Source: Methanosarcina sp. MTP4 (lineage in GTDB: Archaea; Halobacteriota; Methanosarcinia; Methanosarcinales; Methanosarcinaceae). Taken from it: 64,000 bases of DNA. Below the pieces are notes generated by a model. The model did no database searches, had not been told where the DNA came from, and saw only the letters and a program-made list of their open reading frames with translations. The stretch is taken from positions 3,372,808-3,436,807 of the forward strand of contig NZ_CP009505.1 of NCBI RefSeq assembly GCF_000970045.1. The letters are read 5' to 3'. A program made the translations under genes and the position numbers. Positions 1 through 64,000 of the stretch are shown here, piece by piece. Within the stretch, counting starts at the first letter, position 1. Each line of letters starts with the position of its first letter.

Positions 1-1
1 A

Positions 2-73
2 GTATACAAGTTCCTCGAGAAAAAACACCAGGAACTTTTGCAGTCCCAGCTCGACTCAATAGACCTCTACTGA
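2..73 (+). CDS. C-terminal end of a gene cut by the window edge
   Basis: Only the last 23 codons are present, in frame 2, ending in TGA at 71-73. The peptide is hydrophilic and looks helical or coiled-coil (it contains FLEKKHQELLQSQ). A short inverted repeat follows at once, which supports this being a real gene end. The piece is too short to assign a family. Confidence 0.45.
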   Translation, partial: VYKFLEKKHQELLQSQLDSIDLY

Positions 74-95
74 AAATAAAGACTGGAAAGAAGGG

Positions 96-125
96 GGTCC
101 CAGCTTTCGGGACCTCACATTTCCT
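96..125 (+). terminator. Hairpin after the partial gene
   Basis: GGTCCC (96-101) and GGGACC (109-114) form a 6-bp stem with a 7-nt loop, followed by a pyrimidine/T-rich run. It lies about 20 nt after the stop of the partial plus-strand gene and downstream of pyrC on the other strand, so it could serve either. Confidence 0.35.
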
Positions 126-189
126 TTAGTAAACTACCTGCTTCTCCGACCTAGCTTTTTTCAATTTATTCAGTCAATCAGTCAGTCAG

Positions 190-1593
190 TCACTCATCTG
201 CTTCCAACTCATCCTCTAAATAGTCATCATCTCCAGCCATTTTCCCACGGCCTTCCAGGAAATTGCCCCTTCCGGGTTTTGCAGTAATTGACTCTTCCAT
301 CCAGAGGGCTTCCCCCCTTGAGAGCGTGTAACGCGGGAACACGCCGTCCATACCTTCAAAAGGTGTCCATCCGGCTTTGCTGTGCAGCATATCACCCCTG
401 ACGGGCTGGAGTTCCCTGGGATTTACGATCATAAGGTCAGCATCGAAACCTACGGCAAGCCTGCCCTTGAAATGCTTATCCAGCCCGAAAATTCTTGCAG
501 GGTTCCAGCTCGTAAGCCTGATCATCTGCCCGAGGGGCAGGATATTCTTCCTGACTGCCGCAAGCATGAGAGGCATCAGCGTCTCGACTCCAGGGACTCC
601 CGCAGGAGCTGCACGGATATCCGTATCTTTTTCGAACTCCAGGTGCGGAGCATGGTCGGAAGCCACGAGATCGATGGTCCCGTCATTCAGCCCGTTTGCG
701 AGAGCCTTGATGCTCTGCATGTTCCGGAGAGGAGGATTCATCTTTCCGAAAGACCTGAGCCTTTCCCAGTCATGTGTTGAGAGAAAAAGGTGGTGTGGGG
801 TGACTTCGCAGGAGAAAAGGGGCTGTTTTTGATCCCTTCTTGCCAGGTACTTTTCTTTCCTGATGATCCCTATAGCCTCCAGGGTGCTTATATGGCAGAA
901 ATGAGCCCTGACCTCGAGAGCATTTATGAGCCCCATGGCTTTCTGGACTGCCCCCGCCTCGCAGAAGTTGGGGCGTACCCTTGAGTGGTATTCATAGGAA
1001 CTGTCCGATTTCAGCATATCCTCCAGTTCAAGGCGCACCTTTTCGTCCTCGGCATGGATGGAGGCAAGGGCATCCAGGCGCTTAATCTCAGCCAGGGCCT
1101 CTTCAAAATCTTCCTCATTGATATTGAGCCCACCTGTGGACTCAGCCATGAAGATCTCCCCGAAAGCCGTAACCCCGAGCTTCCAGAGCTCTTTGAGTTT
1201 ATCGATGTTCCCGGTAACCCCCCCGTTAATCCCGAAGTCAACGATCGATTTTTTCCGGGCAACCTTGAGTTTCTGCTCGAAAGAACGGCGGTCAGTGGTA
1301 GGAGGAACGGTGTTTGGCTGGTCTATGACAGTGGTAATTCCCCCCGCAGCCGCCGCACAGGACCCTGTGTGCCAGTTTTCCTTGGACGTCATCCCGGGGT
1401 CCCTGAAGTGGACATGCACATCAATTCCCGCAGGCAGGGTAAGAGCCCCCTCAGCATCTATGATCATATCCGAACTTGAGACCCGGAGGTCTTTTCCGAT
1501 TTTCGCGATCTTGCCGTCCTCAATTATGATTTCGGCTGGCTGGAGAACATTATCGTAATAAATCCTTGTGTTTTTAATCAGGACATCAGGCAT
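190..1593 (-). CDS. pyrC: Dihydroorotase
   Basis: This 467-residue amidohydrolase should interconvert carbamoyl aspartate and dihydroorotate, the third step of pyrimidine synthesis, in the cytoplasm. The metal-binding signature GIDVHVHFRDPG is seen near residue 57. The second metal/substrate region VASDHAPH lies near residue 315, with conserved histidines between them (SIHAED, HFCHIS, TPHHLF). Length fits the family. It starts at ATG 1593 and ends in TGA. The gene is convergent with whatever ends at base 73 and lies about 300 bp beyond phoU, so it is probably transcribed separately from the phosphate operon. The C-terminus is acidic. Allantoinase-like relatives are the main alternative, but the motif set fits archaeal PyrC. 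Confidence 0.9.
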   Translation of the reverse strand: MPDVLIKNTRIYYDNVLQPAEIIIEDGKIAKIGKDLRVSSSDMIIDAEGALTLPAGIDVHVHFRDPGMTSKENWHTGSCAAAAGGITTVIDQPNTVPPTTDRRSFEQKLKVARKKSIVDFGINGGVTGNIDKLKELWKLGVTAFGEIFMAESTGGLNINEEDFEEALAEIKRLDALASIHAEDEKVRLELEDMLKSDSSYEYHSRVRPNFCEAGAVQKAMGLINALEVRAHFCHISTLEAIGIIRKEKYLARRDQKQPLFSCEVTPHHLFLSTHDWERLRSFGKMNPPLRNMQSIKALANGLNDGTIDLVASDHAPHLEFEKDTDIRAAPAGVPGVETLMPLMLAAVRKNILPLGQMIRLTSWNPARIFGLDKHFKGRLAVGFDADLMIVNPRELQPVRGDMLHSKAGWTPFEGMDGVFPRYTLSRGEALWMEESITAKPGRGNFLEGRGKMAGDDDYLEDELEADE

Positions 1594-1895
1594 GGGCGTC
1601 TATATGCTCAAAACCGTACTTAAATTATGTACATCATCGGAGATTTTAAAAAAAGGGAACAAAAAGCAGGCAAAAAAACAACCTGAAGAGGGGAAGAAAA
1701 CTCCAAAGATGAGTGAAAAAGAACCAGAAGGAAGATGAAAACCAAAAAGTAGAAAATGAAAAAATGAAGAAGAAAAGCGGGAAAAGCCCTCTCAGATAAG
1801 CCAACTAATTCAACCAATCGATTCAAACAATCAACTAAACCAATAAACTAAACCAATCAATTAAAACAATCAACTAAACCAATAAACTAAACCAA
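1594..1895. repeat. Intergenic spacer with a roughly 39-bp tandem repeat
   Basis: No gene is seen. The first part is a purine-rich AT stretch. From about 1825 to 1898 there are two near-identical copies of a unit of about 39 bp built from CAATCAACTAAACC and AATAAACTAAACC. The second copy runs into the phoU stop codon. Confidence 0.6.
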
Positions 1896-2546
1896 TCAGT
1901 TCAGCTTAATTCTCTCAGCGGTGCTAAGGTAGACCACACTCTCACACACATTGCAGCAGTGGTCTGCAATTCTTTCCAGGTAGCGGATCAGGAAGAGCAG
2001 ATGAGTTGCTTTGGAAACGATGCTCGGATCTTTTGCCATCATTTCGATCAGTTCCACCCAGACCGAATAAAAGAGCTTATCAACATCATCATCCAGGGCA
2101 GCAGTGCCCTTGGCCAGGTCAGGGTCCTGGGTTTCAAAGGCTTTGAGGGAATTTGCAAGCATTTCCTCTGCAATATCCCCCATCCTCCTGGTGTCCACAA
2201 GAGGTTTCAAATGCCCGCCTTCGATTTTCCCGGGAATCTTTGCGATATTGATGGAAAGCCCCACAATCCTTCTGAGGTCCGCCGAAATTTTAAGGGCGCT
2301 CACCACAAGCCTGAGGTCGCCTGCAAGAGGCTGTTGTAATGCTATCAGGTCATTAATCGTAACTTCAATTTTGTATTCAAGCCTGTCCGCTTTCGGCTCC
2401 AGGTCAAGGGTCTCGCGGGCAAGCTCCAGGTCAAGGTTTATGACCGACTCCATGGAATCGTGAAGGATTTTCTCTGCAAGCTCCCCCAGGGAGAGGACAG
2501 ATTCCTTCAGCAAGGCCAGTTGCTGTAAATATGTTTCTCGAACCAT
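1896..2546 (-). CDS. phoU: PhoU phosphate signalling protein
   Basis: This 216-residue all-helical protein has two PhoU three-helix repeats. The repeat motif is seen near residues 73-95 (LALQQPLAGDLRLVVSALKI) and again near 180-200 (LLFLIRYLERIADH), each with the D/E-rich metal-binding pattern. PhoU proteins dampen phosphate import and link the Pst transporter to phosphate sensing. It is the last gene of pstSCAB-phoU, with a 220-bp gap after pstB. That gap holds AT-rich promoter-like DNA (TATATACC, ATATAGTAT), so it may also have its own promoter. ATG 2546 is the only sensible start. Confidence 0.92.
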   Translation of the reverse strand: MVRETYLQQLALLKESVLSLGELAEKILHDSMESVINLDLELARETLDLEPKADRLEYKIEVTINDLIALQQPLAGDLRLVVSALKISADLRRIVGLSINIAKIPGKIEGGHLKPLVDTRRMGDIAEEMLANSLKAFETQDPDLAKGTAALDDDVDKLFYSVWVELIEMMAKDPSIVSKATHLLFLIRYLERIADHCCNVCESVVYLSTAERIKLN

Positions 2547-2663
2547 TTAATCACCTTTACCTGCCACACCTTTACCTACCACACCTTGAGATGCCAGGAT
2601 GAGATTTAGGTGTGATATAGAAGCTATATATGTGGGAGATACGTCAAATTGGGTATATACCAT

Positions 2664-2672
2664 ATATAGTAT
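2664..2672 (-). promoter_or_regulatory. Possible shared phosphate-regulon motif upstream of phoU
   Basis: ATATAGTAT (plus-strand reading) lies 118 bp upstream of the phoU start within an AT-rich stretch. The same 9-mer lies 111 bp upstream of pstS (6393-6401), and an 8-bp version lies at the start of the AbrB-PhoU gene (10865-10872). AT-rich background makes chance matches possible. Confidence 0.3.
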
Positions 2673-2768
2673 TGAGCTGCCATACTCAAAAATTTTATGA
2701 CTGGCAAATTGCAGCCGGCACGAAGTTTTCGCGATTATGGGAAGCATAGTCAATCAAGAAAATTACGG

Positions 2769-3545
2769 TTAACCGAACCTTCCGGTAATATAATCCTCGG
2801 TACTCTTTTCTGCGGGATTTTCAAAGATCTGCCGCGTTTTCCCGAATTCAATCAACTCCCCCATCAGGAAAAAAGCAGTATAATCCGAGATCCTGGCAGC
2901 CTGCTGCATATTATGGGTCACGATTACTATAGTGTAGTCCTTTTTCAGATTCATGATCAGTTCTTCGATCTTCGCCGTGGAAATCGGGTCCAGGGCACTG
3001 CAAGGCTCATCGAAAAGAATGATCTCGGGTTTCACGGCCATTGTCCGGGCAATGCAGAGTCTCTGCTGCTGCCCCCCGCTAAGGGAGAAGGCAGGAGACC
3101 GGATCCTGTCCGAAATTTCATCCCAGAGAGCCGCCGAGCGAAGCGCGTGCTCCACTACACCTTCGAGATCCTTTTTGTTCACTCCGTGAATGCGCGGGCC
3201 GTATGCAATGTTGTCATATATAGACATCGGGAAAGGATTGGGTTTCTGGAAAACCATACCAACCTGCTTCCGGAGGTCTACGACATCCACACCTGGCCCA
3301 TAGATGTCCTTACCTTCGATTGAAACCTCACCTTCAATCCTGCAGCTCTTAATAAGGTCATTCATCCTGTTCAGACACCTGATGAAAGTAGACTTTCCAC
3401 ATCCCGAGGGACCTATAAAAGCAGTTACACTGTTTTTAGGGATCCGGATGTTGATATTCTTAAGGGCCTGCTTTTCCCCGTACCAGAGATTCAGGTCTTT
3501 GACCTCAATCTGGGGATTTGCTACGTTTTGGATAGCTTCGGTCAT
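2769..3545 (-). CDS. pstB: Phosphate ABC transporter ATPase PstB
   Basis: This 258-residue ABC ATPase powers high-affinity phosphate import. The Walker A motif GPSGCGKST is near residues 45-53, the signature LSGGQQQRL near 155, and Walker [13 protein letters not shown] near 176, followed by the switch histidine in IVTHNMQQA. Length and sequence are typical PstB. It lies 34 bp after pstA in the operon and starts at ATG 3545. It should work at the inner face of the membrane with the PstA/PstC permeases. Confidence 0.95.
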
Positions 3546-3579
3546 TTAATGTGCCTCAAATCTAATGTTAGAACTCAAA

Positions 3580-4437
3580 TCAAATTTTCAATTTTTGCCG
3601 GTAATACCTGCGGACCAGCACTGCAACAAAGTTTACGGCGAGCACGATCATAAGCAGGACAAGTGCAGTCCCGTACTGGAGAGGCCGGGTCTGGGCGATG
3701 TTCGTCCCTGCGGTGGCAAGGACAAAGAGGTGGTAGGGAAGCGCCATAAACTGGGAATAGACCGAGTCAGGCAACCTCGGCAGGAAATAAGCAGCCCCGG
3801 TAAGCAAAATCGGAGCAGTCTCTCCTGCGACCCTCCCTATACTCAGAATGGAACCCGTAACTATTCCGGGAATGGAAGCCGGAAGCACCACATGCCTGAT
3901 GGTCTGCCACTTACTGATCCCGAGCGCAAGGGAGGATTCCCGGTATTCCGGGGGGACCGCAAGAAGGGCTTCCTCACTGGAGCGGATAATCACCGGGATA
4001 ATCAGGAGGGCAAGGGTCAGGGAAGCCGAAAGGAGCGAAGGGCCAAACCCGAGGTACTTGACAAACATAGCCAGGCCAAAAAGCCCAAAGACCACGGAAG
4101 GTGTCCCTGCAAGGTTGTTTATTGCCATTTCTATGGCCCAGGTGGTCCGGTTCTCCCCGGCATATTCGGTAAGGTAGATCGCAGCCAGGATTCCCATAGG
4201 GAGCGCCACCAGCATTGAGCCGATGATCAAATATACCGTGCCCACGATTGCCGGATAGATCCCGCCTTCGGTCATCATCTTGCGGGGCATTTCAGTCAGG
4301 AATTCAATACTGATTGCACTGTACCCGTTGGAGACTATGTAATAGAGGATAACAAGCACAAAGCCTGCGACCGTTAACGCTGCAAGAGTCAAAAAGGCAA
4401 AGGCAATCTTTTCACTGGTTTTTGCGTTCAGGCCCAT
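3580..4437 (-). CDS. pstA: Phosphate ABC transporter permease PstA
   Basis: This 285-residue membrane protein has about six hydrophobic segments and the binding-protein-dependent transport fold. The EAA-like loop is near residues 165-185 (YRESSLALGISKWQTIRHVVLP), which docks on PstB. The ATG at 4437 comes only 2 nt after the pstC stop, so the two are very likely co-translated. It forms the channel together with PstC. Confidence 0.93.
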   Translation of the reverse strand: MGLNAKTSEKIAFAFLTLAALTVAGFVLVILYYIVSNGYSAISIEFLTEMPRKMMTEGGIYPAIVGTVYLIIGSMLVALPMGILAAIYLTEYAGENRTTWAIEMAINNLAGTPSVVFGLFGLAMFVKYLGFGPSLLSASLTLALLIIPVIIRSSEEALLAVPPEYRESSLALGISKWQTIRHVVLPASIPGIVTGSILSIGRVAGETAPILLTGAAYFLPRLPDSVYSQFMALPYHLFVLATAGTNIAQTRPLQYGTALVLLMIVLAVNFVAVLVRRYYRQKLKI

Positions 4438-4439
4438 GC

Positions 4440-5330
4440 TCAGTCCACCTTAAACCTGTATTTCTTTTTGATTGCGTCCGCAAGCAGGTTGATAAGGAAC
4501 GTGACAATGAAAAGTACGGACCCGACTGCAAACAGGGCATGGAAATGGTCACTGCCCTGAGGGACCTCCCCCATTTCGAGCGCTATAGTGGCGGTCATTG
4601 TCCTTACCGGGTCCAGGATCCCACCCGGGAAAGAGGGGATAACAGCCGTGTTTCCGGTCACCATCATGACAGTCATGGTCTCCCCGATTGCCCTGCCCAT
4701 GCCGAGCATCACGGCAGCCGAAATCCCGGAAAGTGCCGCGGGAACGGTTACTTTGTAGATGGTCTGCCACCTTGTAGCCCCGAGGGCAAGAGAACCCTGC
4801 TTGAGGGAACCGGGGACCGAACTGATGGCATCTTCGGAGATGGAGATGATAGTGGGAAGTGCCATGAGCCCTAACATAATGGAACCTGCAAGAGCGGTCT
4901 GCCCGGTGGGCAGGTTGAAAGTCTCCCGGACAAAGGGGACCAGCACGACAAGCCCGAAGAACCCGTATACAACCGAAGGAACGCCTGCAAGGATCTCGAC
5001 AAAGGGCTTGAGGAAATCCGCAACTTTGGGATTTGCCAGTTCAGAGATGAAGATGGCAGAAGCGACCCCCAGAGGTACGGAAAAAAGGATTGCCCCCGCA
5101 GTCACGATCAGTGAGCCCAAAAACAAAGGCAAAAGCCCGAACTGTGCATTTACGGATGTAGGGTACCAGAATTTGCCGGTTAAAAAGCTCAAAAACGGCA
5201 CGTCTTCAAAAAGGGTTAAACCGTCCCTGAATAAAAAAAGGCATATAAGGAAAAGAATGACGACTGTCAGGGCGCTCACTGCAAAGAGCACGAATTCAAT
5301 CGTCTTTTCCCTATAATTCCTGTTGAACAT
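4440..5330 (-). CDS. pstC: Phosphate ABC transporter permease PstC
   Basis: This 296-residue permease has an N-terminal membrane helix, a periplasm-facing loop and five more hydrophobic segments. The EAA-like loop is near residues 175-200 (LKQGSLALGATRWQTIYKV). Its partner gene pstA follows after 2 nt, and pstS lies 64 bp upstream. ATG 5330 is preceded by a purine-rich AAGGGAA ribosome-binding site. Confidence 0.93.
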   Translation of the reverse strand: MFNRNYREKTIEFVLFAVSALTVVILFLICLFLFRDGLTLFEDVPFLSFLTGKFWYPTSVNAQFGLLPLFLGSLIVTAGAILFSVPLGVASAIFISELANPKVADFLKPFVEILAGVPSVVYGFFGLVVLVPFVRETFNLPTGQTALAGSIMLGLMALPTIISISEDAISSVPGSLKQGSLALGATRWQTIYKVTVPAALSGISAAVMLGMGRAIGETMTVMMVTGNTAVIPSFPGGILDPVRTMTATIALEMGEVPQGSDHFHALFAVGSVLFIVTFLINLLADAIKKKYRFKVD

Positions 5331-5394
5331 TCTTTTTCCCTTAAAATCCCTGATTCATTTTTCGAGTCATACTTTTGAAGCCCTGTTTGGAGGC

Positions 5395-6282
5395 TCACTG
5401 AACAGGGAAGTACCCGACTTCAATGACCAGGTTCTGCCCTTCTTCACTCATTACGAAATCAACGAATTCCTTTGTGAGACCCTCGGGCTCCCCATCGGTA
5501 TAGAAGTAGAGGGGCCTTGAGAGAGGGTAATCGCCGCTGATGATGTCCTCAGGGTTCGGGTATACGAAGCCTTCCCCGGCATCCACACTGACAGCCTTTA
5601 CGCTGTCATCAAGGTATGCGACACCGATATATCCGATTGCATTGGGATTCATGGAAACTTCACTTACTATAGCCCCGGTTGTAGGCTGGGTGAGAGCATC
5701 AGGCCGGTATTCGTCCTCAAGGAGTACAGCTTCCTTGAAGTATTCATAAGTCCCGGAGCTGCTGTCCCTGGACATTACAGCGATTTCCTTGTCTTCTCCA
5801 CCCACTTCATTCCAGTTGCTGATGCTTCCGTTGTAGATCCCACGCATCTGGTCAAAAGTAAGCTCGGAAACCGGGTTCTCAGGGTTGACCACAACAGAGA
5901 TCCCGTCAAAGGCAACCACGTGCTCAAGGGGTGTGATCCCGTTTGCTTCGGCATTTTCAAACTCGGAACCCTTCATTTCCCTGGAAGCTGTTGCAATATC
6001 AACTTCCCCGTCGATCATGGCAGCAATTCCCACACCGGATCCGCCGCCAGTTACGGTAACGCTCTTATCGGGATATTCTATCATGAACTGTTCAGCTTCA
6101 TACTGAGCAAGAGGGAGAACCGTGTCCGAACCCTTGATGGAAATTCCCTGTGCTTCGCCTGCAGGAGCTTCTTCTGAAGGAGCCCCTTCTTCTCCGGCTT
6201 CATTATCGGTACATCCGATTCCCAAAAAAACGAGCCCCATCAAGAGAACTGTGAGGACCGCATAAGTTTTTAAATGTGCCAT
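5395..6282 (-). CDS. pstS: Phosphate-binding lipoprotein PstS
   Basis: This 295-residue extracellular binding protein captures phosphate for PstCAB. The chosen start is ATG 6282, behind a GGAGG site. The longer reading frame would begin at TTG 6315 and spoil the signal peptide. The signal sequence ends in a lipobox, LGIGC, with Cys24 as the likely lipid anchor, then an acidic Ala/Glu linker. Phosphate-binding loops are visible: GSDTVLPLAQ near the N-terminus, GGGSGVGIAAMIDGEVDIA, and SRDSSSGTYEYF. First gene of the operon, expected to be induced by phosphate limitation. Confidence 0.93.
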   Translation of the reverse strand: MAHLKTYAVLTVLLMGLVFLGIGCTDNEAGEEGAPSEEAPAGEAQGISIKGSDTVLPLAQYEAEQFMIEYPDKSVTVTGGGSGVGIAAMIDGEVDIATASREMKGSEFENAEANGITPLEHVVAFDGISVVVNPENPVSELTFDQMRGIYNGSISNWNEVGGEDKEIAVMSRDSSSGTYEYFKEAVLLEDEYRPDALTQPTTGAIVSEVSMNPNAIGYIGVAYLDDSVKAVSVDAGEGFVYPNPEDIISGDYPLSRPLYFYTDGEPEGLTKEFVDFVMSEEGQNLVIEVGYFPVQ

Positions 6283-6315
6283 GTTGTAAATATTCCTCCA
6301 ATAAATATGTACCAA

Positions 6316-6669
6316 GATAAGAATCTATAGCAGTTGCAGAGTTTTCTAACACATCACACTAAGAAAAGAGTTTATATATAAACATTTGCCACATATAGTA
6401 TAGAGGAATATATAATATAAATATAAATGTAATAAAAAAATATACTATATATCAACTATACAAAATATATAGAATAAATGCAGGGAAAAATACCCGGAAA
6501 ATTTAAAGTTATTAGCAACAGTAACAATCAAGGATAAAAAATGGGAGAAGAAAAGGAAGAAAAGAAGCCTAAAGTGGAAGAAAAATGAAAAAAAAACTAA
6601 AAGTGGAAGAAAAATGAAAAAAACTAAAAGAGAAGAGACGTTGGTACAGGAAAAAAGGAAATGAAGAGC
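6316..6669 (-). promoter_or_regulatory. pst operon promoter region
   Basis: There is no gene here. The region is very AT-rich, with a palindromic TATA-like stretch at 6370-6381 (TTTATATATAAA) and many TATA steps to 6480. The motif ATATAGTAT at 6393-6401 recurs upstream of phoU. Purine-rich A/G sequence follows up to the polymerase stop. Exact box positions cannot be fixed without transcript data. Confidence 0.45.
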
Positions 6670-9456
6670 TCAGAAGTCAAAAAGAGACCTCTGCTCTCCT
6701 CGCCCATTCTCCGAACAGGAATCTGCACCTGTAGTTGTCAATCCCTTTGCAGAAGGAGGCTTTTCCGGTTCAGGTTTCTTCGGCTCGAAATCGAAGAGCC
6801 CTTTTTGTTTTGAATCATAATCAAGAGAAGACGTCTTCACTCCGAAAACTCCGAGGATGCGTTCCACGGGGGGAAGGATCTGCTTCTTAATATAATAGTC
6901 CACATCGATTGGAACATTGTTCTCCCTTACATAGTCAGGGTCTTCGGCCCGGTCCACGAAAAGCCCTTTTCCGGCGGTGATGACAAAGGGGATCCTTGTT
7001 CCTATGGAAGGCATTATCCCGGTCCTTTTCTTCAGGTTTTCCACGACTGTAAGGTGGGGCTGCTTGCTTTTGTAACTGTCCACTTTCCGGGTAAGGGTAC
7101 GGGTAAGAACCAGGTTCTCAACAAGCTCGGTGTCTTTTCGAGGGTCAAGATTCCGGACATTGCTTACGACTTTCTGGACATGTTCTACTGCCAGGTCAAC
7201 TTCACCATCTTTCAGAACAAGTTCAAGGACCGTGTTAAGGGTCTTTGAGGTCAGCCCACACCAGTCTCTGCGAACGGTCTCCATCCCCTTCACCTTGATC
7301 TTGTCCTTCCACCCATCCCCTTCAGGCTCAAACAGCCAGAGAGCATAGCGTTTCTTTGCGATCAGAAGGGCGCGCTTTGCAATGGATTCGAATTCGAGCT
7401 CCATGGGGTCGGGAAGCGATGCCGAAACGATCTCTGCAAGCCTGTTTCCCACAAGGCTGATGTCATCAAGGGAAAGTTCCCCTTCTGCTTTGCAGTGGAC
7501 AAAAACACTGTCCGTATCCCCGTAGGCAACCGAGAGCTCCACCATCCGGTCAGAGGGGAGAAGCTCCCCGGCTTCCCCGGAAAGAAGAGCTGACGACCCC
7601 CTGAGAATGACCTTCCCGATCCTGTCATTTATCAGGTCCCTGGTGTTCAGGATATTGCTCCGCCCGAAACTTGTCACGGCGTTTGCAAGGGGCAGGCTGT
7701 AAAGCCTCGCCCTGGCATACCCGGAGTATCCGTAAAAGCTGTTCAACAGGATCTTCAGGGCTAACTGCGTTGCATCAAGCACCCGATGCTCGTTTTCATC
7801 CCTGGTTTTCTTCATAAGGACCTTGGTATCCACCCTGCGGTTCAGAAGATCTTCAAGTATGGAAGGCACGATACCCTTGAAAGCTACGGAAGGGACGAAC
7901 TCCCCTCCAGACGGGGGTTTGATGGTCTTCCCCCCAGGACGGTCCTCCGTCACAACCGTGGTGTAGCAGAGGTTGTGCGCCATCATGATGGTGGGATAAA
8001 GGGACTTGTAGTCAAGGATCAGCACATTTTCCAGCAGGCCCTTTTTCGGTTCAAGGACTTCCCCTCCTTTCAGCTCCGAACTCTGCTGGTGGCGTTTGGC
8101 CGAAAGTTCGTCATCGGGTTTCGGAGGGATAAGTCGGTCTTTTAACCCGAACTCCCGGAGCATGAGGTGCTCAACCATGGAAGTCTGTCCACCGTCCACG
8201 ATTTCCTGAAGCAGGGTCCCACTGACCCGGGCAAGAGCAACATATTTGTCAAGTAGCCTGAGATTGAGCACCAGTTCCAGGGCAAGTTCGGAGTCCCTCC
8301 GCGAATAATCGATGAATTTCTTGAGCTTTTCCCCGGAATCAGCCCAGTACTCCTCCATCTCCGAGGGAGCCACATCGAGTTTTTCCCGTTCCAGAAGCTC
8401 CTTTGAAACCGCCCGCAGGGTATATTGCTTCAGGCTGAAAGCCCTGCGCACCAGGGGAAGTGCATCCACGACAACCCGCCCTTTCATCTCGGTCCGGGTA
8501 ATGAGCCCGAACTTCCGGTATCCCATGAAGCTGCCATCCCTGCCAACCACGGAATTTACCTTTTCGCCTCTTGAATAAAGGGTCTTCACCCTGTCAGTAA
8601 TATAAGGGATGTCGAAGTCCTGGTGGTTGTAGCCCACAACAATGTCAGGGTCGTATTCGCAAAAGATCTTGAAAAAGAGGTTCAGCATTTCAGCTTCATC
8701 TTTGCAGGGCAGGACGTCTTTGTCCGCCCCTTCTACCGGCTTGGCCGTCAGGATGAGGGTCTGATGTCCTTTATATTCGGGTTCAAACGAAAAGCTGACC
8801 ATGATAACAGGAGACGTCTCGGGAGCAGGCATCCCCCCGTCAAGGGGCAGGCACTCAATGTCAAAGGAGAGGTATTTCAGAGGAGCTGTGGCAAGGTTGT
8901 CAATTTTTCTGACATCGGATGCCAGGATCACGGTGTCGCAGGCAAATTCCCGGCAGCGGGGCCTGCCTGAAAAATTATTTTCCTGGAAGTACTTTGCAGG
9001 ATCCACGGGAGTCCCTTGCACCGAAACCCAGACCATCCCACCAAGGTCCCGGTCAATCAAAAAACGGTTCCTGAAAAGAATATCACTTTCATAAATTTCC
9101 CAATCGCCTTCGGCTTTGAGCACATCCCGGATTTTCAGCACATCGCCCCTGATTTCGGGCACATTTTTTGGCAAAGAAGTGGTGATCTTGAGCATATCTT
9201 TTCTGGATTCCTGATACCCCACAGGCTCAAACTTTTCAACGATTTCTACCTTTTTGACCTGCTCAAAAGTGTCTTTGATAAGCCTCGCAACGGCATGCAG
9301 GTCTCCGGAAGCTTTGAGATAAAAATAGGGTTCGAAATCAGGAACAAGGCAGCATACGCTTTTACCATCCGCACTTCTCCCGAAAAGGCGGATGACAGGC
9401 TTGCTGTCATTAATGACTTCGTAATCCGCATCCAAGATCTGAAAATCCATAGGCAT
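6670..9456 (-). CDS. polB: Family B DNA polymerase
   Basis: This 928-residue replicative-type polymerase has an N-terminal domain, then a 3'-5' exonuclease with ExoI FDIECLP near residue 200 and ExoII YNHQDFDIPYI near 275. The polymerase motifs follow: region II DYKSLYPTIM near 485, region III LKILLNSFYGYSGY near 570, and region I YGDTDSVFV near 650. A KKRYALW segment is near 710. The C-terminus ends in a PIP-box-like QRSLFDF, which would bind the sliding clamp. The internal segment QKGLFDFEPKK is a second such motif. Start is ATG 9456, with another Met two codons later. It appears to be monocistronic. Confidence 0.95.
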   Translation of the reverse strand: MPMDFQILDADYEVINDSKPVIRLFGRSADGKSVCCLVPDFEPYFYLKASGDLHAVARLIKDTFEQVKKVEIVEKFEPVGYQESRKDMLKITTSLPKNVPEIRGDVLKIRDVLKAEGDWEIYESDILFRNRFLIDRDLGGMVWVSVQGTPVDPAKYFQENNFSGRPRCREFACDTVILASDVRKIDNLATAPLKYLSFDIECLPLDGGMPAPETSPVIMVSFSFEPEYKGHQTLILTAKPVEGADKDVLPCKDEAEMLNLFFKIFCEYDPDIVVGYNHQDFDIPYITDRVKTLYSRGEKVNSVVGRDGSFMGYRKFGLITRTEMKGRVVVDALPLVRRAFSLKQYTLRAVSKELLEREKLDVAPSEMEEYWADSGEKLKKFIDYSRRDSELALELVLNLRLLDKYVALARVSGTLLQEIVDGGQTSMVEHLMLREFGLKDRLIPPKPDDELSAKRHQQSSELKGGEVLEPKKGLLENVLILDYKSLYPTIMMAHNLCYTTVVTEDRPGGKTIKPPSGGEFVPSVAFKGIVPSILEDLLNRRVDTKVLMKKTRDENEHRVLDATQLALKILLNSFYGYSGYARARLYSLPLANAVTSFGRSNILNTRDLINDRIGKVILRGSSALLSGEAGELLPSDRMVELSVAYGDTDSVFVHCKAEGELSLDDISLVGNRLAEIVSASLPDPMELEFESIAKRALLIAKKRYALWLFEPEGDGWKDKIKVKGMETVRRDWCGLTSKTLNTVLELVLKDGEVDLAVEHVQKVVSNVRNLDPRKDTELVENLVLTRTLTRKVDSYKSKQPHLTVVENLKKRTGIMPSIGTRIPFVITAGKGLFVDRAEDPDYVRENNVPIDVDYYIKKQILPPVERILGVFGVKTSSLDYDSKQKGLFDFEPKKPEPEKPPSAKGLTTTGADSCSENGRGEQRSLFDF

Positions 9457-9539
9457 GGTTTAGAGTTTTAGGTAGACATATAGCTTTTGTTACATTGTCA
9501 GGAAAATAAATGTGAAAAAACATTTTCTGAAAAGATAAG

Positions 9540-9795
9540 GGGAGAAAGAAATACAAGAAAAAAGAAAGAAAAAGGATGAGGTAGAGAAAAAGGAAAAAGA
9601 CCAATGGAACGAGAAAGGGAAAGGAAAAAGAAAGAAAAAAAGAAAGGAAAAAAGAAAGGAAATGAAGAAAAGGAAATAAAGAAAGGAAATGAAGAAAAGG
9701 AAATAAAGAAAAGGAAATAAAGGAAGGGAATAAAGAAAAGGAAAAAAGGAAAGGAAAAACAGAAAGGGAATAAAAAAAGGAAAAACAGAAAGAAC
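9540..9795. repeat. Long A/G-only low-complexity tract
   Basis: About 250 bp are almost purely purine on the plus strand, built from imperfect AAAGGAAATGAAG and GGAAATAAAG units. It separates polB from the upstream AbrB-PhoU gene. The strand asymmetry could allow triplex formation. No gene is credible here. Confidence 0.75.
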
Positions 9796-9820
9796 GTTTA
9801 AAACCAACCGTGCCGAAAAA

Positions 9821-10885
9821 TCAGGCAACAGACGGTTTTATGTTCATATTGATTGCGACTTCCGCAATATCGGCACTGTACTCGGCAACTCTCCGCAGGC
9901 TTTCCAGGATCATGCTGAGCTCGATGTTCCCGGACCCTTCTCCATCCCTGGATTCGAGGGAAACCCCGAACTGGGACACTTTCTTGGCTTCCACAACAAT
10001 CTTGTTTATAGCCTGAAGGTCTTCTTCTGTCATAGAATCGATCGAACTTTCAAAAACCTTCTGGGAAAGGTCAGCCATCTTAAAGATGGGGTCGTCGGAA
10101 CTGATTCCGTTTTCCATCTTAGTTACGTTCTGGGCGATACGAACAGCGTGGTCTCCGACACGTTCGATGCTCTTGGTAATAAGCCTGTATCCGAGACATT
10201 CCCTTGGGTCACCGATCCCTATTTTTTCGGAAAGCTCGACGTCCTCGATAGAAGCCTTAAGCTGGCGCACCGAGAGCAGATAGAAACGGTCCACGTCATC
10301 GTCCCGCTGGATGACATCCTCAGCAATTTCCACGTTGTGGTCCTTAAGGGCAGTCATCGAGTCCTCAAGCATGGAGAGGACAAGCCCATACATGTTCTTG
10401 ATGACCCTTCTGAGTGGCAGGTCGTGGTAATTCAGGAGACACTGGAAGACCAGTTCGTTTCTGGACTCTTCCACGAGTTCAAGCCCGATAAGCTTCTGAC
10501 GCACGGAATCTTTGATAAACTTCCGGTCGTAGGCACTGAAGCCTTTCTTGGTGGTAAGCCTGATGAAGTCATAACCCACGAGGTAATGTGAAATAAGAAC
10601 CCTCAGGTTGTTTTCAGCACTGTCGGAATGCACGTAATCGATCGATGCCTTGAGAACCGACTGTTCCCTTGAAGTCGCGCTTGAGGAAACGAGCAGGGTC
10701 TTGTTAGGCATCGGGGTAAGGGTAAGCGTGTCTCCTGCCTGGAGCCCGATATCCCTCACCCACTTTATAGGAAGGGAAACAATATAAGTTGAATTTCCCG
10801 TAAACTGGACTTTTCTCTTATCTTTGGTGATAAATGAACCCCCTGGAGGCAGTCTATTCACTTGTATAGTATCTATATAGAACAT
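9821..10885 (-). CDS. AbrB-like DNA-binding domain fused to PhoU repeats
   Basis: A protein of about 354 residues. The N-terminal part is an AbrB/SpoVT-type swapped-hairpin domain: KVQFTGNSTYIVSLPIKWV, then LQAGDTLTLTPM. Two PhoU helical repeats follow (ENLRVLISHYLVGYDFIRL, and GYRLITKSIERVGDHAVRIA near residue 225). This architecture is known in methanogens as a phosphate-uptake regulator. It suggests a protein that binds DNA and senses the phosphate transporter, making it a good candidate regulator of the pst operon. ATG 10885 is used here. A TATA-like TTTATATATAAC at 10888-10899 lies so close that a shorter, nearly leaderless start (GTG 10861) is possible. Confidence 0.82.
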   Translation of the reverse strand: MFYIDTIQVNRLPPGGSFITKDKRKVQFTGNSTYIVSLPIKWVRDIGLQAGDTLTLTPMPNKTLLVSSSATSREQSVLKASIDYVHSDSAENNLRVLISHYLVGYDFIRLTTKKGFSAYDRKFIKDSVRQKLIGLELVEESRNELVFQCLLNYHDLPLRRVIKNMYGLVLSMLEDSMTALKDHNVEIAEDVIQRDDDVDRFYLLSVRQLKASIEDVELSEKIGIGDPRECLGYRLITKSIERVGDHAVRIAQNVTKMENGISSDDPIFKMADLSQKVFESSIDSMTEEDLQAINKIVVEAKKVSQFGVSLESRDGEGSGNIELSMILESLRRVAEYSADIAEVAINMNIKPSVA

Positions 10886-11491
10886 AGTTATATATAAAGG
10901 TATCCAAAAATTAGGCCACCATAATGAGAAATGAAACAAGGAACTGTTGTCTAATAATAGTATATAGGACATTTAAATAAATTGAGGGAAAACATAGACC
11001 TGCCCTGAAAAGGATATAAAGACCAAAATGTGAAAAAGCAGGGAAAGCTAGCGAATTTATTTCATGTCTTTGCTTTAACTAATTTATTACTTATGAGTAT
11101 TGGTTGCACAGTGTAATGTATTATTTAAATTATTTCAGGATAAAACAAGTAATTACATAACTTTTTATTTATATTGACACTAATTTTCACCTGTTATTTA
11201 TTTGAAACTTTTCATTAATACTTGCAAATAATCCGTTCATAAAGATAGTATAAGTATAGACATTATAACTCGAAAATGTCTTTTAAATTATCCGTCACAC
11301 ATAATAAGTAGAATAGGGACCCGCCCAAAGAGAGACATCCTCAGGAAGAAAATCAAACTATATATGGAAGGAAGAAGAACTTAAGTATATATTTACAATA
11401 AATAAAATTTTGATTATTCCTGCACCCAAAACCCATACAGTAGCTCGAAAGATCGGTTATTTCATAGAAATAAAATACGGGAAATGGATCG
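10886..11491. promoter_or_regulatory. Divergent intergenic region between the PhoU-type regulator and the kinase
   Basis: About 600 bp of AT-rich DNA without a gene. It must hold the promoters of both flanking divergent genes. TATA-like runs occur at 10888-10899 and near 11350-11400. No repeat or strong hairpin was seen. Confidence 0.4.
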
Positions 11492-14407
11492 ATGAAGCAA
11501 TTCGATATTAATCTGGAATCACTAATAAACAGCAGCCCGGTAGTCATTTTTTTATGCGGCACAGGTAAAAACTGGCCCGTTGAACTGATAACCGAGAACA
11601 TACGGCAGTTCGGCTACGAAGTAGATGACTTCATATCAGGACGCATACGGTACCTTGACATAATCCATCCCGAAGACCGGGAAGAGGTCTGTGCCGAAAT
11701 CCTCAGGTGCTCTGAGGAAGGATTCCCTGAGCTAACCCAGGAGTACAGGATACTTACAGCCTCGGGACATACACACTGGGTCGAGGTAAAAGTCCTGATC
11801 CGAAGAGACGAAAAAGGACACATAAAACACTACCAGGGAACTCTCTGCGATGCCACCCAGCGAAAAGAGGCAGAAGCTTCAATGCAAAAAGCGCTTAAAA
11901 GAAATAATGAACTAAAAAACGTAATCAACAGCAGCCCTGTGATTGTGTTCCTCTGCCAACCGGAAGAGGGCTGGCCCGTGGAATTCGTATCTGAAAACGT
12001 TACGCAGATGGGTTACACAACTGAAGACTTTACCTCCGGAAAAATAAGGTATATCGACTTTGTACATCCTGACGATCGGGAATATTTCCAGGCTGAAGTG
12101 GCCAGGTTTTCCAGGGAAGGGTACACGGACTGTACCTAGGATTACAGGGTCCTGACAAAGTCAGGAGATGTGCGATATATCGATGATAGGTCCCTGATAA
12201 AAAGGGACAAGAAAGGGGAGATCACCCATTACCAGGGGATTGTCCTGGACATCACCGAACGCAAACTGGCAGAGGAACATATAAAGGGGCAGAACAAGGT
12301 CCTTGAAAAACTTGCCTCAGGAGCCCCACTTAACGAAGTACTCCTCCTCCTGGTCAGGAATGTGGAAAAGATCAGGAGCGGTTCAACATGTTCAGTCATG
12401 CTCCCCGACCGGGAGAAAAAACACCTGTTTTACTGCGTTGCCCCAGGGCTTCCTGAATTTTACAGGCAGAAGACCGACAGGCTTGAGATCGGTTTTGGCA
12501 TGACTTCTGTAGGGACCGCAGCCTACCTGGGAAAAAGGATAACTTCGGACAATTTGATAGAAAACCCATACTGGACCGAGTACAGGGAGGTGGCAGCCAG
12601 AGCCGGGCTGAAAGCCTGCTGGTCCGAACCCATCATATCCTCTTCGGGGGAATTGCTCGGTGTCTTTTCCATGTACTACGGCGAAGTCCGAAAACCCGAA
12701 GAAGAGGACCTCGACTTTATGAAGACAAGCGCCCAGCTTGCAGCCATTGCGGTTGAGCAGAAACTGGCAGAAGAAACCCTGCGGGAATCCGAAAACAAGT
12801 TCAGGACCATATTCAATAATATCAACGACCAGCTCTACATCCGGGAGCCTGAAGGCAAAAGCTATCTGGACGTCAACCAGGCAGTTGTGAACAGGCTCGG
12901 ATACAGTAAGGAAGAAATCCTGAAAATGGAAGCCGAAGAGATAATTCCTTCCGAGTACTGGGACTCCGTCAGGGAGAACCTGAAAAAGATCCAGAGCGAA
13001 GGGTCCCGGATTTACGAAGCAGGCGCTATCTGTAAGGACGGGACAGTTGTCCCCCTTGAAGTAAGTGCCAGGATTATTGATTACGATGGCAAGAAAACGA
13101 TCCTCTCGGTTGCCAGGGACATCACAGAGCGCAAAAAAGCAGAAGCTGCACAGGTTCTGAACGCAGCCAGGCTCGAAGCCCTGGTAAAGCTTAACCAGAT
13201 GACCGGTGCGTCCCTGAAAGAAATCACGGACTTTGCCCGGGAAGAAGCAGTCAGGCTCACGGGAAGCAAACTCGGGTACCTGGCATTCATGGATGCCTAC
13301 GAAACAGCCCTCATAATGCACTCCTGGTCAAAGAGTGCAATGAAGGAGTGCAGCATTGAAGACAAACGTTTCATCTACCCGATTAAGACCACCGGGCTCT
13401 GGGGAGAAGCCATAAGGCAGCGAAAACCCATCATTACCAATGACTATACAGCACCCAGTTCCCTGAAGAAAGGATACCCGAAAGACCACGTACACCTGAC
13501 CCGGCACCTGAACGTGCCCGTGTTTGACGGGGACAGGATAGTTGCCGTTGCGGGAGTTGGAAACAAGGACGAAAACTATGACGAATCGGACGTCCGCCAG
13601 CTAACACTGCTTATGCAGGGCATGTGGCAGCTCATCCAGAGAAAGCAACTCGAAGACGCCCTGGAAACCTACTCCGAAGACCTCTCGAAAGCCAGTGATG
13701 AACTTCGGTCTTTGAACAGGATAAAAGCGGAGTTCATGACTGAAAGCCTGCCCCCTGTGAGGCTCGACTACGGGGAACTAATTGATTTTGAAACCTGGGA
13801 AGCTATAGAGGACCAGCAGCAAAAGGCAATCGATTCGGTCATCAACAATTCGGACAGATTGAGGCATATGGTAGACTCCCTCCTCTATCTCAGCCAGGAA
13901 CAGGCAGGAAAGATCGAATATTCCTTCGGGGAAGTCGAGATTAAAAAGGTCCTCTCAGATGCCTACCTCAACCTCATCCTCCTGATAGATGAAAAAGAAC
14001 TGGAGATTGAAAAGGACCTGCCTGCAAGCCTGCCGCCGATCAGTGGAGACAAACAAAAACTTACCGAGCTCTTCACCACCCTGATCAGCAATGCAATCAA
14101 GTTTACACCCCACGGCGAAACCCTTGAAGTGAAAGCCGAAGAGGAAAAACAAAGCATCCATATCACGGTCAAGGACAGCGGGACCGGCATTCAGAAAAGA
14201 CTTATCCCACACCTATTCAACAGGATTTACCAGGTTGAAGACTCCCTGAGCCGCAGGTATCAGGGACTTGAATTCGGGCTATATATCTGCAAGAACATTA
14301 TCAGTGCCCATAACGGGGAAATCTGGGTGGAAAGTGAGGAAGGTTCGGGAACCACCATGCATGTGAGACTTCCGAAAAGAAAACCTGAACCGGAAAAAGA
14401 GGCATAA
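11492..14407 (+). CDS. Multi-PAS/GAF sensor kinase with in-frame UAG (RdmS/MsmS-like)
   Basis: One reading frame of 972 codons is interrupted only by TAG at 12137-12139, codon 216. Domains in order: PAS 8-130, PAS 140-250, GAF 270-430, PAS 437-555, GAF 560-725, then a dimerisation region and an HATPase_c domain to the end (N box ISNAIKFTPHGE, G box KDSGTGIQ). PAS1 and PAS2 are tandem duplicates; the UAG replaces a Gln codon (CAG, codon 83) of PAS1 by one C-to-T change. In Methanosarcina, UAG can be read as pyrrolysine, so a full-length 971-residue protein is plausible. The usual H-box histidine is not seen (NRIKAEFMTESLPPVRL near 742). Cys620 in the second GAF could match the heme-attachment Cys of MsmS. 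By position it should sense redox or methyl sulfides and control the mts genes. If UAG stops translation, it is a pseudogene. Confidence 0.8.
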
Positions 14408-14489
14408 CGAGAGCTATCAGTCTGCCTGAATCAATCTGTCTGAATCAGTCCGCTTGAGCGAGCAAAGCGAACGAAACGCACCGCGCACT

Positions 14490-14554
14490 GTTGCGATTTC
14501 ATCGCAACTAAAAGAAAAATCAAAGATTTTTCTGATGCCGAGCCGCAACTCGGC
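14490..14554 (+). ncRNA. Three back-to-back perfect hairpins
   Basis: GTTGCGAT/ATCGCAAC (14490-14508, 3-nt loop), AGAAAAATC/GATTTTTCT (14513-14533, 3-nt loop) and GCCGAG/CTCGGC (14537-14554, 6-nt loop) follow one another between the kinase stop and the next regulator gene. A direct repeat AGCTAGGC comes next (about 14560-14582). It may be a structured RNA, a terminator group or a dispersed intergenic repeat. Confidence 0.5.
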
Positions 14555-14663
14555 TGGTGCAGCTAGGCTGGCGAAGCTAGGCAAGTGTGGTGGAGACAAA
14601 AAATTTGAAATTGAGCATAGTCGGAATTAAAAAATGTTGTAATGAAGTGGCTGGAGATTTAAG

Positions 14664-15482
14664 ATGAAAATTGAACTATTGGGCACTCTTTTCCTCTCAG
14701 ACAAGAGGAAAGATCTTCTTCTGCTGTTGATGGAGGAACCCCGGAATATTGATGAGATCAAAGATATTCTCAATGTAACCTCAAGCGCGATCATGACCCA
14801 GATCAAGATCCTCATCAGCCAGGGCCTGATCACACATGAAGACGACCTTTACAAGCTATCTGACATCGGGAAAGTGGTTGTTAAAAAAATGATACCACTC
14901 CTTAAAACCCTGGGTGTGTTCTCGGAGAACAAGGACTACTGGGAAAACCACAATATCAGCGCGATTCCACCCCATCTCCTGGACAAGATCGAGGATCTCG
15001 GGCACTGCGAATTCGTGGAACCCGACCTGGACAGGATGTATGAAACCCCAAAAAAGATAGAAGAAAAACTGGTCATCTCAGCTCATGTAATGGAAATCTC
15101 CTCCTATTTCAACCCGGCTTATCCGTCAACCTATGTGGAACTGATAAAAAAAGGCACAGATGTTTCCCTGATAATCACAAAACCCGTCTTTGAAAGATTG
15201 AAAAAGGAATACAATACAGCCCTGCAAGAATACCTGAGTCGGGAAAATGCAAAAATCTTCGTTTGCGACTGTCCTATAAGAGTTGCGTCAAGTGTGGTTA
15301 CAGACCGCTTCATGGCACTCTCCCTATTTTACAAAAACGGGATTTACCATAACCATGCCATCATGAGTCTGGAGGAAAACGCCCTGAAGTGGGGAGAAGA
15401 CCTCTTCCTGCATTACATGAAAAACTCAAAGGAAATAACGGAAAAGGAATTGATTGAAACAGAATTAACTGAGAAGGATTAA
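14664..15482 (+). CDS. Msr-type winged-helix regulator (DUF1724 family)
   Basis: This 272-residue cytoplasmic protein has an N-terminal ArsR-like winged helix (residues 1-75; KRKDLLLLLMEEPRNIDEIK, then the recognition segment SSAIMTQIKILISQGLI). The C-terminal domain, of the DUF1724 type, contains FVCDCPIRVASSVVTDRFMALSLF. The family includes the Msr regulators that control methanol and methylsulfide methyltransferase genes in Methanosarcina. It lies between the sensor kinase and mts copy 1 on the same strand, so mts copy 1 is the obvious target. GGAG precedes ATG 14664. A second family member is at 24195. Confidence 0.85.
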   Translation: MKIELLGTLFLSDKRKDLLLLLMEEPRNIDEIKDILNVTSSAIMTQIKILISQGLITHEDDLYKLSDIGKVVVKKMIPLLKTLGVFSENKDYWENHNISAIPPHLLDKIEDLGHCEFVEPDLDRMYETPKKIEEKLVISAHVMEISSYFNPAYPSTYVELIKKGTDVSLIITKPVFERLKKEYNTALQEYLSRENAKIFVCDCPIRVASSVVTDRFMALSLFYKNGIYHNHAIMSLEENALKWGEDLFLHYMKNSKEITEKELIETELTEKD

Positions 15483-15789
15483 CTAAAAAGTAATTGGCTG
15501 AAAAGGACAAACTGTAAACCTGAGTTCTCAAGATTCCATTTCAGTCCGAAAAAGGAAAACTTGCCCGCAGAATGCCGGGGGATACATGTGCTCTTACAGT
15601 GAACAGAATTACTCAGTTCCCCTGATTGAGCCCCGATCCCTCAAGCTCATATTGAGTTTACAAATCCTGCCCTTTCTCACTTAAAAAACAAACGACTATT
15701 TTTAATTCAACAAGATACGGTTTCCTCATTTCCCGATATTATTTTCCAGAATAATCTGAGTCCAGAATTGCTGATCCTTGAACGATCTG

Positions 15790-15936
15790 TTTTATGTATG
15801 AGATGTTTTATGAATGAGATGTTTTATGGATGAGATGTTTTATGGATGAGATGTTTTATGGATGAGATGTTTTATGGATGAGATGTTTTATGGATGAGAT
15901 GTTTTATGGATGAGATGTTTTATGGATGAGATGTTT
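15790..15936. repeat. 16-bp minisatellite, about nine copies
   Basis: The unit GATGAGATGTTTTATG is repeated nearly perfectly about nine times. The array is bracketed by a longer imperfect direct repeat containing CTGATCCTTGAACGA at both sides. It lies about 500 bp upstream of mts copy 1. Confidence 0.9.
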
Positions 15937-16175
15937 CCGGAATAACTGATCCTTGAACGAGCTATTTCCCGAATTACTGATTATTGAATAATCTGTTTCT
16001 CAGGGCATCTACTTCCAGAACCAAGGACTTTTCTACCAGGTAGGATACCCGCGTGATTCGGGAAACATATCAAATGAACACAAAATCAGAATGCATTGGC
16101 CCTTTTATCCGAGGCAAATCAGACACACTGATAAGATCAAAGGCTTTGATCAAATTAAAGTCCCCGATCAAATAG

Positions 16176-16389
16176 GTTAACGCCGTTAAATCGGATGAAA
16201 CTACAGAATCATGAGAGTTAACAAAATCAGGGAAATTCACAAAATTGGCCATCAAGAGAGATGTTAACTACGTTAATCAAATTTCTGCGTTTATGTTATA
16301 TGTATAAAAGTCAATTTATGCTTTGAAGTTAACAGCATGAAGGGATGCACCCGAAAAGTGAATCCCGATTCGAGCTACTCACTGTTAAC
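16176..16389 (+). promoter_or_regulatory. GTTAAC site cluster and promoter of mts copy 1
   Basis: The palindrome GTTAAC occurs five times, at 16176, 16217, 16263, 16328 and 16384. Two of them extend to the same 14-bp form, GTTAACNNCGTTAA (16176-16189 and 16263-16276). A TATA-like ATGTATAAAAG lies around 16300-16310, which would put the transcript start near 16330, so sites lie on both sides of the promoter. This looks like an operator array for the nearby Msr-type regulator or another activator. No such cluster was seen upstream of mts copy 2. Confidence 0.6.
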
Positions 16390-16425
16390 AAGGGAATAAC
16401 CGCAAAAAATGTAGGAAGCGTTTTT

Positions 16426-18330
16426 ATGGCAGCAGACATCTTGAACCAATTAGCGGAAGCTGTCGTCGAAGGAGAAGAAGACGACGCAGAAGAACTCGCA
16501 CAGAAAGCCCTCGAAATGGGCGTTGACCCCTATGAAGCAGTCATCAACGGCCTAGCAAAAGGAATGACCATTGTCAGTGACCAGTATGAGAAAGGAGAAG
16601 CCTTTGTACCCCACCTCCTGCTCGCATCCGGAGCAATGTATGCAGGCATGGACATCCTCGTCCCACACATGGTCAAAGACGGGGACTCCAAGCAGGCTGT
16701 AGGTATCATAGGAACCATCGAGGGAGACGTGCATGACATTGGTAAGAACCTTGTTAAGACCATGCTCAGTGCAAACGGGTTTGAAATGATTGACCTGGGC
16801 GCAGACGTCCCCATCGAGAAGTTTGTGGAAACCGCAAAGGAGCGCAAGGCCGACCTGATTTCCATGAGCGCTCTTATGACCACGACCATGACAAACATGG
16901 AAAAGGTCATTGAGATCCTCCAGGAAGAAGGTATCCGCGACGCCATGAAGGTCATGGTAGGAGGAGCCCCCGTCTCAGAGGAATACGCAGCAGCCATCGG
17001 CGCGGACTCCACTCACCCCGACGCCCTGCACGCAAGCGCCTGGGCAACCGAATTTGTGAAAGAACTCGGGACTGCGGATGAGCGCTGGAGTGACGAGAAG
17101 ATCAACCTGGGCAAGATCAAGTACAGGGAGATCCTGGCAAAGAAAGTAGTCTCCGAGAAAGTCGACATCGGAATTGAGACTGCAAACAAGATCAAGGAAG
17201 AGTTCGAAAGTGTGGGTGTGAAGGTCAAGGAAGAAATGACCCACATCGATAGGACCGTGTCCGCAATGTCCGACAAGAAGGTTGACCGTCTGCCTGTCTA
17301 CCCCCTTGCCTGCGGTGTCCTCAGAAAGTTTGCCCCTGTCACCTACAAGGAATACGCAACAAACGAAGACGCCTTTGTCGAGAGTGCATTCCTCGGGTCC
17401 AAGTACCTGGACATGGACATGTTTGTGGGGCTTATTGACCTTTCCGCAACCTCCGCGGACTTCGGATGCAAGATCAAATACCCCGAAGACGATACCCCCT
17501 CCTCCGAAGGCCACCTTAAAGACTACGATCAGCTTGAGGTCCCCGAACTCAAGGAAGGCACCCGTGGCTACGAACTTGTCATGGCTTCAAAGAAGGCAAA
17601 GGAAAAACTCAACAGTGAACTCAACACTCCCTTCGTTGGCTTCCACGAAGGCCCGCTTCTTACCCTTACCCAGCTCATGGGAGCGGACAGGGTCCTTATG
17701 GACATGAAGACCAACCCTGAAGTCGTCCTTGAAGCGGTCCAGAAGTGTACCGACTACATCTGCCAGCTTTCCGAGCTCTTCTTCGAAGAAGACGCCTGTG
17801 ACGGGCTCTGTGTGGACAACCTCTGGTCCAACAACATCATCATGAGCGAGGAAGACTACTGGAAGTTTGACGGGAAGTTCGTCTATGAACAGCACGTTCC
17901 GCTCTTCAAGAAGTACAACCAGCCCTACATGATCCACAACTGTGCAGACGCGGTTCATTTCGAGACCCAGATCAGGAAGTTCGGAACATCCCTCTACAGC
18001 TACGCATACTATGAAAAGACCAGGGAAAAGGGTTCCCAGAACTACGCAGACCTCATCCCCAAGTACGGAGATATCTGCTGTATGATGGGAGAAGTCAACC
18101 CGGTTGAGTTCATGGACGGCTCCGCTGCAGGGGTCCAGAAGGTCACAGACGATACGAAGACCCTGCTCGAAAACGTACTCCCCGTACTCAAGGAGAACGG
18201 GCTCCAGTCCAAGTACGTCATGTCTACCGGCTGTGAAGTCCCACCAGGAGGCCCGCTGACCACAGTCCAGGCAATGGTGAACACCGTTAAGGAACTCGGT
18301 CCGGAACTCCAGAAGTCAATCATAGGGTGA
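16426..18330 (+). CDS. Corrinoid/methyltransferase fusion, methylsulfide:CoM methyltransferase (copy 1)
   Basis: This 634-residue cytoplasmic protein belongs to the MtsD/MtsF/MtsH family. Residues 1-215 are a cobalamin-binding domain with GDVHDIGKN; His103 is the expected lower cobalt ligand. The rest is a MtaA/MtbA-like (uroporphyrinogen decarboxylase fold) methyltransferase with zinc ligands His504-x-Cys506 (IHNC) and Cys603 (TGCEVPP). It should move methyl groups from methanethiol or dimethylsulfide through its own corrinoid to coenzyme M. I chose ATG 16426 (MAADILNQL), which aligns with the start of copy 2. An in-frame ATG at 16345 would add 27 unrelated residues and falls only about 15 nt after the predicted transcript start. 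Which of D, F or H it matches cannot be decided here. Confidence 0.9.
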   Translation: MAADILNQLAEAVVEGEEDDAEELAQKALEMGVDPYEAVINGLAKGMTIVSDQYEKGEAFVPHLLLASGAMYAGMDILVPHMVKDGDSKQAVGIIGTIEGDVHDIGKNLVKTMLSANGFEMIDLGADVPIEKFVETAKERKADLISMSALMTTTMTNMEKVIEILQEEGIRDAMKVMVGGAPVSEEYAAAIGADSTHPDALHASAWATEFVKELGTADERWSDEKINLGKIKYREILAKKVVSEKVDIGIETANKIKEEFESVGVKVKEEMTHIDRTVSAMSDKKVDRLPVYPLACGVLRKFAPVTYKEYATNEDAFVESAFLGSKYLDMDMFVGLIDLSATSADFGCKIKYPEDDTPSSEGHLKDYDQLEVPELKEGTRGYELVMASKKAKEKLNSELNTPFVGFHEGPLLTLTQLMGADRVLMDMKTNPEVVLEAVQKCTDYICQLSELFFEEDACDGLCVDNLWSNNIIMSEEDYWKFDGKFVYEQHVPLFKKYNQPYMIHNCADAVHFETQIRKFGTSLYSYAYYEKTREKGSQNYADLIPKYGDICCMMGEVNPVEFMDGSAAGVQKVTDDTKTLLENVLPVLKENGLQSKYVMSTGCEVPPGGPLTTVQAMVNTVKELGPELQKSIIG

Positions 18331-18994
18331 GGTTCACCTCCCCTATTTTTCAATTTAATCCGGGAAACTGAAAAACAAAAGGCAAAACTCCTGTAATCAA
18401 ATTTATCTCTGGTTTTAATGCGGCATATCACAGCCAAAGAAAACCTTTACCAAATCCCAGATAAAAAACAGAAAAACGGAAAAACAGAAAAACGGAAAAA
18501 CAGAAAAACGAAAAAACGGAAAAACGAAAAAACGGAAAAACGAAAAAAATGTTTTAACCTCCAATAGGGATGAGAAATCGTTCCATTATATATCTCCAAC
18601 TTCATAAAACTTTCAAATATACAGCGGAGGAATGTCGTGCAGCATCTTCCGGCAAAAAGAACAGAAAAAGGGTGGTTGCTCGCCACCCTCCTCAACCTGA
18701 AGAAAAACGGGAAAACACTGTTATGTCTTTTTTTAAAAAGGTGTTTTTATCAGTAAAAATTAAAAAGGGTTTTGCAGCCTTCGAATTAACCTGAATTTAC
18801 CAATCAATCTCATAAATAAATCTCATAAATAAATCTCATAAATAAATCTCATAAATAAATCTCATAAATAAATCTCATAAATAAATCTCATAAATAAATC
18901 TCATAAATAAATCTCATAAATAAATCTCATAAATAAATTCATACGGTTTAAAAAACCAAAATAGTGGCCATAGACAATAGAGAGGAGGAATACC
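18331..18994. repeat. Intergenic region with two simple-repeat blocks
   Basis: No gene is credible. From about 18465 to 18550 there is an A-rich tandem repeat of AAAAACGGAAAAACAG type. From 18806 to 18939 the 13-bp unit AAATAAATCTCAT is repeated about ten times, ending 55 bp before the hydantoinase-like gene. A small inverted repeat GGTGAGGTTCACC follows the mts stop. Confidence 0.8.
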
Positions 18995-20929
18995 ATGGAG
19001 CTGGGTCTGGGAATCGATACTGGAGGAACATATACCGATGCCGCAATCATGGATATGTTAAACGGGACAATAATCGAATCAAACAAGGCACTTACGACAT
19101 ATCCGGATTTGATAAGAGGAATAACAAATTCTATTGAAGGGTTAAACCCCGACTACCTGAAAAGCATCAAATCCGTATCAGTTTCTACCACTCTTGCCAC
19201 CAATACCACACTTGAGGGAAAAGGCTACCCGGCAGGGATGATCCTTATCGGACACACCGTTCCAAAAAAACTTTCCGGCGATTACGTAATATCGATCAAA
19301 GGCGGCCACGACTCCGATGGAAATGAGAGTGCTCCCCTTGAAGACCTGGAAACAGTAAAGGAGTTTGTCCGGAAGGTAGGAAAAAGGGTAGCTGCTTTTG
19401 CCGTTTCAGGATATTTCGGGGTCAGAAACCCCGAACACGAACTGAAAGTGAAAGAAGCCATCCGGGAAATAACGGACATGCCAGTAGTCTGTGGTCACGA
19501 ACTTTCCCTGAGCCTCGGGGCTTACGAAAGAGCAGTGACAGCCCTTCTGAACGCCCAGCTCATCCCCATAAGCAAGCAGTTCATCAAATCCATCCAGACC
19601 GTGATAGAAGAAAAGGGTATCAACGCCACCCTCATGATGATGAAATGCGACGGCTCTCTTGTAAGGATTGAAGAGGCCCTGCAAAAACCCGTAGAATCCA
19701 TATTCTCAGGCCCTGCCGCAAGTCTTGTCGGGGCAGCCCACCTGACAGGCCTGGACACCTGCGTGACTGTGGATGTGGGAGGTACAAGTACCGATATTGC
19801 CATGATCTCGAAAGGTGTTCCCGAGATCAGCGACTCAGGTGCTAAAGTGGGCGGCTGGAAGACGATGGTGAAGGCTATCAGGATGGACACATCCGCGCTT
19901 GGCGGGGACAGCCAGGTCTGGATTAAAAGGAAGCCGTACCTGGGTCCTAACAGGGTAGTTCCTCTCTGCCTTGCAGCCGCGGAATTCCCGGTGCTGCTGG
20001 AGAAACTCGAAGCCATCGAAAAACCAAAAGAACGCCTGATGGACGAGATCATACAGCCAACAACATTTTTCTTCAGGAACGGGCCTCATTCCGAGGAGCA
20101 CCTTACCGCGGAACTCGGGGAGGACGAAAAAGTAATCCTTGACCTCCTTGGAGAAGAGCCGCTTTCAGTTTATGAAATCTCGGCAAAATCCGGAAAACAC
20201 CCGCTGATGTTTGCCAGCAACCTGAAGGCCCTGATCCAGAAACGCTATGTGGGCCAGGTTGGGTTTACCCCGACAGATGCCCTCCACGTACTGGGGGAAT
20301 ATGCCCGGTGGGATACAAGAGCCTCCTGGCTCGGGGCAAAAATTCTCGGGCCCTACCTGAAAAAGGGCCCGGAAGAGTTTTCCGCCCATATCAAGGCAGA
20401 AGTCGTAAGGAAACTTGCCCTGGAACTGGTATCCTTCTTTGCGGATGACCTGAAGAAAACGGATATTGAAAAACTGATAGGAAAAGAAGCTTACCTGAAA
20501 TTCCGGGTAAAAGTCCCCGTTGTATTAGTAGGGGCTCCGGTGAGGGCCTACCTCAAAGACCTTAACGAGATTATTGACGCAGACATCCGGATCCCCGCAT
20601 ACCACGAAGTTGGAAATGCCGTGGGAGCCCTCGCAGGCAAAGTAATCCACAGGACAGAAGTCCTGATCCGCCCCCTTGCCGCAGGAAATGCCGGGTACAC
20701 GGTGTTCTCCGAACTTGGGAGAGATATCTTCGAAGAGTACGGACATGCCCTGGACTACGGCCTTGAACTCAGCCAGAAACTAGTTTCGGAGTACATGGGC
20801 GGATACGGCTTAGAAATGGAAAACGTCGAGTATGACCTGAAACGAAACGATGTGGGAAGCGCTGGAAAAGCCCCGCTGGAAACCCGCCTGATCGGGATCG
20901 GAGTAGGATCAAACGGAAAACTTGCATAA
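18995..20929 (+). CDS. Hydantoinase A / oxoprolinase-family ATPase
   Basis: This 644-residue protein has the ASKHA-type fold of HyuA, acetone carboxylase beta and 5-oxoprolinase. The N-terminal phosphate loop is LGIDTGGTYTDAA and the second is VDVGGTSTDIAMIS near residue 262. SGPAASLVGAAHL lies just before it. These enzymes use ATP to activate amide or carbonyl substrates and normally work with a HyuB-like partner, which is absent here. GGAGGAAT precedes ATG 18995. It lies between mts copy 1 and chaperonin 1, and 83 bp separate it from the chaperonin, so co-transcription is likely. The substrate is unknown; a role in methyl-sulfur metabolism is only inferred from position. Confidence 0.8.
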   Translation: MELGLGIDTGGTYTDAAIMDMLNGTIIESNKALTTYPDLIRGITNSIEGLNPDYLKSIKSVSVSTTLATNTTLEGKGYPAGMILIGHTVPKKLSGDYVISIKGGHDSDGNESAPLEDLETVKEFVRKVGKRVAAFAVSGYFGVRNPEHELKVKEAIREITDMPVVCGHELSLSLGAYERAVTALLNAQLIPISKQFIKSIQTVIEEKGINATLMMMKCDGSLVRIEEALQKPVESIFSGPAASLVGAAHLTGLDTCVTVDVGGTSTDIAMISKGVPEISDSGAKVGGWKTMVKAIRMDTSALGGDSQVWIKRKPYLGPNRVVPLCLAAAEFPVLLEKLEAIEKPKERLMDEIIQPTTFFFRNGPHSEEHLTAELGEDEKVILDLLGEEPLSVYEISAKSGKHPLMFASNLKALIQKRYVGQVGFTPTDALHVLGEYARWDTRASWLGAKILGPYLKKGPEEFSAHIKAEVVRKLALELVSFFADDLKKTDIEKLIGKEAYLKFRVKVPVVLVGAPVRAYLKDLNEIIDADIRIPAYHEVGNAVGALAGKVIHRTEVLIRPLAAGNAGYTVFSELGRDIFEEYGHALDYGLELSQKLVSEYMGGYGLEMENVEYDLKRNDVGSAGKAPLETRLIGIGVGSNGKLA

Positions 20930-21012
20930 AAATTGTAAAATAAAAATACAGGTCAAAAATTAAAGGTTAAGAAGCAGGTCAAGACCGATCAACACAATCA
21001 GGGGAAAAAAAC

Positions 21013-22620
21013 ATGGCAAGCGAACTGAAAACGTCTAACGGTACTAATCCGGAAAGCCGGGACGGAATGGCAAACCTGGCAAGGACAATAAGAGACAAGA
21101 TCCTCATCAACGAACCGGTAAAAGAAGAAGGGCTTATCGACCAGCTAGAAAGGGCTGCAAAGGAAATCGACGAGCTTCTGGCATCATCCCTGGGTCCTAA
21201 AGGGATGAACAAGATGGTAGTAAACCCGGTGAACGACGTATTCATAACAAACGACGGGAAGGTCATCCTCAAGGAAATGGACGTCCTCCACCCGATCGTA
21301 ACTACCCTCAAAAAGCTTGCGGAATCCATGGACAAGGCCTGCGGGGACGGAACTAAAACCGCAGTGATCCTGGCAAGCAACCTGATTAAAAACGCAATTG
21401 AGCTGATAAGAGCCGGAGTCCACCCCACTATTATAATAGAAGGCTATGAACTTGCCCTGCAAAAAGCCTATGAAATGCTCCGGTACAGCATAAGGCAGGC
21501 AGGAGAAGAGGATGTCAGGACCACGATTACATGCTCTGCCACAGGGAAAGGAGTGGAGAGAAAGCAGGCGGAAGAGATTACGGACGTCGTACTGGGAGTT
21601 ATCGCCCACCTGAGCGAGACGCAGAAAGGCCGCCTCGACCTCAACCGGAACGTGAAGGTCCTGAAGAAGGTGGGAGGGCCGGAGATGGTGGCCCTGGAAG
21701 GCCTGATAATGGACGAAAACCCGGCAAGGACGGATATGCCAAAGGACTTTGAAAACCCCTCGGTGCTCCTGATCAATTACGACCTCAAGATTAAAAGCGG
21801 ATACCTCAACCCCCAGCACAACCTGAGAATGGATTCCGTGCAGACAGCCCTTATGTTTGAGGAAAGAAAGAAGGAGATGTGCAGGGAGCTTGCGGGAAAA
21901 ATAATCAATTCGGGCGCAAACGTCCTCTTTTGCGAGGGAGATATAGACCCCTATATCGAGACCCTGCTTCGAGACAGCAAGATACTGGCTTTCAAGAAAC
22001 TGAAAATGAAAGACCTGGAAAAGCTTTCTGAAGCCACGGGTACGACCCTGATGAGCAAGAATGACGAGATTCTGCCCCGGCACCTCGGTAAAGCCGACAG
22101 GATTAAGCTTGAAAAACGAAACAGGGAAAACTTCGTATTCATAACCGTGAAGGGAAAACCGATTTCCACGATCCTGATATGGGACCCGACAAGGTACGGG
22201 CTGGACAAGGTGGAAGAAGCAGTGGATGACGCCCTTAACAATGCTGCTTTCCTCATAAAAAACAGGGAGATAGTAAACGGCGGAGGCGCAATTGAGTTTG
22301 AACTGGCCCACATGATCAGGATATTTGCGGCAACACAGACAGGAAAGAAACAGCTGGCTATCCTGGCATACGCCGGAGCCCTGGAAAAGGTTCCGGAAAC
22401 CCTGGCAAGAAATGCGGGAATGAAAACCATCGATGCGATGGTGGAGATGAGAAACGCCTACGCCAGAGGAGTGGAGGCAAGGATAGATATCTCAAGGAAA
22501 GTTACGGATAAGGGGCCGAAAGTCTACGATTCGGCAACGATCAAGAAACTTGCCCTGATATCGGCAACAGAAACCGCAAGAAACGTCCTCAGGATTGACG
22601 AGATAATCCCAAAAGCCTGA
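21013..22620 (+). CDS. Diverged group II-like chaperonin (copy 1)
   Basis: This 535-residue thermosome-fold protein has LGPKGMNKM (residues 60-68), ITNDGKVIL with Asp81, GDGTK at 111-115, an AVDDAL element near 393 and NGGGAIEFELA near 408. It differs from ordinary thermosome subunits. GDGTT is GDGTK, and the C-terminus ends RIDEIIPKA without the Gly-Met-rich tail. It probably belongs with the extra Hsp60-4/Hsp60-5 proteins described for Methanosarcina. It may fold or assemble the products of neighbouring mts and hydantoinase genes; this is inference. ATG 21013 is preceded by GGGGA. The structured RNA at 22655 begins about 40 nt after the stop. Confidence 0.88.
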   Translation: MASELKTSNGTNPESRDGMANLARTIRDKILINEPVKEEGLIDQLERAAKEIDELLASSLGPKGMNKMVVNPVNDVFITNDGKVILKEMDVLHPIVTTLKKLAESMDKACGDGTKTAVILASNLIKNAIELIRAGVHPTIIIEGYELALQKAYEMLRYSIRQAGEEDVRTTITCSATGKGVERKQAEEITDVVLGVIAHLSETQKGRLDLNRNVKVLKKVGGPEMVALEGLIMDENPARTDMPKDFENPSVLLINYDLKIKSGYLNPQHNLRMDSVQTALMFEERKKEMCRELAGKIINSGANVLFCEGDIDPYIETLLRDSKILAFKKLKMKDLEKLSEATGTTLMSKNDEILPRHLGKADRIKLEKRNRENFVFITVKGKPISTILIWDPTRYGLDKVEEAVDDALNNAAFLIKNREIVNGGGAIEFELAHMIRIFAATQTGKKQLAILAYAGALEKVPETLARNAGMKTIDAMVEMRNAYARGVEARIDISRKVTDKGPKVYDSATIKKLALISATETARNVLRIDEIIPKA

Positions 22621-22654
22621 ATGAAAGCTGAGTAATCAGAAAAAATTGAAAAAA

Positions 22655-22790
22655 TCAATCACGCTGATGACAATGCCTTAAATACCTCTCTCCAGGGCAT
22701 TGTTCATCTATTCCCAAAATAGTGAGTTAGACCTGCAACGCCTTCTCAGGAGAGGTACATTTTGCCATTTTAATGTGCTTTTCCTGGAAG
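22655..22790 (+). ncRNA. Structured RNA repeat, copy A (after chaperonin 1)
   Basis: First hairpin: GATGACAATGCC (22666-22677) pairs with GGCATTGTTCATC (22696-22708), with one bulged T. The conserved linker AGACCTGCAACGCC follows. Second hairpin: CAGGA/TCCTG (22747-22751 and 22782-22786) and GTACA/TGTGC enclose a loop with TTTGCCATTT at 22761-22770. The same order of elements recurs at 23238 and 30121. It could be the chaperonin 3' UTR or a separate RNA. Confidence 0.75.
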
Positions 22791-23237
22791 AAAGAAAGTC
22801 TACAGCCCCAAAATGCCCCGGAACGTCCGGTCCTGGACCAAAGCCCCCGGAATAGATACAGCATTACTCCATTCCGGGCACTCCATTTTACCAGGATTGG
22901 AAACAGTATAGAAAATTCCGGGAAATCCCCGGGACCGGAGATACCCTGCCACCTCGAACACCGGGTAGAAAACGGGGCGCCGAACCTCAAAAAGTTCAGG
23001 GATGGATGCACTGCCTTCAAGCAGGACAATTTCCGCTTGCAAGAGGGCCGTATCACAAAGCCCGGGACACATTTAGACGAAACTGTAGTGCCCCTTCTGT
23101 CATCATTTATAGGGCAGGACCGGGGGCGCTGCGGGATAAACGGACACCTGCACCACAGCAAGAGAAAAGACGAAAAGCAGAAAATCAAAGTTGCGCTGGC
23201 GCACCCCGCAACAAGTTGGCGGGGTATTTGACTGAAA
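22791..23237. other. GC-rich hairpin-rich spacer between RNA copies A and B
   Basis: This stretch is visibly richer in G and C than other intergenic DNA in the window. It holds many inverted repeats, such as GGTCC-T-GGACC, CCCGGAAT (22846-22853) with ATTCCGGG (22871-22878), and GTTGCG/CGCAAC near 23190-23210. Open frames exist on both strands but none has a ribosome-binding site or recognisable product. It may be part of a long structured RNA or decayed extra copies. Confidence 0.5.
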
Positions 23238-23530
23238 TGAATCACGCTGATGACAATGCCTTAAATCCCCATCTCTATGGGCATTGTTCATCTATCCCCC
23301 AAGAAGTGAGTAATAGACCTGCAATGCCATCTCCCGGGACTGTAAATGTTTGCCATTTTTATGCGCAGTCCCGGGAGGTAAACGGCCTATACACCCATAA
23401 AAGCCCCGGAAAGCTAGATCCTGGACCTTGTTTGCCATTTCAATGGTCTATAACGGATCGGTAAAACGGAGGCCCTATAAGAGGAAATGATGCCCCATCG
23501 TTTTTTACATCCAGTCTCCACTGGGGCATC
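23238..23530 (+). ncRNA. Structured RNA repeat, copy B
   Basis: First hairpin: GATGACAATGCC (23249-23260) with GGCATTGTTCATC (23280-23292). Second hairpin: a perfect 12-bp stem CTCCCGGGACTG (23331-23342) / CAGTCCCGGGAG (23366-23377) with TTTGCCATTT at 23349-23358 in the loop. Third hairpin: GATCC...TGGACCTTG / CAA-T-GGTCTA...GGATC, which presents TTTGCCATTT (23431-23440) as the exact apical loop. A final stem GATGCCCCA (23489-23497) / TGGGGCATC (23522-23530) may end the transcript. Confidence 0.75.
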
Positions 23531-23801
23531 AGGACCTTACCATGGATTCAAGATAGAGACACCTGCCTCAAAACCGGCTTTTCAATTTTGTCGAGCGCAG
23601 GGTCAGTAGCCAAAAAATACCTGAAGAAATACACAGGATCGAGAATACCCACAGTTCCAACATAGGGAAGATTAGGGAGAATATAAATATTTTTGGATTG
23701 AAAAATTATAAAAATGGTTTTGTATGTAATAAACTCTCAAAGAGGATTTTCACACACGTGAACTGTGCAAATTCCAAAGGATTTCAAGGGAAGTTAGAAA
23801 T

Positions 23802-23930
23802 ATGGACCTTTTGCTCAAATCCCTGACAGGTAAAGATGTGGACAAATTACCTGTACTCCCTGCAGATCTAACAGGCACTTCGAAACTTATACAGAGAGCA
23901 GGCCTTCCGGATAGAAAAAAGGTATTATAA
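23802..23930 (+). pseudogene. Fragment of a corrinoid-type methyltransferase
   Basis: A 42-codon frame starting MDLLLKSLTGKDVDKLPVLP resembles the N-terminus of MtaA/MtbA-like methyltransferases of the uroporphyrinogen decarboxylase family, which begin with an L..L.G..VDR.PV pattern. It stops in TAA after 42 codons, and the rest of the domain is absent. I read it as a remnant left by rearrangement in the methyltransferase island. A real small protein is unlikely. Confidence 0.45.
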
Positions 23931-23991
23931 GTTTCCCTTGAGACCTGAAAAATAAAACAAATTTATTCGTGGAAATGGAGAGAGGAAAAAC

Positions 23992-24198
23992 ATGAAAAAA
24001 ATAGGTGTTTCTTCCCAATTGTGTGAGTATACAAGGAAAATAAGTGGAAAGATCAAATGGGATAAAAGCTCTGTGGAACGTCAGGTTCCATATGCAACCT
24101 TAAACATTTGCAATATAGAAAAAAGACTTTCTGTTGAGGTCCCGGAGTTGAATTTCTGGAGTTGCCCCCAGGCAAAGGGTCAGAAGTTGATATTATGA
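23992..24198 (+). CDS. Shortened relative of the Cys-rich small protein at 32765
   Basis: This 68-residue frame starts MKKIGVSSQLCEYTRKISG, behind a GAGAGGAAAA site. Its first 25 residues resemble the start of the 142-residue protein at 32765 (KVSSYICGITHTIMGRVEGDK). Its middle PYATLNICNIEKR resembles PPAVFNICSIEKE of that protein. About 60 central residues, including most of the Cys cluster, are missing. Its TGA overlaps the ATG of the following regulator (ATGA at 24195-24198), a layout typical of translational coupling. So it may be a decayed gene whose translation still matters for regulator expression. Confidence 0.5.
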   Translation: MKKIGVSSQLCEYTRKISGKIKWDKSSVERQVPYATLNICNIEKRLSVEVPELNFWSCPQAKGQKLIL

Positions 24199-24968
24199 GC
24201 GGGATTGTAGATTTGATCTTTTATTCTGAAAAAAGGAAAGAAATTCTTATATTGCTTGCTGAGAGCCCAAAAAGCGCCGACGAAATCAAAAACGGACTTT
24301 GTGGCGACACACTTTCAATAACTCCACAGCTAAAAAAGCTGAAGGACATGGACATTATTGTCCAGCACGAAGATACCTTCGAACTCACGGATATAGGGAA
24401 AATAATTGTTAAAAAAATGCTGCCTCTAACCGAACTCTTCCAGGCCTTTGAGGACAACAACGATTACTGGTCAAAGCACGACCGAAGGCCAATCCCCGAG
24501 CACCTGATAAATAAAATGCACATGCTTGGGAAATGCAAAGTGGATGAGCCTGACCTTGGTCACCTTTTCGAATTCCCGAACGAGCTGAAAGAAATAGTAT
24601 TCAGATCCACAAGGCTCAGAGTGTTTTACTCGTTCTTTTGCCCTGAATCTCCTGCAATTCAGGAAACCTGCGCAAAAAAAGGGACAAAAATGGACCTGAT
24701 TATGGATGAAAAAGTATACAGCAGATTAAAAAACGACTTTGAGGACACATACAGGACCCTTCTTGAAAATAATGTTCCACTCTACGTTTACAAAGGAGAA
24801 ACAAAACCCTCTTCATTTATGGTCACCGATGAGTTTATAACCCTGAAACTCTTTAGAAAAAAAGGAGAGTTTGACCACCGAAGGTTAATGAGTTTCAACA
24901 AAAGTGCCATTGAATGGGGAGACGAGCTGGCGGATTACTACATCGGACTCTCGGAGAAAGTAAATTAA
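24195..24968 (+). CDS. Msr-type winged-helix regulator (DUF1724 family), second copy
   Basis: This 257-residue paralogue of the protein at 14664 has the same layout. The N-terminal winged helix contains SEKRKEILILLAESPKSADEIK and SITPQLKKLKDMDII. The C-terminal DUF1724-like domain contains SSFMVTDEFITLKLF. ATG 24195 aligns with the paralogue; a longer frame from TTG 24162 would add 11 unrelated residues. It overlaps the upstream short gene by 4 bp. It stands 720 bp before mts copy 2 and is the likely regulator of that gene. Confidence 0.82.
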   Translation: MSGIVDLIFYSEKRKEILILLAESPKSADEIKNGLCGDTLSITPQLKKLKDMDIIVQHEDTFELTDIGKIIVKKMLPLTELFQAFEDNNDYWSKHDRRPIPEHLINKMHMLGKCKVDEPDLGHLFEFPNELKEIVFRSTRLRVFYSFFCPESPAIQETCAKKGTKMDLIMDEKVYSRLKNDFEDTYRTLLENNVPLYVYKGETKPSSFMVTDEFITLKLFRKKGEFDHRRLMSFNKSAIEWGDELADYYIGLSEKVN

Positions 24969-24997
24969 AGTGAAAACTGCAACATATCCTGCTGTAA

Positions 24998-25024
24998 CCA
25001 GCGGTGTATTTTTTGCACCGCTGG
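24998..25024 (+). terminator. Perfect 9-bp hairpin after the second regulator
   Basis: CCAGCGGTG and CACCGCTGG form a perfect 9-bp stem around a T-rich loop, 30 nt after the regulator stop. It separates the regulator from mts copy 2. Confidence 0.6.
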
Positions 25025-25046
25025 AATAAATTCAAAACCATAAAGG

Positions 25047-25116
25047 TTTTAATCTTGTTTTTTAATCTTGTTTTTTAATCCTGCTTTTCAATCCTGCTTT
25101 TCAATCCTGCTTTTTT
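25047..25116. repeat. 14-bp tandem repeat
   Basis: About five imperfect copies of a unit close to TTTTCAATCCTGCT follow the terminator. Confidence 0.75.
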
Positions 25117-25249
25117 GATACACCGTCCAGTAAATATTGAATCAACGTGCCCTGAACAATACCCTCAAATATTTCAAGAGGGAAAATTTTTGAAGGCACA
25201 TATTTTGACTGGGTCCCATTATCCAGGAAGGAATCTTTTTTTGCCTCCA

Positions 25250-25450
25250 TTCCTAAAAGGCACACTTTCCTATTTGATCTAAATTCCCGAAAGGTATTCT
25301 TTCCTATTTGACCCAGGTTCCCAAAAGAGGAAGATCTGAAAACATGGAGATACCCGCAAAAGAGAAAAGTTGAAAAAAGAATGTCACAGAAAATATTTAA
25401 TATAATATAAAAAACCGCGTCGGCTATGCTATATATTATTGAAGGCTACT
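25250..25450 (+). promoter_or_regulatory. Promoter region of mts copy 2
   Basis: TTTCCTATTTGA occurs at 25266-25277 and again at 25300-25311, inside a 34-bp tandem duplication that also repeats TTCCC and AAAG. A TATA-rich run (TTTAATATAATATAAAAA) begins near 25397, which would give a 5' leader of about 260 nt before the ATG. The paired motif may be a regulator site. Confidence 0.45.
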
Positions 25451-25689
25451 AATTGAATGGTTACTACCATAGCAAAAAGGTGAACATCAGGAAGCCGGAA
25501 AAACAGTTATTTTCAGACCAATCCGATGAAAGATCATCTATTCAGGGAAGCAACGGTTGGATGGGCATCAAGAGCTCTATGGAAAAATTAAGGGGCAGGG
25601 ATTTCTGAACTGACCCTTACCTGCAGCATTATATGGAAAAAGGAATGCCGTGACCTGGCACACCTAATCTTGAAAAAAGGAGATTTTCA

Positions 25690-27585
25690 ATGGCAAAAGA
25701 AGACATTTTAAACGGTTTAGCGGACGCTGTAGTTGAAGGCGACGACGACATTGCAGAAGAATTTGCACAAAAAGCCCTTGATGAGGAAGTTGATGCATAC
25801 GAAGCAATTGTCGACGGGCTTGCAAAGGGTATGAAGATCATCAGTGACATGTACGAGAAGGGAGAAGCATTCGTGCCAAGCCTTCTGCTCGCAGCTGACG
25901 CAATGTATGCCGGAATGGACATCCTCACTCCCTACATCAACGCAGACACAAGCGCTGAGCCCAAGAACGTTATCATCGGTACCGTCGAAGGGGACGTGCA
26001 CGACATCGGAAAGAACCTTGTTAAGACCATGATGACAGCAGCAGGTTTCAACATGATCGACCTCGGCTGCGACGTGCCTCTCGACAAGTTCGCAGAAGTT
26101 GCAAAGGAAAAAAGGGCAACCGGTATCTCCATGAGCACACTCATGACCACCACCATGGGCGGCATGGAAACAGTTATCGAGCAGCTCCAGGAGGTAGGTA
26201 TCAGAGACTCCCTCGTAGTTATGATAGGTGGCGCACCTGTTTCCAGAGACTTCGCAGACTCGATCGGCGCAGACGGCACAGCCCTTGACGCCAGCGCAGC
26301 AGTCGAAACCATGACCTCCCTTGCAAGCGAACTTCCTGCCGATTCCTGGAGCGACTCCTCAATCGCAGAAAGCAAGATGAAGTACAAGGAAATCCTGGCC
26401 CAGAAAGGAACAAAAGAAAATATAGACATCGGTCTTATAACCGCCGAAAAGGTCATAGCAGAGTTCGAATCTGTCGTGCCCAAGTTCAACGAAACCATGA
26501 CCAAGATTGAGAGGTTCTCCGCATCCTTCGAAGACAAGAAGGTCGACAGGCTTCCGATCGCAACTCTTGCCTGCGGTGTATCCAGAAAGTTCGTGCCCTG
26601 TTCTTACAAGGAGTACTCGACAAGTGCAGAGAAGTACGCAGAAAGTGCCTTCACAGGTATCAAATACTTTAACATGGACACTTTCGTCGGGCTGACCGAT
26701 CTTTGTGTGGATGCAGCCGACTTCGGCGCAGAGATAAGGTACCCCGAAGAAGACACCCCTGCAGCAATCGGCCACCTTGAAGACTACGAGAAACTCGAAG
26801 TCCCCGAAATCAAGGAAGGAACCCGGGCTTACAACCTCATCCAGGGTAACAAGCTCGCAACCGAGAAGGCCCACTCCATCGATGCCCCCATGACCGCCCT
26901 GATCGAAGGCCCGATGGTCGCCCTGACCCAGATTATGGGAGCAACCCGCGTGCTTTCCGATCTCAGGACCAACCCGGATGTCGTCCTCAAGGCCCTTGAC
27001 AAGACAGCTACCTACGTTGAAGAGATCATGAAGGGCATGTTCGAAGAAGCCCAGCCAGACAACCTCTGTATGGTAACCCTCTGGACCAACAACGTCATCC
27101 TCAGCGCTGACGAATACATGAAGTCCGAAGGTCAGATCATGCAGAACAGGGTTGCTCCGCTCTACAAGCAGTACAACAAGCCAACGGTCATCCACAACTG
27201 TTCCGACGCCCCGCACTGGGACCTCATCAGCAAGTGGGACACCAAATACTACAGCTACACCTTCTATCCGGATGAAGTCAACAAGGGATCCAAGGACCAC
27301 AAGCACCTGATCTCCACCTACGGCAAGGACACAATGTTCGCCGGGGAAGTCAGTCCGATCCTTTTCCTCGACAACTCCCCAGAAGGCATCGAGAAAATGA
27401 AAGCAGACACCGTGAACCTCCAGGAGAGCGTCCTCACCGCCCTCAAGGAAAACGGCATGCAGTCCAAGTATGCGATTGCAACCGGCTGTGAAGTGCCGCC
27501 AGGAGCACCCTGTGACGCTATCACTGCCCAGACCTACACTGTAGCAGAGAAGGGACCGGAAATCTACAAGAAGATCATCGGATAA
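25690..27585 (+). CDS. Corrinoid/methyltransferase fusion, methylsulfide:CoM methyltransferase (copy 2)
   Basis: This 631-residue paralogue of the gene at 16426 has the same architecture. The N-terminal cobalamin domain contains GDVHDIGKN with His104 as the cobalt ligand. The C-terminal zinc methyltransferase has His502-x-Cys504 and Cys600 (IHNC, TGCEVPP). The expected reaction is methyl transfer from methylated thiols to coenzyme M. AAGGAG precedes ATG 25690 at good spacing. The start region reads AATGGCAAAA, perfectly complementary to the loop sequence of the structured RNAs in this island. Codon use is that of a highly expressed gene. A strong hairpin terminator follows. Confidence 0.92.
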   Translation: MAKEDILNGLADAVVEGDDDIAEEFAQKALDEEVDAYEAIVDGLAKGMKIISDMYEKGEAFVPSLLLAADAMYAGMDILTPYINADTSAEPKNVIIGTVEGDVHDIGKNLVKTMMTAAGFNMIDLGCDVPLDKFAEVAKEKRATGISMSTLMTTTMGGMETVIEQLQEVGIRDSLVVMIGGAPVSRDFADSIGADGTALDASAAVETMTSLASELPADSWSDSSIAESKMKYKEILAQKGTKENIDIGLITAEKVIAEFESVVPKFNETMTKIERFSASFEDKKVDRLPIATLACGVSRKFVPCSYKEYSTSAEKYAESAFTGIKYFNMDTFVGLTDLCVDAADFGAEIRYPEEDTPAAIGHLEDYEKLEVPEIKEGTRAYNLIQGNKLATEKAHSIDAPMTALIEGPMVALTQIMGATRVLSDLRTNPDVVLKALDKTATYVEEIMKGMFEEAQPDNLCMVTLWTNNVILSADEYMKSEGQIMQNRVAPLYKQYNKPTVIHNCSDAPHWDLISKWDTKYYSYTFYPDEVNKGSKDHKHLISTYGKDTMFAGEVSPILFLDNSPEGIEKMKADTVNLQESVLTALKENGMQSKYAIATGCEVPPGAPCDAITAQTYTVAEKGPEIYKKIIG

Positions 27586-27593
27586 AACGGGAG

Positions 27594-27634
27594 AAAAGTC
27601 GCTTCCTGAAAAACAAGCAAGCTTCGACTTTTTT
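27594..27634 (+). terminator. Terminator of mts copy 2
   Basis: AAAAGTCG (27594-27601) pairs with CGACTTTT (27625-27632), with a further AAGC/GCTT inside, and ends in a T run. A second T run follows at about 27650. It lies 8 nt after the mts stop codon. Confidence 0.65.
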
Positions 27635-27857
27635 GAGAAAGGATGGGATTTTTTCCCCCCTTTCTTATTTATTCTGAAAATGATTCAGGTTCCCGCCTTT
27701 TTCTGCACAGATATATGCTCCAAAAAAAGTACATGTAAACTCTAAAAACGAATTGAAAAACGAATTGAAAATATAACAAGCTGAAAAAAGCATTCAGCTG
27801 TTTGTAGAAAATGGCGAAGAACCTTTTTTGATTAATTTAGGAAAGAGGTGAAACTGG

Positions 27858-28247
27858 ATGAAATCCCAGAGAAAACCTGAACCTGAAGAAAAACAAATCT
27901 ACACGATTCCTGCAAGCTTTCCTGCTGCTTATGAACAGGAGCCGAGCCACTCATCTAAGAGGACTTTCTTCCGGTATTCTGATATTGAAGCGGATCCTGT
28001 GAACTATGAACTAACTCAGGATTTCGCATGCACTGCATACTCATTTCCTGTGAATTCAGGTCTGCCTTTTGAAACTGGCCTTACAATGGAAGAACCTTAC
28101 GCTTATCTCGGAAGCATTCAGAAACATTCCGAATCCACAGGCATCCAGGGACCGGAAAGAAAAAAGAAACCTGCGGCTAAAAAACAGATAGCTGATCATG
28201 CGTTTACAGACGCTTCTCAGGAAGGGAAGTACGCCCTGACACCATAA
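27858..28247 (+). CDS. Small protein of unknown function between mts copy 2 and chaperonin 2
   Basis: The 129-residue product has no family I recognise. It is hydrophilic, with many Glu, Ser and Pro residues, several aromatic-rich stretches (RTFFRYSDIEADPVNYEL) and a basic patch near the C-terminus (PERKKKPAAKK). No membrane segment or signal peptide is visible. GAGGTG lies 10 nt before ATG 27858, which supports real translation. It occupies the place that the hydantoinase-like gene holds in the first module. A decayed or accessory gene is possible. Confidence 0.6.
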   Translation: MKSQRKPEPEEKQIYTIPASFPAAYEQEPSHSSKRTFFRYSDIEADPVNYELTQDFACTAYSFPVNSGLPFETGLTMEEPYAYLGSIQKHSESTGIQGPERKKKPAAKKQIADHAFTDASQEGKYALTP

Positions 28248-28379
28248 AAAATTGAAAATTCCAAATGCTGGCAAGAACCTCTATCATAAAACTTCCGATA
28301 AAACGCCGGTAAACAAATCCAACAGACCTCTTTCAATAAGAAAACAAAAGAGTCCAGAAAAAACTCCGTAAAACATCAG

Positions 28380-28447
28380 GACGGAAACTTCCAGGGAAAG
28401 CTCTCAAAAGATCAGGAACTTCCAGGGAAAGCTCTCAAAAGATCAGG
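28380..28447. repeat. 31-bp direct repeat upstream of chaperonin 2
   Basis: Two near-perfect copies of a unit containing ACTTCCAGGGAAAGCTC and TCAAAAGATCAGGA stand side by side just before the chaperonin start. Confidence 0.75.
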
Positions 28448-28477
28448 ATTCAAAGCAACGCTGTCTTGGGGAAAAAC

Positions 28478-30085
28478 ATGGCAAGCGAACTAAAAACACC
28501 TGAAGGAACCGATCTTGAAAGCCGGGACGGAATGGCAAACCTGGCAAGGACCATAAGAGACAAGATCCTCATCAACGAGCCGGTAAAAGAAGACGGGCTT
28601 ATCGACCAGCTCGAAAGGGCTGCAACGGAAATAGACGAACTTCTGGCATCATCCCTGGGCCCGAAAGGGATGAACAAGATGGTAGTAAATCCGGTGAACG
28701 ACGTGTTCATAACAAACGACGGGAAAGTGATCTTAAAGGAAATGGACGTCCTCCACCCGATCGTAACTACCCTGAAAAAGCTTGCTGAATCAATGGACAA
28801 AGCCTGCGGGGACGGGACGAAAACAGCGGTGATCCTGGCAAGCAACCTGATTAAAAACGCAATTGGGCTGATAAGAGCGGGAGTACACCCCACAATTATC
28901 ATAGAAGGCTACGAACTTGCCCTGCAAAAAGCCTATGAGATGCTCCGGTACAACATAAGGCAGGCAGGGGAAGAGGACGTCAGGACAACGATTGCGTGCT
29001 CAGCCACCGGAAAAGGGGTGGAGAGAAAGCAGGCGGAGGAGATTACGGACGTCGTACAGGGAGTTATAGCCCACCTGAGCGAGACGCAGAAAGGCCGCCT
29101 CGACCTCAACCGGAACGTGAAGGTCCTGAAGAAGATGGGAGGGCCGGGGATGGTGGCCCTGGAAGGCCTGATAATGGACGAAAACCCGGCAAGGACGGAT
29201 ATGCCAAGGGACTTTGAAGAACCCTCGGTGCTCATTATCAATTACGACCTCAAGATTAAAAGCGGATACCTCAACCCACAGCATAACCTGAGAATGGACT
29301 CTGTCCAAACGGCTCTCCTTTTTGAGGAGAGAAAGAAGGAGATGTGCAGGGAGCTTGCGGGAAAAATAATCAATTCGGGCGCAAACGTCCTCTTTTGCGA
29401 GGGAGATATAGACCCCTATATCGAGACCCTGCTTCGGGACAGCAAGATACTGGCTTTCAAGAAACTGAAAATGAAAGACCTGGAAAAGCTTTCGGAAGCC
29501 ACGGGTACGACCCTGATGAGCAAGAATGACGAGATCCTGCCCCAGCACCTCGGTAAAGCCGACAGGATTAAGCTTGAAAAACGAAACAGGGAGAACTTCG
29601 TCTTCATAACCGTGAAGGGAAAACCGATTTCCACGATCCTGATATGGGACCCGACAAGGTACGGGCTGGACAAGGTGGAAGAAGCAGTGGATGACGCCCT
29701 TAACAATGCTGCTTTCCTCATAAAAAACAGGGAGATAGTAAACGGCGGAGGCGCAATTGAGTTTGAACTGGCCCACATGGTCAGGATATTTGCGGCAACA
29801 CAGACAGGAAAGAAACAGCTGGCTATCCTGGCATACGCCGGAGCCCTGGAAAAGGTCCCGGAAACCCTGGCAAGAAATGCGGGAATGAAAACCATCGATG
29901 CGATGGTGGAGATGAGAAACGCCTACGCCAGAGGAGTGGAGGCAAGGATAGATATCTCAAGGAAAGTTACGGATAAGGGGCCGAAAGTCTACGATTCGGC
30001 AACGATCAAGAAACTTGCCCTGATCTCGGCAACAGAGACCGCAAGAAACGTCCTCAGGATTGACGAGATAATCCCAAAAGCCTGA
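28478..30085 (+). CDS. Diverged group II-like chaperonin (copy 2)
   Basis: This 535-residue protein is nearly identical to copy 1 at 21013. Differences concentrate in the first 15 residues and at scattered sites, while long stretches of DNA in the last two thirds are identical. It shares GDGTK in place of GDGTT and the lack of a Gly-Met tail. ATG 28478 (MASELK) matches copy 1; the frame could extend four codons to TTG 28466, which is not supported. It follows the small unknown gene and is followed at 46 nt by the structured RNA. Likely function: assembly of methyltransferase-island proteins, alone or mixed with copy 1 in one ring. This is inference. Confidence 0.88.
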   Translation: MASELKTPEGTDLESRDGMANLARTIRDKILINEPVKEDGLIDQLERAATEIDELLASSLGPKGMNKMVVNPVNDVFITNDGKVILKEMDVLHPIVTTLKKLAESMDKACGDGTKTAVILASNLIKNAIGLIRAGVHPTIIIEGYELALQKAYEMLRYNIRQAGEEDVRTTIACSATGKGVERKQAEEITDVVQGVIAHLSETQKGRLDLNRNVKVLKKMGGPGMVALEGLIMDENPARTDMPRDFEEPSVLIINYDLKIKSGYLNPQHNLRMDSVQTALLFEERKKEMCRELAGKIINSGANVLFCEGDIDPYIETLLRDSKILAFKKLKMKDLEKLSEATGTTLMSKNDEILPQHLGKADRIKLEKRNRENFVFITVKGKPISTILIWDPTRYGLDKVEEAVDDALNNAAFLIKNREIVNGGGAIEFELAHMVRIFAATQTGKKQLAILAYAGALEKVPETLARNAGMKTIDAMVEMRNAYARGVEARIDISRKVTDKGPKVYDSATIKKLALISATETARNVLRIDEIIPKA

Positions 30086-30120
30086 ACGAAAGCTTAAGTA
30101 ATCAGAAAAAATTAAAGAAA

Positions 30121-30460
30121 TCAATCACGCTGATGACAATGCCTTAAATCCCTCTCTCTATGGGCATTGTTCATCTATCCCTCAATGGAAATAAGACCTG
30201 CAACACCTTACACGGAAAGGTACAAATTTGCCATTTCAAGGTACCTGCCGGGAAAAGGACAGTCTATATCCACAAAGTGCCTCAAAACCAAGCGAGTAAA
30301 CCATGGCTTTGCCATTTTGCCAGGAAATGCCAGCCGGGAAATGAGGCAAAAAAAGTTCGGTGCCCAGAGCCGCATACCTCCAGGCCCCACATGGGCACCT
30401 GAGCCTTAAAAATCAGGAAAATAGACCTCAATGGAACCTTTTTGCCATTTAAAAGGAGGA
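30121..30460 (+). ncRNA. Structured RNA repeat, copy C (after chaperonin 2)
   Basis: First hairpin: GATGACAATGCC (30132-30143) with GGCATTGTTCATC (30163-30175). Conserved AAGACCTGCAACACC follows. Three loop hairpins come next. AGGTAC/GTACCT (30218-30223 and 30241-30246) encloses TTTGCCATTT at 30227-30236. TGGC/GCCA encloses TTTGCCATTT at 30308-30317. CCTT/AAGG encloses TTTGCCATTT at 30441-30450. Stem sequences differ from those of copies A and B while the loop is identical. Confidence 0.75.
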
Positions 30461-31056
30461 AGAGTGTCTAAAACCCTGAAAAACTCTTTTTTGAACCAGC
30501 AGTGCTCTTTAGCCCTATCTACAGGCAAAAGGAGCACTGCATGAAAAATTGGTGGAGGAATCAGGAGATATTTTTAAGAACTACACCCCGATTATTATAA
30601 TGAAAATTAAAAAATTATTTTTTTGCAATAGAACAGAGAAAAATCTAAAACCTAAAAAATAATAAACTCTGTTTTTGGAATTCAATTTTTGTATACTTTT
30701 TTTCATCCGCTGCCGGGATCATCCTGCGATGTGAGGCTCTAAAAAAGAGGAGATCTGAAAAGTCAAAGGTCCTCAAAAAAGTACATCCCTCAAAAAATAA
30801 GGCCCCTTGAAAAATCAAAGCCTTATGCAAAATCAAAGCCATATGTGAAATCAAAGTCCCTCACAAGAGGCCCCGAATTATGTTATATATATTCAATCCC
30901 AAATTTTAGATTAAAAAGAATAATAATCAAACCAGCTAAAACAAGAAGTAGCGAATTTCACAGACTCCTTCAAAAAGGATTTTGGCAGCCTTAAAGCACA
31001 CGGTTGTATTGTTTATTTTTTTCAATTATTTAATCGCTGCAAGCTGAGGTATAAAA
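30461..31056. other. AT-rich spacer before the activase gene
   Basis: No gene is supported. It contains the inverted repeat AGTGCTC (30501-30507) with GAGCACT, and a short tandem repeat of AAAATCAAAGCC type (30800-30870). TATA-like TTATATATATTC near 30873 could drive the activase gene. Confidence 0.45.
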
Positions 31057-32721
31057 ATGTATGGGATTGCACTTGACCTGGGAACCAGCGGATTTCGAGC
31101 ACAGCTTATAGATCTGAAGACAAAACAAGTATTAAGAACTGCGATGACGATGAGACACCCCCTTCCCGGGGGAAACGTCATCGACCACCTGGATTTCGCC
31201 CTTGAAGTCGGACAGGATATTGCACACGGCATCATTATGGATGCGGTAAAAAAGGTCATCGATACCCTGGACGTGGACCCTTCAAACATCGAAAAACTGG
31301 TGGTATGCGGAAACCCAATCCAGCTTTCCCTCTTCCAGAACTCGGAAATAAGGGACCTGGCCTATGCCGGCAAGAATATGCAAAGAAGGCTTGGGGTCGA
31401 AAATGTGGAAAGGGGAGCCAGGGTCTTCCCGGCATCCGAACTTTTCAAAGGCGTACTGGAAATGCCGAAATGTAAGGTCACAGTGCCCCCGGCAATTGCC
31501 CACGAAATAGGAGCCGATGCCCTGGCGATGATGATCGAAACCGACTTCCTGAACCAGAAAGAGGTTTCCATTGTTACCGACTACGGGACAAACGCAGAGA
31601 TGGCAATAAAGGTAGGGGACCGGATCATCACGGGCAGTGCGGCGGCAGGGCCAGCCATTGAAGGGCAGGGGATCAGTTGCGGAATGATTGCAAGCCCCGG
31701 AGCGATCGCAGACGTGAACGTCGAAGGGGACTACTGGAGGCTTTCAGTCCTGGACAACAGCATGGAAAGCAAGCCAGGAAACCTTATAGACCCCGTCACC
31801 GGAGAAGTCATTGAAAAGGGAGAATATGAAGCTGTGGGGATTACCGGAACAGGAGTAATTGCCGTCATTGCCGTTGCCATAGAAACCGGCCTGATGGAAC
31901 AGCCCCCCAAACTCCCCAACGGAAAGCTGGTCCTTGGAAAAGGCATTGAAATCTCGGAAGAAGACATCTCAGAAGCCGGAAAAGCCATCGGGGCAATCCG
32001 GGCAGCTCAGCTTACCCTTATGCTGGAAGCAGGGGTTTCTTTCGAAGACCTCGAAAACGTCTACATGTCCGGGGCCTCAGGGACTTACGTGGACTGCAGG
32101 AAAGCCAGGAAAATCGGGTCCTGCCCTGATTTCTCAAGGAAAGCCGTGCAGTTCGGGAACACTTCCATCGCCCTTGCAAGAGAAATTATTCTGGACGATT
32201 CCAGGCTCGATGAAGTCATTGCCCTTGCAAATAGCATTACGGCCGACCACCTGATGATGGCCACCAGCGAGACTTTCAAGAACATCTACACCTGCGAGCT
32301 TTCCTACTGGACCGAGGGCATGACCATGAAACTATACAAAAAGTTCATGAAAATGTACAAGTACCCTCCCTTCCCGGAACCGGTAGAAGACGCAGTGATG
32401 GAAAAGAGAGCTGCAAAAGATATCGAAGAAACGGGCGGCATACCTGTCCAGATAGTAGAGGAAATCGGGACCACCATCGAAGTCCCGGTAGACGGCTGTA
32501 TCCTCTGCAAACGTTGTAATGAAGAATGTCCGGAAAATGCCCTTGTGACCATCGAGAAAAACGGAGTCAGGTTTGCAAGGTGCAGCACCCAGGACTGCCT
32601 GGGAACAAGCTGTAGACGCTGTGTCCGCGCCTGTCCGATGAAAGCAATCGATTTCAGGAACATCTCATCCCTGAGCGCAAAAGAGATTCAGAGAAACGAT
32701 ATTAGCGGGGAAGTCTACTGA
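31057..32721 (+). CDS. RamA-like corrinoid protein reductive activase
   Basis: This 554-residue protein begins with an ASKHA-type ATPase phosphate loop (GIALDLGTSGFRAQLID) and has a second loop near residue 168 (SIVTDYGTNAEMAI). Its C-terminus carries two [4Fe-4S] motifs: Cys481, 484, 487 and 491, then Cys514, 519, 522 and 526. RamA-family proteins use ATP and low-potential electrons to return corrinoid proteins from Co(II) to Co(I). In this island the natural clients are the two Mts corrinoid domains, rather than the methylamine proteins that RamA itself serves. Start is ATG 31057 after GAGGTATAAAA. It pairs with the Cys-rich gene 43 bp downstream. Confidence 0.9.
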   Translation: MYGIALDLGTSGFRAQLIDLKTKQVLRTAMTMRHPLPGGNVIDHLDFALEVGQDIAHGIIMDAVKKVIDTLDVDPSNIEKLVVCGNPIQLSLFQNSEIRDLAYAGKNMQRRLGVENVERGARVFPASELFKGVLEMPKCKVTVPPAIAHEIGADALAMMIETDFLNQKEVSIVTDYGTNAEMAIKVGDRIITGSAAAGPAIEGQGISCGMIASPGAIADVNVEGDYWRLSVLDNSMESKPGNLIDPVTGEVIEKGEYEAVGITGTGVIAVIAVAIETGLMEQPPKLPNGKLVLGKGIEISEEDISEAGKAIGAIRAAQLTLMLEAGVSFEDLENVYMSGASGTYVDCRKARKIGSCPDFSRKAVQFGNTSIALAREIILDDSRLDEVIALANSITADHLMMATSETFKNIYTCELSYWTEGMTMKLYKKFMKMYKYPPFPEPVEDAVMEKRAAKDIEETGGIPVQIVEEIGTTIEVPVDGCILCKRCNEECPENALVTIEKNGVRFARCSTQDCLGTSCRRCVRACPMKAIDFRNISSLSAKEIQRNDISGEVY

Positions 32722-32764
32722 AAGGCTAATCTCTGGAAAATAATAACATACCGGGGTTCGAAAA

Positions 32765-33193
32765 ATGACAAAAATGAAAGTATCTTCCTACATCTGCGGT
32801 ATAACCCATACAATAATGGGAAGGGTTGAAGGAGACAAAATCATCATCGAAATCGACACCCCCTGTGAAAAATTCAGGGATCTCTCCCACCTGGAATTCC
32901 CTCTTCAGGAAATGTACGAGACTCAGGACAAACTCGCCCTGGAGATGGCGAGAAAAACGGAATGCAACATGGAATGCGCCCTTGACTGCACCCAGGACTG
33001 TCTCATTCCTCCTGCGGTATTCAATATCTGCAGCATAGAAAAAGAACATGCAACCGCAACCCCTTTTGACAGCATAAGAGTTATAGGTTCGGAATTTGAA
33101 ATTCCGGAATTTGAAAGCTCAGAATTTGAAAATCCTGAATTTGAAAGTCCTGAATTTGAAAGTCCTGAATTCGAAAACTCGGAATTTGAATGA
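32765..33193 (+). CDS. Small Cys-rich protein with a C-terminal EFE repeat tail
   Basis: The 142-residue product lies 43 bp after the RamA-like gene, so the two are likely co-transcribed. Residues 1-90 form a small domain with Cys in SSYICGIT and TPCEKF and a cluster NMECALDCTQDCLIP, which could bind a metal or an Fe-S cluster. From about residue 105 the tail is a pentapeptide repeat of x-EFE-x type, encoded by a 15-bp tandem repeat (GAATTTGAAAGTCCT and variants) that runs to the stop. I do not know its function. An electron-transfer or scaffold partner of the activase is a guess. A shortened relative is at 23992. Confidence 0.75.
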   Translation: MTKMKVSSYICGITHTIMGRVEGDKIIIEIDTPCEKFRDLSHLEFPLQEMYETQDKLALEMARKTECNMECALDCTQDCLIPPAVFNICSIEKEHATATPFDSIRVIGSEFEIPEFESSEFENPEFESPEFESPEFENSEFE

Positions 33194-33843
33194 CAATACA
33201 AAAAGGGAAATTATTCACCGGATAAGGCAATTCTCCCTTTAATGCTCGGTGGAGATTTCCCTGGCATATACCTTTTAATTATTATAAATCCCAGTAAAAA
33301 AAGATTTCAAAAGGAAAATTTAAGGAAAAAATCTGAGGGAACCAATATTCCTCCCTTTTAAATTTGACTACTTACTCTCCTTTTAATGAATTCTTGACGC
33401 GGGATGCACCCATCCAAAAAAAAAGCATAAAGACAGAGAAAGAAACCAACAACAGAACATTTCTACCTATATTTCATCCAAACAGTTTTTCGAATAAGTT
33501 TTTACGTTACTTTTTTACATCACTTTTTTACATTAGCGTTTTTACACCAGATATTCAGGATTTCTTTTCCCTATAATTACCTGAAACCTTGAAACCCCAT
33601 AATATTCCCAACTTCTGCCCTGGAAAACTTATTTGAGAAAAGCAAAATGCCCAAAAGAAAAGAATAACCCGGAAAAATTAGGAGATAAAAATTAAAATCT
33701 GTTAGAGTGACACAAATCTACCCCTTTCACAGTATCTTCCTTCGGAATACAGCCGATTTTGCCATTATTAACAAAAGCAAGGAAAATACTTACTAAAAAC
33801 AAAAGTGAAGAAGTTGAAGCAGAAGAAAAATGAGAAATAAAAG
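33194..33843. other. Intergenic region without a recognised gene
   Basis: AT-rich with scattered T runs. An A/T-rich stretch follows the Cys-rich gene. No ribosome-binding site or conserved frame was seen. TTTTGCCATTATT at 33758-33770 resembles the RNA loop motif but has no flanking stem. Confidence 0.4.
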
Positions 33844-33955
33844 TGCCCGGAGCGTGACTCGAACACGCGACCTCCAGATATCTCAGGAGATTAAAGACGC
33901 CTCATATTAAAGGTCCCTATGAGTCTGGCGCCCCAACCGACTAGGCTATCCGGGC
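33844..33955 (-). tRNA. tRNA-Met(CAU), probably elongator, with a 38-nt intron
   Basis: Reading the minus strand, the acceptor GCCCGGA pairs with TCCGGGC, the discriminator is A, and the T arm is GCGTG-TTCGAGT-CACGC. The anticodon stem is CCAGA/TCTGG, with loop CT-CAT-A. A 38-nt intron (33880-33917) splits the loop after position 37, the canonical archaeal site. The spliced tRNA has 74 nt before CCA addition. Anticodon CAU could also be tRNA-Ile2, but the intron position and stem suit elongator Met. Confidence 0.9.
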
Positions 33956-33978
33956 TTGCAACACACAAATGTACGAAG

Positions 33979-33989
33979 GTATATTAAAG
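33979..33989 (-). promoter_or_regulatory. TATA box of the tRNA gene
   Basis: CTTTAATATAC on the minus strand lies 24-34 bp upstream of the tRNA 5' end, the usual archaeal distance. Confidence 0.55.
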
Positions 33990-34349
33990 GGTAACGATTG
34001 AAAATGGAAAAAATATAGATATGGAGCAAATTTTTATAGACAGATGATGAAGGGAGAAAGGAGGAGGAAGGAAAAAGCGGACCTTGCTCTAGTCTTCGAG
34101 GGACTCCATCCGGAAAAGGGGAGCGTTATGTTAGAATTGACATAATATAGTAATATATAATACAACTGATAATTGGAATATGATTCATATAAGGTTTTAA
34201 TATATAATAAAGAAGATAATTTTGTTGAGATCCGGACCGTTTTTTAAAAAAGGGAAGGGAAGCCGGATAAAAAACGATTTTAGCCGGGTTTTCGCTCACA
34301 TCTTTCCCACACCTTCATTCGCGCAGGAGCAGTAAAGATATAAATAGCC

Positions 34350-34681
34350 ATAAATATATATAAACGGCGAAATTATAATGAATGATCAATACATAAAAGT
34401 CGTATCAAAAAGGCTCACATCAAACGGGTCCGCATCAAAAGAAAACGACCTCGTGAGCCTATATCATTCATTCCAGAAGAAATCAAGTATTCATCAAATT
34501 TGCCGCATCCCGGAGACCGGTCAGAAGCATTCCGAAATCAAGCCCTGAAACCAACTTTCAGGATTCACATGCCTCGGAGGGATTCGGGCTGGCAGGTGTT
34601 GCTTCGGGAACATGCCATAGAATATTTGAATAAAATACCGCTCATAATATCCAAACCTTATACCCCAGATGAGGAATTTCC
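34350..34681 (+). promoter_or_regulatory. Promoter and long leader of the fwd operon
   Basis: An AAATATATATAAA TATA box at 34352-34364 predicts transcription from about 34385, giving a leader near 300 nt. In the leader, AGGCTCAC (34411-34418) and GTGAGCCT (34453-34460) form a perfect 8-bp stem around a 34-nt loop. A 56-codon frame starting at ATG 34378 lacks a ribosome-binding site and is probably not translated. The leader may be regulatory. Confidence 0.5.
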
Positions 34682-35065
34682 ATGAAATTGAAAGCAAATC
34701 TCATATCCGGAAGAACCGCCGACCAGGGCGCACATCTGGAAGCAAAGACTTACAGGGGCTATTTTGATGCCTGTGCATACTGTGAACTGAACTCTGCAGA
34801 CCTCGATAAACTGGGTGTTTCCGAAGGAGACAGCCTGAAGGTCACCACTGACTTTGGGGAAGTAGTGGTGTTTGCAAAGGCAAACGACGGAAATCCCGAC
34901 GGTCTGGCCTTTATCCCCATGGGCCCCTGGGCAAACACAGTCCTGGACCCTGACACCCACGGTTGCGGAATGCCAGGGCTAAAAGGTGTCCCTGCAGAAA
35001 TCGAAGCCACAGAAGAGAAGCCTCTGGACATGAAGTCCCTTATGAAACAGTACAGGGAAGATTAA
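34682..35065 (+). CDS. fwdD: Formylmethanofuran dehydrogenase subunit D
   Basis: This 127-residue molybdopterin-dinucleotide-binding domain is split from the catalytic subunit, as usual in methanogens. It shows GVSEGDSLKVTTDFGEVVV and the cofactor loop FIPMGPWANTVLDPDTHGCGMPG. With FwdB it holds the tungsten or molybdenum pterin. GAGG precedes ATG 34682. It is the first gene of fwdDBAC; 70 bp separate it from fwdB. Confidence 0.9.
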   Translation: MKLKANLISGRTADQGAHLEAKTYRGYFDACAYCELNSADLDKLGVSEGDSLKVTTDFGEVVVFAKANDGNPDGLAFIPMGPWANTVLDPDTHGCGMPGLKGVPAEIEATEEKPLDMKSLMKQYRED

Positions 35066-35135
35066 ACGCCACACAGGAAAGACTAATTTTCCAGCCAGAA
35101 TCCGGAGACATCCAGAAAAACTTGGAGGAAAAAGT

Positions 35136-36440
35136 ATGCCAGTAATAAAAGACGCAGTATGTTCCCTATGCGGGTCCCTCTGCGACGACATCACGGTTAC
35201 TGTTGAAGATAACAAAATCACGAAAATCGAAAATGCCTGTATCCTCGGGCACAGCAAGTTTGTCGGCATGTTCGAACATGACAGGATCGAAAACCCGATG
35301 ATCAGGAAAGACGGGGAACTGGTCCCCGTCCCCTACGAAGAAGCCATTGAAGCTGCCGCAAAGATCCTCGTAAATTCCAGGAGGACCCTTTCCTACGGCT
35401 GGTGCTCCACCTCCTGTGAAGCCATCGCCAAAGCCATCCAGCTTGCTGAGGAGACCGGATCTCTGATCGACTCTACCGCAAACGTCTGCCATGGCCCGTC
35501 AGCCCTTGCAGCTCAGGAGAAAGGATCTCCAGGAGCTTCCCTGGGAGTTATCAAGAACCGGGCTGACTTAATCGTTTTCTGGGGTTGCAACCCCGTACAC
35601 GCCCACCCCAGGCACATGAGCCGCTATTCAAGCTTCTCAAAGGGTTTCTTCTCCACAAAAGGAAGAAAAGGCAGGAAAATGGTGGTTATCGACGTCAGGA
35701 AGACCGACACCGCAAAGCTTGCCGACAAATATGTGGAAATCGAACAGGGAAGCGACCTGCTCCTTATCACTGCACTCAGGTCCGCAGTTAACGGGCATGA
35801 AGACGTAATCCCCGAAACCGTCGCAGGCATTTCAAAAGAAGAAATCCTGGAACTTGCCGAGAACCTGAAAAACGCCCAGTTCTCCTGCATCTTCTTCGGC
35901 ATGGGAGTCACACAGTCCCGCTCCAAGTACAAGAACGGAGATGGGGTCTCCTCCCTGATCTCAGACCTGAACCAGCACACCAAATCCGTCATGATCGGAA
36001 TGCGCGGACACTACAACGTTACCGGTTTCGGACAGGTCGCAACCTGGGAGACCGGCTTCCCCATGGCAATTGACTTTGCAAGGGGCTTCCCCTATTATAA
36101 CCCCGGAGAGACCGGAGCAAACGATGTCCTGGTGCGCGAAGAAGCGGATGCGGCAATAATCTCTGCCGCAGACCCCGGAGCACACTTCCCACAAAAAGCT
36201 GTCAGGCACCTGGCAAAAATCCCCGTTATCCAGATCGACCCGTACGCCAACCCAACAACCGAAATTGCCGATGTGGTGATTCCTGCGGCAGTTGTAGGGA
36301 TTGAAGCTGAGGGGACAGCCTACAGGATGGACGCAATTCCTCTCCGCATGAAAAAACTTATTGATACGGAATTCAAGACCGACGAGCAAATCGCAAAAGA
36401 CCTGATTGCAAAGGTCAGGGAACTCAAGGAAGGTGCATGA
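35136..36440 (+). CDS. fwdB: Formylmethanofuran dehydrogenase catalytic subunit B
   Basis: This 434-residue subunit interconverts CO2 and formate at the metal-pterin site, the first step of CO2 reduction and the last step of methyl oxidation. A [4Fe-4S] motif is seen at Cys9, Cys12 and Cys16. Cys118 in STANVCHGPSA is the expected metal ligand, in the place where some methanogens have selenocysteine. GGAGG precedes ATG 35136. Its TGA overlaps the fwdA ATG by 4 bp. The operon lacks E, F and G subunits, which suggests the tungsten-type fwd rather than the larger fmd set; this is not decisive. Confidence 0.92.
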   Translation: MPVIKDAVCSLCGSLCDDITVTVEDNKITKIENACILGHSKFVGMFEHDRIENPMIRKDGELVPVPYEEAIEAAAKILVNSRRTLSYGWCSTSCEAIAKAIQLAEETGSLIDSTANVCHGPSALAAQEKGSPGASLGVIKNRADLIVFWGCNPVHAHPRHMSRYSSFSKGFFSTKGRKGRKMVVIDVRKTDTAKLADKYVEIEQGSDLLLITALRSAVNGHEDVIPETVAGISKEEILELAENLKNAQFSCIFFGMGVTQSRSKYKNGDGVSSLISDLNQHTKSVMIGMRGHYNVTGFGQVATWETGFPMAIDFARGFPYYNPGETGANDVLVREEADAAIISAADPGAHFPQKAVRHLAKIPVIQIDPYANPTTEIADVVIPAAVVGIEAEGTAYRMDAIPLRMKKLIDTEFKTDEQIAKDLIAKVRELKEGA

Positions 36441-38161
36441 GAATGTCGGAAATCCTTATTAAAAACGCAAACGTTTGCGACCCTGCACAGGGCATTAACT
36501 GTGAAACCATGGACCTCTGCATAAGGGACGGCAAAATAGTTGAAAGCGTCTCGGAAAGCGCAAAGGTCATTGATGCCGCAGGCAGGCTCACCATGGCAGG
36601 GGGCTTTGACGGGCACACCCACAGCGCAGGGAAGATCAACGTAGGGCGCTTTATGAACCCTAACGATGCAAGGAGAACCCTGGTGCCGGGACTCTCAGGC
36701 CCAGAAGCAATGACCGAAAAGACAAGGGCACAGGTCGGGTACAACACACCCAATACCTATGCAATCGGGTACAGGTACGCAAAACTCGGGTACACAACCA
36801 TCTGTGAAGCCGCAATCCCGATGCTTGCCGCAAGGCACACCCACGAGGAATTCAAAGAAATCCCCATCCTGGACAAAATGGGGCTCTCTCTTTTCGGGAG
36901 CAACTGGCAGGTAATGGAGTACATCCGGGACAAGGAACCGGAAAAGCTGGCAGCCTATGTGGCCTGGGGCCTGAAAGCCTCCAGGGGCTATGGGGTAAAG
37001 ATCGTAAACGCAGGCGGAGGAGAAGCCTGGGGCTGGGGTAAGAACGTAAGCGGACTTTATGACCCTGTCCCGAACTTCGACGTAACCCCTGCAGAGATCC
37101 TGATGGGGCTTGCCGAAGCAAATGAGAAACTGCAGCTCCCCCACTCCGTGCATGTGCACTGCAACAACCTGGGAAAGCCCGGCAACTATGAGACCACCAT
37201 CGAGACCATGAAAATGTTCGAGAAGGTGAAGCCAGTCGTGGACAGGCAGGCCCTCCACGTAACCCATGTCCAGTTCAACGCTTACGCCGGGACCTCCTGG
37301 CGGGACTTCGAGACGGGAGCCCCGATGGTCGCAGACTACCTGAACGGTGCGAACCACCTGACTTTCGACCTTGGACAGGTCATTTTCGGCCCTGCAGTAA
37401 CCATGACTGCCGACGGCCCTGTGGAGTATGCAAACTCCCGGATGCTGCACGAAAAGTGGAGCAATCAGGATATCGAGCTGGAAGATGCTTCGGGTGTTGT
37501 GCCCCTTTCATATTCCCCCAAGAGCTTCATAAACGCAGTTCAGTGGGCAATAGGGATCGAACTGGCCCTGCTCGTAGAAGACCCCTGGAAGATCATGTTC
37601 ACCACTGACAGCCCGAACGGCGGCTCCTTCGTGAACTACCCTGAAGCTTTCACCTACCTGATGAGCGCAAAGAAGAGGGAGCAGGTCATCTCCGGCTTCG
37701 GCAAGATGGCACTGGACAGAATGGTGCTCCCCGGACTCGACAGGGAACTGAGTTTCTATGAACTTGCGATTATGACCAGGAGCATGCAGTCGAAGATGTA
37801 CAGCAGGCCTGAGAAAGGAAACCTCAAGGTAGGTTCCGATGCAGACGTTGCCATCTATGACATCATCACCAGCGACATTGACCCCTCCGTTGAGCACGAG
37901 AAGGTCAAGCAGGCCTTTAGCGGCGCTGCATACACCCTGAAAGATGGAAAGGTCGTCGTCAAGGATGGAAAAATCGAAGCCACCCCGATGGGCAGGACCT
38001 ATTGGGTGAATGCAAAAGTTCCGGCAGATATCGACAGTGCCATGAATAAGGACACTGATATCAAGTTCAAGAAGTACTACACCGTGAGCAAGTCCAACTA
38101 CATGGTGGAGGACTCATACCTGCCAAATCCGGTAGAAATCAGCACGGAGGGGGAGTTCTAA
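36437..38161 (+). CDS. fwdA: Formylmethanofuran dehydrogenase subunit A
   Basis: This 574-residue amidohydrolase-fold subunit carries a dinuclear metal site that joins formate to methanofuran. The first metal motif is GGFDGHTHSAG near residue 57. Others are HVHCNNLG near 237 and ALHVTHVQFNAY near 270. It overlaps fwdB by ATGA, and fwdC begins immediately after its TAA. Length is normal. Confidence 0.93.
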   Translation: MRMSEILIKNANVCDPAQGINCETMDLCIRDGKIVESVSESAKVIDAAGRLTMAGGFDGHTHSAGKINVGRFMNPNDARRTLVPGLSGPEAMTEKTRAQVGYNTPNTYAIGYRYAKLGYTTICEAAIPMLAARHTHEEFKEIPILDKMGLSLFGSNWQVMEYIRDKEPEKLAAYVAWGLKASRGYGVKIVNAGGGEAWGWGKNVSGLYDPVPNFDVTPAEILMGLAEANEKLQLPHSVHVHCNNLGKPGNYETTIETMKMFEKVKPVVDRQALHVTHVQFNAYAGTSWRDFETGAPMVADYLNGANHLTFDLGQVIFGPAVTMTADGPVEYANSRMLHEKWSNQDIELEDASGVVPLSYSPKSFINAVQWAIGIELALLVEDPWKIMFTTDSPNGGSFVNYPEAFTYLMSAKKREQVISGFGKMALDRMVLPGLDRELSFYELAIMTRSMQSKMYSRPEKGNLKVGSDADVAIYDIITSDIDPSVEHEKVKQAFSGAAYTLKDGKVVVKDGKIEATPMGRTYWVNAKVPADIDSAMNKDTDIKFKKYYTVSKSNYMVEDSYLPNPVEISTEGEF

Positions 38162-38920
38162 ATGCAGGTCGTAAAGTTTTCCCTGAAAAAAGCCAACAAG
38201 ATCCCTATCGAAGCCGACACGGTAACCCCGGACAACTTCGCAGGCAAGACAAAGGAAGAAATCGAAGCCATTCTCGTCTGGTACGGAAACGGGCAGTGTC
38301 CGCTCGGAGACTTCTTTACGGTTGAAGTTGAGGGCAGTGACTCCGCAGAAAACACAAAAATCGTGTTTGAAGGAGACGTCTCCCGGGTCAAGAGAATCGG
38401 ACAGGGCATGAGCACCGGAGAAATCGAAATCAACGGCAACGTGGACATGCACTGCGGGTTCGGCATGAAAGGCGGGAAAATCGTCATAAATGGCGACGCT
38501 GACAGCTGGCTCGGCTGCGAGATGAAAGGCGGAGAGATAATCCTCAACGGAAGCGCAGCCTACTATGTAGGATCCGGCTACCGTGGAGAAGCCTGCGGCA
38601 TGCGCGGAGGAAAGATCACCATCAACGGGAACGCAAGGGACTACCTCGGCGAGCACATGTGCGGCGGAGAAATCCTCGTGACCGGAAACGTCGGCCTCCT
38701 TCCCGCAGTCTCAAACAACGGTGGCACAATCGTCATCGAAGGAAACGCCACCATGCCCGCAAGCGAGATGAAGAACGGGACCGTAATCATCAAAGGCAAA
38801 ATCTCGGATATGCTTCCCTCCTACAAGGAAGACGGAACCGAGGAAGTTGAAGGCATAACCTACCGCAAGTTCGTTGGCGATGTCAACGCAGGCGGAAAAG
38901 GAATGCTACTGGTAAAGTGA
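38162..38920 (+). CDS. fwdC: Formylmethanofuran dehydrogenase subunit C
   Basis: This 252-residue beta-helical subunit is built from repeated Gly-rich turns (GEIEINGNVDMHCGFGMKGG, GGKIVINGDADSWLG, GGEIILNGSAAYYVG and others), the fold shared with glutamate synthase alpha C-terminal domains. It holds the complex together. The start codon directly follows the fwdA stop codon, so translation is coupled. Confidence 0.93.
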   Translation: MQVVKFSLKKANKIPIEADTVTPDNFAGKTKEEIEAILVWYGNGQCPLGDFFTVEVEGSDSAENTKIVFEGDVSRVKRIGQGMSTGEIEINGNVDMHCGFGMKGGKIVINGDADSWLGCEMKGGEIILNGSAAYYVGSGYRGEACGMRGGKITINGNARDYLGEHMCGGEILVTGNVGLLPAVSNNGGTIVIEGNATMPASEMKNGTVIIKGKISDMLPSYKEDGTEEVEGITYRKFVGDVNAGGKGMLLVK

Positions 38921-39126
38921 GTAAGCCGGAAAGTTGGTAAGTGAGTAAATCAGAAAGTGAATTAATCAGAGTAACCTGATTGAAAACAAAACTCACAGCA
39001 AAGATGTATTCAGAAAAGTGCGTTTCTAACGTCCTTTTCTTTATTACATTTCTTTTGTACTTTTTTTATGTTTTTGGTATTTTTTTATATGATTTTGTAC
39101 TTTGTCACATTTTCTTGACTCAGTTC

Positions 39127-39170
39127 CAAAATCCAGTGATTGATGTAAACTAAAAAATCACTGGATTTTG
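39127..39170. repeat. 15-bp inverted repeat after the fwd operon
   Basis: CAAAATCCAGTGATT (39127-39141) and AATCACTGGATTTTG (39156-39170) are perfect complements with a 14-nt loop. A third, one-mismatch copy, AATCACTAGATTTTGG, lies at 39290-39305. It could be the operon terminator or the ends of a decayed insertion sequence. Between 39171 and 39290 the minus strand stays open for about 50 codons without a recognisable product. The rest of 38921-39710 is AT-rich with no gene. Confidence 0.6.
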
Positions 39171-39710
39171 AAATTTGTTGTGGTCCTTTGAACACGGCCT
39201 CTTGATTGAAGTCTTTAGATGCCGAATATTGAGTTTGATTGAAGAACGAATTCTTCCTGCAAATTCATTGTTCCAATCAAAAAATGCAAAAATCACTAGA
39301 TTTTGGACCAGAGTCATTTTCTTTCTGCATTGAATAAATTACACTTACTCAACTTCTTTTTGAATAGTTCCAGTTCATGATAATGTTGCAGTTTCTTCAC
39401 ACCTTCTACTCAAGTCCGAATTATTCAGTTAATCATTTTATGAAAGATTCTCCATACATGTGATTCAAATTAGGCTGAAAAAGATGGAATTTTCGCTCAA
39501 GTTTTTCGATATTTGACATATAAAAAAAATGAGTCTGGAAAATAAAAAAGAAAAAAAGGCGAGAAAAAGCAATAAAAAAAGAATCAGGAAAAAAACTCAA
39601 AAAAAGAAAAATGAGTCTGAAAAGGTAGTAAAAAGAAAAAGTGAGAAAGGATTTAAGCCCCATTCTCGAAAAAGAAGGGATCAATATCCGTAAACTCACT
39701 CAATAATTAC

Positions 39711-40292
39711 TCAATATCCCGTAGCTTCTGCCAGTTCCTTAACCAGCGAAGCATCATCGGTGTTCCCATAGACAACGAACACGTAGTTTTCATGCTGCCA
39801 GATGTAGGAGTATCTGGGAACCTGTTCCCCACCTATTGTGGAGTACTCGGTAATTTTTGTCGCGAAATGCCCGTTAAAGGACTCTTCAACGAACCGAGAG
39901 CCGGTCCTCAACGATGAGAAGGAAGATTTGTATTCGAAGATAAGCTCCTCTGCGGCAGTACTGTCTTCAAATTCGAGAACATCTACATAAAAATCATTCC
40001 CGTCGGAATATTTGTACATGCCTTCGGAACCACCAAGGACTCCCGAAACATTGTCGGCTTCATAATCCTGTTTAATGTCCTCAGCAGAGAGCGGAAGGGA
40101 TGCGAGATATTCAAAACCTGCGGGAGCGGGGTCAATTGCGCTCATATCAGCAGTGCCCATATCCACGCTGACATTTGCTTCCGAGGTATTCGTATCTGTC
40201 CCATTGACTGCTGGGTCATTACCATCCACACAGCCTGAAAAAGCCATCATCAAAACCGCAAGTACAGATAATAAAACCATACTTTTTTTCAT
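39711..40292 (-). CDS. Small secreted lipoprotein
   Basis: The 193-residue product has a signal peptide, MKKSMVLLSVLAVLMMAFSG, and a lipobox ending at Cys21. An Asp/Asn/Thr-rich linker follows, then a globular domain with aromatic and acidic residues (GMYKYSDGNDFYVDVLEF). ATG 40292 with GGTGA upstream fits the signal peptide; the longer frame does not. I know no function. Similar short lipoproteins are common in Methanosarcina. It lies downstream of nothing obvious and points toward fwdC. Confidence 0.75.
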   Translation of the reverse strand: MKKSMVLLSVLAVLMMAFSGCVDGNDPAVNGTDTNTSEANVSVDMGTADMSAIDPAPAGFEYLASLPLSAEDIKQDYEADNVSGVLGGSEGMYKYSDGNDFYVDVLEFEDSTAAEELIFEYKSSFSSLRTGSRFVEESFNGHFATKITEYSTIGGEQVPRYSYIWQHENYVFVVYGNTDDASLVKELAEATGY

Positions 40293-40439
40293 AATTTCAC
40301 CTTGATCCTTAATCGGAATATAGAATCCTATGGATGAGGTCAATTTAAAAGAAGCGCCTGAATTTAAGGGTATCTAAGAAAAAGCAATGAAAAAAAGGTA
40401 AAAGAAAGAAGGGTTAGGAAAACCCTTCATTCAGAAGAT

Positions 40440-42476
40440 TTAGTTGTTCCTCCTAACGAGGTAGACTACTGCAAGAAGTCCGACAAGTCCGAAGGCGAAT
40501 CCGAATCCAGGTGAGGGTTCTTCTTCTTCTTCAGCAGGTTCTTCTTCAACAGGTTCTTCGTCAACAGGTTCTTCGTCAACAACAGGTTCTTCGTCAACAG
40601 TTACGTTGTCGTCAACAGGTGTTTCGTCAACAACAGGTTCTTCGTCAACAGGTTCTTCGTCATCAGCGTCTTCTTCAGCGCCTTCGATGGTTACCTCAAC
40701 GAATGGGTAGAACCTGACAAACTTTTCTGTGTTGTCAGCCATCTTGAAGAACATGCCTTCAGCGATTTCTTCGTCGTCATCCTTGTTCAGGGTGATAGAG
40801 TCATCGTTGGAAAGCTCGAGGGTCTTGCCCTTGAGGGTGACTTCAAGTTCGCCGAATTCATCGTCATTCTCAATGGTGAAAGCGTTCTCGTAGTCAATGA
40901 GCCAGAGACCTTCGATCTGAGCGATACTGTCGACTGCGCCCTGGAAGACCTGGTTCACGTGCATCCTCATGACAACTACATCGTCTTCATCCTCAACGTC
41001 ATCAAGGTCAACGACCCAGTCGCCGGTTTCGCCTGCGACAACGGAGATGATTTCGTCATCAATGAATTCGCCGTCCTTGGTGAACTCAAGCCAGACCTTG
41101 TCACCTTCGACATCGACCTGCTTGGCTTCAAGGGCATAGCCCTCACCGAGGTCGAGGATTTCGCCGGTTCTCAGGGTGTACTTCTCGTCATCGTCGAGGA
41201 CCAGCTTTGCAAGCTTGTCAGCGCTGACGGGGTCAATTGCAACAAATTCCTCTGCAAAGAAGCCGAGTACAGGGTACTCCTTGGTTGCAACGTCATCGTC
41301 ACTGGCAGTGAAGCCGGGAGCGAATTCGAAGTCAACCATTTCGATGGTGGTGGTGTAGACAAGCTGGTTGTCACCGATTTCCACGGTGTCGGTTCCGGTG
41401 GAAGAGAGAATCTTAAGCTCCTCGGTACCTACATCGTCATCAATGTCGTAGTAGAAGCCAGCAAAGGTGGAAGAGTTCCATTCCCAGGTGCTGACGCTAT
41501 TGTTGTTGTCAACGACGCTACCTCTGATCTCATAGGTGCCGGGTTCGGTGAATTCCTTGAATACATAGAACCTGAATTCGTCGTCAGGAGTGTCAGCGAT
41601 AAGGAAGGACATGCCTTCAGCGATCTCTTCGGTGTCATCCTTGTTAAGGGTGATATCGTCGGTGCTCTCAAGGTTGAGAGTGTCTCCAGTGATAGTTACT
41701 TCGAGCTCTCCAAATTCATCGTCAGACTCGATGGTCATTGCGTTCTCGAAGTCAATGAGCCAGAGACCTTCGATCTGGGCAATGCTGTCAACAGCTCCCT
41801 GGAAGACCTGGTTCACGTGCATTCTCATGACAATTACATCGTCTTCATCCTCGATGTCGTCAAGGTCAACGACCCAGTCACCGGTGTCGTCTGCGGTTGC
41901 GACGGAAATGATTTCGTCGTCAATGAATTCGCCGTCCTTGGTGAACTCGAGCCAGACTTTCTCACCGTCAACATCGACCTGCTTGGCTTCAAGGGCATAG
42001 CCCTCACCGAGGTCGAGGATTTCGCCGGTTCTCAGGGTGTACTTCTCGTCGTCATCCATGACCAGCTTGGCGAGCTTGTCTGCTTTGTTTTCATCCAGTG
42101 GGATGAAAGCCTCTGCAAAGAAGCCGAGTACAGGGAACTGGGTGGTTGCATCGTCTTCGTCACTGGCAGTGAAGCCAGGAGCATATTCGAAATCGACAAA
42201 TGTGATCGTGGTGTTGTAGACAAGGTCACCTTCAGGGATTGTGTCGCTGTCATCAGCGGATAAAACCGAGAGGGTTTCTGTCTGGGTACCTTCGTCAAGG
42301 TCATAGTAGAATGCTGCAAATGAGTTAGCATCCATAGTAACAGGAACAATATCTGTAAGATTTGTTCCGTTGTACACTGGACCGCGGATCTCAACGGAAT
42401 CTGCTGCACTTGCGCAAGATGCGAATACAGCTAAGACCATGAGGGCAGCCAGTGTTACTGCTGCAAATCTCTTCAT
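40440..42476 (-). CDS. Major S-layer-type surface protein with two tandem domains
   Basis: The 678-residue precursor has a signal peptide cut near ASCASA-AD. Two S-layer domains of about 280 residues follow (roughly 30-310 and 315-590); they share long identical blocks such as TLRTGEILDLGEGYALEAKQ and VMRMHVNQVFQGAVDS. A Glu/Pro/Val-rich acidic tether of DEEPV repeats spans about 595-650. The end is a PGF-CTERM sorting signal, SPGFGFAFGLVGLLAVVYLV, then RRNN. Such proteins form the lattice around Methanosarcina cells. GAGGAAA precedes ATG 42476. A long 5' leader is likely. Confidence 0.93.
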   Translation of the reverse strand: MKRFAAVTLAALMVLAVFASCASAADSVEIRGPVYNGTNLTDIVPVTMDANSFAAFYYDLDEGTQTETLSVLSADDSDTIPEGDLVYNTTITFVDFEYAPGFTASDEDDATTQFPVLGFFAEAFIPLDENKADKLAKLVMDDDEKYTLRTGEILDLGEGYALEAKQVDVDGEKVWLEFTKDGEFIDDEIISVATADDTGDWVVDLDDIEDEDDVIVMRMHVNQVFQGAVDSIAQIEGLWLIDFENAMTIESDDEFGELEVTITGDTLNLESTDDITLNKDDTEEIAEGMSFLIADTPDDEFRFYVFKEFTEPGTYEIRGSVVDNNNSVSTWEWNSSTFAGFYYDIDDDVGTEELKILSSTGTDTVEIGDNQLVYTTTIEMVDFEFAPGFTASDDDVATKEYPVLGFFAEEFVAIDPVSADKLAKLVLDDDEKYTLRTGEILDLGEGYALEAKQVDVEGDKVWLEFTKDGEFIDDEIISVVAGETGDWVVDLDDVEDEDDVVVMRMHVNQVFQGAVDSIAQIEGLWLIDYENAFTIENDDEFGELEVTLKGKTLELSNDDSITLNKDDDEEIAEGMFFKMADNTEKFVRFYPFVEVTIEGAEEDADDEEPVDEEPVVDETPVDDNVTVDEEPVVDEEPVDEEPVEEEPAEEEEEPSPGFGFAFGLVGLLAVVYLVRRNN

Positions 42477-43828
42477 TTGTTGTTTCCTCCGTATTTATTA
42501 AAATATACTGTATGTAAGAAGAAGTGTTGGGATTTAACATTTTAAGGGTTTCATCAGTCTTCACCAAATTAGACGGATAGGAATTCGTCGATTGACGAAG
42601 AGGAGTCGTTACCCTCCTTATCCCTTCAAATTGGATTACAAGTGTTCTATAAAACAATTGCATTATTAAATCTTTTGTGGTCAATATATGAGAAATTAAA
42701 CAGGAAAAGCGCAAAACAACGATACAAATGACGGTAAATGTCGAAAGGAACGAAATAGAATAATCTCAGGAGGTAAACATACAGATTAAATTCGAAATAC
42801 TTATAAAATACTATTGAAAAAAGGTTGTGTGCTTGAGGGGAGTAGAGCAAAAGAATTTGAGGATATACTTGTTTTTAAAATTTGTAAGCTGTGAAGACCT
42901 TATGCTGTTAAGGTCTTATGCTGTTAAGGTCTTATGCTGTAAAGTTCTCATGCTGTGAAGGGGCAAAACCTGAACTGAAGAAGATGGGCCTGCGGGGATA
43001 AATTAGGAGCTGCAGAGTACACTCCATAATTACACCGGGAACGGCACACTGGATATTAGAGTATCCGGAAGATCAAGGGCATGCCCATACGTAATTACAG
43101 TATGCCGCCTATGAGTGTGCTTCTTTGTGTATTATGTCTGTATCATATCTGTATTATGTCTGTATTATTACTGCATTATTCTGAATATTCCTTGACAGGT
43201 CAGGTCCGAACTATCGAGATGCGGTAGAAATAACCGGCGAAATATACGGAATACAACCTGAAATCAAAGCATACTGAATTTGGATTTTATAGCATAAATT
43301 GAAAAAAAGAAAAACGATAAGAGAAAAAAACCGAATTCAGATTATAAAAACAAAAAATGTTTTAAATGCAATTATTTACACAGTTTGGAACTGGAAGTAT
43401 TGTCGTTAAAATTTCGGAAATTGTCGAATTAATGCGGTTATATGGGAGTTCAGAGAAAATATTATAGAAATGAATAAATGAATAAGTTGATGAACTTGAG
43501 GTAAGATGAGAGAAAAAATATAATATATTCGTAATAATAAAATCATGAGAACTGTAGTATAACACAATGCATCCAGATGCAGTAACCGAAAGTTTCAGTA
43601 ACCGAAAGGTGCAGCAACCTAATGTTAATATATTCAAAAATTATATTAATAGCATATATCGAATACCTCTATTTAGAATGCCGTTATTGAATACCTCTAT
43701 TGAATACCTCTATTGAATACCTCTATTGAATACCTCTATTGAATACCGTTATCGTATACCTCTATTGAATACCGTTATCGTATACCTCTGAATCCATAAC
43801 CAAGTTAAAAAAACAAGGGGACCTAGAT
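42477..43828. other. Long intergenic region with S-layer promoter and two minisatellites
   Basis: The half next to the S-layer gene should hold its promoter and leader; GGAGTCGTTACCCTCC near 42601 is an imperfect palindrome. A 16-bp repeat, AAGGTCTTATGCTGTT, occurs about four times at 42894-42960. A 13-bp repeat, GAATACCTCTATT, occurs about nine times at 43660-43790, ending 40 bp before the next gene. A 30-codon frame ending near 43276 (containing NYRDAVEITGEIYGI) may be a gene fragment. No other gene is supported. Confidence 0.65.
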
Positions 43829-44404
43829 ATGGAAAATAAAGAGATCATAGAAGATGTCCAGTGCAAAATAAAAGCCATTAAAGGTGTAGAGGACACATAT
43901 ATTGTTACGGAGAAGGACAGGGATAAAATTCTCGCACTTGAAAAGGAAGCCGAAGGAGCAGTCCTGATGGGCCTCGGGATAGGAGACAACCGGGGAATAA
44001 AGGAGGTCTTCAATCGCCAGGTAATCATCGCTTTCACAACTAACATGGACTATGTCTGGCCGGAAGGGTCCAACGTTGTGCTCATGCAGTACGGGGAAAA
44101 GGTCGGAGAAGACATTTACGACCCCGAAAAGCTTGAAGAATGCAAAAAATGTAAAGATATGATGGTAATGGGGAATCTTGTGCTCTACAGAAATGCAGTC
44201 CCCAAACCAAAAGAGGCAAAGAAAGAACCCCTCACCGTGGTCCTCCCTCCCCAGAAATGCCCGGAGGTCGAGTGTGCCTGCGGTGTGACCGATGTTGTAC
44301 TCGGATCGCCTTCCACACCCACGGATGAATACATAAGAGAGCAGATGAACCTGCAGACAGGAAAAGGACAGGGCACATTCATAATAGGGTTCAACTTCTG
44401 TTAA
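43829..44404 (+). CDS. Unknown protein with two Cys clusters
   Basis: The 191-residue product starts MENKEIIEDVQCKIKAIKGV. The first 90 residues look like a mixed alpha/beta domain (AVLMGLGIGDNRGIKEVFNRQ, VIIAFTTNMDYVW). The second half has ECKKCKD near residue 112 and CPEVECACG near 145, a possible zinc site. It ends with FC at the C-terminus. No signal peptide is seen. I do not recognise the family. ATG 43829 follows a GGGGACC site and a 13-bp minisatellite. Confidence 0.7.
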   Translation: MENKEIIEDVQCKIKAIKGVEDTYIVTEKDRDKILALEKEAEGAVLMGLGIGDNRGIKEVFNRQVIIAFTTNMDYVWPEGSNVVLMQYGEKVGEDIYDPEKLEECKKCKDMMVMGNLVLYRNAVPKPKEAKKEPLTVVLPPQKCPEVECACGVTDVVLGSPSTPTDEYIREQMNLQTGKGQGTFIIGFNFC

Positions 44405-45046
44405 ACATCCAGGTATTAACAGCAGATTTGCAGAACACACAATATTGAGTACATAATTGGATTTATTTACACATTTACGGGGTACTGCCTTCATCCGGAA
44501 GGACAATACCCTGGCTTTTTTGGAAAACGGTAGGGCTGTTTGCGGCATATACAAGAATTGGCTAGCAACCACTCATATTAGCAGCCAGCAACTTTTATTA
44601 GCGGTCAGCAAAATCTTAAGTCAACAGAATATTAAGCCAGGAACCTGAATAAATGGCATTAAAGTACTATAGTCAAAAACCCAAATTCCTTCACCAATCT
44701 CAATTGAAAGTTTAACCACAGAAAGCACGGAAAACACGGAATAAAGGAAATAGGGGCACAATACGCCCGTGTTTTCCGTGTTTTCCGTATCTTCCGTGGT
44801 TAGTAAGTGTAAATATTTACTTTCGAGACTTAAATAGTGGAATCAGAATCACCGATAACTCCTAAATAAATGCTTCAAAATGACTTTTCTAATTAATCCA
44901 TGAAGAGTAATTCCTCAAAAGTAAGATGTAAAAAAATAGGGGAAAGGTAATGGAAAAAAGACCCACTTTCCCTACTCATATGAAGGTACCCCTGAAACGG
45001 CAATTACCGAAAAAGGAGTGAACCGGGAATCCCGGAGACCGGAAAG
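44405..45046. repeat. Intergenic region with a long palindromic repeat element
   Basis: CACGGAAAACACGG (44726-44739) and CCGTGTTTTCCGTG (44767-44780) are perfect complements. The outer ends AACCACAG and CTTCCGTGGTT extend the palindrome to 44714-44801. This looks like a dispersed small palindromic (MITE-like) repeat of a type seen in many prokaryotes. No gene is seen in the rest. Confidence 0.65.
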
Positions 45047-46702
45047 ATGATATCTGAAACGAAAAAGAATGATTTTAACAGAGCCTGTCGGGAAGTCCTT
45101 GAGATGGTGCTGGCAGGCAGGATTAAAGACGAAGAGCAGCTGAATAGGGCAAAAAAAGACGTCAGCAAACGTTACCATCTGGCAAGCCTGCCCCGGAACG
45201 GGGATATTATAGTGCAGGGCACGCCGGAAGAGCAGGCCGTGACAAAGGAATTTTTAAGGCGGAAACCTGTAAGGACCATCTCAGGGGTTGCGGTGATTGC
45301 AGTGATGACTTCCCCCGCCCCCTGCCCGCACGGAGTCTGCCTGCCCTGCCCGGGGGGTCCGAATTCCGTATTTAAGTCACCCCAGAGTTATATGGGCAAA
45401 GAACCCGCCGCCATGAGAGCGATACGGCATGGGTTTGACCCTTACATGCAGGTACATTCCAGGCTTGCCCAGCTTAAGGAAATCGGGCACGACGTGGAGA
45501 AAGTAGAACTAATCGTAATGGGAGGCACGTTTTCGGCACGCAGCCTCGACTACCAGGAATGGTTCACAAAACGCTGCCTGGAAGCCATGAACGATTTTAT
45601 GGGAACGGAATGGAGAGAGAAAGCAGCTGCCATCGGAACGGCTGTCCCTTACATCCCGCTCGAGGAAGTACAAAAGGCAAATGAAACTGCGGCAATCCGG
45701 AACGTGGGCATTACCTTTGAAACCCGCCCGGACTGGACAAAGGAAGAGCATGTGGATGAGTTCCTGAGGCTTGGAGGGACGAAAGTTGAGATAGGCGTCC
45801 AGAGCGTATACGATTTCGTGTTAACCCGTATGCAACGCGGGCACGGCGTTGCGGAGATCGTAGAGGCAAACCGAATTTTGAGAGACAGTGCCTTCAAGGT
45901 CGGCTTCCACATGATGCCGCACCTGCCGGGGATGGATACGGAGCGAGACCTGAAAGGGTTTAAAAGGCTCTTTGAAGACCCGCGCTTCATGCCCGACTAC
46001 CTGAAGATCTATCCCACCCTTGTAACAGAGGGAACGCCTCTTTACAGGCTCTGGGAAGCCGGGGAATATGAGGCGCTTTCCGACGAGGAGGCCATGGAAC
46101 TGATTGCAGACATAAAAGCAGTCCTCCCGAAATGGGTAAGGCTCCAGCGCATCCAGCGCGACATCCCCGCTCAACAGATATTTGCAGGGGTCCGGAAGAG
46201 CAACATCCGGCAGCTTGCAGAAGAACGGCTGAAAGAAAAGGGTGGAAAATGCCGCTGCATCCGCTGCAGAGAAGTCGGGCACAACATCCTGAAAGGAAAG
46301 CAGGTACATGAGAAAGACATAGAACTTACAGTGGAAACCTATGAAGCCTGCGGAGGCAAGGAGCACTTCATAGCTTTCGAAGACCTGACAGCTGACGTCC
46401 TGATAGGTTTTACTCGCCTGCGTTTCCCTGCGGCACCCCATCGCTCGGAACTGGAAAATGCTGCCCTGATCAGGGAACTGCACGTCTACGGCTCAATGGT
46501 GCCCGTGGGAAAAGGGGCAAAAGGGGCCGACTGGCAGCACAGGGGATACGGAAAAGAGCTCCTCGAACATGCAGAGGAAATCGCATATAACGCCGGATAC
46601 CGTAAACTGTCCATCATAAGCGGGATAGGAGCCAGGGAATATTACAGGAAATTCGGATATGCCCTTGAAGGCAGGTATATGTCGAAAAATCTTAAAATCT
46701 GA
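45047..46702 (+). CDS. elp3: Elp3-family tRNA uridine-34 modification enzyme
   Basis: This 551-residue enzyme joins a radical-SAM domain to a GNAT acetyltransferase domain. The radical-SAM cluster is CPHGVCLPC near residue 94 (CX4CX2C). The GNAT domain is at about 420-551, with the acetyl-CoA loop QHRGYGKELLEHAEEIA. A Cys-rich CRCIRC segment lies near 400. It adds a carboxymethyl group to U34 of certain tRNAs. ATG 45047 follows GGAGACCGGAAAG. The gene stands alone. Confidence 0.93.
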   Translation: MISETKKNDFNRACREVLEMVLAGRIKDEEQLNRAKKDVSKRYHLASLPRNGDIIVQGTPEEQAVTKEFLRRKPVRTISGVAVIAVMTSPAPCPHGVCLPCPGGPNSVFKSPQSYMGKEPAAMRAIRHGFDPYMQVHSRLAQLKEIGHDVEKVELIVMGGTFSARSLDYQEWFTKRCLEAMNDFMGTEWREKAAAIGTAVPYIPLEEVQKANETAAIRNVGITFETRPDWTKEEHVDEFLRLGGTKVEIGVQSVYDFVLTRMQRGHGVAEIVEANRILRDSAFKVGFHMMPHLPGMDTERDLKGFKRLFEDPRFMPDYLKIYPTLVTEGTPLYRLWEAGEYEALSDEEAMELIADIKAVLPKWVRLQRIQRDIPAQQIFAGVRKSNIRQLAEERLKEKGGKCRCIRCREVGHNILKGKQVHEKDIELTVETYEACGGKEHFIAFEDLTADVLIGFTRLRFPAAPHRSELENAALIRELHVYGSMVPVGKGAKGADWQHRGYGKELLEHAEEIAYNAGYRKLSIISGIGAREYYRKFGYALEGRYMSKNLKI

Positions 46703-47901
46703 AACAGTACGGAGGAATCCGGCCCCTGTGCCTTTACTTCACAAACTTTAGGGGATTCCACCCCCATATTTTCAATATATAGTTTATTGACTGGAATACA
46801 TTTTTCTTTTTTCTGCTGCAAAATCCTACCAAAAAATTTATTAAGTAATTTTTATAACTATAAATTGTTATTTAGTTTGTGGAAAGATGAAAAAGTCTCA
46901 GGAATAAAAAGAATTTCATTCCAAAGATTCAAAGGATTAAAAAACCAACACCTGTTGAAGGGATAAATCAGAGAAATGAGGAGAAATGCCTCTCCACTTA
47001 CTGAAAAAAATTTCAAATATATAAGATTTATCAAAAATAATTGATGTAAAAATATAAATAGTACTTTGCAAATAAAGTAAGCCAACATATCAACAATATT
47101 ACAAAAATAGAGAAAAAATCTGCGCCAGTGTACAATGCTGGTTACTGCGGGCATACCAACCTGAGTAACAATCTGAAAAACGATCTTAAAAAGCCCTCGA
47201 AACCCGAGTAAAGTTGCTGAAAGCTCCAGAAATGATAGAAGAAGCCCTCATTTGTGGAACAAAAGCGTCAGAAAGAACACGAAGCAGCTTTACCAGAAAC
47301 AATTCTTAAACACGAGAGAATTCCCCGTCCCACAAAATCATAACTGCTTTCTTTAATAGAAAGCAGTACAGAAAAATCTTAAATAGTATGATATGATATG
47401 GTAGACGTACTTTCACAAATCATATAAAATAATTATGAAGTTTATGGGAATTCCCGTATAAAAAAACTAGAAGTCTGGTCCGGAAAAGACCACAAATCTC
47501 AGGAAACGAGACGTGAAAATGCGGACTCGAGAATTGGGCACTCCGGTTTAGGACTTTACAATCTCTCAAAAACAGAAGTAAAAAATGGGTAAGAGGTCTC
47601 GGAACTTCAAAACCTGAAAACCCGGAACAGGCCTATGAAACCCCAAAATTAAAAACAAATCTAAAAAGGATATTAAAACCCATAATGTCCTTAAAAACCT
47701 AAAAACTCCCAAAATAAAAAGAAAGAGCTATTAAACCCTTAAAACCCTTATAGCTCAAAAAACATTAAAAAATCCAAAAATCCCTAAAACCCAATAAATC
47801 CCTAAAATCCCTAAAACCCAATAAATCCCTAAAATCCCTAAAACCCAAAAAAATTGAATAAACCCAAAAAACAGGAAATCCTGGAAAGAACGGTGATAAA
47901 A
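46703..47901. other. 1.2-kb AT-rich intergenic region
   Basis: No gene is supported. A perfect 9-bp hairpin, CTGCTTTCT/AGAAAGCAG with a 5-nt loop, lies at 47344-47366. From about 47771 to 47850 AAATCCCTAAAACCC-type units are repeated, just upstream of the DUF1699 gene. Confidence 0.55.
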
Positions 47902-48297
47902 ATGAAGATTAGAGTTGTAAGTTCAAAAGAAGAAATTGACACCTTAAAAAACGATGAAGAAATTGTCCACCTCGCATTCAGACCGTCCAACAAGGACATT
48001 TTCAAACTTATCATGAAATGTCCTGAAATAAAAGCGATCCACATCCCCAGCTCTTACAAGAGAACAATCTCCAGCTCTGCACAGATGTACCTCTCAATGC
48101 AGGGAATTTCGTTACTCGAAGGCGATGTATGGGGCCACAGGAAGGACATCAACGAATACTCCGAAGTTTCCCAGCACGTCTTTGACCGCATCGGCGAGCT
48201 CAAGGAAGAAGGCCTTTCCGACGAAGAGACCATTGAGAGGCTTGTCAGGGAAACCAGGCTCAGCCCGGACTTCGTAACCTTCATCATGTCAAACTGA
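47902..48297 (+). CDS. DUF1699 family protein
   Basis: The 131-residue cytoplasmic protein starts MKIRVVSSKEEIDTL behind a GGTGA site. The longer frame from 47854 would translate a simple-sequence repeat and is rejected. It is a single compact domain with conserved VHLAFRPSNKDIF, IPSSYKRTISSSAQMYL and VWGHRKDINEY. The family is restricted to Methanosarcina and relatives, and its function is unknown. The C-terminal half resembles a small helical DNA-binding or effector domain, which is speculative. A hairpin terminator follows. Confidence 0.82.
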   Translation: MKIRVVSSKEEIDTLKNDEEIVHLAFRPSNKDIFKLIMKCPEIKAIHIPSSYKRTISSSAQMYLSMQGISLLEGDVWGHRKDINEYSEVSQHVFDRIGELKEEGLSDEETIERLVRETRLSPDFVTFIMSN

Positions 48298-48335
48298 ATG
48301 AAAGGTTAGAATTAAATTCCGAAATTAAAAATAAA

Positions 48336-48355
48336 GCCGGTCATTCCTGATCGGC
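48336..48355 (+). terminator. Hairpin after the DUF1699 gene
   Basis: GCCGGTCA and TGATCGGC form an 8-bp stem with one G-U pair and a 4-nt loop, followed by a T-rich run. Confidence 0.6.
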
Positions 48356-48643
48356 ATCTTATTTCTCTTTTTAAACGGAACTTTAGAAATTTTATATAAT
48401 ATTGCGTTCAAATTTTGTGTTCAAATTTTGTGTTTAAATTTTGCATTCAAACGGATTTTTTAAAGACATAACCATAAAGGTATTTTAACATCTCGTTTGG
48501 ATTTACATGCAATTTAAGGCCCCGATTTCAAAAGTTTGCATGTCCGGTCTGAAGTCGGAACCGAAATATTTAGAATTGGCATAGTTATCGATGATGCCCG
48601 AGGGGTCCATTACGGGAAAATTTCTACTGGAGTTTGCCTGCCC

Positions 48644-49924
48644 ATGAATATGGAAGAAATTAAGAAAAATCCAATGTACAATTACCTCCTTCTCCTTGCA
48701 CTTTTCTCGGCAATAGGGCTTCAGGGTTGGCGAACCATTTTTAATAATTTTGCAGTTGATGTGGTTGGAATCAATGGTTATCAGGTAGGAGTAATCCAGT
48801 CGGTCCGGGAGATTCCCGGCTTTTTGACTTTTCTTGTAATATACGTACTTCTTGTGATAAAGGAGCACAGGTTATCGGCTATTTCGGTGTCCTGCCTGGG
48901 AGTGGGAATTTTTCTAACAGGCATCTTTCCTTCGTACTATGGGCTCATATTCACGACATTCGTGATGTCCGTCGGATTCCATTATTTTGAGACTACCAGC
49001 AACTCCCTTTCGCTTCAATATTTTACAATGAATGAGGCCCCACTGGTCATGGGGAAACTAAGAAGTTACAAGGCTGTCGCAAACATCACTGTCGGAGCAG
49101 CCATCTGGTTACTCGCAAACCAGCTCGGGATTAAAGAGAACCTCATGCTTCTTGGGCTCCTCGTGATTGCAGGAGGAGTCTACGCATCCTCCATAAATCC
49201 TGCAAAAAAAGCCACAACTCCCCAGGAAAAGAAAATAGTGCTCAAACGCAGGTACTGGTTATTTTACGTACTTAATTTTCTGAGCGGGGCGAGAAGACAG
49301 ATCTTCGTAGTATTTGCCATTTTTATGCTGGTTACAAAATACGGTTTTGAGGTACAGGATATCACGGTCCTTTTTATCATAAACAACATCATAACTTACC
49401 TGCTGACCCCATACATAGGGAAAGGGATAAACCTGCTTGGAGAAAGGAAAATGCTCTCGATTGAGTACTCCTCCATGGTTATTATCTTCCTCGGCTATGC
49501 CTTTATTGAAAACCGGGGGGTCATATCATTACTGTATGTCCTTGACAATATCTTCTTCCATTTCGCAATGGGAATCAATACATATTTCCAGAAGACCGCC
49601 GCACCGAAAGACATAGCCCCCTCGATGGCTGTTGGTTTCACCATTAACCACATTTCCGCAGTCGTGATCCCCGTCTTCGGGGGGATGCTCTGGATGCTAA
49701 ACTGGAAAATTCCCTTTATCATCGGCGCAGTACTGAGCGTGACGTCCCTTCTTTTCGTACAGATGATAAAGACAGAATCTACAGAAGAAAATGAAACATA
49801 TAATAGAGTGACTGATAAAGCAAGCAATAAAGAAAACGATAAAGCGGATGACAAAGGCAGGAAACTCCCTCATGATGACACGGGCATACAGGAAACGGAT
49901 ACCCAGAGTATAAGTAACTCCTAA
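48644..49924 (+). CDS. MFS-type membrane transporter
   Basis: The product of about 426 residues has about 12 hydrophobic segments and the general layout of the major facilitator superfamily. The first segment is YLLLLALFSAIGLQGWRTIF. Charged loops such as GKLRSYKA come mid-protein. The C-terminal tail after residue 375 is hydrophilic and low in complexity (NKENDKADDKGRK). The start is uncertain: ATG 48644 precedes the first helix. A longer frame from TTG 48536 would add an unsupported 36 residues. The substrate cannot be read from the sequence. The 15-bp repeat downstream already begins in its last codons. Confidence 0.78.
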   Translation: MNMEEIKKNPMYNYLLLLALFSAIGLQGWRTIFNNFAVDVVGINGYQVGVIQSVREIPGFLTFLVIYVLLVIKEHRLSAISVSCLGVGIFLTGIFPSYYGLIFTTFVMSVGFHYFETTSNSLSLQYFTMNEAPLVMGKLRSYKAVANITVGAAIWLLANQLGIKENLMLLGLLVIAGGVYASSINPAKKATTPQEKKIVLKRRYWLFYVLNFLSGARRQIFVVFAIFMLVTKYGFEVQDITVLFIINNIITYLLTPYIGKGINLLGERKMLSIEYSSMVIIFLGYAFIENRGVISLLYVLDNIFFHFAMGINTYFQKTAAPKDIAPSMAVGFTINHISAVVIPVFGGMLWMLNWKIPFIIGAVLSVTSLLFVQMIKTESTEENETYNRVTDKASNKENDKADDKGRKLPHDDTGIQETDTQSISNS

Positions 49925-50110
49925 ATAAGTATCCTCTGGATAAGTAACTCCTGAATAAGTAGCCCCTGGATAAGTAGCCCCTGGATAAGTAACTCCTAAA
50001 TAAGTAACTCCTAAATAAGTAGCCTCTGGATAAGTAACTCCTGAATAAATAGCCCCTGAATAAGTAGCCTCTGGATAAGTAACTCCTGAATAAATAGCCC
50101 CTGAATAAGT
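49910..50110. repeat. 15-bp minisatellite, about 13 copies
   Basis: Units of the type GGATAAGTAACTCCT and GGATAAGTAGCCCCT are repeated through about 200 bp. The array overlaps the MFS stop codon and ends 42 bp before the nuclease gene. Confidence 0.9.
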
Positions 50111-50151
50111 AAAATCTAAGTAGGATAGTACAAAACAAAAAAGGGAATTTT

Positions 50152-50640
50152 ATGACAGAGTTCGAACGCGTACTTGTACATTCATTTAATACTTTTATCG
50201 AAGAGAAAGGCATAAGAGCCATTTCTTACCGGCTTAAGCAGCACAGGTTCACCTCTCAGTTTCTGGACGTACTTGTAGATTCCCTTAACCCGGATTATTA
50301 CCTGGGGATAGAATGCAAGAGTATCTCCGTGGAGAAGGGAGCAAACGCCCTCTACTTTTCTCAACATTTTACAGTGGATAAAAATGGGGCCCACCAGATC
50401 CAGAGGATCTCCGACTACCTGAACAAATCCGGAAGACGGGGATACCTTGCAGTAGAACTACGCTTCGGGGCAGGGAAAGGCAGGAAAGCCTACATGATCC
50501 CCTGGGAAGAGTTGAAAAAGCGTTTCCTGGCGAAAGAACTCAAACTCACTGTCCGGGAAATCCAGGAGTTCCCGGAAATAAAAAGAGAGGGGAAAAAATA
50601 CCGAATCGAACCCCTGGAATGGGAGAGGAAAGAGACCTGA
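50152..50640 (+). CDS. PD-(D/E)XK-type nuclease, Holliday junction resolvase-like
   Basis: The 162-residue protein has the core of the restriction-endonuclease fold. An acidic residue lies in SQFLDVLVDSLN near residue 40, and the E-x-K motif is in YYLGIECKSIS near 57-60. Then comes a conserved Gln (GAHQIQRISDYL) that fits archaeal Hjc-like resolvases. It is longer than Hjc (about 130) and has an extra basic C-terminus. AAGGGAA precedes ATG 50152. DNA repair or recombination is likely; the exact substrate is unknown. Confidence 0.72.
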   Translation: MTEFERVLVHSFNTFIEEKGIRAISYRLKQHRFTSQFLDVLVDSLNPDYYLGIECKSISVEKGANALYFSQHFTVDKNGAHQIQRISDYLNKSGRRGYLAVELRFGAGKGRKAYMIPWEELKKRFLAKELKLTVREIQEFPEIKREGKKYRIEPLEWERKET

Positions 50641-50849
50641 AAGGCCTCACTAAAAAGAGGACTAAAACCCTTCAGAAAAATGCAGAGGAAAAATAGCAAA
50701 GAGAGCACAACAGAAAAAATATATCAAAGATGAAAAACAAAAAATAACAAAATCCAGAGAAAAACCCCATAAAAAATGCAGCAAAAAGAAAAATACCAGA
50801 AAGAAAACGGCAAAAAGAAAACGGCAAAAAGAATGAGTTGAGAGGAACG

Positions 50850-52250
50850 ATGTCTGAGCAAATGGAAGTACTCCGAAAAAGAGCCGAGAAGTGCGCTGAA
50901 GAAATAAAAAAACACAGGGCAGTCCATGTGGTATCCCATATCGACGCCGACGGGCTGACCTCAGCAGGTATAATCTGCACTGCCCTTGAGAGGGGAGGAT
51001 TCGAGTACAGTGCCCGCTTTGTAAAACAGCTCAACGAAGCAGCCCTGGATGAGATTGCTGACGAAAACCACGAACTTGTCGTCTTTACTGACCTGGGCAG
51101 CGGGATGTGCGAGCAGATAAAAGCCCGCGGGATCCAGGCTATTGTCTCAGACCACCACCAGCCCCAGGGAGACCTGGAGTTCCACCTGAACCCACACCTC
51201 TTCGGGGCAAACGGCTCCTATGAACTGAGTGGCTCGGGCAGTACCTACCTCCTGGCCTCGGCCCTGGGAAAAAACCGCGACTTATCCACACTCGCAATAG
51301 TTGGGGCAATCGGGGACATGCAGCACATGAAAATGGGCCAGCTTGTAGGGATCAACCGGGAAATCCTGGAAGAGGGAGTTGGAGGAGGCTGCCTTAAGTT
51401 CATGAAAGACCTGACCCTTTTTGGAAAACAGACCCGCCCGATCTTCAAGCTGCTCCAGTATTCCTCAGACCCCTACCTCCCCGGGCTTACAGGTAATGAG
51501 GAAGGCTGCATCGGGTTTTTGCACGACCTGAATATCCGCTTCAGCCAGGACGAGCGCTGGAGACGCTGGATCGACCTGGAAACCCCTGAAAAGCAAAAAA
51601 TCGTCTCAGGGCTTATCCAGTACTGCCTGAAAGCCGGGATTCCCTCCTACAAGATCGAAAGGCTGGTTGGGGAGGTCTATGTCCTCCTGAAAGAGCGGGA
51701 AGGCACGGAAATGAGAGATGCTTCCGAGTTTTCCACCCTCCTCAACGCCACAGCCCGCTACGACCATGCCGAAATAGGGCTTGCGGTCTGCATGGGCGAT
51801 AGGGAAGAAGCCTACGAAAAAGCCCGCGAACTGCTTGCGGAACACAGGCAAAACCTCGTGAATGGGCTTGTCTTTGTCAAGGAGAAGGGGATCACTGAAC
51901 TTGAAAACATCCAGTACTTCGACGCAGGCTCAGAGATAAAGGAAACAATCGTAGGAATTATTGCCGGGATGAGTTCAACCATTGTCCGGAACCGGAACCT
52001 GCCTATTATTGCTTTTGCAAACACCGAAGGAGGCGTCAAGGTCTCGGCAAGGGGCACCCAGGATTTGATCCGGCGGGGGATTAACCTCTCGGAAGCCATG
52101 ACAAAAATCTCTGCAGAGGTCGGCGGGGCCGGGGGCGGACACGACATTGCAGCCGGGGCAACGATTCCGGAGAGTTCAAAAGAAGAATTTACCCGAAAAC
52201 TGGACCTCTTTATCGGGGGGCAGTTGAAGGAGAGGGCAAATGCCAGGTAA
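50850..52250 (+). CDS. DHH-family phosphoesterase, RecJ-like
   Basis: This 466-residue protein has the DHH catalytic motifs SHIDADGLTSAG near residue 33, TDLGSG near 75, SDHHQPQGD near 96, and IVGAIGDMQHM near 155. The DHHA1 substrate motif, GGAGGGHDIAAGA, is near the C-terminus. Archaeal members are single-strand exonucleases, and some associate with GINS at the replication fork. ATG 50850 behind GAGAGG is chosen over TTG 50838. It may form an operon with the nuclease 200 bp upstream. Confidence 0.88.
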   Translation: MSEQMEVLRKRAEKCAEEIKKHRAVHVVSHIDADGLTSAGIICTALERGGFEYSARFVKQLNEAALDEIADENHELVVFTDLGSGMCEQIKARGIQAIVSDHHQPQGDLEFHLNPHLFGANGSYELSGSGSTYLLASALGKNRDLSTLAIVGAIGDMQHMKMGQLVGINREILEEGVGGGCLKFMKDLTLFGKQTRPIFKLLQYSSDPYLPGLTGNEEGCIGFLHDLNIRFSQDERWRRWIDLETPEKQKIVSGLIQYCLKAGIPSYKIERLVGEVYVLLKEREGTEMRDASEFSTLLNATARYDHAEIGLAVCMGDREEAYEKARELLAEHRQNLVNGLVFVKEKGITELENIQYFDAGSEIKETIVGIIAGMSSTIVRNRNLPIIAFANTEGGVKVSARGTQDLIRRGINLSEAMTKISAEVGGAGGGHDIAAGATIPESSKEEFTRKLDLFIGGQLKERANAR

Positions 52251-52301
52251 AAAATAGCCCTGCTTGCCCTGAAAACCAAAAAAGAATTAGGCAAAAAGAA
52301 C

Positions 52302-53060
52302 TCAAACGAGGTCTTCGATCCTGCTCATCTCCCTGAAAGAGATGAGTTGGGACATTGCGCTGGTATCAATCGAAATTCCGTACTCCTGGACCACAGCCAT
52401 CGGGTTTGTCCCGCCTATGACAACTATCCCCAGGTGGTCCCTCTCAATAGGAACGTCCAGAACACGGGTATTGGGTTCCCCGACTTCAAGGATTCCGCTA
52501 AAGCCAGCATCCATTAAATCGGAAAGACGGCTTTCGATCTCGTCCCTGGCAACCATGGGGGCTTCCCTGAGGTTTGCAAGGATCTTACCAGAGCCTGTCC
52601 TGAGCATATCCGACACGGAAGTGACTCCCTGGGACATCAGGAGTTCCAGGGGGTCCACAGTGGTGCTTACGTAAGTCAGCACATCGGTAAAGCGGACAGG
52701 GGTCCCGTTCCGGATCTGGACAACTCCCCCCAGCTTGGGGTTTATGGGAATTCCCGCCTTCAGGAGCACGCCGTCAATGGTTATGCTGCAAACGGTACCG
52801 ACCCCTACTTTTCCTTCCCCTATGGTCATCTTTCCGATGGATTCCCCTTCCGAAACTATTTTTATGTAAGGGGTCACCGAAAGCCCGCTGGAGATAACCA
52901 TCTTGAAGATCCCCAGCACGTCGTCCAGGTCTTTTTTGTCGATGATCGAGAGGTTAAGTATGACATCCCCGTCCATTGCCTTCGGATCAAAGGTTGTCTT
53001 GTACATGAGGTCCTTGATTCTGGATGATGTGAACTGAATACGGTATCCATTTTTTTGCAT
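52302..53060 (-). CDS. nrpRII: NrpR-domain protein without a DNA-binding domain (NrpRII-like)
   Basis: The 252-residue protein consists of a single NrpR (DUF128) effector domain. [18 protein letters not shown] and [19 protein letters not shown] are visible. No winged helix precedes it. In Methanosarcina the nitrogen repressor is known to consist of NrpRI, with a helix-turn-helix, and NrpRII, without one; the pair senses 2-oxoglutarate. This protein matches the second kind. GGAGGG precedes ATG 53060. It is convergent with the DHH gene. Confidence 0.82.
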
Positions 53061-53223
53061 TTCATCCCTCCGGGTTATTCAAAGCATTTATACTTATTAT
53101 AATTTATGTGCTAGTAGCCGATTCCCTTATGCTCGACAATGAAAACACTCTGAGGCCTTGTAAGTGCAGGGGAAAGGAAGAAGAGAAGGAAAACAAACCC
53201 ACCAGACCTGTTTCGTCCCTGTT

Positions 53224-53964
53224 TCAAAACACTCTTTCTAAAGAATATCTAAAGTCCTGAGGGGCTGTCAAAAACCTGAGCTTTTCAATATCATGAACCA
53301 GTTCATACATTTCTTTTCCGGAAAACAACCCAAATTCGGGCAGGTCACGGGGCTTCAGGTAGCGGATAGGGGGCACGTCCCTGTACAGGGGATTTTGGAG
53401 GAAACCGGTTTTAAGGAGAAAGTAAGCAGCCCCTGAAAGCCTCTTGATCGGCTCATAAACCGAGGAAAAGTCCCTGCAGACCCAGTTTGCCATCTCCAGG
53501 GTTTTCTCCGAAGCGTTTATGGTCACATGTCCGTAGCCAGGAGGAACGAGTACGCAATCCCCTTCTTCTGCCTCGACCACCACCACATCCAGAACCCTGT
53601 CCTCCACCCCGGGATCCACTTTTTGCAGGAGATAGGTTGCAGACCCCTCAAGTACCTGATAGACCTCAGGGTAAGTAATGTCCGTACCAGGGACGTAAGG
53701 ATGGTAATGCCCTACGGTTTTGATATACTCCGAACCGAGCATGTCCGGAGGGATGCGGGTAATATCGTACCTGAGCCCACTAGCTTTTATTAGCTCATGG
53801 TCCGTATCATTTTTTGAAAGGTCCCGGAACATATAGTACATGTCCAGGTTCCGTTCTTCGGCCTTGTCAAACCATTCCCGATCAAATATGACATATTCCA
53901 TATCATGGAGCTTTCTTACATCCGCAGTAGTGGCATTCTCCCCAAACTTGAGTGTCAATTCCAT
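53224..53964 (-). CDS. pgi: Cupin-type glucose-6-phosphate isomerase
   Basis: This 246-residue archaeal enzyme interconverts glucose 6-phosphate and fructose 6-phosphate. The metal-binding cupin motif GHYHPYVPGTDITYPEVYQV is near residues 90-110, with the second part GYGHVTIN near 150. Its length is somewhat longer than the 190-residue core because of an added N-terminal and C-terminal segment. ATG 53964 is used. It is probably monocistronic. Confidence 0.9.
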   Translation of the reverse strand: MELTLKFGENATTADVRKLHDMEYVIFDREWFDKAEERNLDMYYMFRDLSKNDTDHELIKASGLRYDITRIPPDMLGSEYIKTVGHYHPYVPGTDITYPEVYQVLEGSATYLLQKVDPGVEDRVLDVVVVEAEEGDCVLVPPGYGHVTINASEKTLEMANWVCRDFSSVYEPIKRLSGAAYFLLKTGFLQNPLYRDVPPIRYLKPRDLPEFGLFSGKEMYELVHDIEKLRFLTAPQDFRYSLERVF

Positions 53965-54159
53965 TGAATTCCCCTTATCATCGATATAAATATGCGAATA
54001 AAAGTGAATTGTCTCAATCTAATAACGATACATAATTTACTTGATTAGAATATATATGTGATGTCTAACCTGCTCTTTAAAGTGATGGATGGCCGGTTTG
54101 TCAAATCTGTTGTCCAACAAATAGCATAACCTGTTGTTTAACCTCCTTTTGGAAAAGCT

Positions 54160-54918
54160 TCAACGACTGCAGGATCCAAGAGCATTTTCAACCATTTTCG
54201 GGTAAGTAAGTTCGATAATTGTTTTCAAATTAACTATATCCTCCTTGTTATAATTGAGAAGTGTGTCAAGAGCAGCCCGGTTTCCTTTCTCATACTGTTT
54301 CCAAAGCCTGACCGCATCGAATCCGCTTAGACCTTCCGTGTCTTCACTCCGGGAGATCCCGAGGACCTTTTCGATATGCTTGAGCCCCCCACTGTACCCG
54401 ATGCGCCGGAGGGGATACATAAGGTCAATATGAAGCTGGCTGAACTCTAGATCCGGGTACTCAGATTTTATGAAGGGGAGATCAAACCGGGCTCCGTTGA
54501 AGGAAACCAGCAGCTTGTATTTTGAAAACTCTTCCATGATCTCATCGAGATTTATCCCTCGAACGTAGGTTTTGGCTTCCTTGCCATCATAGATCCCCAC
54601 AACGGTTATGTAGTCCCTGTCCGAGGAAAGGCCGGTTGTCTCTATGTCCACAAATGCCACGGAATCCGAAAAAAAGGGATATGCACGCCAGTGTTCGGAA
54701 GAAGGCAGACACTTTGAGAAATAGCAACAGTCGTTTGCCTCCAGCCGCTCCGAAGAATGCCTGATCCCTTCAAGGATCTTCTCCTTCCTGGCAGGGGAAA
54801 TGGAGACAAGATCCTGCTTTTCGAGAAATTCTTCCCAGCTTCGAATCCCCGAAGCCCAGATTTTCTGCTCCACCGTCTTCCCTACGCCGGGAATATGGAT
54901 ATACGTACTCTTTAACAT
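54160..54918 (-). CDS. RNase H-like exonuclease with helix-hairpin-helix N-terminus
   Basis: The 252-residue protein starts with a DNA-binding-like segment, YIHIPGVGKTVEQKIWASGI. A DEDD-type exonuclease core follows: VDIETTGLSSDRDYI near residue 88, SFNGARFDLPF near 140, and NYNKEDIVNL near 225. It is related to the YprB/POLB-exonuclease-like group found in archaea. ATG 54918 has GGTGA at 5-6 nt, so it is preferred over ATG 54936. A role in DNA repair is inferred. Confidence 0.8.
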   Translation of the reverse strand: MLKSTYIHIPGVGKTVEQKIWASGIRSWEEFLEKQDLVSISPARKEKILEGIRHSSERLEANDCCYFSKCLPSSEHWRAYPFFSDSVAFVDIETTGLSSDRDYITVVGIYDGKEAKTYVRGINLDEIMEEFSKYKLLVSFNGARFDLPFIKSEYPDLEFSQLHIDLMYPLRRIGYSGGLKHIEKVLGISRSEDTEGLSGFDAVRLWKQYEKGNRAALDTLLNYNKEDIVNLKTIIELTYPKMVENALGSCSR

Positions 54919-54997
54919 GTTTTTCACCTGAACCATTGGGATTAATGTTTAATAAAAATACTGTATGGGGACTGAAAGTGTTAGGGTGCGTAATATC

Positions 54998-55540
54998 GCA
55001 ATTGAGCAATCCGATCATAATTAAGCAACCTGATCATAATTAAGCAACCTGATCATAATTAAGCAACCTGATCATAATTGAGCAATCCGATCATAATTAA
55101 GCAACCTGATCATAATTAACAATTAGACAATTCCAAAAAAATAGCCGTGATCAGCATAATTAAACTTCCTCTGTTGCCCGATTATTATAAACACCCCAAA
55201 GAAAATAATAACAAAAAGATAAATATCAAAATAATAGTCTAGCAGATTGATAATTCGAAAAAACACATTATAGAGAATTTAAACCGGATTTGGGGAGACA
55301 TTAATAATATTATTAAATTGGATTGGGAAACACATAAATAATATTATTAAATCGAATTGGAAAAACATTGTTGATATCCTTAAACCGAATTGGAAAGACA
55401 TTGTTGATACACATAACCCGAATTAAGAAAAAATTAATGATATCTTCAAATTTAAGAAGGAAAAACATAGATAATATTATTAAACGGAATTAGAAGAAAC
55501 ATTGTTGATATCCTTTAACCGGATTCGGGGAAACATTACA
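54998..55540. repeat. Two tandem-repeat blocks upstream of mdh
   Basis: At 54998-55118 the 19-bp unit AATTAAGCAACCTGATCAT is repeated about six times. At 55262-55540 a looser repeat of 35-40 bp, with core ATTGGAAA-ACATT-GTTGATATCC, recurs about seven times. Together they fill most of the 690 bp between the exonuclease and mdh. The mdh promoter must lie inside or just after this block. Confidence 0.8.
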
Positions 55541-55611
55541 AATATTCATAAAAAATGGATTCCAGAAAGGCGTCCTACAAAAATATTTTCAAACCACAGG
55601 TGTTCAAATAA

Positions 55612-56535
55612 ATGGCTAAAATTTCCGTGATTGGTGCAGGAAATGTTGGTGCGACCACAGTTCAGCGGCTTGCCGAACTGGAACTTGGCGAAATTGTCAT
55701 GACCGATATAGTAGAGGGGCTGCCCCAGGGAAAAGCCCTGGACCTCATGCAGGCGGGAGCCATCGTTGGCTATGATACCGCCATCAGAGGCAGCAATGAC
55801 TACGAAGACATTGCCGACTCGGACCTCGTGATCATCACGGCCGGGATCGCCAGGAAGCCTGGTATGAGCAGGGAAGACCTGATCAGTACCAATACTAAAA
55901 TAATAAATGAAGTTTCGAAGAATATTGCGAAATATGCACCGAGCTCCATCGTGATGAATGTTACGAACCCGCTAGACATAATCACTTACACTGCTTTAAA
56001 GGCGACAGGCTTTGAGCCTGAAAAAGTCTTCGGGATGAGTGGAGTCCTGGACGCGGGGCGTTTTGCAAGTTTCATTGCAGAGGAACTCAGATGTTCTAAA
56101 AAAGATGTTGAAGCCATGGTTATAGGAGGGCACGGAGACCTGATGGTCCCGCTTCCCCAGTACACCACGGTCTCGGGGATCCCACTCACAGAACTTCTTC
56201 CGGAAGGAGAGATCACACGGCTGGTGGACAGGACCGTGAATGGTGGAGCCGAAATAGTGGGCCTGCTCAAACAGGGAAGTGCTTTTTACGCGCCTTCGGC
56301 AGCCGTTGCCCGGATGGCAGAGGCGGTGCTGAAGGATTCAAAGAGGATACTTCCCGCTTCCGCTTACCTTGAAGGGGAATACGAGCAGGAGGGGATCTAC
56401 TTCGGAGTTCCTGTAAAACTCGGGGCATCGGGAGTTGAAGAAATTCTGGAACTCGAACTCAGCGAGAAACAGTATGAAATCCTCAGGAAGTCAGCAGAAA
56501 CCATAAGGAAGGTAATCTCAGGGCTGGGGGTCTGA
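55612..56535 (+). CDS. mdh: Malate dehydrogenase
   Basis: This 307-residue enzyme of the LDH-like malate dehydrogenase group has the NAD loop VIGAGNVGATTV at 5-16. The specificity loop is ITAGIARKPGMSREDL; an Arg where lactate dehydrogenases have Gln points to malate. MNVTNPLD and the catalytic IGGHGDLMVP follow. It interconverts malate and oxaloacetate for the partial citrate pathway. ATG 55612 follows a CAGGTG site. Confidence 0.94.
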   Translation: MAKISVIGAGNVGATTVQRLAELELGEIVMTDIVEGLPQGKALDLMQAGAIVGYDTAIRGSNDYEDIADSDLVIITAGIARKPGMSREDLISTNTKIINEVSKNIAKYAPSSIVMNVTNPLDIITYTALKATGFEPEKVFGMSGVLDAGRFASFIAEELRCSKKDVEAMVIGGHGDLMVPLPQYTTVSGIPLTELLPEGEITRLVDRTVNGGAEIVGLLKQGSAFYAPSAAVARMAEAVLKDSKRILPASAYLEGEYEQEGIYFGVPVKLGASGVEEILELELSEKQYEILRKSAETIRKVISGLGV

Positions 56536-56784
56536 GATTTCCCATCTTTACCTGCTTTTTTTTCATTTCCCTGTTCGGCCCTGCGTCAAGTTAAATACAT
56601 AATAATTATAATAAACAACTAAAGATTCACCAACAACTGAGTAAAAATACTCACAAATACAGAAGACTCTTCAGTTCCGGGATAAATGTAGAAGAAAATT
56701 TGGCAAAACTATAACATATATAAGTATGTGTTTCATATAGAATAAGAGAGAAATATTGAAATTAATTTACAAAGCAGGGATATA

Positions 56785-57042
56785 ATGCGCGCAGAACTTA
56801 CATCACTCTTTGGCTTGAACATATACACCAACGCTGGTGTTTATGTAGGGAAGTTGCAGGACGTTGTGATTGATGTTGAGAGTCAGAAAATCAGCGGGCT
56901 TGCGGTTTCGGACATCAACAGGGACCTCTTTGACCTGAGCAGCAAAGGCGTAATCATTCCCTACAGGTGGGTAATAACAGCAGCAGATATCATCATAATC
57001 CGGGATGTCATCCAGAGATACAAAAAACAGAAAGAAGACTGA
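56785..57042 (+). CDS. PRC-barrel domain protein
   Basis: The 85-residue protein is a single PRC-barrel: LFGLNIYTNAGVYVGKLQDV, VIDVESQKISGLAVSD and GVIIPYRWVITAADIIII. Small PRC-barrel proteins are common in euryarchaea, and some link to RNA processing or cell division. It lies 21 bp upstream of thg1 on the same strand, so an RNA-related role is possible. A TATA box (ACATATATAAG) lies near 56715. Confidence 0.85.
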   Translation: MRAELTSLFGLNIYTNAGVYVGKLQDVVIDVESQKISGLAVSDINRDLFDLSSKGVIIPYRWVITAADIIIIRDVIQRYKKQKED

Positions 57043-57063
57043 AGTAATTTTTACAAAATTTCT

Positions 57064-57795
57064 ATGAAAAACCGGGAAATCTATGCTGAGATGCGCTGTG
57101 TATCTCCCGTGATTGTGCGCGCTGACGGTAGAAATTTCAAAAATACGCTTTTGAACCTGGACATTAGAAAGCCCTATGACGAAAGGTTTGCCAGGGCAAT
57201 GGCGGATACTGCAGAACTATTTATTAAAAAAAGCGGCATAAGCCCCCTTTTTGCCTACACTTTTTCGGATGAAGTTAACCTTTTGTTCTTTGACCCCCCT
57301 TTTGGCGGAAGAGTCGAAAAAATTGATTCGGTCACGGCAAGCTATCTGGGAAGCGCACTTACGTTATCCCTGGGACTTGAAAAACCCCTGGCTTTTGACG
57401 CAAGGGTTGTTGCCCTGCAAAAAGAAGAAATTCAGGAATACCTGCACTGGAGGCAGCTTGAAGCCTGGCGCAATTGTGTTTTCTCCTACGGGTACTATAC
57501 CCTGAGGAAAGAAGGCATGGGAGGGGCAAAAGCCTCGAAATTCCTGAGAAGGAAAAGAGAAAGGGACATCCACGAACTGCTTTTCGAAAGGGGAACCAAC
57601 ATTGCGGCAGTTCCTGCCTGGCAGCGGAGAGGAATCCTTATTTACAGGACAGAGTATGAGATTTCCGGTTTCAACCCCGTGCTCGGGAGGGAAACAGGGT
57701 CCCTGCGCACAAAAATCATCCAGAATTGGGATATCCCGAAATTCAAATCCGAAGAAGGGAAAGCGCTATTAGAGAAACTTATTAATAGAAACTGA
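57064..57795 (+). CDS. thg1: Thg1-like tRNA 3'-5' polymerase (tRNA-His guanylyltransferase family)
   Basis: This 243-residue enzyme adds nucleotides in the 3'-5' direction to tRNA ends. The metal motif VRADGRNFKN lies near residues 18-27 and the second acidic motif, YTFSDEVNLLF, near 65-75. HWRQLEAWRNC, conserved in the family, is near 130. As I recall, a pyrrolysine codon has been reported in the M. acetivorans thg1; this copy is open throughout with no internal TAG. ATG 57064 lacks a strong ribosome-binding site and may be coupled to the PRC-barrel gene. Confidence 0.9.
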   Translation: MKNREIYAEMRCVSPVIVRADGRNFKNTLLNLDIRKPYDERFARAMADTAELFIKKSGISPLFAYTFSDEVNLLFFDPPFGGRVEKIDSVTASYLGSALTLSLGLEKPLAFDARVVALQKEEIQEYLHWRQLEAWRNCVFSYGYYTLRKEGMGGAKASKFLRRKRERDIHELLFERGTNIAAVPAWQRRGILIYRTEYEISGFNPVLGRETGSLRTKIIQNWDIPKFKSEEGKALLEKLINRN

Positions 57796-57951
57796 GTTTT
57801 CTGAATACGAAGAAGATTCACGACCATTCGCTCCGTATAGTACGGATGAGAGGAGTTCCGGGAATCCAGGATACCGAATTCCGGAAAAAATAATGGTTAG
57901 AATTAAGGCTTAGAAAAAAATTACAAGATAAACGTCAGGAATGTAGAGGCA

Positions 57952-58905
57952 ATGGACAGACTTGAGCTTATAAAAAGGAATGTTCAGGAAATCGTAACTG
58001 AGGAAGAACTGGAAGAACTTCTCAAGAAAAAAGAAGCCCCCTGCGCATATGTTGGATATGAACCAAGCGGAAAGATCCACATGGGACATGTCCTTACCGT
58101 TAACAAGTTAATCGATTTGCAGAATGCGGGATTCAGGATTACTGTTTTGCTGGCAGACGTGCACGCTTACCTGAACAAGAAGGGAACACTCGAAGAGGTC
58201 AAGAAGGTTGCGGATTACAACAAGCGCTGTTTTATTGCTCTCGGGCTTGATGAAGAAAAGACCGATTTCGTATACGGGTCGGACTACCAGCTGGGATCCG
58301 AGTACATGTTAAACGTGCTCAAGCTTTCCCAGGCAGTGACCCTTAACAGGGCCACGAGGAGCATGGATGAGGTAGGGCGTGCGATGGACAACCCCATGGT
58401 CTCCCAGATGGTCTACCCCCTCATGCAGGCAATTGATATTGCCATGCTAGAAGTAGACGTTGCTGTTGGCGGAATTGACCAGAGGAAGATTCACATGCTT
58501 GCCCGTGAAAACCTCAAAGCTCTGGGTTTCCCGACTCCGGTCTGTATCCACACCCCGATTCTCCTGGGCCTCGATGGGACCAAGATGGCTTCTTCAAAGG
58601 ATAACTTTATTTCTGTGGACGACACTGAAGAAGACATATACAAAAAATTCAAGAAAGCGTTCTGCAAGATGGGAGATACAGAAGAAAACCCGATTCTTGC
58701 CCTTTTCCGCTACCACATCTTCCCGAGATACGAGAAAATCGTAATTGAAAGGCCGGAAAAGTTCGGAGGGGACCTTAAATACAACAGCTACTCCGAAATG
58801 GAAAGCGCCTTTGCAGCCGAAGACCTTCACCCGATGGACCTTAAAAACTCAGCTGCAAAATACATAAACGAGATCCTGGACCCTGTAAGGAAAGTTTTGC
58901 TCTGA
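57952..58905 (+). CDS. tyrS: Tyrosyl-tRNA synthetase
   Basis: This 317-residue class I enzyme charges tRNA-Tyr. The HIGH-type motif is GKIHMGH near residue 40, and the KMSKS-type motif, GTKMASSK, is near 210. The tyrosine pocket shows YVGYEPSG and QAIDIAMLEVDVAVGGIDQ. The archaeal form lacks the bacterial S4 domain, as expected. GAGG precedes ATG 57952. Confidence 0.95.
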   Translation: MDRLELIKRNVQEIVTEEELEELLKKKEAPCAYVGYEPSGKIHMGHVLTVNKLIDLQNAGFRITVLLADVHAYLNKKGTLEEVKKVADYNKRCFIALGLDEEKTDFVYGSDYQLGSEYMLNVLKLSQAVTLNRATRSMDEVGRAMDNPMVSQMVYPLMQAIDIAMLEVDVAVGGIDQRKIHMLARENLKALGFPTPVCIHTPILLGLDGTKMASSKDNFISVDDTEEDIYKKFKKAFCKMGDTEENPILALFRYHIFPRYEKIVIERPEKFGGDLKYNSYSEMESAFAAEDLHPMDLKNSAAKYINEILDPVRKVLL

Positions 58906-59070
58906 CAGCTTTTAAAAGTTAGGATGTGGGCCCGGGACACTCCTGGAAAATATAAAAGCCCGGGGAAGGAAAATACTTTCATAAAATAACAACAACATTT
59001 AGATAAAATATTATATAGACATACCGCATAGAATATTTGAAGGGTTTGTTTAGATATTCAGGGTGCTCTT

Positions 59071-60243
59071 ATGAGATATACATATCAGGACTCTACGGAA
59101 CTGCCTGTGCAGCGAGATTTCATTGAGGATCTGAAAACGTTCATGGAGGTTACGGCCAGAGTGATACCTTTGGAGAACTCCATAATAGAAATCAAGTGCA
59201 AGAACAAGGAATTACTCCTTGCACTGAAAAACAAAATAGAACAACTAAATCTATTTGAAGAACGTTTCAATTCCCTGGTGAAAAAGCTTGCCGAAGAAAT
59301 CGACACAGAGGAGACCCGCCCCTGTGTGGACGCAGTCCTAGCAACGTGCAACGAAAATATCGGGAAAGAGCGAGAAGTGTTCGAAACAGAAACAAAAAAG
59401 GTTGAGAGTGGAGCCTCCCTTGAATATCAAAGAATTGAGACCAACATACTCGATATACTTAGTAAGTTTTTAATATCAGGTGTTTACGGAGCCGAAAAAA
59501 GTTTTGAACTTTCCACAAAAGGAAATACTCTTTCCGGACAGATGGAAGGTTCGGTTTCAGGGCTGCAGTACAGGTACAAACTGGGCTTTGCAGAAGAAGG
59601 GTTAACCGTTGAGAAACTGATAGGCAGTCTGAGCCTTCCGGGCTGGACAAAGACAGGGCTTCTCCGGAAGGAAGAAAAGATAAAAATGCAGGAGCTTTCT
59701 GCCCTGCTTGTAACTTCCCTGGAGTATGACAGCCAGAAAAACATCCGTCTGAGCCTCGAAGACAAAAAAGCAAAAAGGAAGTTCAGGATTGAAGGCGGAG
59801 ATAACAGGTATTTTGTCTACGATGAAGACAAGGAGATCACAGCCGACAAGGAACTGGGAGCTCTGGTTGACATTGGAAGCCTTGCAAAGATCCCCGGAAA
59901 AATCCAGGCTTACCTGAAAGCAAACATCCGCACCTATTCCCTCTCAAAGGTCCTCATTGACGAAGAAGATGCCATTTCCAACAACCAGGTCTTTGACTGC
60001 CTGAAAGTGATTGCCGAACAATACGGGACAATAGTCCATGAATGCCTCACAAAAGGGCACAACAAAGAGGAAATCACGATCAAGCTTGAGGAAGCCGACG
60101 GAACCAGAACAGAAAAATACATCTCCAGAGCTGAAATCTACAACCAGCTTTCCGAAATAGGAAGTGAAGGAGTAGAACTTGCCGGAATCCTGGGAGTCGA
60201 CACCAGGGCACAGGTCAAGGAAAGCAAATACCTGATCGTCTGA
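59071..60243 (+). CDS. Unknown cytoplasmic protein with a helical N-terminus
   Basis: The 390-residue product has no signal peptide or membrane segment. Residues 35-125 look like coiled coil (ENSIIEIKCKNKELLLALKN, FETETKKVESGASLEY). The middle is a beta-rich domain with repeated charged strands, and the C-terminus is alpha/beta (EEITIKLEEADGTRTEKYIS). I recognise no catalytic motif or family. GGGTGCTCTT precedes ATG 59071. It follows tyrS on the same strand after 165 bp. A TATA-like run near 59010 suggests its own promoter. Confidence 0.75.
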   Translation: MRYTYQDSTELPVQRDFIEDLKTFMEVTARVIPLENSIIEIKCKNKELLLALKNKIEQLNLFEERFNSLVKKLAEEIDTEETRPCVDAVLATCNENIGKEREVFETETKKVESGASLEYQRIETNILDILSKFLISGVYGAEKSFELSTKGNTLSGQMEGSVSGLQYRYKLGFAEEGLTVEKLIGSLSLPGWTKTGLLRKEEKIKMQELSALLVTSLEYDSQKNIRLSLEDKKAKRKFRIEGGDNRYFVYDEDKEITADKELGALVDIGSLAKIPGKIQAYLKANIRTYSLSKVLIDEEDAISNNQVFDCLKVIAEQYGTIVHECLTKGHNKEEITIKLEEADGTRTEKYISRAEIYNQLSEIGSEGVELAGILGVDTRAQVKESKYLIV

Positions 60244-60362
60244 ACAGGTTTTTGCTTCTATTTTTTTTAATTGCCCTTCAAATGGAGCTCATTTTTGCCC
60301 CATGCTTTTCCAACTGCTTTTTTTCCAGCCCTTCTTCTCCGCCACCCGCTTTTAATTTATAG

Positions 60363-60436
60363 TTTTTAAGTTACTGCTTTTAAGTTACCGCTTTTAAGTT
60401 ACCGCTTTTAAGTTACCGCTTTTAAGTTACCATTTT
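60363..60436. repeat. 14-bp minisatellite
   Basis: TTTTAAGTTACCGC is repeated about five times between two convergent genes. Confidence 0.85.
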
Positions 60437-60493
60437 TACTTCAACTTTTCACTTTGTGTTCCTGTAATTTACTATCTTTTCGCCCCGCAGGTC

Positions 60494-60952
60494 TTATTTC
60501 CTTATCCTCACGACTTTCCCACCATTTGCCCTCTGTAGTTCTTCTGGCGGGACCCTGAGAAGGGAAGTCTCAGAGCCTCCCCCGGCATATACAAGCTCTT
60601 TTTCCGTAACCTTCGGGTCAATAAGGAAAAGGGCTTCAAATCCAAAAGGAGGAGTCCCTCCGCAGGGATACCCGGTTTTTTCGAGGATTTCTTCAGGGAG
60701 AGCGGTTCTGGGCCTTTCGATCCCCAGGATTTTTCCGACCCTTGAAGTGCTGACCCGGTCCTCCCCTTTGACAACACCTACAATAAGGTTCCCATCCGGG
60801 TCAAGGAGGCAGATGCTCTTTACAAAATCCTTGGGGGATGCCCCGACGGTTTCAGCTGCTTCTTCAACCGAGTGACAGGAAGCATTGAACCTCAGGTGTT
60901 CAGCCCCTACACCGTTTGCAGAGATGTAAGTTTTCATTTTATCTTCATACAT
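60494..60952 (-). CDS. YbaK/ProX-type aminoacyl-tRNA editing protein
   Basis: The 152-residue single-domain protein resembles the free-standing deacylases that remove wrong amino acids from tRNA. Family features include SICLLDPDGNLIVGVVKGEDRVS with the conserved Lys, and GYPCGGTPPFGF followed by YAGGGSETSLLRVPPEEL. ATG 60952, with GAGG 9 nt upstream, is chosen; a one-codon-longer TTG is not supported. The substrate amino acid is not readable from the sequence. Confidence 0.88.
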   Translation of the reverse strand: MYEDKMKTYISANGVGAEHLRFNASCHSVEEAAETVGASPKDFVKSICLLDPDGNLIVGVVKGEDRVSTSRVGKILGIERPRTALPEEILEKTGYPCGGTPPFGFEALFLIDPKVTEKELVYAGGGSETSLLRVPPEELQRANGGKVVRIRK

Positions 60953-61101
60953 CAAAAAGACCTCAAGAGTGAAAATTCAAAAATATCTTAAAATGACTCA
61001 AAATGACTCATAACTCAAAATACCTCAGATGATTGAACTAAAATACACACGCCGGAAGAAACTTAAATAAACTTCGATATTCCAGTTATTTGGGGGTGCT
61101 C

Positions 61102-61626
61102 ATGGAAACTGAAGATATTCTGGCGATTTTCAAGTTCTCAGCACAGGAAAGAAAAATCCTTTCGAGCTTCGGGATTCAGGAAGACGTTTTTCTGCCTCTG
61201 CTCCTTTCCCTGAAGTCCGGCGGTTCCTGGAGTTACGCCGCGGAGGAAAGCAGAAGCATTGCAGTAAAGGACGTGACAACCTATTATGACGAAGAAAACA
61301 AAGCCGGCTATACCCTTGAAGAGATTTACCTTTTTATTGACCCTGAAATCTTGAAGCAGGAAGGCAGCGTATACAGACTCGAAAAATGCGGACGAAAAGG
61401 GGAACGAGAGCTTGTTATAAGGCCTTACCGCATGATCCTGAAGGCAAGGAAGATAGTCCTTGCACAGGTGGACCCCGGGAAAAAGAAGATCTTTATCCGG
61501 GAAATAGAGAAAAAAAAGATCTCACTTAAGGGCACCCCTGCATACAGTGCGGCACATGAGCTTGAACACCTGGAAAAAGGGGAAGTCCGGGGCCTACCGC
61601 TATGGAACTTCGAATATATCCCGTAG
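61102..61626 (+). CDS. Peptide deformylase-like protein with altered motifs
   Basis: The 174-residue protein resembles peptide deformylase. The metal motif HELEH, in AAHELEHLEKGEVRG near residue 150, corresponds to HExDH with Glu for Asp. A strand IDPEILKQEGSVYRLEKCG aligns with the deformylase INPEI...EGCLS region, but the motif is EKCG. The first motif GxGLAA is only weakly present (SWSYAAEES). Archaea start proteins with unformylated Met, so its substrate is unclear. ATG 61102 behind GGGGGTG is preferred over TTG 61090. It ends in TAG, with a second stop one codon later, so no readthrough extension exists. Confidence 0.65.
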   Translation: METEDILAIFKFSAQERKILSSFGIQEDVFLPLLLSLKSGGSWSYAAEESRSIAVKDVTTYYDEENKAGYTLEEIYLFIDPEILKQEGSVYRLEKCGRKGERELVIRPYRMILKARKIVLAQVDPGKKKIFIREIEKKKISLKGTPAYSAAHELEHLEKGEVRGLPLWNFEYIP

Positions 61627-61751
61627 GCCTGAACCTGAATATCCGGACTCATATAAAAAACCCTGACATCCGGCAAAAATCCTGAAATCCAAAACCGATT
61701 AAAAAAATAAAGACCTGCATATATAAATCTCAGGCAAGCCAATCTACTTTC

Positions 61752-61943
61752 ATGGGGGAGCAGGAAGAGGGAGAACAAAGGAAGGACGATGCAGTAATTG
61801 CATTCGCAGGAGGATGGTTAGTCGGAAGCGGAATCGGAATCATCTTAGGAGATGTAAAACTCGGGCTCATACTGGGGGCGGGGCTTGGAGTTATTCTGGG
61901 ACTGCTGAGGATGAAATACGGGAGCAAAACAGAGGAGTTTTGA
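61752..61943 (+). CDS. Small glycine-zipper membrane protein
   Basis: The 63-residue product has a charged N-terminus (MGEQEEGEQRKDD) and two Gly-rich hydrophobic segments: VIAFAGGWLVGSGIGIILG and LGLILGAGLGVILGLL. These should form a hairpin in the membrane with GxxxG packing. It ends with a short basic/acidic tail. It is a plausible real gene, but its function is unknown. Confidence 0.55.
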   Translation: MGEQEEGEQRKDDAVIAFAGGWLVGSGIGIILGDVKLGLILGAGLGVILGLLRMKYGSKTEEF

Positions 61944-62122
61944 GAGATTCCCGGCTGCCATTTCAAGGCAGACTCCCAAAATTTCAGGTGGGAATTATGT
62001 CCTGAAACTTTATTCAGTAAAAAAAATGAGAAATTTTATTTCTATGACTTATATAATTACCAGATTTATAAGTTATTGATAGACCAGACGTTTCCATTTC
62101 TGGCTAAGGGGGGCAAGGGATA

Positions 62123-64000
62123 ATGAAAATGAAGGTCACTATTTAGTACCCATCTATCATAGTAACGCTGGTAACTCTTGTATTTATTTCAATGATACCC
62201 GGAATAGTATCTGCAGGAGAAGAGGATTACATAAGTTCCGGAGACGGAAATAATTCGTCCATAGAAAACTTACCGGACCTTGTAATCGAAACGCTCACAA
62301 CGGAACCGGAGAACCCGGAACCCGGAGACATGATAACTATAACGGCAATTGTAAAAAACCAGGGGACTGAGAGATCGATTAAAACAAACCTGGCGTATAA
62401 TATTGACTTAGTAGGAATAGGGGAAAGAGAAATACCGGAACTTGATCCGGGGTCAAGTTCTCAGATCTCGGAAACGTGGACACCGAGTACTGAAGGAAAG
62501 GTGAATATCCTGGTATGGGCAGATTCAGAAAATTATGTTTCCGAAAGCGATGAGTGGAACAACGAAAAAACAGCATCAATAGAAGTGAAAAAACAAACGT
62601 ATCCTGACCTGGTAGTCGAAACAATTTCCAGTAACCCGACCGAGCCGGAGCCAGGCCAAACGGCAACCGTAACAGTGACTGTAAAGAACCTGGGAACAGA
62701 GAAATCGGGGCCGACAAATCTTGAATTCTACGTTGATGGAGTTTATACGGGAGAAGAGGAGATCCCGGACCTCAACTACTATGATAAAGGTAGTTATCTC
62801 GGAACTTATGCAGAGGAAGGAGATGTACCCGAACTAACTCCAGAATCAAGTTCAGAAATATCATTCGAATGGACCCCGGAAACCGAAGGGGAAACTGAAA
62901 TAAGAGCGGTAGTGGATTCCGAAGATATAGTTCCTGAAAGCGATGAGGAAAACAATGAGAAAACATTGAACATAACTGCAAAAAAGAAAATGTCTCCTGA
63001 CCTTATAATAACAGCATTCTCGGTGGAACCTGACAACCTGGAACCGGGGGAGACAGTAAACATAGCAGTAACGGTAAGAAACCGGGGAAATGAGAGATCC
63101 GGGCAGACAAATATCGCATTCTACGTTAATGAAGGGTTTATCGGAGAGGTCCAGTTGCCGGAACTCTCCGCAAAATCAAGCCTTTCCAGGTCTTACCAGT
63201 GGGTCCCGGAAACCGAAGGAATCAAGTGGATAAGGGCAAGGGTAGATGAGGATAACCTGGTTTTTGAAAGCAATGAATGGAACAACGATGAATCAGATTA
63301 CGTCGTAGTGGAAAAACAAACATACCCAGACCTGGTAATCGAAGATTTCACAGCAAATCCGTCCAACCCGGAACCTGGAGAGACGGTAATTCTAACAACA
63401 ATTGTAAAAAACCAGGGAAACGAAAAATCCGATGAGACAGACCTGACGTACTATATTGCAGGAAGTGGGATAGGAAAGGGAATAGTACCGGAACTTGAAC
63501 CGGAATCAAGTTTGGAAATATCATTTCCATGGATCCCGGAGACGGAAGAAACAGTGAATATCCTGGCATGGGCAGACGCGGGGAATCAGGTTGAAGAAAG
63601 CAATGAATGGAACAATGAAAAAACAGTATCATTAGAAGTAACAAAACAAACATTTCCCGACCTTATAATCGAAACACTCACGGCAGACCCGTCCAATCCG
63701 AAACCTGGAGACACAGTAACTGTAAAGGCAATTGTAAAAAACCAGGGAACGGAAAAATCCCCAGAGACAGACCTGGAGTACTATATTGATGAAACCTGGA
63801 CTGGAGAAAGGAAAATTCCAGGGATTGAACCGGGATCAAGTTCAGAAATATCATTTGCATGGATCCCAGCTACTGAAGAACCAGTGAATATCCTTGCAAA
63901 GGCAGACGCGGGGAATCAGGTTGAAGAAAGCAATGAAGAAAACAACGAAAAAACAGTATCAATCGATGTAATAAAACAAACATTCCCGGACCTGGTAATC
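62123..64000 (+). CDS. CARDB-repeat surface protein with UAG in the signal peptide (cut by window end)
   Basis: The frame is open from ATG 62123 to the window end (626 codons) except for TAG at 62144-62146, codon 8. GGGGGGCAAGGG precedes the ATG. A signal peptide (YPSIIVTLVTLVFISMIPG, cut near VSA-GE) begins directly after the UAG. It is followed by at least five CARDB domains of about 100-130 residues, each with PDLVIE, NPEPGDTVT, VKNQGTEKS, IPELEPGSSSEISF and an ESNEWNNEKT end. Such proteins are exported adhesin- or matrix-like surface proteins. No later Met keeps the signal peptide, so the UAG is either read through as pyrrolysine or the gene is broken. Confidence 0.75.

Follow-up and report, generated by a model that had tools for sequence, protein, structure and literature searches.

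We analysed a 64,000-nucleotide stretch of the Methanosarcina sp. MTP4 genome (the window), which carries on its forward strand an rdmS-type kinase gene (11492–14407) of 971 codons followed by a TAA stop when an in-frame TAG at 12137–12139 is read through. Readthrough differs from table 11 translation at this single codon across the frame, in agreement with a preliminary description, which held that the kinase frame was intact on either side of the TAG and free of further lesions. A Pfam search identified three PAS_3, two GAF_2 and one HATPase_c domain, in the order PAS, PAS, GAF, PAS, GAF, HATPase_c, and detected neither HisKA nor an H-box, which fits an MA_type 2 kinase. The TAG is codon 216 and lies in the second PAS domain (PAS2), the core of which spans 11933–12250 on the forward strand (residues 148–253 from the secondary structure of an AlphaFold2 model; Pfam PAS_3 at residues 165–251). 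Aligning the tandem PAS domains (repeat offset of 133 codons) places it opposite the CAG of Gln83 in PAS1 (11738–11740, forward strand), with the contexts ACC CAG GAG at codon 83 and ACC TAG GAT at codon 216, as had been described. The AlphaFold2 model (pTM 0.34, used for strand assignment alone) puts residue 216 early in strand G of PAS2 (residues 213–221); a PDB fold search matched generic PAS/GAF proteins.

By sequence, the kinase gene is the orthologue of Methanosarcina acetivorans RdmS (MA0863). Its product is 83% identical over 932 residues to the copy (L097) in genome G074, with which it forms one clade in the tree; we take G074 to be M. acetivorans, partly on the basis of its TAG-bearing Thg1 gene. 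Gene order is also shared. In the window, rdmS lies upstream of an MsrF-like regulator gene with HTH_5 and FilR1_middle domains (Pfam; 14664–15482, forward strand) and the gene for an MtsD-like methyl-sulfide methyltransferase, a corrinoid/methyltransferase fusion (16345–18330, forward strand; assigned by Pfam and synteny), followed by a gene for a hydantoinase/ASKHA-type protein (Pfam; 18995–20929, forward strand), a conserved neighbour of the mtsD-like gene. The divergent neighbour of rdmS encodes a protein with MazE/AbrB-like and PhoU domains (9821–10972, reverse strand). Both the regulator and the divergent gene recur beside rdmS in L018 and L151, and in L018 the regulator is followed, as in the window, by the MtsD-like fusion and the hydantoinase-type gene. 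Thus, M. acetivorans RdmS, although from another species, shares with MTP4 RdmS both the UAG at codon 216 and the flanking MsrF-like regulator and PhoU-like genes. RdmS and MsmS of M. acetivorans are MA_type 2 kinases that lack an H-box (PMC11784639), RdmS has been reported to bind heme covalently (PMC7542351), and dimethyl sulfide is the preferred substrate of M. acetivorans MtsD (PMC7374477).

Across 112 genomes of the family, an RdmS orthologue was found in 16, from two genera. These proteins are 78–96% identical, and codon 216 is TAG in every one; a check of the codon in related strains had been proposed in the preliminary description. No TAA, TGA or second TAG occurs in the 14,948 codons of the 16 genes. 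By contrast, the MsmS paralogues (L002 and L012) have AAG at this position; the copy in the MTP4 genome (L002) can be aligned to RdmS over its whole length at 61% identity, yet has Lys there and lacks two cysteines of RdmS, Cys155 and Cys214. CAG is found in 13/13 related kinases, which come from two other genera. In an IQ-TREE phylogeny, the TAG sequences make up one side of a branch (support 99/99), the CAG sequences another, and the AAG of MsmS stands apart; because each codon state occupies one side of a branch, a single origin of the TAG suffices. Most simply, therefore, the TAG would have arisen once, on the RdmS stem, with CAG (Gln) as the most likely ancestor and AAG as a possible one. 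The earlier proposal of a single C-to-T change thus keeps its Gln source, given CAG in all 13 related kinases, but not its character as an isolated lesion, since the change dates far back and has become fixed in two genera.

The MTP4 genome encodes tRNA-Pyl (anticodon CTA), PylS and a putative PylB open reading frame in a row (L116), and each of its two MtmB genes contains one TAG. The preliminary description had made the reading of this UAG as pyrrolysine hinge on pylT and pylS; both tRNA-Pyl and PylS were found. PylS is present in 15 of the 16 genomes with RdmS, the exception being a genome (G101) that is 60% complete. Given these pyl genes, the conserved codon and purifying selection downstream of it, UAG 216 is very probably decoded as pyrrolysine, and the sequence comparisons indicate that the RdmS type has a real, long-conserved pyrrolysine codon in Methanosarcina relatives. 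In this, RdmS resembles the methyltransferases MtmB, MtbB and MttB, each of which has a single in-frame UAG decoded as pyrrolysine; in those enzymes, however, the residue is catalytic, whereas RdmS is a sensory kinase.

Median pairwise dN/dS was 0.105 for codons 1–215, 0.060 for codons 217–260, 0.078 for codons 217–431 and 0.049 for codons 432–930, values that are rough because many pairs are near synonymous saturation. Judged from these ratios, purifying selection is acting on both sides of the UAG. Among the orthologues, 11 of 194 fourfold sites are invariant, with a tree length of 5.19. Starting from T, the probability that T is kept at the first codon position in all 16 genes is 0.031 if Gln can replace pyrrolysine equally well, and 0.017 if Gln and Lys are both freely exchangeable with it; the test concerns one codon under a simple model, and P values of 0.02–0.03 are moderate. 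About 57% of RdmS residues are likewise invariant among the 16 orthologues. These data suggest that the TAG has been retained beyond what free exchange with Gln or Lys would give (P about 0.02, moderate), and its retention in 16/16 orthologues suggests that the importance of pyrrolysine extends from the methylamine enzymes to a signalling protein.

We therefore favour, with considerable confidence, a reading in which a full-length kinase with pyrrolysine at residue 216 is produced from a codon of single origin that selection has retained. In this model, tRNAPyl would read the UAG near the start of PAS2 strand G, the full-length RdmS-type kinase would be made in the cell, and the TAG, with a single origin on the RdmS stem and CAG as its simplest source, would then have been held by selection; pyrrolysine would perform some function in PAS2 for which Gln or Lys is less suited. 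If a truncated product of 215 residues is made, it would most likely be a by-product of competition from release factor.

The alternative that survives best accepts the full-length kinase and supposes that its pyrrolysine is neutral and tolerated, Gln or Lys being equally good at residue 216. An RdmS_O216K variant of the M. acetivorans protein was made, purified in soluble form and loaded with heme (PMC7542351), which indicates that pyrrolysine is dispensable for recombinant folding and heme binding, and related kinases have Gln or Lys at the position. A precedent for a neutral pyrrolysine is Thg1 of M. acetivorans, which, like RdmS, has an in-frame UAG outside the methyltransferases (PMC8211752). 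We found this case in G074, where the Thg1 gene (L150:272–1003, reverse strand) contains one in-frame TAG and, alone among 95 genomes, has a shortened frame (144 residues versus at least 242); in another genome (G071), a TAA lies inside the Thg1 match. However, the Thg1 TAG occurs in 1/95 genomes, as opposed to 16/16 orthologues for the RdmS codon, and the probabilities of 0.017–0.031 that free exchange would leave the TAG in all 16 also weigh against neutrality, which we regard as possible but doubtful.

A less likely alternative, put forward in the preliminary description, is that the UAG acts as a switch, the proportions of full-length and truncated RdmS tracking the supply of Pyl-tRNA and so coupling the control of methyl-sulfide genes to growth on methylamines. 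UAG decoding does compete with termination, the meaning of UAG in Acetohalobium depends on the growth substrate (PMC8211752), and rdmS adjoins methyl-sulfide genes. Yet readthrough in methanogen methyltransferases reaches up to 97% (PMC8211752), and the 215-residue product would, in the AlphaFold2 model, end inside strand G of PAS2. Termination as the purpose of the codon is further disfavoured because TAA or TGA would serve equally, yet TAG alone occurs; a function for the truncated PAS protein envisaged in the preliminary description thus loses ground. We consider such a switch improbable. Both it and the neutral alternative share pyrrolysine decoding with the favoured reading and part from it over the role of the residue; because the readings are thus not all mutually exclusive, the likelihoods that we attach to them do not sum to one.

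A conserved PYLIS-type element, or any obligate RNA signal, was also considered and is unsupported. A 7-bp hairpin follows the UAG in this species (12150–12166, forward strand; z about −3.2 in the window and L102), but its conservation does not extend to every orthologue: the best folds of L097 and L100 lack it, and covariation is weak, with changes on both sides in only 2/18 pairs. A review agrees with the lack of support for an obligate signal (PMC8211752).

Two separate proteins, a UAG-terminated PAS protein and a kinase made by downstream reinitiation, are very improbable: a second open reading frame of 745 codons does begin at GTG 12170–12172 (Val227, forward strand), the nearest possible internal start, but this codon is a start in only 8/16 orthologues, neither TAA nor TGA ever takes the place of the TAG, and in-frame conservation of residues runs on from the UAG to the next start. 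We therefore rejected reinitiation at this GTG. A pseudogene, recent nonsense mutation or sequencing error, to which the in-frame stop might point, has a negligible chance and was ruled out by the identical codon in 16 independent genomes and the low downstream dN/dS.

A role for pyrrolysine 216 inside PAS2 is plausible. Cys214 (12131–12133) and Cys155 (11954–11956), both on the forward strand, are invariant in RdmS; MsmS and the related kinases have Phe at the former position and Trp (Arg in one case) at the latter. Both cysteines are thus confined to RdmS, in the same phylogenetic pattern as pyrrolysine 216. Cys214 and residue 216 are at i and i+2 of one modelled strand and should point to the same face, and the imine carbon of pyrrolysine adds nucleophiles such as sulfite (PMC9842639). 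This shared RdmS-only pattern and the reactive imine make a sensing role in PAS2 a testable idea. Speculatively, and with only a slim likelihood, the electrophilic imine, together with Cys214, two residues back in the strand, and Cys155 from another part of PAS2, might react reversibly with a nucleophile such as methanethiol, sulfide, coenzyme M or a methylamine, reporting substrate to the methyl-sulfide methyltransferase system; pyrrolysine would then serve sensing, not catalysis. An orientation of residue 216 towards the pocket by comparison with FixL was dropped: anchoring on the hairpin glycine makes it equivalent to FixL Arg220, each being nine residues before the glycine (1dp6 sequence), whereas MAFFT aligns Arg220 with RdmS Arg219.

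The usual description restricts pyrrolysine to methylamine methyltransferases (PMC11363022), transposases and Thg1 being the only other cases listed (PMC8211752). Have et al. 2013 (PMC3639795) included among their candidates for selection a UAG-bearing sensory histidine kinase (cluster 16) of M. acetivorans, M. barkeri and M. mahii; this was a computational prediction, and the kinase, for which the text gives no locus tag, is probably rdmS. The 2020 paper that purified RdmS_O216K did so as in a previous study, which it cites (PMC7542351). Because O is the letter for pyrrolysine, the name of the construct implies prior recognition of the UAG at 216 in the M. acetivorans gene. Our literature search found no paper that names RdmS together with pyrrolysine. 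As far as the literature found shows, how deeply the codon is conserved in the two genera, and the cysteines linked to it, both read from sequence comparison, would be the addition to prior knowledge. That a signalling kinase has kept this residue in both genera makes it directly testable whether pyrrolysine has a use in sensing or otherwise outside catalysis; moreover, the recombinant O216K form on which biochemical work was done may be missing a feature of the native protein.

The window also contains a second FilR1-type regulator gene with a corrinoid/methyltransferase fusion gene (24162–27585), and the two such pairs (14664–18330 and 24162–27585) roughly fit the locus-tag spacing of MtsD and MtsF in MTP4 (PMC7374477). 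Downstream of each fusion gene lies a group II chaperonin (TCP1/Cpn60) gene (21013–22620 and 28466–30085). Four tandem repeats lie outside the main genes: 13.4 copies of a 13-base unit at 9619–9792 (80%), 9.3 of a 16-base unit at 15788–15936 (98%), 5.4 of a 16-base unit at 18463–18548 (95%) and 11 of a 13-base unit at 18802–18943 (98%).

Follow-up and report, generated by a model that had tools for sequence, protein, structure and literature searches.

Sponge RNAs of the CsrB/RsmZ type carry many constant-loop hairpins, and bacterial sRNAs of the RsaE type expose C-rich anti-Shine-Dalgarno (SD) loops. The RNA described in this work resembles the former in presenting a constant loop on the variable stems of many hairpins, but its loop, UUUGCCAUUU, measures 10 nt and lacks GGA, and the RNA is tied to one class of metabolic locus. 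It shares with the latter CCUCC-type loops complementary to SD sequences, but alternates them with a second, start-codon-region loop type, several of each being present. For the Methanosarcina mazei RNAs sRNA162 and sRNA154, we know of no layout of many hairpins in which a 10-nt loop recurs, and this sets them apart. Like the present one, both are Methanosarcina regulatory RNAs proposed to act on mRNAs; sRNA162 is reported to target a bicistronic mRNA that encodes a transcription factor (PMC3510493). Structured motifs for which a role in 3' UTRs has been proposed are similar in that a structured element follows coding genes; the main text available for them names no methanogen motif (PMC2864571), and their Rfam families were without match in our window, i.e. 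the whole 64,000-nt stretch of the Methanosarcina sp. MTP4 genome that was analysed. The first-pass annotation of this window had recognised no described family of this form, which agrees with the 0 matches to Rfam 15 at gathering score across the whole window; a search of 22600-30700 at a loose E-value returned nothing beyond a chance match, on the opposite strand, to a human RNA. No description of an RNA at these loci was recognised in a literature search for which subscription papers were mostly beyond reach. The structured RNA is uncatalogued.

The RNA family is modular and reaches up to about 430 nt. A hairpin termed P1 comes first, followed by A-type hairpins (loop UUUGCCAUUU, usually one to three per copy) and B-type hairpins ((A/U)CCUCC), which alternate with the A hairpins in fuller copies and were absent from the first-pass description. 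Three copies lie on the + strand of the window, and the shared opening hairpin and linker AGACCTGCAAYRCC reported for them were found in all three. Copy 1 (22660..22798) opens with an invariant CACGCT and comprises P1 (22666-22708), the linker (22729-22742) and the M2 hairpin (22742-22798, A loop 22761-22770); no module after M2 was recognised in this copy. Our model R1 matches it at G000:C1:3395462-3395613. Copy 2 (23243..23530) holds P1 (23249-23292), the linker (23315-23328), M2 (23329-23379, A loop 23349-23358), M3 (23413-23460, A loop 23431-23440) and a further hairpin (23489-23530). The full layout is seen in copy 3 (30126..30540; z -4.19), with P1 (30132-30175), the linker (30194-30207), M2 (30206-30258, A loop 30227..30236), M3 (30278-30348, A loop 30308..30317), M4 (30359-30399, B loop ACCTCC at 30376..30381), M5 (30413-30479, A loop 30441..30450) and M6 (30499-30540), whose B motif is degenerate. 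The six TTTGCCATTT loops listed at first pass (22761, 23349, 23431, 30227, 30308 and 30441, + strand) are all in place, and a seventh site occurs at 49313; seven sites compare with 0.46 expected, a number reached in 0/100 shuffles.

The copies lie among genes that are likewise on the + strand. They had been said to start right after chaperonin stops, which holds for copies 1 and 3, where CACGC stands at 22660 and 30126 and the stops of the two chaperonin genes (21013..22620, Cpn60_TCP1, and 28478..30085) end at 22620 and 30085; copy 2 (23243) instead lies 3' of copy 1, about 620 nt beyond the first chaperonin. An Msr-type regulator gene (24195..24968, FilR1_middle domain) is found downstream of copies 1 and 2, and a RamA-like corrinoid reductive activase gene (31057..32721, TIGR04270) downstream of copy 3. 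The locus further includes fused corrinoid/methyltransferase genes of the mtsD type (16426..18330), the locus partner, and of the mtsF type (25690..27585), named after the available part of PMC7374477.

Selection on RNA structure around a constant loop, as claimed at first pass, is supported by flank swapping, P1 pairing, loop exposure and sense-strand bias. The six stems of the window differ and still pair; with the loop kept unpaired, their energies are -23.3, -29.4, -15.2, -14.2, -13.5 and -8.8 kcal/mol. RNAalifold on MAFFT alignments found P1 and one doubtful helix; since MAFFT fails to align the variable stems, flank-swap tests were used instead. Over 99 distinct A-loop sites, native flanks gave -17.3 kcal/mol and swapped flanks -9.1 kcal/mol (0/5000 permutations), i.e. 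stem sequence varies and pairing is kept. Pairing was better on the sense strand at 65 A sites, against 33 on the other strand. In P1, 95.6% of cells are paired, with 9 double-sided changes versus 3.7 in shuffles, and loops are predicted to be exposed (0.83 unpaired versus 0.45 overall). The invariant block is the same 10 nt, sharply bounded, in three hairpin classes. A constant loop of 10 nt would also suit a protein site.

Homologues in related genomes, the search proposed at first pass, keep both the variable-stem pairing and the near-constant loop. The first 27 copies were chosen by P1 similarity (at most 4 substitutions) and later ones by P1 (at most 6 substitutions), the linker and a first loop with at most 1 mismatch, so that the invariance of P1 and of the first loop is in part a product of this selection; later loops, too, entered the counts only at 1 mismatch or fewer. 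Of 55 copies, 47 are distinct, and weak copies, e.g. those at mtpCAP with loop TTTGCAATTT or TTTGCTATTT, stand outside these counts. A small protein gene was rejected as an explanation: spacing and stop tests found no conserved reading frame, P1-to-loop spacing modulo 3 being 15/15/9 (39 copies) and no single frame being free of stops over the first 150 nt in more than 13/47 copies.

The RNA was found in 20/237 genomes of the class, all 20 Methanosarcina-like. In the best-sampled genus (g8), it occurs in 14/30 genomes, exactly those with fused Mts methyl-sulfide methyltransferases, and one genome shows four model matches, one at each known methyl-sulfur locus. Neighbours were counted among genes similar to 18 reference proteins, and 60 model matches were available, 59 of them (without G003:C56) entering the upstream and mts counts and 58 the downstream counts. 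On this basis, mts or mtp genes are found no farther than 6 kb from 47/59 matches, and the nearest upstream reference gene is co-directional with the RNA in 53/54 cases; the lone opposite-strand case (L114) is found at the end of a contig, with hsp60 similarity on both strands. The downstream reference gene is co-directional in 52/57 cases and opposite in 5/57, and its identity and distance vary. The association with chaperonins noted at first pass, valid for copies 1 and 3, proved too narrow: the steadier partner is the methyl-sulfur methyltransferase locus, some copies stand behind mts or mtpCAP genes without an intervening chaperonin, and the chaperonin link is incidental. Copies linked to hsp60 start no more than some tens of nt from its stop codon. 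Across species, the RNA recurs at the same kinds of locus, and it is kept beside apparently broken hsp60 genes (L104, L106). In one copy (L125), three M2 modules follow one another in tandem, and a tandem RNA pair after an hsp60 C-terminal remnant (L026) indicates that duplication moved some copies. No consistent promoter was found when sequences upstream of the copies were inspected by eye. One pattern search returned 23 contigs, 11 of them bacterial; a viral contig found by pattern was discarded, as by eye it was without the linker-loop layout.

Sequence comparison revealed that the loops are complementary to ribosome-binding sites of other genes. The pattern GGAGGWTTN{0,6}AAATGGCAA, which joins the complements of both loops and was chosen after some targets had been seen, was searched in 15/20 RNA-bearing genomes and in 7/16 RNA-lacking g8 genomes; it occurs at 38 places in these 22 genomes (reversed control, 0), and at 31 of the 32 places read, a methylamine corrinoid or methyltransferase gene starts. 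In the window's genome, SD-backed starts with full AAATGGCAAA belong to seven genes, four of them of methylamine corrinoid type, and the 13 nt of GTTTGCCATTTTT in copy 2 (23348-23360) are exactly complementary to the mtmC/mtbC/mttC starts. The mtmC (two genes) and mtbC starts are complementary to both loops, and mttC to A only. When A and B energies were combined, the lowest B energy coming from a loop of another species, both mtmC genes, mtbC and an HdrD-like gene scored lower than all 145 sampled starts. Within genomes, A loops and targets gave -12.1 to -17.0 kcal/mol, some of the B motifs used in these calculations sitting outside hairpins, and a motif search for B loops found none in 5/14 genomes. 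Matches of mRNA sites to the A loop span 6-13 nt; full pairing of loop and start would need the top of the stem to be opened. Weaker complement sites exist in mts and hsp60 mRNAs, e.g. the mtsF-type start CAATGGCAAAAG, with a 9-nt match to the A-loop complement, and a AATGGCAAA site within the first chaperonin gene (about 21066). In species lacking the RNA, 17/18 corrinoid rows start with ATGGCA and the two-loop pattern matches as well, which indicates that the targets are no adaptation to the loop and that descent of corrinoid paralogues alone explains the sites. Partner RNAs with AAATGGCAAA arrays were sought, yielding repeats and ordinary genes and no clear partner.

Our first idea, a purely local model through the AUGGCAA starts of mts and hsp60, was dropped. 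When RNA-bearing are compared with other genomes, ATGGCA starts occur for hsp60 in 23/23 versus 0/3 cases after an identity filter (before it, there were 15 distinct others, none with ATGGCA), for mtsD in 5/5 versus 1/19 and for the URO-D gene in 8/14 versus 0/7; HydA (0/12 versus 0/18) and RamA (0/13 versus 0/12) are unchanged. Against this model stand the modest energies of hsp60 and mtsH, equalled by 18/145 sampled starts, the methanol gene mtaB, which scores like mtsF though without ATGGCA, two mtsF exceptions in genus g2, the misfit of mtpC, mtpA and HydA, and the ATGGCA starts of corrinoid genes in RNA-lacking species.

The loop match to methylamine starts suggests an RNA switch between two foods. 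In this view, methyl-sulfur methyltransferase loci would give rise to a structured RNA, either transcribed by itself or forming the 3' part of an mts/hsp60 transcript. Its variable stems would repeatedly present an anti-start loop (UUUGCCAUUU, with AAAUGGCAAA as complement); many copies of the RNA would add an anti-SD loop (AAACCUCC or AAUCCUCC, complements GGAGGUUU and GGAGGAUU), the A-then-B order in the RNA running antiparallel to the SD-then-start order in the mRNA. The best predicted partners are ribosome-binding sites of methylamine corrinoid genes, so the competing methylamine system would be blocked in translation when methyl-sulfur enzymes are made. We infer from these sequences, with a confidence just short of even, that RNA from methyl-sulfur loci pairs with methylamine mRNAs and probably represses them. 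Somewhat more tentatively, we propose a multivalent archaeal RNA whose alternating anti-start and anti-SD loops may be engaged jointly by an mRNA ribosome-binding site. This RNA would act on translation to switch methylotrophic archaea between the use of methyl sulfides and that of methylamines, and in some species every methyl-sulfur locus would have its own copy.

Other readings have to be weighed against this switch. The A loop could be the site of an RNA-binding protein on a multi-site scaffold or sponge, as CsrB is for CsrA, the start-codon match then being a coincidence of A-rich starts. The restriction of the invariant block to the same 10 nt, while mRNA sites match over 6-13 nt, and the triplicated M2 of L125 would fit this; given that the complement falls on methylamine starts far above expectation once both loops are combined, we consider it an unlikely but serious candidate. 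A cis element of its own transcript, i.e. a 3' UTR module for stability, processing or termination, or a leader for the gene that follows (an Msr regulator, a CobW-like GTPase or a methyltransferase), appears rather unlikely. Stability needs no repeated 10-nt loop on variable stems, and the changing identity, distance and occasional opposition of the downstream genes leave a leader role at odds with some copies, even though most copies share the direction of both neighbours and those linked to hsp60 begin so close behind its stop codon. Finally, the multiple copies and the tandem pair of L026 might recall a non-autonomous REP or MITE-like repeat, or a functionless by-product of gene duplication. 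We regard this as very improbable in view of the fixed orientation to the upstream gene, the concentration near mts/mtp genes at the same kinds of locus across species, the covarying stems and the persistence beside apparently broken hsp60 genes.

Methanosarcina converts several methyl compounds to methane via parallel corrinoid methyltransferases. Limitation for methyl-coenzyme M reductase is reported to raise mtsD and mtpCAP about 100-fold, and the authors compare this with what CO, the lack of HdrABC and the lack of pyrrolysine bring about (PMC11267899). For M. acetivorans, a study from 2016 described as unknown what part small RNAs play in regulation of this kind (PMC5112694). With a structured RNA in methyl-sulfur loci that matches methylamine ribosome-binding sites, the ranking of these pathways would become testable in a genetically tractable archaeon. 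Whatever its mechanism, a sizeable structured RNA family is added to the archaea.

Both features reported by the first-pass annotation, six TTTGCCATTT loops and three opening hairpins, were confirmed at their positions in the window sequence. A seventh TTTGCCATTT (49313-49322) is isolated, without a comparable hairpin, P1 or linker nearby, and is probably a chance occurrence. Side-by-side comparison of copies revealed a longer layout of successive hairpins: P1, whose 5' flank UCACGCUGAU is identical in 27/27 aligned rows (picked by P1 similarity), is followed by the linker AGACCUGCAAYRCC, then by M2 with loop UUUGCCAUUU (A loop), M3 with the same loop (missing in some species), M4 with an ACCUCC loop (B loop), M5 with UUUGCCAUUU once more and M6 with a second CCUCC motif (B). 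Copy 3 (30126-30540) has all six hairpins, the B motif of M6 being degenerate, copy 2 retains P1, M2, M3 and one further hairpin, and only P1 and M2 are recognisable in copy 1. Two full copies folded more stably than their shuffles (z -2.62 and -4.19). Copy 1 used as query retrieved 8 places in the window's own genome, and R1, a covariance model of the RNA's first part with P1 entered as structure and the remainder as sequence, gave 12 matches there. At locus L125:7747-8020 of this genome (G000:C1:683747), the linker-plus-M2 module occurs as three tandem units, with an exact TTTGCCATTT in each.

Altogether, 47 distinct copies were analysed (55 before duplicates were removed), with 104 A sites when one mismatch is allowed (86 exact); most variants were UUCGCCAUUU at M3 (6/28) and GUUGCCAUUU at M5 (4/29). 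As the first loop was partly a selection criterion for the copies, the informative part is the contrast between loop and stem. Joining the left and right flanks of different A sites abolished pairing (mean -17.27 kcal/mol native, -9.05 swapped; 99 distinct sites; 0/5000 permutations as good), which bears out the earlier claim of selected RNA structure, and separate tests of M2 (n=27), M3 (n=16) and M5 (n=15) were concordant. B sites, some non-hairpin motifs included, gave -8.34 native versus -5.74 swapped (32 sites, 0/5000). Of the A sites, 65 folded better on the sense strand and 33 on the antisense; strand preference in folding was absent at B sites (14 vs 18). In P1, 95.6% of cells were paired versus 93.2% in shuffles and 9 cells carried double-sided changes versus 3.7; only 2 pairs had such changes, not above shuffles. 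A loops were mostly unpaired in full folds (0.83 vs 0.45 overall). Spacing in the copies was not frame-preserving. We regard this as almost certainly a real structured RNA family.

Genomic context was available for 59 model matches: 36 are no more than 6 kb from mts genes and 11 equally close to mtpCAP-like genes (mts and mtp encode methyl-sulfur methyltransferases), and the remaining 12 sit near contig edges or next to other corrinoid/URO-D methyltransferase genes. In 53/54 cases the RNA is co-oriented with its nearest upstream reference gene. According to PMC7374477, the methyl-sulfur enzymes in both M. acetivorans and Methanosarcina MTP4 are MtsD, MtsF, MtsH and MtpCAP. In the window's genome, too, each of these four locus types carries the RNA; a further copy sits at L025, which is a second mtsF-hsp60-mtaCB locus, and more lie at other corrinoid methyltransferase clusters (L026, L027), where a tandem RNA pair lies 3' of an hsp60 C-terminal remnant. 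A 5,751,492-base genome, in which regulator, mtsF, mtaCB and hydantoinase follow one another as in the region reported by PMC11619418, has four matches at E <= 0.01: at 5416456 (3' of hsp60, mtsF locus), 1014128 (3' of hsp60, mtsD locus), 5088301 (3' of mtpCAP; weaker, loop TTTGCAATTT) and 5611845 (~1 kb 3' of mtsH; weakest, E 3.7e-4). The last has two exact A loops and AACCTCC, though it was missed under the class-wide search's stricter filters. Very probably, the RNA is specific to methyl-sulfur loci and a small number of related corrinoid ones.

Regarding neighbouring genes, the window chaperonins (21013-22620 and 28478-30085) are 97% identical full-length and both begin ATGGCAAGC; the pair of genome G002 likewise scores alike, a hint that duplication or gene conversion may have been recent. 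The chaperonin at 21013-22617 matches NCBIfam thermosome models below their curated cut-offs, and is therefore of a divergent type. At L104 and L106, the hsp60 gene preceding the RNA is broken into three and two reading frames (which may reflect genuine decay or a sequence error) and the RNA is still present; an hsp60-like fragment at the end of a contig, readable on either strand (L114:8075-8363), is probably an assembly artefact. The reading frame 27858-28247, between mtsF and the second chaperonin, has same-place relatives in other genomes and no Pfam match. In L029, L105, L108 and L121, two ATGGCA stretches ~14 nt apart stand before and at the start of a URO-D methyltransferase gene lying 3' of the RNA.

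Under strict filters, which lose weak matches, R1 was found in 20/111 family genomes and in the same 20 among 237 class-wide, confined to three genera: the window's (4), Methanosarcina (14/30) and a third (2, one match weak, E 0.0084). A scan of named genomes returned 23 candidate stretches, 11 bacterial and 12 archaeal, the latter from Methanosarcina, Methanosarcinaceae or Euryarchaeota bins. Full-length fused Mts protein occurs in 52/111 genomes, among them every one of the 20 RNA-bearing genomes. In Methanosarcina the fused protein and the RNA occur in precisely the same 14 genomes; of the 16 lacking the RNA, 13 have only partial corrinoid matches (36-47% identity). The other 32 Mts genomes, from other genera, gave no R1 match, and in 19/20 inspected Mts loci of R1-negative genera the next reference gene follows hsp60 by 13-202 nt (the twentieth, L212, has none for several kb), so the RNA seems to have been added in the lineage of Methanosarcina.

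The A-loop complement AAAUGGCAAA includes a start codon, and gene starts were compared with 145 SD-supported starts from 400 kb of genome. The mtsF start matches over 9 nt (equalled by 2/145), hsp60 and mtsH over 7 nt (16/145) and mtsD over 6 nt (27/145). Only four of 37 hsp60 alanine columns are always GCA (19 sequences, RNA-bearing genomes), among them codon 2, within ATGGCAAG in 19/19, and codon 21, within GGAATGGCAA in 16/19. Complementarity to neighbouring starts is suggestive, if modest.

Across the window's genome, AAATGGCAAA occurs 66 times versus 28 for its reversed control, 20 of the 66 being antisense of the RNA's own loops, and GGAGN{3,10}ATGGCAA 48 times versus 12. Seven SD-backed starts carry the full AAATGGCAAA: two mtmC, mtbC, mttC, an HdrD-like gene, a corrinoid adenosyltransferase and a 94-aa protein. 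mtbC is above its NCBIfam cut-off (388 bits), mtmC and mttC are TIGR02370 corrinoid proteins whose exact names, like HdrD, are our own reading, and a related ATGGCAA start is assigned by NCBIfam to a dimethylamine methyltransferase. Tandem 28-nt repeats holding AAATGGCAAAC lie between an mttC-like and a transporter gene, same strand (L297:5021-5133, G000:C1:3790011-3790132); each being a full A-loop complement, they might act as a decoy. In genome G033, a 45-nt repeat (L298:5133-5178) carries GGAGATGTAAAATGGCAAAT, which is exactly complementary to AUUUGCCAUUUUA, the extended form of the M2 loop seen most often.

The B motifs AAACCUCC and AAUCCUCC have the complements GGAGGUUU and GGAGGAUU, so that GGAGGWTTN{0,6}AAATGGCAA expresses both loops as a single ribosome-binding site. 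In 22 genomes, 15 carrying the RNA and 7 lacking it, this pattern, picked after mtmC and mtbC had been seen and thus not a blind test, occurs at 38 places (none for its reversed control), three of them in the window's genome. Of these, 32 were read: 18 mtmC-type, 10 mtbC-type and 3 dimethylamine methyltransferase-type starts, assigned from N-terminal sequence, plus one repeat. For A and B combined, none of the 145 sampled starts scores as low as the two mtmC genes, mtbC and the HdrD-like gene (B loops being consensus forms, the best taken from another species); for A alone, the same holds for mttC. Within genomes, A-loop pairing energies were -12.1 to -17.0 kcal/mol; M2 of copy 2 offers an exact 13-nt complement, two of its bases being paired in the predicted stem. 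B motifs, some outside hairpins, gave -9.6 to -15.6 kcal/mol in 9/14 genomes, and the within-genome motif search found none in the other 5.

Corrinoid paralogue descent by itself accounts for the matching start sites, such starts being also present in Methanosarcina without the RNA; a regulator may nevertheless exploit an already conserved site. Being constant, the loop is unable to covary. The 10-nt constant block could alternatively be a protein site. Full RNA-mRNA pairing would have to open the stem top. The RNA's placement between an operon and the next gene, which is on its strand in 52/57, would also fit a cis-acting role in its own transcript, a less probable reading. Pairing of the RNA with methylamine ribosome-binding sites is in our view evenly poised, and repression rather than activation of these mRNAs is a guess. 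Selection effects and the limits of the B motifs lowered our confidence slightly, to just short of even, in the overall model, by which an RNA from methyl-sulfur loci would pair with, and probably repress, methylamine mRNAs.
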